Shown here one piece after another: positions 1 through 33,940 of a stretch of DNA of 33,940 nucleotides; within the stretch, counting starts at the first letter, position 1; every line of letters starts with the position of its first letter. Source of the DNA: Gemmatimonadaceae bacterium. Its GTDB lineage: Bacteria > Gemmatimonadota > Gemmatimonadetes > Gemmatimonadales > Gemmatimonadaceae. The stretch covers positions 1 to 33,940 of the forward strand of contig JALOPN010000021.1 in the NCBI GenBank assembly GCA_025453875.1, given 5' to 3'. The notes under the pieces were generated by a model, which saw nothing but the letters and a program-made list of their open reading frames with translations, did no database searches and was not told the origin of the DNA. A program made the position numbers and the translations under genes.

Positions 1-84
1 AGCGCCACCGACGGCGAGGGCGCCGGCAGCGGAAAGGCGAGCGAAGTCGAAGTATCGGGCAGCGTCACGGGCGTGGGCGGCTGA
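1..84 (+). CDS. 3' end of an unidentified gene (partial)
   Basis: Frame 1 is open from the window edge to a TGA at 82-84. It gives 27 residues rich in Gly, Ser, Glu and Val and ending in TGVGG. No domain is recognisable in so short a tail. The composition is compatible with a low-complexity C-terminus, but an open frame this short in GC-rich DNA can arise by chance, so this is a weak call. Confidence 0.25.
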   Translation, partial: SATDGEGAGSGKASEVEVSGSVTGVGG

Positions 85-285
85 GGAGCCGGCGTCGGAA
101 CGGCCGAGGCCGAAGGGCCAAGTCTCGGTATCATACTGGTTTTGGCCTCATGCGCCAGACCCCGGCAGCGGCCCTTAACGAATCCGGCGCCCTGCCGTCT
201 CACGACATTGCGCCCCCACAAGGGCGCCACGAGCGCGGGTTCGCGCGCGCGCAACATCATACTCTCTGTCGAGGGTCCGGGTGCC
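85..285. other. Upstream region of the first complete gene
   Basis: About 200 bases with no convincing gene; an open frame on the plus strand runs through it only as an N-terminal extension of the next gene. The AT-richer octamer ATCATACT occurs twice, at 130-137 and 256-263. The second copy lies about 22 bases before the start codon at 286 and could be part of a -10 element, but no clear -35 box is seen. Confidence 0.3.
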
Positions 286-696
286 ATGACGTGGTTCACG
301 AAGATCGCCGCCGCTGCAGTGCTGACGCTCACGCTGAGCGTCGCCGCCGAAGCGCAGGGTGGCGGCATGGGTGGTGGAGGGCGCGGTGGAAACGCGCAGG
401 AAATGCAGCAGCGCCAGCGCGAGATGATGTTCAAGGACATCACGCTCTCCGAAGCGCAGACGAAGGCGATCGACTCGATCCAGACCGCGACGCGCGAGAA
501 GCAGCGCGAAATGATGCAGGCGGCCATGGGTGGTGGCGGCGACCGGCAGGCGATGATGGCGCAGCGGCAGGAGATGATCGCCGCCGAGCGCACCGCCATC
601 AAGGCGTTGCTCACCAAGGAGCAGGCGGAGCAGTTCGACAAGAACATCGCGGCCATGCCGGCCGGCGGTGGACGTCGGCCGCCGCCAGTGCGCTGA
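286..696 (+). CDS. Small exported Spy/CpxP-like (LTxxQ-type) protein
   Basis: The 136-residue product begins with a signal peptide (MTWFTK, a hydrophobic stretch, then AEAQ at about residue 24). The mature part is rich in Gly, Met, Gln and Arg and is predicted helical. Two segments, ITLSEAQTKAIDSI near residue 47 and LLTKEQAEQFDKNI near residue 107, resemble the LTxxQ-type motifs of periplasmic Spy/CpxP-family proteins. It ends in a basic, Pro-rich tail. The longer frame starting at 142 is rejected because ATG 286 is followed at once by the signal peptide and is preceded by GAGG at 271-274. A strong terminator follows, so it is probably a single-gene unit. The Spy/CpxP assignment rests on motif resemblance only; a periplasmic or envelope-stress role is inferred. 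Confidence 0.75.
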   Translation: MTWFTKIAAAAVLTLTLSVAAEAQGGGMGGGGRGGNAQEMQQRQREMMFKDITLSEAQTKAIDSIQTATREKQREMMQAAMGGGGDRQAMMAQRQEMIAAERTAIKALLTKEQAEQFDKNIAAMPAGGGRRPPPVR

Positions 697-724
697 GCGC
701 GCTACCGTACCAGGTTGGACACAC

Positions 725-758
725 GGCGGGCTCCGGGATTCCGGGGCCCGCCTTGTTT
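725..758 (+). terminator. Rho-independent terminator after the Spy/CpxP-like gene
   Basis: A GC-rich stem has arms 725-736 and 741-752, one G-T pair and a four-base loop. The T-rich run TTGTTT follows at 753-758. It lies 28 bases after the stop codon. Confidence 0.8.
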
Positions 759-787
759 GTGGGATCCGACGCACATGAGATTGCGGG

Positions 788-997
788 ATGATCAGGTTCC
801 CCTCGTCCGGTTCGGCAGCCGACGACACCGCCAGCACGCCGCGCCCGGTGGGTCCGCCCGGTGACGCGGCGCGGCCGGCCCCGCCGCGCTGCCCGCGCTG
901 TGGGGCGCGCATGGGACACCTCGCGGCCGATGACGCGGCGGACGCACTGGTCTACTGTGGCTGTTGTGGCGTCGTGCGCTCGGCGCTGGAGCGCTGA
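788..997 (+). CDS. Small zinc-ribbon-like protein
   Basis: The 69-residue product has a Pro/Ala-rich N-terminus followed by CPRCGARM (residues 35-42) and YCGCCGVV (residues 56-63). These two cysteine clusters, 18 residues apart, look like the two knuckles of a small zinc ribbon. The family is not recognised. Its stop codon TGA (995-997) shares one base with the ATG of the following hydrolase-like gene (TGATG), so translation of the two is probably coupled. A role in nucleic-acid or protein binding is a guess from the fold only. Confidence 0.6.
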   Translation: MIRFPSSGSAADDTASTPRPVGPPGDAARPAPPRCPRCGARMGHLAADDAADALVYCGCCGVVRSALER

Positions 998-1772
998 TGC
1001 GCGGCGAGTTCGTCGATCTCGACGGGCAGCGGCTCTACTGCTTTGCGGCGGGGACGCGCGGCGCCGGCGCGCCGATCGTGCTCGTGCACGGGGCCTTCAC
1101 CAGTTCCCATCTGTGGCGCGAGGTCATCCCGCGCCTGCCCGACGGGCATCGCGTCCTCGTGCTCGATCTGCTCGGGCATGGCCGCAGCGACCTGCCAGCC
1201 GATGCGGCGTACGACGTCGCCGCGCACGGCGCGCGACTGCGCACGCTGCTGGACGTGCTTGGGGTCGAGCCCGCCTGCCTCGTGGGACACGGACTTGGCG
1301 CGGCGATCGTGTGCGACGTCGCGCAGCGCGCGCCCGAGCGCGTCCGGCACCTCGTGCTGGCCAACCCTTGCCTCGTCGCATCGGCCTCCGAACCGGCGAG
1401 CGCTCCCAGGGCCCTGCGACGACTCGCCCGTCTGACCCCCATCTTCCGCCGACTGCCGCCCGCGTGGCTCGCATCGACACTGCACACCACGCTGCTGCGG
1501 GGATATCGACAGCGTGGCGCGGGGAGTCACGTGCTCGATGTGTATCTCAAGCCGTATCGCTCCCTCGCCGGACACGTCCGACGCGCATTCCCGCCGCGTG
1601 GCTCTTCGGCGACGCCGAGCCGCGCGCCACGCGAGGTGCCGCGTCAGCTCACACCGCCGATGCAGGTCGCACGACGATCACCGTCGTGCCCGGCGTCGCA
1701 TCGGCGATTCCGGAAGAATCGCCCGACCGCGTCGCGCACGCCGTGACGTCGCTCCTGTCCCCTGCCCCCTGA
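997..1772 (+). pseudogene. Alpha/beta-hydrolase-fold protein, frameshifted and lacking catalytic residues
   Basis: From ATG 997 the frame gives a clear alpha/beta-hydrolase N-terminus: VLVHGAFTSS (oxyanion-hole region), LDLLGHGRSD and the nucleophile-elbow region VGHGLGAA. After about position 1580 this frame becomes Arg/Pro/Ser-rich and stops at 1746. The -1 frame instead gives the expected C-terminal core (IPAAWLFGDAEP, then ITVVPGVAS and PEESPDRVAHAV) and stops at 1772, seven bases before the next start. One missing base near 1575-1595 would join them. The nucleophile position is Gly, not Ser or Asp; the His expected after VVPG is Ser; the acid position reads Glu. Either the gene is decaying, or it encodes a non-enzymatic member of the fold and the frame break is a sequence error. 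Confidence 0.75.
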
Positions 1773-1779
1773 TCGCGCC

Positions 1780-2094
1780 ATGCTGCCAACCCGCATCGAT
1801 GCCTTTCGCACCATGCTCACGCGCCAACCCGATCACGCCCACGCGCGCTTCGGACTCGCGACCGAACTCGCCAAGGCCGGCGCGCACGAGGAAGCTGTCG
1901 AGCATTTCGCGCGCTACCTCGACGGCTTCGATGACGAGGGCAACGGATGGATGCGCTACGCGGAGTCGCTGCACGCGCTCGGTCGCGATGACGAGGCAAA
2001 GGCCGCGATCGGACGTGGCATCGACGCCGCCGAACGGCACGGGCACGCGGGACTGGTGGCGGATCTCGAGGCGATGCGCGACCTGCTCGACTGA
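1780..2094 (+). CDS. Small TPR-like protein
   Basis: The 104-residue product has tetratricopeptide-like helices: residues 17-50 (Pro-Asp-His-Ala-x-Ala-x-x-x-Leu-Ala, then Glu-Glu-Ala) and 58-80 (WMRYAESLHALGRDDEAKAA). Such proteins usually mediate protein-protein contacts; no partner is evident. It follows the hydrolase-like frame by seven bases, so it is probably co-transcribed with it. It faces the kinase tail gene ending at 2142. Confidence 0.75.
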   Translation: MLPTRIDAFRTMLTRQPDHAHARFGLATELAKAGAHEEAVEHFARYLDGFDDEGNGWMRYAESLHALGRDDEAKAAIGRGIDAAERHGHAGLVADLEAMRDLLD

Positions 2095-2098
2095 CGTC

Positions 2099-2128
2099 AC
2101 GCCACGCGCGAGGTGACGCCACGCGCGA
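2099..2128. repeat. 13-base direct repeat between convergent genes
   Basis: ACGCCACGCGCGA occurs at 2099-2111 and again at 2116-2128, in the 47-base gap between the TPR-like gene and the convergent kinase-tail gene. There is no terminator-like T run. Function unknown; possibly a slippage product. Confidence 0.5.
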
Positions 2129-2141
2129 CGACGCGCTCCCG

Positions 2142-3239
2142 CTAGAGTCGGCGCAACTCGCTGGCGACATCGAGCGCCCGATCGATGTCGACGGATACCG
2201 CGCGCGCTTCCTGCGTTGCCATGGAGACGTCGTTGACGGTCGCACCCACACCGAGCGCGCGCAGTTTGACGACATCGAACCGGAGCGAGCGCAGCGCGAG
2301 GGATGCACGCTCCAGCCGATCCTGCATCGTCGCTTCGCGCTCCGCCAACTCGGTCATCGACGCGCGCTGACGCCGCAGCAGCGACAGGCGGCGCTCGGCC
2401 TCCGGTACGCCGGCGCGTTCGGCCGTCTCCGCAGCGGCGATCCGCTCGTCGAGCGCCTGCACGGCGTCGGGCGCGACGGCGCCGTCGAGTCGCGCGAGCG
2501 ACGTCGCCAGCGCTGTGATGCGTTCGAGCAACGCTTCGGCCGTTGCGATCACGTCCGGCACGAGCTGTCGATCCATGGGATTGAGTGCGTCCCACGTTTC
2601 CCGAATGGTGAAGCGATCATCGAACGCTTCACGCAGGACGCGACCGGCCGGTGTGGCCAGCACATCGCTGTCGGCGACCGCAGCCACTTCGTCGCGCAGG
2701 CGTTCGGCGCGCGATCGTGTATCGAGCGCCTGCACCGTCGACTCCCACGCGTCGCCGTACGCGTCACGCACGCCGATCCCGAGCCGCCGCAGTTGCCAGG
2801 TGCGACGTGCGAGGAGGATGGCGTTGACCGAGGCGAGCGCGCCGGCGGCGAGCATGGGGGCGACCATGATTTCTTCGTCGATGCTCACGCCCACGATGAG
2901 CGACGCCAGACTGACGGCGGCCGGACCAAGCGTCCACGTGAGCCGCCGCTTCCACGATTGCACGAGCGCACGCGCGGTGGCCACACGCTCGGGGCCACTG
3001 AGGTGCGCCAGCGCGCCGCGCGTCGTCGTGCGCGTCGACGCGGTGGCGTCGGTCGCACGTGGTTGCGCCGCGATACGCTCGCGCCACCGTTCCCCGATCG
3101 CGTCGCGCGCGCTGACGCCCACATCGCGCAGACGGAACCACTGGCGGAGCGTACGAAGCGCACTGATGGTGCCCACCACCGCGCCGCCGATCATCGGCGC
3201 AGCAAAGACGCCCGAGTCGGTGATGGCGATCGCGAACAC
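2142..3239 (-). CDS. Membrane/coiled-coil C-terminal part of the upstream Ser/Thr kinase (separate frame)
   Basis: The 365-residue frame opens at a GTG (3239) inside the last 49 bases of the kinase ORF. It begins with hydrophobic segments (about 2-28, then 99-120 and 126-144), followed by a long charged, largely helical region. Its last 45 residues (VVKLRALG, then DIDRALDVASELRRL) match in character the C-terminus of the neighbouring kinase at 4425-6518 (LVRLRTGG, then DVDRAVEAAQEVRELV). That kinase carries its membrane and helical parts in the same chain, so this frame is most likely the tail of the kinase ending at 3191. One extra G in the GGGG run at 3241-3244 (minus strand) would fuse them as HIGG-VFAIAI. 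Alternatively it is a separate, overlapping, translationally coupled gene. Confidence 0.75.
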   Translation of the reverse strand: MFAIAITDSGVFAAPMIGGAVVGTISALRTLRQWFRLRDVGVSARDAIGERWRERIAAQPRATDATASTRTTTRGALAHLSGPERVATARALVQSWKRRLTWTLGPAAVSLASLIVGVSIDEEIMVAPMLAAGALASVNAILLARRTWQLRRLGIGVRDAYGDAWESTVQALDTRSRAERLRDEVAAVADSDVLATPAGRVLREAFDDRFTIRETWDALNPMDRQLVPDVIATAEALLERITALATSLARLDGAVAPDAVQALDERIAAAETAERAGVPEAERRLSLLRRQRASMTELAEREATMQDRLERASLALRSLRFDVVKLRALGVGATVNDVSMATQEARAVSVDIDRALDVASELRRL

Positions 3240-4420
3240 GCCCCGATGTGGCGCGCGCGCTCCATGCGATCGGGCGTCGCCTCGGACGACGCGTTGCCGT
3301 CCGCGCGTGGCAGCTCGACGGCGCGCGGCGCGACGCGTTCCACCTGGCCGGCCGCCGCCTCGCGCCCTCGACGCAGCTGATCACTCGCGGCCGCGAGCGA
3401 GGCGTTCATGCGTTCGAGCGCATCGACCACCGGCGCGTTGGCACGCGGCGCCTCGGCGACGGGCATCGCTGGTGCAACGCGCACCACCGCGCGTGCCGGC
3501 AGCGCGACGCCCACACCGGCCTCCTCACCAACCGCGCGCATCGCCGCGGCAAACGCCGCCGCATCGGGCCATCGCTGCGCCGGATCGCGAGCGATCGCGC
3601 GCATGATGCCGTCGATCATGCCGAAGGGCAGATCGGCGCGGTAGTTGGCCAGCGGAAACGGCGTCCCGTGGACGTGCTGCAGCAGCATGCCGGCGCTCGT
3701 CTCGGCATCGAACGGCAGGCGTCCCGCGAGCATGAGATAGCCCACGAGGCCCAGCGCGTACACGTCGCTGCGGCCATCGACGTCACGCTGTCCCATCGCC
3801 TGTTCGGGGCTCATGAACGCCGGCGTTCCCACGGCGATCCCCGTCTGCGTGAGGCGCGCGCCGGCTTCCGCCGCGCGTGCGATGCCGAAATCGGTGACGA
3901 CGGCGCGCCCGGTGAGGTGTTCGAGCAGGATGTTGTCGGGCTTGATGTCGCGATGCACGACGCCCAGCCGATGCGCGTAGGCGAGGGCGTCGGATACCTG
4001 CGCGAGCACATCGCGCACGAAGGCAAGGGGTGGACGCGTTTCTCGCGCGAGTCGCGTGGCCAGACTCTCGCCGCTCACCAGCGCCATCACGAAGAAGACG
4101 AGTCCATCCGCTTCGTCGACTTCGTAGATCGGTACGATGCACGGATGATTCAATCGCGCCGCCGTCTGCGCTTCGCGCACGAAGCGCTCGCGCACGTCCA
4201 CGCGGTAGGCGAGCTCCGGCGGCAACACCTTGATGGCGACGTCGCGGTTGAGTCGGCGATCACGCGCCGCGTACACCACCGCCATGCCTCCGCGTCCGAT
4301 CTCGCGCAGGCCGTCGTAACGCTCGGCGACGGCCACGCGCACGCGCGCGAGCAGCAACTCGCCGTGCTCGTCGCCGCGTGGCCGCACGCTCACGGGGTCG
4401 GACACGGGCGTCGCCGTCAC
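3191..4420 (-). CDS. Hanks-type serine/threonine protein kinase (catalytic part)
   Basis: The 409-residue frame starts at GTG 4420, four bases after the stop of the upstream kinase. The earlier ATG at 4486 would overlap that gene and adds an out-of-character N-terminus. Kinase features are complete: glycine loop IGRGGMAVVY (41-50), VAIK lysine (K64), HRDIKPDN (catalytic D158), DFG (177-179) and the activation segment GTPAFMSPEQ. A Pro/Ala-rich linker follows, then the frame runs out at 3191 in an Arg/Ser-rich tail just where the paralogue has its membrane segments. The frame at 2142-3239 appears to be the missing tail. The upstream kinase gene is probably its operon partner. Confidence 0.85.
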   Translation of the reverse strand: MTATPVSDPVSVRPRGDEHGELLLARVRVAVAERYDGLREIGRGGMAVVYAARDRRLNRDVAIKVLPPELAYRVDVRERFVREAQTAARLNHPCIVPIYEVDEADGLVFFVMALVSGESLATRLARETRPPLAFVRDVLAQVSDALAYAHRLGVVHRDIKPDNILLEHLTGRAVVTDFGIARAAEAGARLTQTGIAVGTPAFMSPEQAMGQRDVDGRSDVYALGLVGYLMLAGRLPFDAETSAGMLLQHVHGTPFPLANYRADLPFGMIDGIMRAIARDPAQRWPDAAAFAAAMRAVGEEAGVGVALPARAVVRVAPAMPVAEAPRANAPVVDALERMNASLAAASDQLRRGREAAAGQVERVAPRAVELPRADGNASSEATPDRMERARHIGACSRSPSPTRASLLRR

Positions 4421-4424
4421 GACG

Positions 4425-6518
4425 TCAGGCGCCCACGGCGCGCGCGCCGACGAGCTCGCGCACTTCCTGCGCGGCTTCGACCGCACGATCCACGTCGCGC
4501 GCCACCTGCATCGCGGCCGCGGCCACCTGCGTCACGCTCTGCACGCTGCTCCCGCCGGTGCGCAGACGCACGAGATCGAGCCGAATGTTCTCGAGAGCAA
4601 GCGTGCACGCCTCGATCTTTTCGCGATGCGTGGCGTGCCGCGTCACGATCTCCTGCGCTGCGCGGCGTTCGCGACGCAGCGTTGCCAACCGACGCACACG
4701 CGCCTCGGACGCGGGATCCATCGGATTCGCCGCCGCTTCGAGCTGCGCAATCTCGGCGTCCAGCGTGGCCAGCGGGCGCGCCGCGAGCAGTTCGTCGGCG
4801 GCGGCGAGTGCACCGGCCAGCTGCTCGACCTTGTCGACCAGCGCGGCCGACGTGTTCGCCACATCGGGAATGCGGGCGCGCTCGTCCGCCGGCAGCGTCC
4901 CGAGCAGGCGCGTGATTTCATCACGCGCGGCACGGGCCGATTCGACCACGGGGCGATGCGCACCGAAGTCACGACGCGTCGCGTGCGTCGCGTTGGGTGA
5001 CACCGCCGCCGGCACGGGCGAACGCGTGGAGATCGAGCTCAGCAATCCGGTGCCGGTGCGCCCCTCGGCACGCAGCTGCTCGCGCTTCTTGCTCGAGAAC
5101 GTCGCTTCGATGGAGTCGCCCATGTCCGACAGCACGTCGCCGAACATGCGGTCCTTGGGCTGCCGCAAGACATCGCGCCAGTCGAAGCCGTCCGACCACA
5201 GCTTCGCGTACTGGTACGCGAGGATCACCGACCAGATGGCGGTGATCGGCATGAAGTTTTCGCGTGCGAAGACCCCGATCACCAACAGGACGCCGTTCAC
5301 GAACAGGAACGGCGCGAGCTTGCGCCGGAAGCGCGCGACGGACGGCGCTTCCCAGCGCGCGACTTCTTCGGCGGTGGGCTGGTACTGTGAGGCCGCGAGC
5401 GCACGCGCGGCGCGCGCCGCTTCGGCCGCCTGTCGCTGCTTGGCCTCGTACTGCCCGAGCATCTCGACCCGGACGTTCATGGGATTCGCGGGCGCCTCGG
5501 CGACCGGCGGCAGTCCGAACCCCGACTGCGCCCAGCTGGGCGGCTGCTCGGCGCGCGGACCGATTGTGTTCGAAACACCCGCCGCATCACCCAGCGCCGG
5601 CGCTCCACGCGTTTGAGCCGTTCCCCGCGCCGACAGCGCAGCAGCCGGCACGATCCCCGACCGCAACGCCGATGCAAACTCGTTGGCGCCCTGGAAGCGA
5701 TGATCCGGGTCCTTCTCCAGCAGGCGCATCACCATGGCCGCCAACATGGGCGGCACATCGGGGCGCCGCCGTTCGACCGGCACGGGCGCCTCGGAGAGAT
5801 GCTTCACGAGCAGCGCCGGCGTGGTGAGTCCCGTGAAGGGCGGCTCGCCCGCGAGCATCTGGTACGCCACCACACCCAACGAGTAGAGGTCGCTGCGCCC
5901 GTCGACGTCACGGTCGCCGGACGCCTGCTCGGGCGACATGTAGGCGGGTGTGCCGATCGCGAGTCCCGTCGCCGTGAGGCGCGCGCCATCGCCGCCTTCG
6001 GCCGCGCGCGCGATCCCGAAGTCGGTGACCATCGCGCGGCCGTCGACCGCGTCGATGAGAATGTTGTCCGGCTTGATGTCGCGATGAATCACACCGCGCG
6101 CGTGCGCATAGGCGAGCGCGTCGGCGACTTCGGTCAGCCACCGCCGCACATCTTCGGGCGGAAGCGGCCCACGATTGCGCACCTGCGTGGCCAGATTGTC
6201 ACCGTCCACGCACGCCATCACGAAGAACACCAGGTTGTCCACCTCATCGACCGAGTAGATCGGCACGATGTTCGGGTGGCTCAGCTGGGCCGCCATCTCC
6301 GCCTCGCGCTGGAAGCGCTGGCGAATGTCGCGCCGGAACGACAGCTCCGGCGGCAGCAGCTTGATCGCGACGGGCCGCTTCAGGCGCTTGTCAATGGCGC
6401 GGTAGACCACGCCCATGCCTCCACGCCCGATCTCGCGTTCCACGTCGTACGTGGCCGCGAGGGTGCGTTGAACATGGTCGCGAAGCTCGGCGTCGTTCGC
6501 CGCGGCGGAATCGGACAC
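4425..6518 (-). CDS. Membrane-anchored Hanks-type serine/threonine protein kinase
   Basis: The 697-residue product has an N-terminal kinase domain (about 25-285): glycine loop IGRGGMGVVY, AIK lysine K53, HRDIKPDN with D147, DFG 166-168, GTPAYMSPEQ. A linker rich in Ala, Pro and Gln follows, then two close hydrophobic segments (about 402-418 and 423-438) with only a few residues outside. Last comes a long Ala/Glu/Arg-rich helical region to the C-terminus. Both ends should therefore be cytoplasmic. GTG 6518 is chosen because the frame, although open much further, runs antisense through lon beyond it and resembles no kinase; no good ribosome site is seen. It phosphorylates Ser/Thr of unknown targets. 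The downstream kinase shares both the kinase and tail architecture. Confidence 0.88.
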   Translation of the reverse strand: MSDSAAANDAELRDHVQRTLAATYDVEREIGRGGMGVVYRAIDKRLKRPVAIKLLPPELSFRRDIRQRFQREAEMAAQLSHPNIVPIYSVDEVDNLVFFVMACVDGDNLATQVRNRGPLPPEDVRRWLTEVADALAYAHARGVIHRDIKPDNILIDAVDGRAMVTDFGIARAAEGGDGARLTATGLAIGTPAYMSPEQASGDRDVDGRSDLYSLGVVAYQMLAGEPPFTGLTTPALLVKHLSEAPVPVERRRPDVPPMLAAMVMRLLEKDPDHRFQGANEFASALRSGIVPAAALSARGTAQTRGAPALGDAAGVSNTIGPRAEQPPSWAQSGFGLPPVAEAPANPMNVRVEMLGQYEAKQRQAAEAARAARALAASQYQPTAEEVARWEAPSVARFRRKLAPFLFVNGVLLVIGVFARENFMPITAIWSVILAYQYAKLWSDGFDWRDVLRQPKDRMFGDVLSDMGDSIEATFSSKKREQLRAEGRTGTGLLSSISTRSPVPAAVSPNATHATRRDFGAHRPVVESARAARDEITRLLGTLPADERARIPDVANTSAALVDKVEQLAGALAAADELLAARPLATLDAEIAQLEAAANPMDPASEARVRRLATLRRERRAAQEIVTRHATHREKIEACTLALENIRLDLVRLRTGGSSVQSVTQVAAAAMQVARDVDRAVEAAQEVRELVGARAVGA

Positions 6519-6764
6519 GCGTGGGGGAGTGTGGTGATCGAACGGCGATCCGGCGGACCGTTCAAGTGTAGCACGAGGGGTGGCCGTCGGGACAGCCGAC
6601 GGGCGGTCGTCCCGCCGCCACGGCAGCCGACCTGCCGTTACTACGGCACCAGAGGGACGAAAAGTTGCACCGACTGCCACGCTGGCCGAATCGACCCGGT
6701 GCGGATCCTGCGCATCGGAGGCACATTGAGATTCGCCCCCCTTGTTATCGAGGACCAGAGAGCC
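6519..6764. promoter_or_regulatory. Divergent kinase/lon intergenic region with a small hairpin
   Basis: This 246-base gap must hold the promoters of both the kinase operon and lon. The inverted repeat ACGGCAG/CTGCCGT (6620-6626 and 6632-6638, five-base spacer) could be an operator or a leader hairpin. I see no HrcA CIRCE element (TTAGCACTC-N9-GAGTGCTAA). TTGCAC at 6665-6670 is a possible -35 for lon but lacks a convincing -10. Confidence 0.35.
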
Positions 6765-9311
6765 ATGGCTGAACGCCAAACCCTTCCGGTGCTGCCCCTG
6801 CGCGGCACGGTGATGTTCCCGGGAATCACCGCCCCCATCGCGGCGGGCCGTCCCGGCACCCTGCGCGCCATCGAGGCCGCCCTGAAGGGTGATCGCGTCG
6901 TCTTTGCGGTCGCCCAGCGCGACAATACCGAGGAGCCCTCCTCCGACATCCTGTACAACATGGGTGTCGTGGCGCGCATCGGGCAGATTCAGCGCGGCCT
7001 CGGCGGCGTGCAGCTGCTCCTCCAGGGCGAGCAGCGCGCCACCGCCCTGCAGTACAGCGAAACCGATGGCCATCTCAGCGCGGTCGTTGTCGCGGCCGAC
7101 GAGATGATGCCCATCGAACCCAAGGACGCGGCCTTCGAGGCGCTCCACAAGGAGACGCGCGAGCGGGCGGCCGAACTCGGCGAAAAGCGCGGACTGCCCG
7201 AGGAAGTGCTGCATCAGGTGCTCGACTCCGTGTCGGAGCCCGGCCGCTTCGCCGACCTCGTCGCCGGCTACATCGAACTCACCGTGCCCGAGAAGCAGGG
7301 GTTGCTCGAGACGCTCTCGGTGGAAGAGCGGCTGCGGCGCGTCCTCGTGCACGTGCAGCGCCAGATCGGCCTGCTCGAAGCGCAGGAGGACATCAAGTCG
7401 CAGGTGCAGGAAGAGCTCGGGGAACGCCAGCGCGAGATGTTCCTGCGTGAGCAGCTGAAGGCCATCCAGAAGGAGCTCGGCGACGACGATCAGTCGAAGG
7501 AGATCGAGGAGCTGCGCACGAAGCTGAACGCGCTGCCGCTGCCGAAGGAGGCGCGCGCCGAAGTGGAGCGTGAGCTGGGACGCCTCGAGCGGACCGGACG
7601 CGAGTCGATGGAAGCGCAGGTCATTCGCACCTATCTCGAGTGGATCGCCGAGTTGCCGTGGGGCAATCGCTCGGACGATCGCCTCGATCTGACGGGCGCG
7701 CAGCAGGTGCTCGACGAGGACCACTACGGGCTGTCCGACGTGAAGGATCGGGTGCTCGAGTTCCTCGCCGTGCGCCAGCTCCGCGCGCAGCAGCTGGCCG
7801 AAGAGGTCACCACGACGGGTGAGTTCCCGGCGTCCAGACTGCGCGATGACGAGCACGGCAGTCGGACGCACGATGATCACAAGATCACCGACGCCCGCGA
7901 GGCGAAGGCGCGCGCGATGGCGAAGGGGCCGATCCTGCTCTTCACCGGTCCGCCGGGCGTGGGCAAGACGTCCATCGCCAAGTCGATCGCGCGCGCGCTC
8001 GGTCGCGAATACGTGCGCGTCGCGCTCGGTGGCGCGCGTGACGAAGCCGACATTCGCGGACACCGGCGCACGTACGTGGGGGCGATGCCCGGTCGCATCG
8101 TGCAGGGCATGAAGCAGGCCGGCACGAAGAATCCGGTGTTCCTGCTCGACGAAATCGACAAGCTCGGTTCGTCCTTTCAGGGCGACCCGTCGAGCGCGCT
8201 GCTCGAAGTGCTCGATCCGGCGCAGAACGATTCGTTCACCGACCACTACCTCGGCATCCCGTTCGATCTGAGCGAAGTCCTGTTCATCGCCACGAGCAAC
8301 TTCGTGCAGAACATTCCGGGGCCGCTGCTCGACCGCATGGAAGTGGTCGATTTCAGCGGCTACACGGAGCGTGAGAAGCTCGAGATCGCGAAGAAGTACC
8401 TCATTCCGCGGCAGCTCGAGGAATCGGGGTTGTCCGGTCGCAATCTCGTGTTCGATGACCAGGCGATCATGAAGGTGATCAGCGAGTACACGCGCGAATC
8501 GGGCGTGCGTCAGCTCGAGCGGCAGCTTGGCGCGGTGGCGCGCAAGGTCGCGCGTCGCGTCGCGACCGGCGACTCGGCAGTGCTCGCCGACAGCCGCGTC
8601 GACGCGGCCGAAGTGCGTGACCTGCTCGGCCGACCCAAGGTGCACCCGGAGCGCGCGGCCGAACACGACGAAGTGGGCATCTCCACGGGCATGTACTACA
8701 CGCCCATGGGCGGCGACATCATGTTCGTCGAAGCGTCGATTCGTCGCGGCGCGTCGGCGCGTGCTCGCACGGATGACGAGAGCGAGCAGCTGCGTGTGGG
8801 GCCGATCTCACTCATTCTTACCGGCCAACTCGGTGACGTGATGAAGGAGAGCGCACGCGCCGCGCTCACGTACGCCACGAATAACGCGGAGCTGCTCGGC
8901 ATCCCGGCCGAGCGCCTCGCGACGGCGACGGAAGCGCACATCCATGTCCCGGCCGGTGCCATTCCGAAGGACGGCCCCAGCGCGGGCATCGCGATTGCCA
9001 CCGCGCTCGTGTCGGAGATGTCGAATCGCAAGGTGCGGCGCGATGTCGCGATGACCGGCGAGATCACGTTGCGTGGTCGCGTGCTCCCGATCGGCGGCAT
9101 CAAGGAGAAGGTGCTCGGCGCACACCGCGCCGGCATCACCACGATCATCCTGCCCAGGGCCAACTTCGACGACCTCGAGGATGTGCCGCAGGAAGTGCGC
9201 GAGCGACTCACGTTCCACGCGGTGGAGACACTGCGCGAAGTGCTCGCGATCGCGCTCGTGGGGAGTGAGTCCTCGATTGACGCCGACGAGCCCATGCTCG
9301 TGGGTGTCTGA
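6765..9311 (+). CDS. lon: ATP-dependent Lon protease (LonA type)
   Basis: The 848-residue cytoplasmic protease degrades misfolded and regulatory proteins. It has the LonA order: N-terminal substrate-binding domain (LPVLPLRGTVMFPG near residue 5), a long helical region, an AAA+ module with Walker A GPPGVGKTS (395-403) and Walker B FLLDEIDK, then the peptidase domain with catalytic S739 (KDGPSAGIA) and the Lys of GIKEKVLGA (780-782). It is longer than the 784 residues of E. coli Lon. About 40 extra residues, acidic and His/Arg-rich, lie just before Walker A (roughly 345-388), and a shorter Arg/Glu-rich insertion follows EASIRRG in the protease domain. ATG 6765 is preceded by GAGG at 6750-6753. 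The upstream extension of the frame is antisense to the kinase. Confidence 0.97.
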   Translation: MAERQTLPVLPLRGTVMFPGITAPIAAGRPGTLRAIEAALKGDRVVFAVAQRDNTEEPSSDILYNMGVVARIGQIQRGLGGVQLLLQGEQRATALQYSETDGHLSAVVVAADEMMPIEPKDAAFEALHKETRERAAELGEKRGLPEEVLHQVLDSVSEPGRFADLVAGYIELTVPEKQGLLETLSVEERLRRVLVHVQRQIGLLEAQEDIKSQVQEELGERQREMFLREQLKAIQKELGDDDQSKEIEELRTKLNALPLPKEARAEVERELGRLERTGRESMEAQVIRTYLEWIAELPWGNRSDDRLDLTGAQQVLDEDHYGLSDVKDRVLEFLAVRQLRAQQLAEEVTTTGEFPASRLRDDEHGSRTHDDHKITDAREAKARAMAKGPILLFTGPPGVGKTSIAKSIARALGREYVRVALGGARDEADIRGHRRTYVGAMPGRIVQGMKQAGTKNPVFLLDEIDKLGSSFQGDPSSALLEVLDPAQNDSFTDHYLGIPFDLSEVLFIATSNFVQNIPGPLLDRMEVVDFSGYTEREKLEIAKKYLIPRQLEESGLSGRNLVFDDQAIMKVISEYTRESGVRQLERQLGAVARKVARRVATGDSAVLADSRVDAAEVRDLLGRPKVHPERAAEHDEVGISTGMYYTPMGGDIMFVEASIRRGASARARTDDESEQLRVGPISLILTGQLGDVMKESARAALTYATNNAELLGIPAERLATATEAHIHVPAGAIPKDGPSAGIAIATALVSEMSNRKVRRDVAMTGEITLRGRVLPIGGIKEKVLGAHRAGITTIILPRANFDDLEDVPQEVRERLTFHAVETLREVLAIALVGSESSIDADEPMLVGV

Positions 9312-9319
9312 ACGACATC

Positions 9320-9354
9320 ATCCCGTTCGGGGCCGTCAGGGCCCCGAACGGGAT
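9320..9354. terminator. Perfect 15-bp hairpin between lon and the convergent ABC gene
   Basis: Arms 9320-9334 and 9340-9354 are perfect complements around the five-base loop GTCAG, centred between two convergent genes. No strong T tract follows on either strand, but position and stem strength suggest a shared bidirectional terminator. Confidence 0.7.
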
Positions 9355-9366
9355 GGCCGTTGATTT

Positions 9367-10251
9367 CTACTGATCGCTCCGAACACCCTGACGCGCAAGT
9401 TCGTCGAAGTACACGTCCTCGAGCGTGGGATCGATGGGCGCGAACTGCGAATCCGGTGCGGCGTCGTGCACGGCACGCACCAGCACACCGCCAGCCGCGA
9501 GTCGACGCGAGATCACGCGCGGATGGGCGCGCCACGCGTCGGCCTGAGCGCGCGGTACGCACGCCTGCCAGAGTTGCCCACGCAACGACGCCACGAGCGC
9601 GGCCGGTGTGTCCTCGCGCACGATGCGGCCGTGCACCAGCAGCGCCACGCGTGTGCACAGGGCTTCGACATCGTCCACCAGGTGCGTGGACAGCAACACG
9701 ACGACATCATCGGCCACGCCGGCGAGCAGATCGAGCAGACGATACCGCTCGGCGGGATCGAGACCGGCGGTTGGCTCATCGACAATGAGCAGTCGTGGTG
9801 AGGCCACGAGCGCGATCGCAATGCCGAGGCGCTGGCGCATGCCACCGCTGAAGCTGTCCACGCGACGTGTCGCCACGTGCGTGAGGTTGACGCGTTGCAG
9901 CAACGTCTCCACGCGTGCCGCGCGCTCCTGCGGATCGAGCAGCCCCTTGAGCACGGCAAAATGATCGAGGGTTTCTTCGGCGGTCAGGGCCGGATACAGC
10001 CCGAAGTCCTGCGGCAGATACCCGAGCAGCGCGCGCACGCGCTCCGGTGCCGCGAGCACGTCGAGGCCATCGAAGCGAATGTGCCCACGATCGGGGGCCT
10101 GCAACGTTGCGAGCGTGCGCATCAGCGTCGACTTGCCCGCCCCATTCGGGCCGAGCAGGCCGAATACGCCGGGGGGCACGGTGAGCGAGACGTCACGCAG
10201 GGCCTGCACCCCATTGGCGTAGGTCACGGAGACGGCATCGAGCTCAAGCAT
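9367..10251 (-). CDS. ABC transporter ATP-binding protein
   Basis: The 294-residue product has Walker A GPNGAGKST, Q-loop LPQDFGLYP, signature FSGGMRQRL, Walker B LLIVDEPTAGLD and the H-loop in LLSTHLVDD. It has a C-terminal extension of about 80 residues ending in LEDVYFDELARQ. That extension is typical of CcmA/NatA/drug-exporter type ATPases that drive a separate membrane protein. No permease gene is adjacent: the upstream neighbour is divergent and lon is convergent. The partner must lie elsewhere, or this is an orphan subunit. The substrate cannot be told from sequence. Confidence 0.93.
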   Translation of the reverse strand: MLELDAVSVTYANGVQALRDVSLTVPPGVFGLLGPNGAGKSTLMRTLATLQAPDRGHIRFDGLDVLAAPERVRALLGYLPQDFGLYPALTAEETLDHFAVLKGLLDPQERAARVETLLQRVNLTHVATRRVDSFSGGMRQRLGIAIALVASPRLLIVDEPTAGLDPAERYRLLDLLAGVADDVVVLLSTHLVDDVEALCTRVALLVHGRIVREDTPAALVASLRGQLWQACVPRAQADAWRAHPRVISRRLAAGGVLVRAVHDAAPDSQFAPIDPTLEDVYFDELARQGVRSDQ

Positions 10252-10422
10252 GACGGAATCGGGACGTGCGCGATGGCATCGGATGCTTGCCCCTCACGGG
10301 CAATTGCGACAGGTTGCGAACAGAGGATGCTGCCGGTGATTCGCAGATCGGCCATCCTCGACCGCTCGTCGCGACGCGTTCGACGCGTCCCCCGCAGGAA
10401 CCCGGCAAGAGAGGAGGCCGCC

Positions 10423-10698
10423 ATGCACGACATGTCCACCAGCCACACCTCAGTGGAGTCAACACTGCGGGAGGCCGCGCGGCAACGGCGGAAAGTGCGG
10501 GCTCGCGTTCGATTCGCTGCCGAACGGGGTGAGACGGAGTACGAGCGCAGCTACGAGCCGTACGCCATCGAGGACAACGCGGTCGTCGTGTTCTCGCTCT
10601 TCCGCAACGAGTTCCGCACGATCCCGCTCGCCGACATCGTGCACGTGGAAATGACGGACGGCGAGTTCCGACCGCGTCGCCCCATCACGGTCGACTGA
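10423..10698 (+). CDS. Small stand-alone WYL-like protein
   Basis: The 91-residue product has a basic helical N-terminus (REAARQRRKVRARVRF) and then a pattern resembling a WYL domain: Tyr and aromatic residues near SYEPYAIEDN, a strand AVVVFSLF, then FRTIPLADIVHVEMTDGEF. The last piece matches the common WYL ending F-R-x-x-R-I-x-x-V-x-x-T-x-x-x-F. WYL domains often sense ligands or single-stranded nucleic acid in transcription regulators, normally beside a helix-turn-helix, which is absent here. The start is set by GAGGAGG at 10411-10417. The assignment is by pattern only. Confidence 0.6.
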   Translation: MHDMSTSHTSVESTLREAARQRRKVRARVRFAAERGETEYERSYEPYAIEDNAVVVFSLFRNEFRTIPLADIVHVEMTDGEFRPRRPITVD

Positions 10699-10726
10699 GC
10701 AGCCCCCGGCACCAGCCGGCGGCCGG

Positions 10727-12793
10727 TCAGTACGGCCCGATGGGCCCGAGCCGGAAGAAGCTCCACGGCCAGGCGAGCGCCGCGCCAGGCTCCGTGCCCT
10801 CGAGAAACCACTCCGTATAGCGCTGACTCGCGGCGACCTCGGGACCCGCGGGGCGACCGGTGTCTCGATCGAGCACCGTGGCGACCACGCCCGCTGGCGG
10901 TGCCCACACGCTTGCCGAGCGCGTCGGGGACGACGCCGCGAGCACGCGCCCAACGATCGGTGCCGCCAGTGAGCCGCCGCCAGCGCCCGGCGTGATCGTG
11001 CGTGGGGTGTCGAAGCCGAGCCACGCACCGGCCACGAGATCGGGCGTCACGCCCACGAACCACACATCGGCGTTGTCGTTCGTCGTGCCGGTCTTCCCCG
11101 CAAGCGGAATGCTGCCTGGCACCGCGCGTCGCGCGGACACACCCGTTCCGCGCTCGACCGCATCGCGCATCATGTCCCGAACCACGAACGCCACGCGTGG
11201 GTCAAGCGCGCGCGTGGGCGCAACGCGGGGCACTGAATGCACGGTGCGCCCGCTCCGATCCTCGATGTGATCGATGAAGCGTGTGGTCACCGCAAGTCCG
11301 CCGTTGGTGAACGGGGCGTACGATGCCACGAAGTTGAGGGGCTGCACCACGCTCGCGCCGAGCGCGCTCGACGGGTACGGGGCAATCGGTGCACGCAGGC
11401 CGGCGCGACGCGCGGTGGACTGCACGCTGTCGAGTCCGACGGTGAGCGCCAGCTCGACCGCCACCGGGTTGCGCGAGAGCGCCAGCGCGTCACGCATGGG
11501 GAGCGCGCCGAGAAAGCGGCCGTCGGCGTTGGTGGGCGCGTATGTGCGTCCTTCGGGGAGCGACAGCTCGATGGCGGTGTCCGCGAGCGGCAGGTTGGCC
11601 GGCAGCCCCGCCGCGATGGCCGCGGCGTACACGAACGGCTTGAAGGCACTGCCTGGCTGCCGATTGCCATCCACCGCGCGGTTGAACGACGACGCGAGAT
11701 GATCACGCCCTCCAACGAGGGCCCGCACATCGCCACTCCACGGATCGACCACGACCACGGCCCCCTCGAGACACGCGCGCTCGCGACGTGCACCGGCGAC
11801 ACACTTGCCATGCGGCCAGCCGGGCCGAGCTTCCATTGCCGCGATCTCGTCCACCAGCGCGCGCGTGGCGGCACGCTGCAACACGGGATCGATGGTGGTG
11901 TGCACCGTGAAGCCACCATCGGCGAGCGACACGCCCGCACGCTGCGCCTGCACGCGCACGATGTCGAGCACCCACGGGGCCGGCACCACCCCGAAGTCCG
12001 GCGCGGTGCGCAGCGGACTGCGCTGCGCGGCACTGGCCTGGGCGTCGGTCAGGTAGCCCTGCTCGCGCATGAGGGCGAGCACGGTGTTGCGACGGGTGCG
12101 ATTGCGCTCGGGTTCGCGAATGGGGTCGTACTGGACCGGACTCTTGGGCATGGCCGCGAGCGACGCCGCTTCGGCAATCGTGAGCTGCGACGCGGGCTTC
12201 CCGAAGTAGTGACGCGACGCCATCTCGATACCGTGCAATCCGCGCCCGAACGGAATCACGTTGAGGAAGGCCTCGAGAATCTGCGCCTTGCTGTAGCGCT
12301 TCTCGAGCTCACGCGCGGCTGACTGCTCACGCAGCTTGCGCGAGATTGACCGATCGCGCCGATCGATGAGCTCGGGGTGCATGTTGCCCACGAGCAGCTG
12401 CGTGATCGTGCTCGCGCCTCGCACGTCGCCACTCGTGGCGGCATCCTTGATCGCGGCGGCCACCCCCACGAGATCGACGCCGTCATGTTGGTAGAACCGC
12501 TTGTCCTCGACGGCCACGAAGGCCTGCCCGACGTGGCGCGGGAGGTCCGCGATGCGGATCGAGAGCCGTCGCGCATCGCCAATGGTGCCGAGGAGCGACC
12601 CGTCGCGGGCCAGCACGAGGGACGACTGGGGCAACGGCACGATCTGCCACGGCTCGACGGCCGCCCGCCCGCCCTGCGCGAGGAGCGGGCTGTCGGGTAG
12701 CGCGACACCGAGCGCCACGAGGAGCACGAGGACGCCTGCGGCCACACGGCCGGCCGGGCGCGACGGCGAGTCGGAAAGGCGACACCAACGCAT
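10727..12793 (-). CDS. Class A penicillin-binding protein (transglycosylase/transpeptidase)
   Basis: The 688-residue bifunctional peptidoglycan synthase is anchored by one N-terminal membrane segment (about 15-33). The glycosyltransferase (GT51) domain has VEDKRFYQHDGVD (catalytic E96), GASTITQLL and RKLREQ. The transpeptidase domain has SAFK (active S382, K385), SRN (440-442) and KTGTT (from 567), so both activities look intact. It polymerises lipid II and cross-links the stem peptides in the periplasm. ATG 12793 puts the membrane segment close to the N-terminus; the frame extends 17 residues further without support. It lies divergent from nadE, 104 bases away. Confidence 0.95.
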   Translation of the reverse strand: MRWCRLSDSPSRPAGRVAAGVLVLLVALGVALPDSPLLAQGGRAAVEPWQIVPLPQSSLVLARDGSLLGTIGDARRLSIRIADLPRHVGQAFVAVEDKRFYQHDGVDLVGVAAAIKDAATSGDVRGASTITQLLVGNMHPELIDRRDRSISRKLREQSAARELEKRYSKAQILEAFLNVIPFGRGLHGIEMASRHYFGKPASQLTIAEAASLAAMPKSPVQYDPIREPERNRTRRNTVLALMREQGYLTDAQASAAQRSPLRTAPDFGVVPAPWVLDIVRVQAQRAGVSLADGGFTVHTTIDPVLQRAATRALVDEIAAMEARPGWPHGKCVAGARRERACLEGAVVVVDPWSGDVRALVGGRDHLASSFNRAVDGNRQPGSAFKPFVYAAAIAAGLPANLPLADTAIELSLPEGRTYAPTNADGRFLGALPMRDALALSRNPVAVELALTVGLDSVQSTARRAGLRAPIAPYPSSALGASVVQPLNFVASYAPFTNGGLAVTTRFIDHIEDRSGRTVHSVPRVAPTRALDPRVAFVVRDMMRDAVERGTGVSARRAVPGSIPLAGKTGTTNDNADVWFVGVTPDLVAGAWLGFDTPRTITPGAGGGSLAAPIVGRVLAASSPTRSASVWAPPAGVVATVLDRDTGRPAGPEVAASQRYTEWFLEGTEPGAALAWPWSFFRLGPIGPY

Positions 12794-12897
12794 ATGGCAA
12801 CTTACCCCACGCGCGCCCCGTTGATCGGCGACGTGCGTCACCAAACCCGTCTCGGCCTCAGTTGCTCCGGGACGGCCGCCTCGTTTGCTTCCGCCGC

Positions 12898-14832
12898 ATG
12901 GCTCCAGTCGACCAGATCCGCCCGCTCACCGTCGCCGTCTGTCAGTTCGCCCCCCGCAAGGGCGATGTGGCGGCCAACCTCCAGCGCCTCGGGGCGTTGT
13001 GCGCCGAAGCGACGGCCGTCGCACCCGCTCCGCAGGTGCTGCTCTTTGGCGAGACCGCCACGTCGGGCTACTTCGTGGAGAGCGCGGTGCGGGAAGTCGC
13101 CCTCACGGCGGGCGCGCTGGCTACGGAGCTCGACGAGGCCTATCGGACGGCCTGCGCCGACGACGGACGCCCGCCGGTGACCATCGACGTGATCGTGGGC
13201 TTCTACGAGCGCTGGCAGGAGACGCTGTACAACAGCGCGGCGTACATCACGATCGGGCTCGCCGATGGCCCACCCATCGTGCGGCACGTGCACCGCAAGA
13301 CCTTCCTTCCCACCTACAGCCTCTTCGACGAGGAGCGCTTCGTGGAGCGGGGGACGAACCTCCGTGCCTTCGAGACGCCGTGGGGACGCGCCGCCATGCT
13401 CATCTGCGAAGATGCCTGGCACTCGTTGACCGGTACGCTGGTCGCGCTCGACGGCGCACAGGTGCTCTTCGTTTTGAGCGCGGCGCCGGCGCGTGGGCTG
13501 CACGCGCGCGACGACGGTGGCCCCGGCCCGGCCAGCGTGGCGCGCTGGGAGCGCCTGATGCGCGATCTCGCCGACGAGCATGGCATCTTCACCTGCTACG
13601 CCAATCTCGTGGGCACCGAGGGCGGCAAGCGCTTCTTCGGCGGCTCGCTCGTGGTGGGACCGGGCGGCGATGTGCGCGCCCGCGCACCGATCTGGGACGA
13701 ACACCTGCTGGTGGCCACGGTCGACCTCGACGATCTCGTGCGCGCACGCTCCGACGCGCCGCTGCTCGCCGACCTGCGTGTCGCGCTCCCGCATCTGCTC
13801 GAGAACCTGCGCGCCATCCGCGCGCGTGAAGCGACACCAGCCACCTGGGACGGTCCCGAGCCGGCGGCCGCCGATCTGCTGCGCGAGGCGCGCGGTGAGT
13901 TGACCGGCGAGTGGGCGGTCCCCGATCTCACTGAGCTCGCGCCGCCCCCGGTCGTCGACGCCCCCCTGCCGTCCCGCACGATCGCCCGTACGGTGGTGGG
14001 TCTGCGCGACCACGGTGGGCCGCCGAGCCTGGCGATCGACGCGGCGCTCACGGCGGAGTGGCTCACCGGCTTCCTCCGCGAGGAGTTCGCGCGTCGTGGT
14101 CGCACCAAGGCCGTGCTGGGTCTGTCGGGTGGCCTCGATTCGGCCGTGGTCGCGGCACTGGCCGCGCGAGCACTCGGCCCCGAACAGGTTCTCGCCGTAC
14201 GACTGCCCTATCGCACGTCGAGCGAGGAATCACTCGCGCACGCCCAGCTCGTGATCGAGACGTTCGGCCTCACCTCGCGCACGCTCGACATCAGCGCCGC
14301 CGTCGATGGCTACCTCGCGCTCGAGCCCGATGCCGACGCCACGCGGCGGGGCAACGTGATGGCGCGATTGCGCATGATCGCGCTCTTCGACCTGTCCGCC
14401 AAGCTCGACGCGCTGCCGATCGGCACGGGGAACAAGACGGAGCGCCTGCTCGGCTACTTCACGTGGCACGGTGACGACGCGCCGCCCATCAACCCCATCG
14501 GCGATCTGTTCAAGACGCAGGTGCGAGCGCTCGCGCGCGAGCTGCGCATTCCGTCGGTCATCATCGACAAGCCACCGACGGCCGATCTCGTGGCGGGCCA
14601 GACGGACGAAGGCGACCTCGGCATCACCTACGCAGCCGCCGATGAGATTCTGCACTGGTTGCTGCACGGATACTCGACGGAGGCACTGGTCGCCCATGGC
14701 TTCCGACGCGACGCGATCCATCAGGTGCGCCGCCGTCTCGATCACACGCACTGGAAGCGGCGCGGTCCATCGGTGGCACTCGTGAGCAACACCGCAATCG
14801 GCGAATCGTATCTCCGACCGGTCGACTACTGA
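12898..14832 (+). CDS. nadE: Glutamine-dependent NAD+ synthetase
   Basis: The 644-residue product converts deamido-NAD, ATP and glutamine to NAD+. The N-terminal nitrilase-type glutaminase domain shows its Glu-Lys-Cys triad: E52 (GETATSGYF), K134 (HRKTFLPTY) and C170 (LICEDAW). The C-terminal synthetase domain has the ATP-pyrophosphatase loop SGGLDS (410-415), then GTGNKTE and DEGDLGITY. ATG 12898 is chosen because the homologous domain begins nearby (LTVAVCQFAP); no clear ribosome site precedes it. Its last seven bases overlap the convergent P-loop gene. Confidence 0.95.
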   Translation: MAPVDQIRPLTVAVCQFAPRKGDVAANLQRLGALCAEATAVAPAPQVLLFGETATSGYFVESAVREVALTAGALATELDEAYRTACADDGRPPVTIDVIVGFYERWQETLYNSAAYITIGLADGPPIVRHVHRKTFLPTYSLFDEERFVERGTNLRAFETPWGRAAMLICEDAWHSLTGTLVALDGAQVLFVLSAAPARGLHARDDGGPGPASVARWERLMRDLADEHGIFTCYANLVGTEGGKRFFGGSLVVGPGGDVRARAPIWDEHLLVATVDLDDLVRARSDAPLLADLRVALPHLLENLRAIRAREATPATWDGPEPAAADLLREARGELTGEWAVPDLTELAPPPVVDAPLPSRTIARTVVGLRDHGGPPSLAIDAALTAEWLTGFLREEFARRGRTKAVLGLSGGLDSAVVAALAARALGPEQVLAVRLPYRTSSEESLAHAQLVIETFGLTSRTLDISAAVDGYLALEPDADATRRGNVMARLRMIALFDLSAKLDALPIGTGNKTERLLGYFTWHGDDAPPINPIGDLFKTQVRALARELRIPSVIIDKPPTADLVAGQTDEGDLGITYAAADEILHWLLHGYSTEALVAHGFRRDAIHQVRRRLDHTHWKRRGPSVALVSNTAIGESYLRPVDY

Positions 14833-15395
14833 GCGACGGCACGGTCGAAGATCGACAGCTGCGGTGGATGCAGCGGCAGCCCACTCGCCCGTAGCACGGC
14901 GTCTACCCATCCGTCACGATGGCCGGGATCGAGGGCCACGCACGGCACGGCAAACTCGCGTGCAAGGTCGTCAATGAGGCGGTCGATCTCCTGCTGGAAG
15001 AGCGCGCTCGTGTCGCGGGTGCCGTCGAACGATGGCACGTCGAGCACCGGCACCTTGATGAGCCGATCGTAGGTCGCGACCCACTCGTGCACGATCGCGT
15101 CGTACGCCGCACGACGACCGGCGGCGTGCACGAGATACGCGTAGTTGTCGAGCACCGAACGATCGCACACCACGAGACCACCACGTGATGTCGCGGCAAT
15201 CTCCGCCGCGATCTGCGTGTGCAGAATCCACGCCTGGGCGTCCACCGTCGTGTCGCGATTGATGGGCAGCGGACAGCTGCGTGCAACCTCCATCACGAGA
15301 TCGACCACCCGATCCTGCTTCTTGAGGCGAGCCGCGAGCTCGTAGCTCAGCGTGGTCTTGCCCACACCGTGCGACCCGATGAAGGCGATCTTCAC
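14826..15395 (-). CDS. P-loop nucleotide-binding protein (AAA_28/NadR kinase-like)
   Basis: The 189-residue product starts with VKIAFIGSHGVGKTT (Walker A, residues 7-15). Later come MEVARSCPLPINRDTT, a Gln/His helix and VVCDRSVLDNYAY, a layout shared by small P-loop kinases and AAA_28-type proteins, including the kinase part of NadR. GTG 15395 overlaps the stop of the DUF3857 gene in a GTGA, so translation is coupled. Its stop TAG overlaps the nadE stop region on the opposite strand by seven bases. Proximity to nadE makes a nucleoside or nicotinamide-riboside kinase role conceivable, but operon linkage is to the exported proteins, so function is open. Confidence 0.8.
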   Translation of the reverse strand: MKIAFIGSHGVGKTTLSYELAARLKKQDRVVDLVMEVARSCPLPINRDTTVDAQAWILHTQIAAEIAATSRGGLVVCDRSVLDNYAYLVHAAGRRAAYDAIVHEWVATYDRLIKVPVLDVPSFDGTRDTSALFQQEIDRLIDDLAREFAVPCVALDPGHRDGWVDAVLRASGLPLHPPQLSIFDRAVAQ

Positions 15396-17380
15396 GGCGT
15401 CGGGGTGAGCGTGATGAACTCGTGATCGTCCTTCGCGACCGCCCGCATCCACGCAGCAACCTCCGCGATGCGTTCGGGCGGATGCACACCGTCGGCCACA
15501 TTGTGCAACGACCTCACCACCACCAGCGTCCGCCCCTCGAGGCGATAGCGACTCTCGTAGCGCGCGAAGAAGCTCGTCGCCACGACGTCGGCCGGCAGCT
15601 GCACGCGCCATCCTTCGGGCAGGGTTACGCGATACTCCACATCGTTGCGTCGTCGACCGATCACGCGCGCCGCGTCGATCGGGAGCATTCGACGCGGCTG
15701 TGCATCGAGTTCGCGCGCCGTTGTCGCCGCCATCGCCGACAGCTGACGCAGTGGCCCCGGCAGGTGTAGCAACCACACCGGTCCGGCCGGCCGTGCGCCA
15801 CGACCATCGCGCAGCACCACGCGCAATGTCGCGGCCTGTCGAAAGTCGCGTCCGTCAAACGCGACGAACGAATCCACGACCGCTTCGGGCAGGTAGCTCG
15901 CGGCCATGGAGCGAATGGCCGGTCCACGCCGCACGGTGTCGAGCGCCGTTGACACCACCCCGCGCAATGCCCACGCCGGATCGCCCTCGAGCGACTCCTC
16001 GATGCGCAATCCCATCCGACCATCCGCCTGCAACGTGCCGTCCATGCGAATGCGCGAGCGGTTGGCCTCGGCGGCAATCTGCGGCAGGCGTACGAGCTCG
16101 GCCGCCCCGTTCGGCGCCACTTCCACCGCGTAGCTGTCGCGATAACTCCCCGGTAGTTGCCCGAACGGCACGGAACCGGCGGTCAGATCGGTGTAGATGC
16201 GTTCACCATTCGCCTCGCGCACCACGGCGATGACGTGATTGAATCGCGTGAGTGACACCGGCTCGGACTCTCGCACGCCATTGAGATGCAACAGCACGGG
16301 CCGCGCATCCCATCCCCAGCGACGCGCCGCAGCCACGAACAGCGTGGCCTTGTCCTTGCAATCACCGAATCCCGTGCGCAGCACCTCGGCTGGTGAACGC
16401 GGCTGATACCCACCGAGGCCGAGGGACACCGAGACGTAGCGCACGTCCTGGGCAATCCACTGGTGCAACCGTTCGAGCGAATCACGTCGATTGCGTGCCG
16501 TCGCCACGAGTGCGTCCATGCGTGCCGCGGTGGCCGCATCGAGTACGTAGCGATCACGCGCGAGACTGTCGTACCATCGTGTCACCGCGTCCCACGCATC
16601 CGGGCTCGACACGGTCACACTCATGCGCACCCCATCGGAGTCCGCCGCAAAGGGCTCGGGACGCACGAGCGTGGGCGTCAACGCGCGCCACGCGTAGATG
16701 CGACGACCAGCGCTGTCCGTTTCCGTGCGCCGCATGGTGAGATTGCGCTCGATGATGCGCGGCGTGAAGCCGCTCGGCACGCTCACACGCAACGACGCTT
16801 CGCGCAGCGGGACTTGCGGCGAGAACGGTCGTCCCACCACGAAGTCACCGACGCGCCACGGCGCGCGATCGACGAGCGTGTACTGCACGTCCACGATCGT
16901 GCCTGGCGCAACACCCGCGAGCGACAGCCGACGCGTGCGATTGTCCATGTAGATCGGATTCTGCATGGCCGCAGTCGCATCGCTCGTGCGATCGGCGCTC
17001 GGTGCGTCACTCACCACCGTGCCATCGGCGCGCAGCACACGCACCCAATCGAGACGCAGATCCTGTCGTCCCGGCTGCCAGTTGAACTGACGCTCGGCCA
17101 CGGCGGCAACGCCATTCGCGGTGAGCACCTGCGTCACCGTGCGATGCGTGCGCACGCCGGTGCCGTCGCGTTCGATGTGCGCGTCGATCGCATCGAGCAG
17201 GAAGACAAAATCGGCGCCGCGCACGCGAGCCGTATCGGCCGCGAAGCGCACGATCGTGTCGCTGGGCACCGCGGGGCGACGGCCGGCAGGCGGCGCAGAT
17301 TGCGCAGCCGTGGGGGCCGGCCAGAGCACGACCAGTCCCACCGCGCACGCGAGGAGCGCGCCGCGCCGGCCAGCCGTCAT
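15392..17380 (-). CDS. Exported DUF3857/transglutaminase-like protein
   Basis: The 662-residue product has a signal peptide (MTAGRRGALL, hydrophobic core, TAAQ near 27). An N-terminal beta-rich DUF3857-type domain follows (about 40-260, including FNWQPGRQDLRLDWVRVLRADG). Next is a transglutaminase-like core with the Cys-His-Asp set C341 (GFGDCKDKA), H382 (RFNHVIAVV) and D398 (IYTDLTAG), then a C-terminal beta-rich region. The fold suggests a periplasmic cysteine protease, amidase or cross-linking enzyme; the substrate is unknown. The start ATG overlaps the stop of the phosphatase frame (ATGA), and its stop overlaps the next gene's GTG, so three genes are coupled. Confidence 0.92.
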   Translation of the reverse strand: MTAGRRGALLACAVGLVVLWPAPTAAQSAPPAGRRPAVPSDTIVRFAADTARVRGADFVFLLDAIDAHIERDGTGVRTHRTVTQVLTANGVAAVAERQFNWQPGRQDLRLDWVRVLRADGTVVSDAPSADRTSDATAAMQNPIYMDNRTRRLSLAGVAPGTIVDVQYTLVDRAPWRVGDFVVGRPFSPQVPLREASLRVSVPSGFTPRIIERNLTMRRTETDSAGRRIYAWRALTPTLVRPEPFAADSDGVRMSVTVSSPDAWDAVTRWYDSLARDRYVLDAATAARMDALVATARNRRDSLERLHQWIAQDVRYVSVSLGLGGYQPRSPAEVLRTGFGDCKDKATLFVAAARRWGWDARPVLLHLNGVRESEPVSLTRFNHVIAVVREANGERIYTDLTAGSVPFGQLPGSYRDSYAVEVAPNGAAELVRLPQIAAEANRSRIRMDGTLQADGRMGLRIEESLEGDPAWALRGVVSTALDTVRRGPAIRSMAASYLPEAVVDSFVAFDGRDFRQAATLRVVLRDGRGARPAGPVWLLHLPGPLRQLSAMAATTARELDAQPRRMLPIDAARVIGRRRNDVEYRVTLPEGWRVQLPADVVATSFFARYESRYRLEGRTLVVVRSLHNVADGVHPPERIAEVAAWMRAVAKDDHEFITLTPTP

Positions 17381-18009
17381 CGCGGCACCATGCCGGCGCA
17401 GGTGCGCGCCGTCGGCGGATCAGCCGCGCCATAGTCGGCCACGACCAGTCGGCCCTGTCCCACGTCGCCCGGCGTCACCACAAAGAGTCCACCATACCGC
17501 GCGTCGCAGAGGTCCGGCTGCTTCGGCCCGCCAAGCGCGTGCACGATCATGGGGTATTGCTGTGCCCCACCACGAGGACCACCTGACCGGGCCGACGACG
17601 GACCGCGGCGGCGACGGCGGCCACGTGCTCCGCCATGTCGCGACCGAACGGCACGACTTCGGGGGTGAGACCGCGCGCCGCGAGCAACGGCGCGGCCGTC
17701 AGTCGCGTCCGCTGGCGATGCGTGACGATCACATGATCCACGCGCGCATCGGAGAGCGCCTCGGCGAGCGCCAGCGCGCGCGCTTCACCGGCTACCGGCT
17801 GCGCTGAGCACCGGATCGTCGCTGTTGTCGGCCTTTTCGGCGTGGCGGACGACGAGCACGAGCGCCGGTCCATTGGATTGGGCGGGGGCGGCGGTGCCGT
17901 TCGTGGCGCGCGGCGACTGGGCGGACGCAGGGACGAGCGGCGCCCCGAGCGCCAGCGTGAGGAGCGCGGCGGCCCGGACGTGCGTGGCGAGGGAGCGGAA
18001 TGGGAGCAT
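17377..18009 (-). pseudogene. Exported histidine phosphatase-family protein with two compensating indels
   Basis: From ATG 18009 the product has a signal peptide (hydrophobic core, PASAQ) and the phosphohistidine motif VVRHAEKAD, then stops at 17785. The +1 frame carries on with ARALALAEALSDARVDHVIVTH, QRTRLTAAPL and the second His motif VVLVVGHSNT, then stops at 17547. The original frame resumes with MIVHALGGPKQPDLCDARYGGLF and ends at 17377, overlapping the next ATG. One extra base near 17785-17793 and one missing C in the CCCC run near 17551-17554 explain this, and the net shift is zero. All family landmarks survive, so the gene is either freshly broken or intact with sequence errors. Such enzymes hydrolyse phosphate esters; the substrate is unknown. 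Confidence 0.8.
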
Positions 18010-18075
18010 GCTTGCAACTTCAAGCGGTGGCGGCGATTCCGCCACCACTGGCGCCGCCGCCCCGATGGTGTCACC

Positions 18076-19278
18076 ATGTCGCAGTCGCGGTCCGCCCGGG
18101 CCGCTCCGTTGGTGCCTCAGCCCGCGTCCATGCGCGTTCTTGCGTCCCCGGCCTTCGTGAATCGATGGCTGAATCCGTACAACTGGCTGCTCAACTCGCA
18201 CCTGACCGCGTTGGGGGTCGACGTGCAGGGCGCAACGCCGTGGCGAGTGCTGCGCGGCCAGGGGGACGTGTGGCACGTGCACTGGCCCGATGCCGTCTTC
18301 AATCAGCGCAGCGCGGCCCGCGCCGCACTCGGTGCCCGCGCGTGGTTGCACCTCGCGCGTGAAGGACGCCAACGCGGACTCCGCCTGCTGTGGACGGTGC
18401 ACAATCTGCGTGCGCACGACGGCCAGCATGCGGCGCTCGAGGCCGACTTCTGGCAGGAGTTCCTGCCGCTCGTCGACGGCGTGGTCCACCTGTCGCACAG
18501 CGGGCGGGCGGCTGCCGACGCGCACTTCCCGACGTTGGCGGACCGTCCGTCGTGGGTCATTCCGCACGGCGACTACCGTCACGAGTACGTCACGTCGTTC
18601 GATCGCGACGCGGCGCGCGTGCACTGCGAGGTGACGGGCACTGGGCCCGTGATCCTGTCCTGCGGACGCATTCGCCCGTACAAGAACATTCCCGCGTTGC
18701 TCGCCGCAGTCGCCGAGGTGTCGGATCCTTCGTTGCGCTGCGTGATTGCGGGGGCGTGCGGTGACACGGCGCTCAAGCGTCGCATCGAAGGGGCCGCGCG
18801 TCTTGATGCACGCGTCCGCCTCGACCTGCGACATCAACGTCGACGCGACATGGCCGCCGCGCACGCGGCTGCCGATCTGGTCGTGCTGCCCTATCGCGAC
18901 ATTCTCAACAGCGGCAGCGCCCTCCTCGCGCTGTCGCTCAATCGACCGGTACTGGTACCGCGCCGCGGCGCGCTCGCCGAGTTGCAGCAGCAGGTCGGCG
19001 AGGCGTGGGTGCGCTGCTACGACGGTGAGCTGACGGCCGACACGCTGGTCGACGGGATCGCGTGGGCACGCGAGACACCGCGCGACACCGAGGCACCGCT
19101 GCATGCGTTTGCGTGGCCCACCATCGCGCGCGCGCATGAGCTGGCCTATCGCTCGTTGCGTCGGTCGCACGAGAACACACCGCCGACGTCGCACGCCGAG
19201 CATCGGTATGCCGCCCGCTTGTTCTCGGGTCCGCCACGCCGTCTCGCGTGGGGCACGCCGGGTCTCGTCGGCGCGTGA
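18076..19278 (+). CDS. Glycosyltransferase (GT4-like)
   Basis: The 400-residue product has a GT-B layout. The N-terminal half contains DVWHVHWPDAVFN, LLWTVHNLRAHD and GVVHLSHSGR. The C-terminal half contains ILSCGRIRPYKNIPALL, then DLVVLPYRDILNSGSALLALSLNRPVLVP. The latter is the nucleotide-sugar-binding region with a Ser/Gly in place of the commoner E-G-x-G-x-x pattern. It probably transfers a sugar to a membrane or exported glycan. ATG 18076 is chosen; ATG 18130 is an alternative. The GTGA overlap at its end couples it to the flippase-like gene. Confidence 0.85.
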   Translation: MSQSRSARAAPLVPQPASMRVLASPAFVNRWLNPYNWLLNSHLTALGVDVQGATPWRVLRGQGDVWHVHWPDAVFNQRSAARAALGARAWLHLAREGRQRGLRLLWTVHNLRAHDGQHAALEADFWQEFLPLVDGVVHLSHSGRAAADAHFPTLADRPSWVIPHGDYRHEYVTSFDRDAARVHCEVTGTGPVILSCGRIRPYKNIPALLAAVAEVSDPSLRCVIAGACGDTALKRRIEGAARLDARVRLDLRHQRRRDMAAAHAAADLVVLPYRDILNSGSALLALSLNRPVLVPRRGALAELQQQVGEAWVRCYDGELTADTLVDGIAWARETPRDTEAPLHAFAWPTIARAHELAYRSLRRSHENTPPTSHAEHRYAARLFSGPPRRLAWGTPGLVGA

Positions 19279-20123
19279 CGTCAGCGCTCACGATTCACGC
19301 GTCCTGCGCCGCACTGCTGCTCGCGAATCTCGCGGTGCGCACCTGGCGAACGCAGGTGATCTTTCGCGGACTCGGGCGCCCCGTCCCGTTCGTCGACGTC
19401 ATGACGGCGAATCTCGCCGGTGATGCCGCCGCAGCGCTGACACCGCTCCGCGTCGGTGGACTGCCGGCGCAGATCGCGTTCTTCCAGCGCCGAGGGGTGG
19501 CCCCGCAAGTCACCGTACCCACGCTGCTCGTCGAATCGATCCTGCTCTACCCCGTGTACGCCGTGATCGGCGCTGTGCTCGCCACGGTCGCCGGGCGCGC
19601 GTGGTTCGCCGAACTGCGCACCTTCGGCAGCGACGCCGGGCGGGCGCTCGCGTGGCTCGGCGTGATCTTCGCGGTGGGCTGGCTGTTGGTGCTCCTCCTG
19701 CGGCGCGCCGCCCCGCACCGATCACAACAGGTCGGGCAGTCGCTGGCGGGGGGACTGGCGCTGGTGCGCAACATGGGCCCGCGCCCGGCGCTGCTCACGG
19801 TGCCGCTCACCGTGGCCGATGTGCTGACCCGGATCGCGTTGCTGCCGATTCTCGCGCTCGGCCTCGTGAACGCCCCGCCGGCCGACGTACTCGCGATCGC
19901 GAGCTTCGCCATGCTCTACGGGCAGATCGCCATGCCGACGCCCGGCGGCGCCGGCATCGTCGATCTCGGCGTGCTGGGCGGCGCAGCGGGTGATCTCGGT
20001 ACGCAGGCTGGGACGATACTGTTGTGGTGGCGCGCCTACACGGCAGGCATTCACATTGTGCTGAGCGTGCCATGCCTCTGGTGGCGACTCGCACGACGGC
20101 CGACGCTGGCTGACGCGCGCTGA
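19275..20123 (+). CDS. Flippase-like integral membrane protein (UPF0104/LPG synthase TM family)
   Basis: The 282-residue hydrophobic protein has about six to seven membrane segments. Landmarks of the family are AALTPLRVGGLPAQIAFFQRRG in the first third and PTPGGAGIVD near the end. GTG 19275 overlaps the glycosyltransferase stop by four bases (GTGA), which argues strongly for this start over the earlier in-frame codon. Family members include lysylphosphatidylglycerol synthase membrane domains and putative lipid flippases. Coupling to a glycosyltransferase suggests a role in moving or making a glycolipid (inference). Confidence 0.85.
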   Translation: MTSALTIHASCAALLLANLAVRTWRTQVIFRGLGRPVPFVDVMTANLAGDAAAALTPLRVGGLPAQIAFFQRRGVAPQVTVPTLLVESILLYPVYAVIGAVLATVAGRAWFAELRTFGSDAGRALAWLGVIFAVGWLLVLLLRRAAPHRSQQVGQSLAGGLALVRNMGPRPALLTVPLTVADVLTRIALLPILALGLVNAPPADVLAIASFAMLYGQIAMPTPGGAGIVDLGVLGGAAGDLGTQAGTILLWWRAYTAGIHIVLSVPCLWWRLARRPTLADAR

Positions 20124-20153
20124 ACTTGCCGTCGGCGGCCGACACTCCCTCCC

Positions 20154-21914
20154 ATGCGCGTGGCCGATCCCGCCCCCACCTCCGACCTTCCCAACTGGGC
20201 ACGACGTGTCCGTCCGCTCATCGCGCACATTCTGCGCGAGGAGGACGACCTGCTCGCCCGTTGGCGCGCGCGACTCATCGCCGCGTTCCTGCTCGCCTGC
20301 GCCACGCTGGGACTCGCGCCGTACATCGCGCTTGTGTTCCTCGCGCTGGAGGCAAAGCTCTGGGGGCTGCTCGTCCTCGATACCACCATCCTCGCCAGCA
20401 TCTACGTCCTGCTGCTGTCGCGACGGGTGACGAACACCGCGCGCGCCGTCGCGCTCACGCTGAGCTGCTTCTCGATCGGCACACTCGCGCTCGTCAGTCG
20501 CGGTCCGGTGTCGGCGTCGCTCGGCTGGCTGTTCATGAGCGTGTTTCTCGCCTCGTTCCTGCTGGGGCGGCGCTCGGCGACCGTGACCGTCGCCGGCACC
20601 CTGCTGGTGCTCATGGGCGTCGCCGTCGGCATTGCGACCCATCGCGTCTCGTGGGCCTTCGCCCAACCGGATCTGCTGCGGGCGTGGATTCTCACGATCC
20701 TGAACTTCGCGTTCCTCATCGTCGTCTTCGCCGCAACGAACGTCGTCATCTTCGGTCTGCTCGAACGTGAGGATGCGGCTCGTGCGCTGGCGGAAAGCCG
20801 GCTCGCCGAGGCGCGGCGACACGAGGCGCTGGGTACGCTCGCCGGCGGCATTGCGCACGACTTCAACAACCTGCTCGTGCCCGTCCTCGTGAACGTCACG
20901 ACCGTGCACGACGCGCTTCCGGCGGAGAGTCCATCGCGTGCCGCGCTGCTCGACGCGCAACGATCCGCCGAACAGGCGCGCGACCTCGTGGGGCGCATTC
21001 TTGCGTTCGGGCGCGGCATGGACACCGAGCGGACGGCGCAGGATCTCGCGACCATTGCCGATGGTGCGGTGGCGCTCGCACGGTACAGTGCGCCGGATTC
21101 CGTCCGGTTCCAGTTCGAGACAGTCGGGCCCGCCATCGTGCGCGCCGCCGCCGCCGAGCTGCATCAGATCTGCCAGAATCTCATCAGCAATGCGGTCCAT
21201 GCGCTGCCGCAGGGCGGCACCGTGCGCGTCGCCGTCTCGGCGCTCGATGACGAGGGAACGCCGTGGCACGTACTGACGGTGACCGACAACGGCGTCGGTA
21301 TCGATGAACGAACGCGCGAGCGGCTCTTCGATCCGTACTTCTCGACGCGCCCCGTGGGAAGCGGAACAGGGCTTGGCCTCCCGATCGTGCAAGGGGTCGT
21401 CACCTCGCTGGGCGGACGCATCGACGTCACGAGCGTCGTCGGGCGCGGCAGCACGTTTGCGGTGCGACTACCGGCGCAGCTGCGTGCTGAGCCGAGCGAC
21501 GCGCCGGCGTCGTCTGGTGCCATCGCAAACGACGCAACATCGCTCGACGGACTGCGCGTGCTGCTCGTGGACGATGACGACGCGGTGCGGCGCGCTACGC
21601 TGCGCCTGCTCGGTGTGCTGGGGTGCGCGGCGGAAGCCGTCGCGTCCGCCGCGGACGCTCTCGCGCTCGTGCGCCGCACACCCGACGGCTGGGACCTGCT
21701 GCTCACCGATTTTCGGATGCCGGGGCAGTCCGGGCTCGACCTGATCCACACCCTGCGCGCGGAGGGCGTCACCATGCCGGTGGTGCTCGCAAGCGGCCAC
21801 CTGGGTGACGTCACGGAGCACGGGGAGCCGCCCACCGCGACCGTCCTGCTCGCCAAACCCTTCACGCGAGAGGCGCTGGCGAGCGCGCTCGCAAGTGCGC
21901 GCGCCAGCGTCTGA
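20154..21914 (+). CDS. Membrane hybrid sensor histidine kinase with receiver domain
   Basis: The 586-residue product starts with a cytoplasmic segment, then about six membrane helices (roughly 41-202) with no large periplasmic loop, so it may sense a membrane signal. The kinase core follows: H-box GGIAHDFNNLL (H235), N-box QNLISNAVHAL (N342), G-boxes DNGVGID and GSGTGLGLPI. A C-terminal receiver has VDDDD (472-476), phosphoacceptor D519 (LTDFRMPG) and K568 (LLAKPF). No output domain or response regulator is adjacent. It begins 30 bases after the flippase-like gene, so co-transcription is likely. Confidence 0.93.
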   Translation: MRVADPAPTSDLPNWARRVRPLIAHILREEDDLLARWRARLIAAFLLACATLGLAPYIALVFLALEAKLWGLLVLDTTILASIYVLLLSRRVTNTARAVALTLSCFSIGTLALVSRGPVSASLGWLFMSVFLASFLLGRRSATVTVAGTLLVLMGVAVGIATHRVSWAFAQPDLLRAWILTILNFAFLIVVFAATNVVIFGLLEREDAARALAESRLAEARRHEALGTLAGGIAHDFNNLLVPVLVNVTTVHDALPAESPSRAALLDAQRSAEQARDLVGRILAFGRGMDTERTAQDLATIADGAVALARYSAPDSVRFQFETVGPAIVRAAAAELHQICQNLISNAVHALPQGGTVRVAVSALDDEGTPWHVLTVTDNGVGIDERTRERLFDPYFSTRPVGSGTGLGLPIVQGVVTSLGGRIDVTSVVGRGSTFAVRLPAQLRAEPSDAPASSGAIANDATSLDGLRVLLVDDDDAVRRATLRLLGVLGCAAEAVASAADALALVRRTPDGWDLLLTDFRMPGQSGLDLIHTLRAEGVTMPVVLASGHLGDVTEHGEPPTATVLLAKPFTREALASALASARASV

Positions 21915-21939
21915 ATCGCGCGCTCAGCGCGCCTGATTC
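21913..21939. terminator. Hairpin overlapping both stop codons of convergent genes
   Basis: GAATCGCGCGC (21913-21923) pairs with GCGCGC (21927-21932) and GATTC (21935-21939), with a TCA loop and a two-base bulge. It spans the nine-base gap and touches the stop codons of the histidine kinase and the HIT gene. No T tract. Candidate bidirectional terminator. Confidence 0.5.
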
Positions 21940-22406
21940 GCCTTCTGGCTGCGCAGCGCCGACCCGATGCGCACCGCCATCGCATCGAGCAGATGCCGGT
22001 TGGGCATCTCCGACCCCGGGAACGGCAGCGGCACATCGAAGCCGTCGCCTTCGCGTCGCGGAATCAGGTGAATGTGGTAGTGAAACACATTCTGGCCGGC
22101 GGCCGCACCCGAGTTGACCACGATGTTCATGTCTTCGGCCCCGGAGACCTCCTGGATCACCGGGATGAGTCGCGTGGCCACGTCGTACATGTGCTGACCG
22201 ACGTCACGCGGGATGTCACGCAGCGTCTCGTAGTGCTCGCGCGGGACGACGAGCACATGGCCCTGGTTGACTGGCTGGATGTCCATGAACGCGATGACCT
22301 GCTGGTCCTCGTAGCACATGGACACCTCGGCGGCGCCCTTGATGAGGTCGCAGAAGATGCAATGGTGCCCCGCGGCGAGCGAGGTGGAGTGAACGGGAGC
22401 GTGCAT
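21924..22406 (-). CDS. HIT-family nucleotide hydrolase/transferase
   Basis: The 160-residue product carries the histidine-triad motif HYHIHLI (in QNVFHYHIHLIPR), preceded by the usual N-terminal HCIFCDLIKG, CYED and FMDIQPVNQGHVLVVPREHYE. HIT proteins hydrolyse or transfer nucleotidyl groups from nucleoside conjugates such as AMP-lysine or ApnA. The C-terminal tail is longer than in the shortest members. ATG 22406 gives a conventional N-terminus. It is convergent with the histidine kinase and divergent from the E1 gene. Confidence 0.93.
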   Translation of the reverse strand: MHAPVHSTSLAAGHHCIFCDLIKGAAEVSMCYEDQQVIAFMDIQPVNQGHVLVVPREHYETLRDIPRDVGQHMYDVATRLIPVIQEVSGAEDMNIVVNSGAAAGQNVFHYHIHLIPRREGDGFDVPLPFPGSEMPNRHLLDAMAVRIGSALRSQKANQAR

Positions 22407-22489
22407 GCGGACAGCCAGGGGGCAGGGTGAGGCGTGACGACCGGCCGACGGCGTCGCAGGGCGACGCTCGGCGCGCAGGCCGTCGGAGA

Positions 22490-22508
22490 ACCGACCCCGG
22501 GGGTCGGT
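22490..22508. promoter_or_regulatory. Inverted repeat in the HIT/E1 divergent region
   Basis: ACCGACC (22490-22496) and GGTCGGT (22502-22508) form a perfect 7-bp inverted repeat with a five-base spacer, in the 249-base region between divergent genes. It could be an operator. Nearer to E1, TACGTT at 22614-22619 might be a -10 element. Confidence 0.35.
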
Positions 22509-22655
22509 CACGCAACGGGGGAGTATCCCGAGGAGCTTCGGGGGCGTCACGTCCGGTGTCAAGCGACGGCCACGCCGGGTCCGTAACACTGGCCCGCAGG
22601 GGCGCTCTCGGGGTACGTTAGGAGGTTCCCTGTACCTGACCCGCGAGTGGATCCC

Positions 22656-24800
22656 ATGGCAACTTCGTCCCGTCCAGCCCGCGCCCGGGCCGCCCGTCCC
22701 GCGACGTCGGCGGCGTCCGGCCCCGCGCCGCTCTCCCGCGAGCAGCTGCTGCGCGCCTACCGCGCGATGTACCTCTCGCGTCGCCTCGACGACAAGGAGA
22801 TCCAGCTCAAGCGCCAGAACAAGATCTTCTTCCAGATCTCCGGCGCCGGTCACGAGGCCGTCCTCGTGGCCGCCGGCCTCCTCCTCAAGCCGGCGCACGA
22901 CTGGTTCTACCTGTACTACCGCGATCGCGCGCTCTGCCTGATGCTGGGTGAGACGGGCGCCGAGATGCTCTATTCGGCGGTCGGTGCCGCGATCGACCCC
23001 AACTCGGGCGGGCGGCAGATGCCCAGCCACTGGGGCAAGAAGGAACTCAACATCGTCTCGGTGTCGTCGCCGACCGGTACGCAGTTCCTGCAGGCCGTCG
23101 GCGCCGCCGAAGCCGTGCAGCGCGCGCAGTCGCTCGGCATCACCGAGGGCTTCGCGTCCGACGAAGTCGTGCTCGTCACCACGGGCGACGGCACCACCAG
23201 CGAAGGCGAGTTCTGGGAGTCGCTCAACACGGCCAGCAACCTTGGCCTGCCCATTGTCTATCTCGTCGAGGACAACGGCTACGCGATCTCGGTGCCGGTC
23301 GAGGTCGGCACGGCGGGCGGTTCGATCTCGGAACTCGTCACCGGCTTCCCCGGGCTGCACATCGAACAGTGCGATGGCTGCGACGTGATGGCGTCATACG
23401 AGGCGCTGGATCGCGCCATTCGCTACGCGCGCGAGCGGAAGGGGCCGGCGCTGGTGCACGCCAAGGTCATTCGTCCGTATTCGCATTCGCTCTCGGACGA
23501 CGAAGTGCTCTACCGTCCCGACGAGGAGCGCGCCGAAGACGCCGCGCGCGACCCGCTCGTGCGTTTCCCTGCCTGGCTCGAGGCGAACGGTCACGCGACC
23601 GCCACCGAACTCGCCGCGATTCGCGACGAGGTGGACGCCGAAGTCCTCGCGGCGACCGACGATGCGCTGTCGCAGCCGCAGCCCGCCCCGGAGACGGTGC
23701 ACTTCGCCGTGTACTCGCCCGACGTCGACCCGACCGGTGAGCACTTCGACACCGAGGACGATCCGCAGTTCAGCGGCGATCCCACCACCATGGTGGATCT
23801 GCTCAACGCCTGCATGAAGGACGAGATGGCGCGCGACGAGCGCATCCTCGTGTTCGGCGAGGATGTGGCCGATGTGTCGCGCGAGCAGTACCTCGGCAAG
23901 GTCAAGGGCAAGGGCGGCGTGTTCAAGGTGACACACGGCCTGCAGACGAAGTTCGGCAGCACGCGCGTGTACAACTCGCCGCTCGCCGAGGCCAACATCA
24001 TCGGCCGCGCGATCGGTCTCGCGCACCGCGGCTTCAAGCCGGTCGTCGAGATCCAGTTCTTCGACTACATCTGGCCCGCGTACATGCAGCTGCGCGACGA
24101 GCTGGCCACGATGCGCTGGCGCTCGAACAACGCCTTCAGTGCGCCGGTCGTGGTGCGCACGACGTACGGCGGCTACATCCGCGGTGGCATTTATCACTCA
24201 CAGACGGGAGCGTCGCTCTTCACGCACTGCCCCGGCCTGCGCGTGGTGTGCCCGAGCAACGCGCTCGACGCGAACGGGCTGCTGCGCACCGCCATTCGTT
24301 GCGAAGACCCGGTCATTTTCCTCGAGCACAAGCACCTGTACCGCCAGACGTACAACAAGGGCGCGTATCCGGGGCCGAACTTCATGATTCCGTTCGGCAA
24401 GGCCCGCACGGTGCGCGAAGGCTCGGATCTCACCGTGGTGACGTACGGTGCCACGGTGCAGCGCGCGCTCGTCGCGGCCAATCAGATCGCCGATGAGGGT
24501 GGCCCGTCGGTGGAAGTGATCGACCTGCGTACGCTGTCGCCGTGGGATCAGGAGACGGTGTACGCCAGTGTGAAGAAGACCGGCCGCGTGATCGTGGCCT
24601 ACGAAGACAGCATCTCGTGGGGCTACGGCGCCGAAATCGCGGCGCGCATTGCCGACGATTGCTTTGCGTGGCTCGATGCGCCGGTCAAGCGCGTGGCGAG
24701 CACCGACACGTTCGTTGGCTACGCCCCGTCGCTCGAAGATGCGACCCTGCCGCAGATTTCGACGTTCCGCGATGCGTACACGGAGCTCGCGCGGTTCTGA
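22656..24800 (+). CDS. 2-oxoacid dehydrogenase E1 component, fused alpha-beta subunits
   Basis: The 714-residue product fuses both E1 subunits. The alpha part (about 30-370) has the thiamine-diphosphate motif [13 protein letters not shown] ending in EDNGYAIS and the loop [11 protein letters not shown]. The beta part (from about 380) has [17 protein letters not shown] and [13 protein letters not shown]. It decarboxylates a 2-oxoacid (pyruvate or branched-chain) and passes the acyl group to E2 lipoate; no E2 or E3 gene is in the window. ATG 22656 is used; AGGAGG at 22620-22625 is 30 bases upstream, too far to serve as its ribosome site. GTG 22647 is an alternative start. Confidence 0.93.
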
Positions 24801-24819
24801 GTGTGCGTCTCGCTGAAAG

Positions 24820-24851
24820 ACGAACGGCCCGCCAGTTGGCGGGCCGTTCGT
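24820..24851. terminator. Bidirectional terminator between E1 and the DUF4412-type gene
   Basis: A perfect 14-bp stem has arms 24820-24833 and 24838-24851 around the loop AGTT. GTTTCGT follows on the plus side, and the CTGAAAG before it gives CTTTCAG on the minus side. It sits between convergent genes. Confidence 0.8.
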
Positions 24852-24874
24852 GTTTCGTGCCGTGCAGATACCAC

Positions 24875-25849
24875 TCAGGCCGGCGGGCGTCGACGCAGCA
24901 GGCCACCGAGCCCGCCACCGCCACTGTTCCCCTCGGCCTCGTCCATCTTCGGCATTTCGATGAGCTTGAAGTTCGAGGGCAGCTCGAACACGGCCGCCGG
25001 CACATCGGCCGTCGTCCATTCGGTCACTTCCATCGTGCTCAACTCGTACTGCGGTCGCCCGCGATCACCCTGCGTGGTCTTCGACTGCGACACCGACTTG
25101 AGCGTGCCGTAGGTCGGGAGCTGACGCATCGGCGCCGCGATGACCTCCTCGAAGTTGCTGAAGCCCTCGAACATGCCGCTCATGTTGCGCGCCATGTCCG
25201 TGAAGGGGTTCATCATGTCCTTCGGCGCGAGCTTCGGCGCCATCCACAACATGGTGCGGCTCTCGACGCGGTTCGTGCGTCCCATGCCCATCACGCGCAT
25301 CGACATGGTGTAGTTCTGCAGGATCTCCCACTTCTCGGTGTCGTAGCCGAGGATTGCCTCACCGGCGCCGAGCTTGTTCACCGTGACCGAGGGATCCTTG
25401 AACTCGATCTTCATGATGCCGCCCGTCATGGAGGCGAGCGACGACATCATCGAACCGAGCGCCTTGGCGTCGACCTTCATGTACTGCTTTTCCTTGGGGT
25501 CCACCATGTACATGGTGTTGCCGCCGTCGTGCAGCAGGATGTACCCCTCCTTGCTGCCCATCGCCGGTGACGGCCCCTTGAGATCGGAGAAGTCGATGCG
25601 CGCCTTGTCGCCGGCGATCTGCACCTTGCCGGTGGCCTGCGTGACAACCTTGCGCGCCGCCGAGAAGCTCTCGTCCGACTCAGCGGTCGTCGTGCGGAAG
25701 GTGTAGATGGTGCCCGGCACCGTGGCGAGGCGCGGCGGCGTCACGAAGGCGGTGGTGCCGGCGACGAATGCTGCCGCGCCCAGCCAGGACGCGCCGCGGC
25801 GCATCAGGCGGGAATGGCGCGTCACGAAGCGAGCGGTTGAAACGTGCAT
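24875..25849 (-). CDS. Exported DUF4412-type protein
   Basis: The 324-residue product has an N-terminal basic segment and hydrophobic signal (GASWLGAAAFVAGTTAFV). A beta-rich body follows with KARIDFSDLKG and ILLHDGGNTMYMVDPKEKQYMKVD, the latter typical of DUF4412-like proteins that resemble lipoprotein-carrier folds. It ends in a Gly-rich and Arg/Pro tail. GGAG (25857-25860, read on the minus strand) lies seven bases before ATG 25849. It follows the CsgG-like gene by 25 bases and is probably in its operon. Function unknown; an envelope location is inferred. Confidence 0.8.
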   Translation of the reverse strand: MHVSTARFVTRHSRLMRRGASWLGAAAFVAGTTAFVTPPRLATVPGTIYTFRTTTAESDESFSAARKVVTQATGKVQIAGDKARIDFSDLKGPSPAMGSKEGYILLHDGGNTMYMVDPKEKQYMKVDAKALGSMMSSLASMTGGIMKIEFKDPSVTVNKLGAGEAILGYDTEKWEILQNYTMSMRVMGMGRTNRVESRTMLWMAPKLAPKDMMNPFTDMARNMSGMFEGFSNFEEVIAAPMRQLPTYGTLKSVSQSKTTQGDRGRPQYELSTMEVTEWTTADVPAAVFELPSNFKLIEMPKMDEAEGNSGGGGLGGLLRRRPPA

Positions 25850-25874
25850 CAAGAATCTCCTGTGAAATGAACGA

Positions 25875-26864
25875 TCACTTCTTGCTGACGAGCGTCTTCT
25901 TGACCCATCCCTCGACGGTCGAGCCCTGAATCTTGAGGAAGCCGTTCTGCTCCTCACCAAGATAGATCACCTCGTCCGTCTTCTTGAGCGTGCCCGCGAC
26001 TCGCGCCGCATCCGACGCGCTGGCGTGCACCTTCACGTTATCGATCTTCGACGCCAGCACGTCACCCTCGGCGAACACGGCGCCAGCCGTCGGCGTCTCA
26101 CCACTCAGCAGCTTCGACGCGTCAAAGCGCTGCGCGCGCGCCATCATCGTGGCGTCGCCCTTGAGCTGCTTGACGATCTGGTTGTAGTTGTCCATGTACG
26201 ACGCGGCAATGATCTTGCCCTCCGCCGTGCTGGTGTAGGCGCCCGCGCCGCCCACGACGCCACCCACCCAGCCGAACATGCCGAGCGAGAAGTCCGTCTT
26301 CTTCGCCTTGCCTTCGGCGGCCGCCACCTGCACGGTGGTGCGCGTGTCCGCGATGAGAATCGTGGTGGTCGCTTCCTTGAACTTCACGCCGCCGGCGATG
26401 GCGCCGACGCCGAGTCGACGTCCGATGCCGCCAAGCGCCGCGCCCGCGCCGCCCGCGTTGTTGTCGACCACCTGAATGGCGGGGTTCATTACGAAGTCGG
26501 CCACGACCATCTGGCCACCGCCCATGTTCGATCCCGCCTGCGCCTCACCGGCGCGCGCGAGTTCACGTTCGCCCTGCACGATCGCCATGCCGGCGCCGCG
26601 CTCGAGCACAATGAAACACTTGGACTGCTGCACGAACATCCGAAGCAGCGCCGTGGGCGACCCGAGCGAGTAGCGCGCGAAGTACTGCATGTACTCCGAG
26701 CGCGGCTCGGCAAGTGCGATCGAGCCGAACGGCCGATCGCAGCGTTCGAGCTCGTCCTTGTCCTGCGCGCCGGCGGCGGGTGCGATCAGGAGCAGGGCGG
26801 CGACGAGTGGCGCGGTGTGCGTACGGCGAGCAGTCTGCGACGCGGAAAACGACCGGTGGAACAT
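25875..26864 (-). CDS. CsgG-like exported protein with C-terminal SH3-like region
   Basis: The 329-residue product has a signal peptide (ending PAAGAQ). The body resembles the CsgG/curli-secretion family: CFIVLERGAGMAIVQGERELARAG, MVVADFVMNPAIQ, TTILIADTRTTVQVAAAEG and a C-terminal helix MDNYNQIVKQL. About 65 residues at the end (VHASASDAARVAGTLKKTDEV, then GFLKIQ and VEGWVKKTLV) look like a bacterial SH3 domain. CsgG forms an outer-membrane export pore, but no Cys for lipidation is seen after the signal and no CsgE/F or curlin gene is nearby. The role is therefore open. The start is placed at ATG 26864 by the signal peptide. Confidence 0.82.
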   Translation of the reverse strand: MFHRSFSASQTARRTHTAPLVAALLLIAPAAGAQDKDELERCDRPFGSIALAEPRSEYMQYFARYSLGSPTALLRMFVQQSKCFIVLERGAGMAIVQGERELARAGEAQAGSNMGGGQMVVADFVMNPAIQVVDNNAGGAGAALGGIGRRLGVGAIAGGVKFKEATTTILIADTRTTVQVAAAEGKAKKTDFSLGMFGWVGGVVGGAGAYTSTAEGKIIAASYMDNYNQIVKQLKGDATMMARAQRFDASKLLSGETPTAGAVFAEGDVLASKIDNVKVHASASDAARVAGTLKKTDEVIYLGEEQNGFLKIQGSTVEGWVKKTLVSKK

Positions 26865-27018
26865 GGGGGCGGGCCTCGAGGAGGGACGGGTCGGCGACAG
26901 GCAGGTCCGTTCAAACGTGAAGCAACTGCCCCTGCCCCGCAACCTCCGTTGCGTCGCCGTTCGGTCGCGGCGGTCACGGTGTCGGACCCGCGCCCTCGAG
27001 GCGCGAGGCGCGCGGCGT

Positions 27019-27675
27019 TCAGAAGTACAGCGATCCGAGCACGCCGATGCGGCCGACGGACAGTCCGATCGATGTGCCCGTCCGCTCCGGTGCCGTGCCC
27101 GACACGCGCTCGCGATCGCGCGAGACCAGCGCCTGTGCCCGCCACTGTGCGCCGAGCGACAAGGACGAGGTCACCATCCACTGTGCACCGACATCCGCCG
27201 ACAGCCCACCAACAAGCGATGCCGTGCGCGGCGTCGTGAACGTCGTCTCCCCCGGCACGACCGAGGTCAGTGTCGCCGGCTCGACCTGTCGCCATCCGAC
27301 CACGGCTCCGACCGAGAGGAACTGCGAGACGTTGGGTCGTACCGGACGAAACCAGCGGTGTCCGAGCGAAAGATCGACACGCGATGACTTTCGATTCGAG
27401 AGCAGCGATGCGCTGGGCGTCCGACTGTACTCGGCGCCGACGGACCCGACCCATGCGCGATTCGGCGCGCGAAATCGCAGCACGCCAACGCTCGAGAAGG
27501 AGCCGAGGTTGAACTCCACGCCCCACTGGCCCGCGCGGAACGGAAGCGTGTCGCTGGCGGCAGCGCCAGACGCGCTTTGCGCCGACAGCGGTGCGATGGC
27601 GGCGGTGGCGCTGAACAGCAGCGCGAGCACATGGTGGCGCGTTGCCGAGACACGCAGGCTGGGAGCGAGTGGCAT
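27019..27675 (-). CDS. Exported beta-barrel-like outer membrane protein
   Basis: The 218-residue product has a signal peptide (ALLFSATAAIAPLSAQ). Short alternating strands follow, including QWGVEFNLGSFSSVGVLRF, RVDLSLGHRWF and LGAQWRAQAL. It ends in the aromatic residue Phe (GSLYF), as outer-membrane barrels usually do. This predicts a small barrel of about eight strands. No family is recognised. It lies 154 bases upstream of the CsgG-like gene on the same strand, so they may share expression. Confidence 0.78.
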   Translation of the reverse strand: MPLAPSLRVSATRHHVLALLFSATAAIAPLSAQSASGAAASDTLPFRAGQWGVEFNLGSFSSVGVLRFRAPNRAWVGSVGAEYSRTPSASLLSNRKSSRVDLSLGHRWFRPVRPNVSQFLSVGAVVGWRQVEPATLTSVVPGETTFTTPRTASLVGGLSADVGAQWMVTSSLSLGAQWRAQALVSRDRERVSGTAPERTGTSIGLSVGRIGVLGSLYF

Positions 27676-27808
27676 GGGATAGAGCGTCGTCACGGGGGAC
27701 CTGGATCGGAACGGAACGCGCGATCTGGCGCGCGGCGTCGCAGTTGCGGCGCCGATACCCCGCACGGCCACCGTGGTTCCCTCCCGAACGGCGTAGATCC
27801 CCGCGCGA

Positions 27809-28597
27809 TCACGCGCGCCGTCGCACCAGCAGCCCCATCGCGAAGACCATCGTGGCCAGCAGCGCGAAATCGATCGCGCCGAAGGCGAGTCCGGCAAGCC
27901 ACGCCTTCGTGGTCGTGCCGTCACGCAACGTGGCACCAAGGTACGCACCAAGCGCCGCCGCCGACCCCACCGCGAGCAGCAGCCGATCGCCCTCGTGTCG
28001 GGCGCGCTTCGGCAACGGCCGCGGCTCGAGTGCACGCCACCTCCAGAGCAACCGACGGTCCGCGATGAACGCGACCATCCAGGCTCCGGCGAGTCCGAGC
28101 ACCACGGTGAGCCAGAGCTGCAGCGCGTCGTGCAACGGCACCGGTCCACCGAACGACGGCACCGGCGTGCGCAGCCACGGCAGATACGTCACTGCCCACC
28201 CCGAGTGCCCGCCGTGCGTGATGCCGTCGAGCGCCCAGTGCGACACGCCGCCGATCCACGCCGACAGCGCCGCAATGCACCAGGCGCGTCGCCCGGTCGG
28301 TGGACGAAGTGCGGCGAGATCGTGCAGCCGCAACCGCGGATGATCACGCACGAACGGCAGCACGGGTGGCAGCACGATCGCGGTCAGCAGCCATGTGAGC
28401 GCCAGCGCGAGTGGCGTGGAGAAGTACAGCTGCGCGGCAAAGGTGTGGCTGATGATCCAGTCATCGTGCATGCGGCCGATGAACTCGAGATCGGGCGCCA
28501 TGCTGCCGATGCAGAGCGCGAGCCCGTTGAAGTGATGCGGCCACCGCAGCTTGAGCGGAAGCACGAGCGCCTGATGGGCGAGGATGGTGGCTGGCAT
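27809..28597 (-). CDS. DUF4184-type integral membrane protein
   Basis: The 262-residue product begins MPATILAHQALVLPL, followed by LALCIGSMAPDLEFIGR. This opening is typical of DUF4184 proteins (MPxTxxHPAxxLPL, then GSMxPDxEY). Several membrane helices follow, with His-rich signatures WIGGVSHWALDGITHGGHSGW. It may be a metal-dependent membrane hydrolase relative, which is inference from the conserved His/Asp. ATG 28597 is preferred over 28609 because the family starts with this motif. Confidence 0.85.
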   Translation of the reverse strand: MPATILAHQALVLPLKLRWPHHFNGLALCIGSMAPDLEFIGRMHDDWIISHTFAAQLYFSTPLALALTWLLTAIVLPPVLPFVRDHPRLRLHDLAALRPPTGRRAWCIAALSAWIGGVSHWALDGITHGGHSGWAVTYLPWLRTPVPSFGGPVPLHDALQLWLTVVLGLAGAWMVAFIADRRLLWRWRALEPRPLPKRARHEGDRLLLAVGSAAALGAYLGATLRDGTTTKAWLAGLAFGAIDFALLATMVFAMGLLVRRRA

Positions 28598-28676
28598 GTG
28601 ATGCAGCATCGGTTGGCTGCGTCACGGTGCGGTGAAGCGCACGTCACCGTGGTGAGTAGGGTTGCGCGGGCGAGGA

Positions 28677-28840
28677 CTGCAGCTGTTCAGGGAACCGCCA
28701 GCCCGCATCGGCTGCCATCAGCTCCGTCAGCGCGTCGCGAGACAGAAAGTTCAGCCGATCAGCTGAAGCCGGTCGTCTCGCGACGCGCCGATGGAGCTGA
28801 GGGAGCTGGTGCGGGCTGGATGGTCCCTGGACAGCTGCAG
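28677..28840 (-). repeat. Palindromic element, copy 1
   Basis: This 164-base imperfect palindrome starts with CTGCAGCTG and ends with CAGCTGCAG. It is centred at 28758.5 on TTCAGC-N6-GCTGAA. Perfect inner arms GCGTCGCGAGAC (28732-28743) and GTCTCGCGACGC (28775-28786) lie near the centre. Its reverse complement aligns better with copy 2 than its forward strand does. Confidence 0.85.
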
Positions 28841-29041
28841 GCGCCGCACCGCATCGTGCGTGGGGCAGGGGCGATTTCCGTGCGACCATCACGCTGGTGC
28901 AGCGGTTCGGCTGGCTGCCAGGTCGCTGACGCTGGTCGGCTGGCCGTTCCAGCTGGAGCAACAACCAGCCAGCGGCCCGGCCCCCGCAGCGTGCCCCGCT
29001 CGCGTCCCGATCCCGTGCCGCGGCCGCACATCGCGGATCGC

Positions 29042-29202
29042 CTGCAGCTGTCCAGGAACCATCCAGCCCGCACCAGCTCCGTCAGCTCCACCAGCGCATC
29101 GCGAGGCAGAGAGTTCAGCTGATCAGCTGAAGGCTGTCGTCTCGTGATGCGCGGACGGAGCTGATGGCAGCTGAGACCTGGCGGTTCCCTGCACGGCTGC
29201 AG
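29042..29202 (+). repeat. Palindromic element, copy 2
   Basis: This 161-base imperfect palindrome is bounded by CTGCAGCTG and GGCTGCAG. It is centred on the perfect 18-base palindrome at 29114-29131 (TTCAGCTGA/TCAGCTGAA). It is strongly similar to copy 1 read on the opposite strand, sharing for example GACGGAGCTGATGGCAGC and TGGCGGTTCCCTG. Confidence 0.85.
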
Positions 29203-29295
29203 GCACGGCACCGCGGCACCGCGCGGCACCGACGCTCGCCGTGCGCCGCCCCTCCCCGCCCCGTACTTTCCCTGCGTCCCCAACCGGAGTTCCGC

Positions 29296-32205
29296 ATGCC
29301 GTTCCCGCCTCGGCCGGCCCGCCTGGCCGCCGCGCTTCTGCTCGTTGCCGGCCCGCTCGCCGCCCAGTCGGCCAGCGCCCCGCGCCCCATGACCCCGGCC
29401 GACATCTCGGCCTGGAAGTCGATTCGCAGCACCCAGCTCAGCCACGACGGTCGCTGGTTCGCCTACGTGCTCGCGCCCAACGAGGGCGACGCCGAGGTGA
29501 TCCTGCGCGAAGTGGCGGCCAATGGGCGCGAACACCGCTTCCCCGTGGGTGACGTGGGGCAGAATCCCTCACTCGCGCTTTCCGGCGACGGCAAGTGGGC
29601 CGCGTTCGTACGCTGGCCGGTGACGGCCGAGGCTGAGCGCATGCGCCGCGATCGTCGCGCCATTCAGGGCACGGCGGTGATCGTCGACCTCACGCGTGGC
29701 ACCTCGCGCTCGATCGACAAGGTGCGGTCGTTGGCGTTCGCCGGTGATGCCCCGCGCTGGATCGCGCTGCAGGGGTACAGTGCCGACGCCGGCGCGGGCG
29801 GTGGAGCGGGCGGTGGCGGTGCGGCCGCACCGGTTGGCGCCCCCACACCGGGCACCGGTCGTGGGGGGCCGCTCATCGGCGGTGGCGGTGGTGGCGATCG
29901 TGCGCTCGGCTCCGACCTTGTGCTGCACGAACTCGGCACCGAAACGATGCTCAACGTCGGCAACGTCAACGAATACGCGTTCGATCACACCGGTCGCTGG
30001 CTGGCGTACACGATCGACGCCACGAATCGACTGGGCAACGGCGTGCAGGTGCGTGACATGAACGCGGGTACCGTGCGTGGTATCGATGCCGCGCAGCGGG
30101 CGACCTATCGCCGACTCGCGTGGGCCGACACGATGCCTGCCTTCACCGTGCTGCGCACGACGATCGACAGCAGTGGCAAGGACACCGTGCACACGGTGAT
30201 GGGCGTGAGCCGCGTCGGCACGCCGCAGGAGCGCCGGATCGCGATCGCACCGAGCGGTCGTGCCGACTGGCCGGCTGGTACGCGCGTGAGCCTCGAGCGC
30301 GCGCCGCGCTGGTCGCACGATCTCGACGGACTCTTCTTCGGTGTGGCCCCGGTGCCACCGGCGGTGCCACGCGATTCGCAACTCACCGACGACGATCGGC
30401 CGTCGTTGCGACTGTGGCACGACAAGGATCAACGCCTGCAGTCGCAGCAGGATGTGCAGGCGACACAGGATCGCACCTTCTCCTATCTCGCGGCCTACTG
30501 GCCGGCCACCGACAAGGTCGTGCAGCTCACCGATGCCGACGCGCGCACCGGCAGCACCACCGATCTCGATCGCTGGGTGATCAGCAACGACGTCTCGCCC
30601 TATCAGCGACAGGCGAGCGTCGACGGCATCAACAAGCGTGATGTGTATGTCGTGAATCCGCGCACGGGCGAGAAGCGGAAAGCGCTCACCGGACAGGAGG
30701 GCGCGGCCGTTCCCTCGGTCGATGGGCAGCGCCTTGCCTTCTGGCGTGACGGCGAGTGGCATGTGATGGAGATGGCCACACTCGCGTCGCGTCAGGTCAC
30801 GACGGGCGGTCGCTTCATCAATGTCGAGGACGACCACAACGTCGATCGTCCCGCGTACCCGCACTTCGGGTGGTCGCAGGACGGCAGCGCGTTCCTCGCG
30901 TCGGATGGCTGGGACATCTGGCGCGTGCCGGTCAGCGGTGCCGCCGCCGTGAATCTCACGCAGGATGGCAAGGCCAAGGGCATTCGTTACGGCCGGCCCA
31001 TGATGCTCGAGCCTCGGCAACGCGGTGTGAACCTCGCCGCACCCTTCCTCGTCACGGCGCGCGTCGAGCGGACCAAGCGCGAGGGGATTCTCCGCGTCGA
31101 TCCGCGCGCCGCACGCGTGACGGCGCTCGACTGGAAGGACGCGCGCATCATGCCCATGAAGGCGCGCAATGCCGACGTGTGGGTGGCGTCGATCTCGACC
31201 GCGGCGCGCTATCCCGATTACTGGCGCGTCACGTGGGGCGGCGATTCGCTGCGACTCACCGATGGCGCGCCGAACATGAACGGCGTGGCCTGGACACCTG
31301 GCGCACGCCTGGTCACGTACGTGAGCGACAAGGGTGACACGCTGCAGGGCGCGCTCTACCTGCCCGCCGGCTACGAGGAAGGCAAGCGCTACCCGACGGT
31401 GACGTACATCTACGAGAAGATGTCCGACAACCTGCATACGTTCTACGCGCCGTCGTTCTCGAGCTCGTATACGCCCAGCATCTACACGAGCCGCGGCTAC
31501 GCCGTGTTCCAGCCGGACATCACGTACAAGATCAACGACCCCGGCATGTCGGCGGTGTGGTCGGTGATTCCGGCCATCAAGGCCGCGGTTGCCACCGGCA
31601 TCGTGGACGAAGGGAAGGTCGGGCTGCACGGCCACTCGTGGGGCGGCTACCAGACGGCGTTCCTCGTGGGGCAGACGAACATCTTCAAGAGCGCCGTCGC
31701 GGGCGCGCCGCTCACCGACATGGTGAGCATGTACAGCTCGGTCTACTGGAACACCGGCTCCGCCAACCAGCCCATCTTCCAGAGCTCGCAGGGACGCTTC
31801 AAGGGCAACTTCATCGACAATCGTGACGCGTACGAGCGCAACTCGCCCAATCGCTACGCGAACAAGGTCGAGACCCCGCTCATCATCCTGCACAACGATC
31901 GCGATGGCGCGGTCGACTACAATCAAGGCATCACGTTCTACAACACCCTGCGGCAGCTCGACAAGGACGTCATCCTGCTCGAGTATCAGGGTGAGAACCA
32001 TGGCCTGTCGCAGCTCAAGAACCGGCGCGACTACACCATTCGCCTCATGGAATGGTGGGACACGCACCTCAAGGGCGAACGCGCGCCGGAGTGGATCGAA
32101 CGTGGCATTCCACGCCTCGAGATGGAGCGCCACTTCCGCGAGCGCAAGGGACTCTACGCGCCAGCGAAGAAGGACGAGCCGGCCAAGCCACGTATCGTGC
32201 CGTAA
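29296..32205 (+). CDS. S9 family serine peptidase (prolyl oligopeptidase type)
   Basis: The 969-residue product has a signal peptide (RLAAALLLVAGPLAAQ), so it is periplasmic or exported. A long beta-propeller-type N-terminal region carries a Gly-rich low-complexity loop near residues 160-202. The C-terminal catalytic domain has the complete triad: S781 in GHSWGGY, D870 in HNDRDGAV and H902 in GENHGL. Such enzymes cleave short peptides, often after Pro or Ala. GGAG at 29285-29288, seven bases before ATG 29296, fixes the start. It stands alone between the palindromic region and a strong terminator. Confidence 0.95.
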   Translation: MPFPPRPARLAAALLLVAGPLAAQSASAPRPMTPADISAWKSIRSTQLSHDGRWFAYVLAPNEGDAEVILREVAANGREHRFPVGDVGQNPSLALSGDGKWAAFVRWPVTAEAERMRRDRRAIQGTAVIVDLTRGTSRSIDKVRSLAFAGDAPRWIALQGYSADAGAGGGAGGGGAAAPVGAPTPGTGRGGPLIGGGGGGDRALGSDLVLHELGTETMLNVGNVNEYAFDHTGRWLAYTIDATNRLGNGVQVRDMNAGTVRGIDAAQRATYRRLAWADTMPAFTVLRTTIDSSGKDTVHTVMGVSRVGTPQERRIAIAPSGRADWPAGTRVSLERAPRWSHDLDGLFFGVAPVPPAVPRDSQLTDDDRPSLRLWHDKDQRLQSQQDVQATQDRTFSYLAAYWPATDKVVQLTDADARTGSTTDLDRWVISNDVSPYQRQASVDGINKRDVYVVNPRTGEKRKALTGQEGAAVPSVDGQRLAFWRDGEWHVMEMATLASRQVTTGGRFINVEDDHNVDRPAYPHFGWSQDGSAFLASDGWDIWRVPVSGAAAVNLTQDGKAKGIRYGRPMMLEPRQRGVNLAAPFLVTARVERTKREGILRVDPRAARVTALDWKDARIMPMKARNADVWVASISTAARYPDYWRVTWGGDSLRLTDGAPNMNGVAWTPGARLVTYVSDKGDTLQGALYLPAGYEEGKRYPTVTYIYEKMSDNLHTFYAPSFSSSYTPSIYTSRGYAVFQPDITYKINDPGMSAVWSVIPAIKAAVATGIVDEGKVGLHGHSWGGYQTAFLVGQTNIFKSAVAGAPLTDMVSMYSSVYWNTGSANQPIFQSSQGRFKGNFIDNRDAYERNSPNRYANKVETPLIILHNDRDGAVDYNQGITFYNTLRQLDKDVILLEYQGENHGLSQLKNRRDYTIRLMEWWDTHLKGERAPEWIERGIPRLEMERHFRERKGLYAPAKKDEPAKPRIVP

Positions 32206-32220
32206 CGCGCGCCCGCACAG

Positions 32221-32270
32221 CAACGCCAACGGCCCCGCTGCTCTTCGGAGCAGCGGGGCCGTTGGCGTTG
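32221..32270. terminator. Very strong hairpin between S9 peptidase and peroxidase genes
   Basis: A perfect 23-bp stem (32221-32243 with 32248-32270) is capped by a TTCG tetraloop closed by C-G, the hyperstable C(UUCG)G form. It lies between convergent genes and has no T tract on either side. It is probably a bidirectional terminator or a 3'-end stabiliser. Confidence 0.85.
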
Positions 32271-32284
32271 AGCAAACGTCGCCG

Positions 32285-33940
32285 TCAGTCGAGCGATTGC
32301 AGGAAGGCGATCAGATCGGCGATTTCCGCATCCGTCAACTCGAGCGGATCGGCCGGTAGCGTCTGGTGCGCGGTCACCGCGCCAATCGCTTCCCCGCCCC
32401 CGACGTTGTAGAAGCGGATCACCTCCTCGAGCGTGCGGTACACGCCATTGTGCATGTAGGGCGCCGTGCGGGCGCTGTGTCGCACCGTGGGGGTCTTGAA
32501 CGCAAACGCATGCAACGGATTCCGGTTGAGTGGTCCGCGCCCCGAGTCGGCGTCGACACGCGCGTTGCGCCACACCGCACGCGATGGCACACCGATCACT
32601 TCGTACTCCGCCTCCTCGTAGCGCGTGGGCACCACGCCATTGAAGAGCGGTGCGAAGTGGCACGTGCCACACGCCGCCTTGCCCATGTAGACGTTGAATC
32701 CGCGACGCGCACCCGCCGAGATGGCCAGCGAATCGCCGCGCAGCGCGCGGTCGAACGGCGCGTCCGTCACCGGCAGCGAGCGCACGTAGGCCGCCAGCGC
32801 GGCCGCAATGCGACGCGACGTGACCGCCGACGAGTCCGCCGGACCGCCAAAGGCGCGCGCGAACGACGCGCGGCGCACGGCGTCGGCGGCCCACCGCGTC
32901 GCCGTGCGCTCGAGATGACCCGCCATCTCCTTCGGATTCTCGACCACGTCGCGAGCCTGATCCTCCAGATACGCGAGGCGCCCTTCGGCGTGCAACGCCG
33001 GCTGCAGCGCCGCGTGCTGCAGCGTCGGCGTATTGCGGAGTACGGCGCGCGTCCCGCGCACCGGCTCGGCGCGTGCACGCCCGTCCTGAAACGCCTGCGA
33101 CGGTTGGTGGCAGGTGGCGCAGCTGCGGGTGCCATCGCCCGACAGCGAGGCATCGTGAAACAGCGACGCACCAAGCGCCACCAGCGGCTCACTCGGGGCC
33201 GCAGCGTCCGTGGGCGCGAAGGCCATCGGATTCCACGCGTCCGCTTCGTACGGCGTCGGTGCGTCTGCACGCCATAGTCGCAGCTCGTCGGGAACGGGCA
33301 CATCGAGCGCGCGCCGCACATCGGCTAGCGCGAGGCCGGCCGGTCGTGCGAAATCCACGATGAAGCCAAAGCGATCGAATGTCGCAAACGCGCTATCACG
33401 CTCCAGCGCCGTGATCGCGCGCGTGAGCAGCGTGTCGAGGCGACCGAACGTTGCGGCCGACGCGCCCGATGCGTACGGGATGAGCGCCGCCTGCACGCCA
33501 CGCAGGGCATCCGCCGACTCCAGCACGCCAAGCCGAGCCACCGGGGAGTCGAAGCCGGAGAGACCGAGCGACACGACGCGCGCCAGTTCGCGGCGCAGCC
33601 CATCGAAGAGATGCTCGTCGGCAAACGTCACCTGCGCCGCGATGAGGCGCACGCGACCGAGCGTGGCGCGCGCATTGCGCACTTCTTCGCGGAGACGGTC
33701 GGTCTCGTCCTCGGTAACTGTCGGAAAGAGCAGCTCCTCGATGACCTGAAACCCCTCTGGCTCGCGTTGCGGCCGATCGCCCTCGTCATCGGCGACGCGC
33801 GGCAGCGCGGGACCATTGAGCGCCTGCGCGGCGGTTGGTGCCCACGTCTCGATGGCGTATTCGACACGCTTGTACGCACGACGTGCGTGTACGAATGCGC
33901 GCTGCGCGGCACGATCGCGCGTCGGGTTACCGAGAGTCGC
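32285..33940 (-). CDS. Di-haem cytochrome c peroxidase (CCP/MauG family) with N-terminal extension, 5' partial
   Basis: The frame is open to the window edge, giving at least 551 residues without the true start. The peroxidase part has two c-type haem sites: CATCH at 33107-33121 (SCATCHQPSQAFQDG) and CGTCH near 32660 (KAACGTCHFAPLFNG). It also has the conserved stretches RNTPTLQHAALQPALHAEGR and KTPTVRHSARTAPYMHNGVY. About 300 residues precede it as a helical region (RAFVHARRAYKRVEY, LNGPALP, FQVIEELLFP), resembling imelysin-like extensions seen on such peroxidases. It should work in the periplasm, reducing peroxide or oxidising a partner. ATG-initiated shorter frames, for example from 33682, are rejected because the same family-like sequence continues upstream. 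Confidence 0.92.
   Translation of the reverse strand, partial: ATLGNPTRDRAAQRAFVHARRAYKRVEYAIETWAPTAAQALNGPALPRVADDEGDRPQREPEGFQVIEELLFPTVTEDETDRLREEVRNARATLGRVRLIAAQVTFADEHLFDGLRRELARVVSLGLSGFDSPVARLGVLESADALRGVQAALIPYASGASAATFGRLDTLLTRAITALERDSAFATFDRFGFIVDFARPAGLALADVRRALDVPVPDELRLWRADAPTPYEADAWNPMAFAPTDAAAPSEPLVALGASLFHDASLSGDGTRSCATCHQPSQAFQDGRARAEPVRGTRAVLRNTPTLQHAALQPALHAEGRLAYLEDQARDVVENPKEMAGHLERTATRWAADAVRRASFARAFGGPADSSAVTSRRIAAALAAYVRSLPVTDAPFDRALRGDSLAISAGARRGFNVYMGKAACGTCHFAPLFNGVVPTRYEEAEYEVIGVPSRAVWRNARVDADSGRGPLNRNPLHAFAFKTPTVRHSARTAPYMHNGVYRTLEEVIRFYNVGGGEAIGAVTAHQTLPADPLELTDAEIADLIAFLQSLD

Follow-up and report, generated by a model that had tools for sequence, protein, structure and literature searches.

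REPs occur as inverted dimers, are placed between genes with a bias towards convergent pairs, and form species-specific families (PMC3733652, PMC3116915). CGTC-tagged REPs (Di Nocera et al. 2013) are head-to-head dimers with stems of 8-9 bp, for which a dedicated transposase is not known (PMC3733652). The small noncoding repeats (SNRs) of Deinococcus radiodurans are mosaics, plentiful in this species and lacking from a congener (PMC1978522).

The locus considered here lies in a 33,940-nt stretch of a Gemmatimonadaceae genome (contig JALOPN010000021.1, positions 1 to 33,940; hereafter the window), which belongs to a 2.96-Mb metagenome-assembled genome (MAG) that is 64% complete and divided into 410 contigs (G000). 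One 526-base feature of the window represents a hitherto unnamed family of very long dispersed DNA palindromes, carried by this Gemmatimonas-like bacterium and by a sister species. Like REPINs and BIMEs, the family comprises two inverted palindromes round a conserved centre, is intergenic and lineage-specific, forms tandem clusters, and shows a convergent and unidirectional bias. Unlike them, it bears no GTAG tag, no RAYT was found, and the whole element forms one nested palindrome; moreover, their palindromes measure 20-40 bp, whereas those of the present family reach 161-164 bp (type I), ~380 bp (type II) and ~270 bp (sister species). The CGTC tag is likewise absent. With MITEs the family shares a non-coding nature, terminal inverted repeats, dispersal and the capacity to fold along its length, but neither a target duplication, nor a related IS, nor a fixed internal sequence has been shown for it. 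The likeness to the D. radiodurans SNRs is one of description, and the present family differs in having diverged homologues in a sister species. The literature searched, which does not prove absence, contained no published account of such repeats in Gemmatimonas.

Long palindromes are usually unstable in bacteria, being subject to SbcCD cleavage and deletion. Two sister species that keep dozens of intergenic palindromes of 270-530 bp constitute a natural system for studying how palindromes originate, survive and spread, and allow one to ask if the complementarity of the arms is due to selection or to template switching.

Structure of the window element

The first-pass annotation of the window described two palindromes of ~160 bases, arranged as one larger inverted repeat around a 201-base centre. 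The coordinates of both palindromes, P1 and P2, hold (Table 1), and so does the larger repeat: 212 of 243 aligned pairs of positions are complementary across the 526 bp, and the element scores 275 bits against its own reverse complement, whereas the best palindrome from 30 order-1 Markov shuffles of the window scores 44.6 bits. P1 and P2 both begin with CTGCAGCTG and finish with GCTGCAG; GGGAACCGCCAG and CTGCCATCAGCTCCGTC are common to both outer arms, and CTGTCCAGG and GCACCAGCTCC to both inner arms. Since the identity between the outer arms (84%) and between the inner arms (93%) exceeds that between the own arms of P1 (81%) and of P2 (73%), it is in the larger nested inverted repeat that pairing is better preserved. 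Folded with RNA parameters, both hairpins lie far outside chance expectation (Table 1) and the region 28660-29220 reaches z = -17.9; the predicted minimum free energy (MFE) of the whole element (-394.5) is below that of its three parts summed (-342.4).

Table 1. Coordinates of the window element, its parts and neighbours, and of the family III palindromes in related genomes
Feature	Coordinates	Strand	Description
Palindrome P1	28677-28840	.	MFE -141.4, z -16.4; 81% self-reverse-complement identity
P1 arms	28677-28744 (outer left); 28777-28840 (inner left)		Short loop with TTCAGCCGATCAGCTGAA
Centre (module B)	28841-29041	+	201 bp, itself weakly palindromic; defines the canonical orientation
Palindrome P2	29042-29202	.	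MFE -103.7, z -9.1
P2 arms	29042-29105 (inner right); 29139-29202 (outer right)
Whole element	28677-29202	.	Single nested 526-bp palindrome, type I family member
Best-kept inverted pair	28777-29105	.	67-nt arms 28777-28843 / 29039-29105, 93% complementary across the centre
Left neighbour, DUF4184 / zinc-dependent phospholipase C-like	27809-28609	-	Start 68 bp left of the element
Right neighbour, prolyl oligopeptidase (S9) family	29296-32205	+	Start 94 bp right of the element
Family III, G000	C57:1396-1799 (L155); C310:3035-3392 (L152); C313:4394-4759 (L311)
Family III, G002 and G004	G002 C3:85179-85614 (L199 5179-5614); G004 C45:194357 (L302)

The element occupies most of a 686-bp gap separating two divergent genes. 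The orthologous gap of the sister species, upstream of the S9 orthologue, lacks such an element and contains a reading frame on the minus strand. This frame (L089, ~900-1360) lies in the counterpart of the gap at window positions 28610-29295, is absent from the genome of origin and, judged by eye, looks like a cytochrome c.

Elsewhere in the window, short palindromes of 37-50 bp (9319-9355, 21871-21912, 24815-24856 and 32221-32270) offer a local contrast to the 526-bp element and are likely ordinary terminators. Direct repeats at 3710-4318 and 5835-6449, with 72-77% identity and a spacing of ~2.13 kb, are probably a duplicated gene or domain.

Family members in the genome of origin

A BLAST search of the element against its own genome returned type I copies on contigs C49 (two places), C119, C301 and C310, which are 75-87% identical to it along extended stretches; the additional, shorter matches represent a second subtype, type II. 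Altogether, ~16 intergenic loci were found, so that the family is dispersed over many unrelated places and the window copy is more than a local duplication, in support of the earlier comparison with mobile elements and with REP/BIME-like repeats, though of much longer unit.

Type I elements are laid out as hairpin, centre and inverted hairpin, with hairpin units of 161-164 bp. Inverted doublets around a spacer are present in the window, C49 and C301; in C119 the right hairpin is truncated. The 201-bp centre has homologues in the copies on C49, C119 and C301, and an inverted one in the copy on C310. Type II elements (three on C3, others on C57, C166, C276, C322, C379 and C381) are single hairpins of ~380 bp that have the outer arm module in common with type I and differ from it in their interiors. 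Their outermost module, GTAACCACGGAAACGGGTGG, is common to the type II copies, and their ends bear tandem units (GTAACCACGGAAACGGG...) which in C379 and C57 are mirrored at both sides. The arms are mostly flanked by RTCGCC abutting TGCAGC in type I, or by GCGCGTAAGCAG in type II. A degenerate arm pattern (CCAGCCCGCAYCRGC...) matched 31 places in this genome, against none for the same pattern read backwards; the two weakest places (C155 and C278, with 3 mismatches) look like chance matches.

Eight of the 16 loci have a contig end within 350 bp. With half of the loci so placed, the true copy number is probably higher, and the elements mark breakpoints of MAG assemblies.

The sister species and wider distribution

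A direct DNA search of 60 relatives yielded weak matches only (E ~1e-4), one of which, in the 95% complete MAG Gemmatimonas sp. S07.Bin148 (JAABRO01; G002), revealed a complete family of homologues. One element copy of this genome has 46 matches within it, and at least 16 diverged hairpins of ~270 nt (fold z of ~ -12 to -13) are present, either singly or in tandem arrays with a period of 388 bp. Local tandem amplification is apparent in these arrays, where adjacent units are up to 97% identical, which suggests that it was recent. Two arrays (G002 C3:11540-12505 and C3:33430-34390; L139 and L140) consist of 270-bp hairpins and 118-bp spacers, repeating at ~388 bp.

When aligned (alignment A1), the hairpins of the sister species and the type II elements have a common core. 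Across 179 genomes of the bacterial family, enrichment of the core pattern is confined to the genome of origin (10) and the sister species (19); at the search sensitivity used, the repeat family is limited to these two species. The exact arm pattern had no match in 84,980 GTDB genomes or in viral contigs, and blastn against phage and plasmid sequences returned nothing. The core pattern was found in 9 stretches of the GTDB set, of which 3 (4 matches) come from the sister species' own MAG; the other six, with no long palindrome nearby, are regarded as chance matches.

Placement and orthologous sites

All sampled copies are intergenic, the largest overlap being ~15 bp at gene ends, and they often adjoin stop codons. 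Both neighbours are known for 20 copies (C301 being uncertain, as its left neighbour was called far off), of which 9 lie between convergent genes, 6 within co-directional pairs and 5 within divergent pairs, the window copy among the last. With genes called by a simple codon-score script rather than a standard annotator, the convergent share exceeds both the 15% of gene pairs (p = 0.0015) and the 14% of intergenic length (p = 0.0006) that are convergent.

For two copies, C49a and C166, both flanks align by local BLAST to one place in stretches of the sister genome, and neither place has an element; a flank search by local BLAST in a separate set of 20 stretches of that genome returned nothing. 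At C49a, an element of ~860 bp in the genome of origin faces a gap with an unremarkable terminator-like hairpin of 41 bp; at C166, an element of ~380 bp faces convergent genes whose stop codons nearly touch. At either site, the absence may represent loss from the sister species instead of gain in the genome of origin. In a comparison by eye, the intergenic flanks of both sites are too diverged for a target duplication to be read.

The same sites bear on the view that the elements are an assembly or amplification artefact made of chimeric inverted repeats. The genome is indeed a MAG with numerous copies near contig ends, but arms are imperfect, copies have diverged in sequence, a homologous family is present in an independent MAG and flanks are intact at the orthologous sites; an artefact is thus scarcely credible.

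The elements are probably close to neutral where they reside and may act as insulators or terminators of transcription between adjacent genes, for example in convergent pairs. It is a stronger claim, and an unlikely one, that they are functional bidirectional terminators or insulators grown large. The enrichment at convergent pairs, the proximity to stop codons and the terminator-like hairpin in the sister species' C49a gap would all fit such a role; a few copies, however, the one in the window included, are situated between divergent genes, and the same sites do without an element in the sister species. A terminator search found two weak sites within the element, on the minus strand, but none at its ends, where a T tract is lacking, and a hairpin of 526 bp and -394 kcal/mol is far beyond what termination requires.

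Candidate mobilising enzymes

The earlier remark that no transposase lies near the window element extends to the other copies, as none was seen among 30 flanking genes sampled there. The RAYT-type domain Y1_Tnp (PF01797) was detected in none of five genomes of the genus (the genome of origin being 64% and the sister species 95% complete), and in all five control genomes. The IS91-type Y2 transposase (PF04986) was absent from the genome of origin and the sister species in a search whose control genomes were also silent, leaving it without a positive control; one partial match was obtained in another genome, G004.

These results weigh on the likeness to REP and BIME repeats put forward in the first-pass annotation, which stands as regards dispersal and the remark on size and loses ground as regards the missing RAYT and the GTAG or CGTC tag, neither of which was seen. 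Inverted doublets and intergenic orientation bias place the family with REPs and REPINs, whereas unit length, tag and RAYT set it apart. True REPs, REPINs or BIMEs mobilised by a RAYT-type Y1 transposase would account for palindromes in inverted dimers and for the species-specific families with intergenic and convergent bias (PMC3733652, PMC3116915), but not for units of 160-380 bp; this explanation is largely refuted already and very improbable.

The elements could instead be classical MITEs, that is, derived by deletion from a DDE-type IS that has long terminal inverted repeats, the autonomous IS being absent from the MAG or unassembled in it. Inverted ends, the lack of an own ORF, dispersal, the known element-free sites and the outermost module common to type II copies would all be expected of MITEs. 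Yet lengths and interiors are highly variable, symmetrical tandem units lengthen the ends in C379 and C57, near-identical copies are lacking, none of the 30 flanking genes sampled encodes a transposase and a target duplication is not visible at the two diverged orthologous sites. We regard a MITE origin as conceivable, if somewhat unlikely.

Likeness of the arms

Among type II elements, the two arms are more alike within an element (91.6% identity) than between elements (84.1%; permutation p = 0.008). In the sister species the difference is small (76.6% within versus 74.2% between, p = 0.075). Several blocks have been altered jointly in both arms, namely GGGCACTG in C166, GGGAACCG in C381 and TTCGGGTCC in C57. 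Template switching is capable of homogenising hairpin arms, and joint changes of this kind are the multi-base pattern that it yields (PMC8794818).

In the stems of the genome of origin, G-T mismatches are about as frequent as A-C mismatches (28:24 and 38:44), a balance that speaks against selection acting on a single RNA strand. In the sister species G-T mismatches exceed A-C mismatches (122:80, p = 0.004, from copies that are not independent), which leaves room for a contribution of RNA-level constraint there. The suggestion that the region is a multi-hairpin RNA gains no support: the type I hairpins show little covariation (RNAalifold), and Rfam scans of the window and 11 element loci matched no family. 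A structured non-coding RNA gene family would agree with the very stable folds and with the G-T excess of the sister species, but, given these results and a search that found no promoter-like site at the element, it is marginally less probable even than the RAYT-driven origin. More generally, apparently compensatory pairing in such hairpins does not necessarily indicate RNA function.

Origin and maintenance of the elements

The explanation that we favour, and hold to be probably correct, is that the family consists of lineage-specific, giant, non-coding and non-autonomous palindromic repeats located between genes, REPIN/BIME-like or MITE-like, which are mobilised in trans and whose arms are kept alike at the DNA level. 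A transposase or recombinase working in trans on the palindromic ends would give rise to new loci, in the fashion of REPINs or MITEs. Replication slippage could then expand and duplicate hairpins in cis, and template switching at replication forks, rather than selection on an RNA fold, would probably be the main process keeping the arms alike. As near-identical dispersed copies are missing (the closest pair at different loci reaches ~88% identity), mobility is either old or something that we infer.

Other long palindromes in the Gemmatimonadaceae

An unrelated set of GC-rich hairpins (CACTGYCGG...CCGRCAGACG), termed family III (Table 1), occurs mostly as head-to-head inverted pairs with centres of ~90-250 bp, a layout like that of the window element with a different sequence. 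CGTC adjoins the stem on the other strand, so that these hairpins resemble CGTC-tagged REPs in both tag and head-to-head pairing. Save for a few chance matches, family III is confined to the genus.

Under a single detection rule, applied to samples that are small, non-random and uncontrolled for GC content, long palindromes numbered 44 per Mb in 112 kb of genome G001, 40 and 15 per Mb in 200 kb each of G020 and G026, 21 per Mb in 47 kb of G003 (a single case) and ~9 per Mb in 794 kb of the sister species; none turned up in 197 kb of G004, in 81 kb of other contigs of the genome of origin or in the 150 kb taken from E. coli K-12. One might speculate, with considerable doubt, that species-specific giant intergenic palindromes form a class throughout the Gemmatimonadaceae, spread by neither RAYTs nor ordinary IS and with arms constantly restored to complementarity by template switching during replication, the palindromes arising and persisting as a by-product of mutation. 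Three of these genomes have long palindromes of their own (G001: L238, L240, L242; G026: L209, L211, L213; G020: L220-L224), in which many arms are built of degenerate tandem words of 7-9 nt, such as GAGGACACG, CGCAGAGGA and GCGCGAANA.
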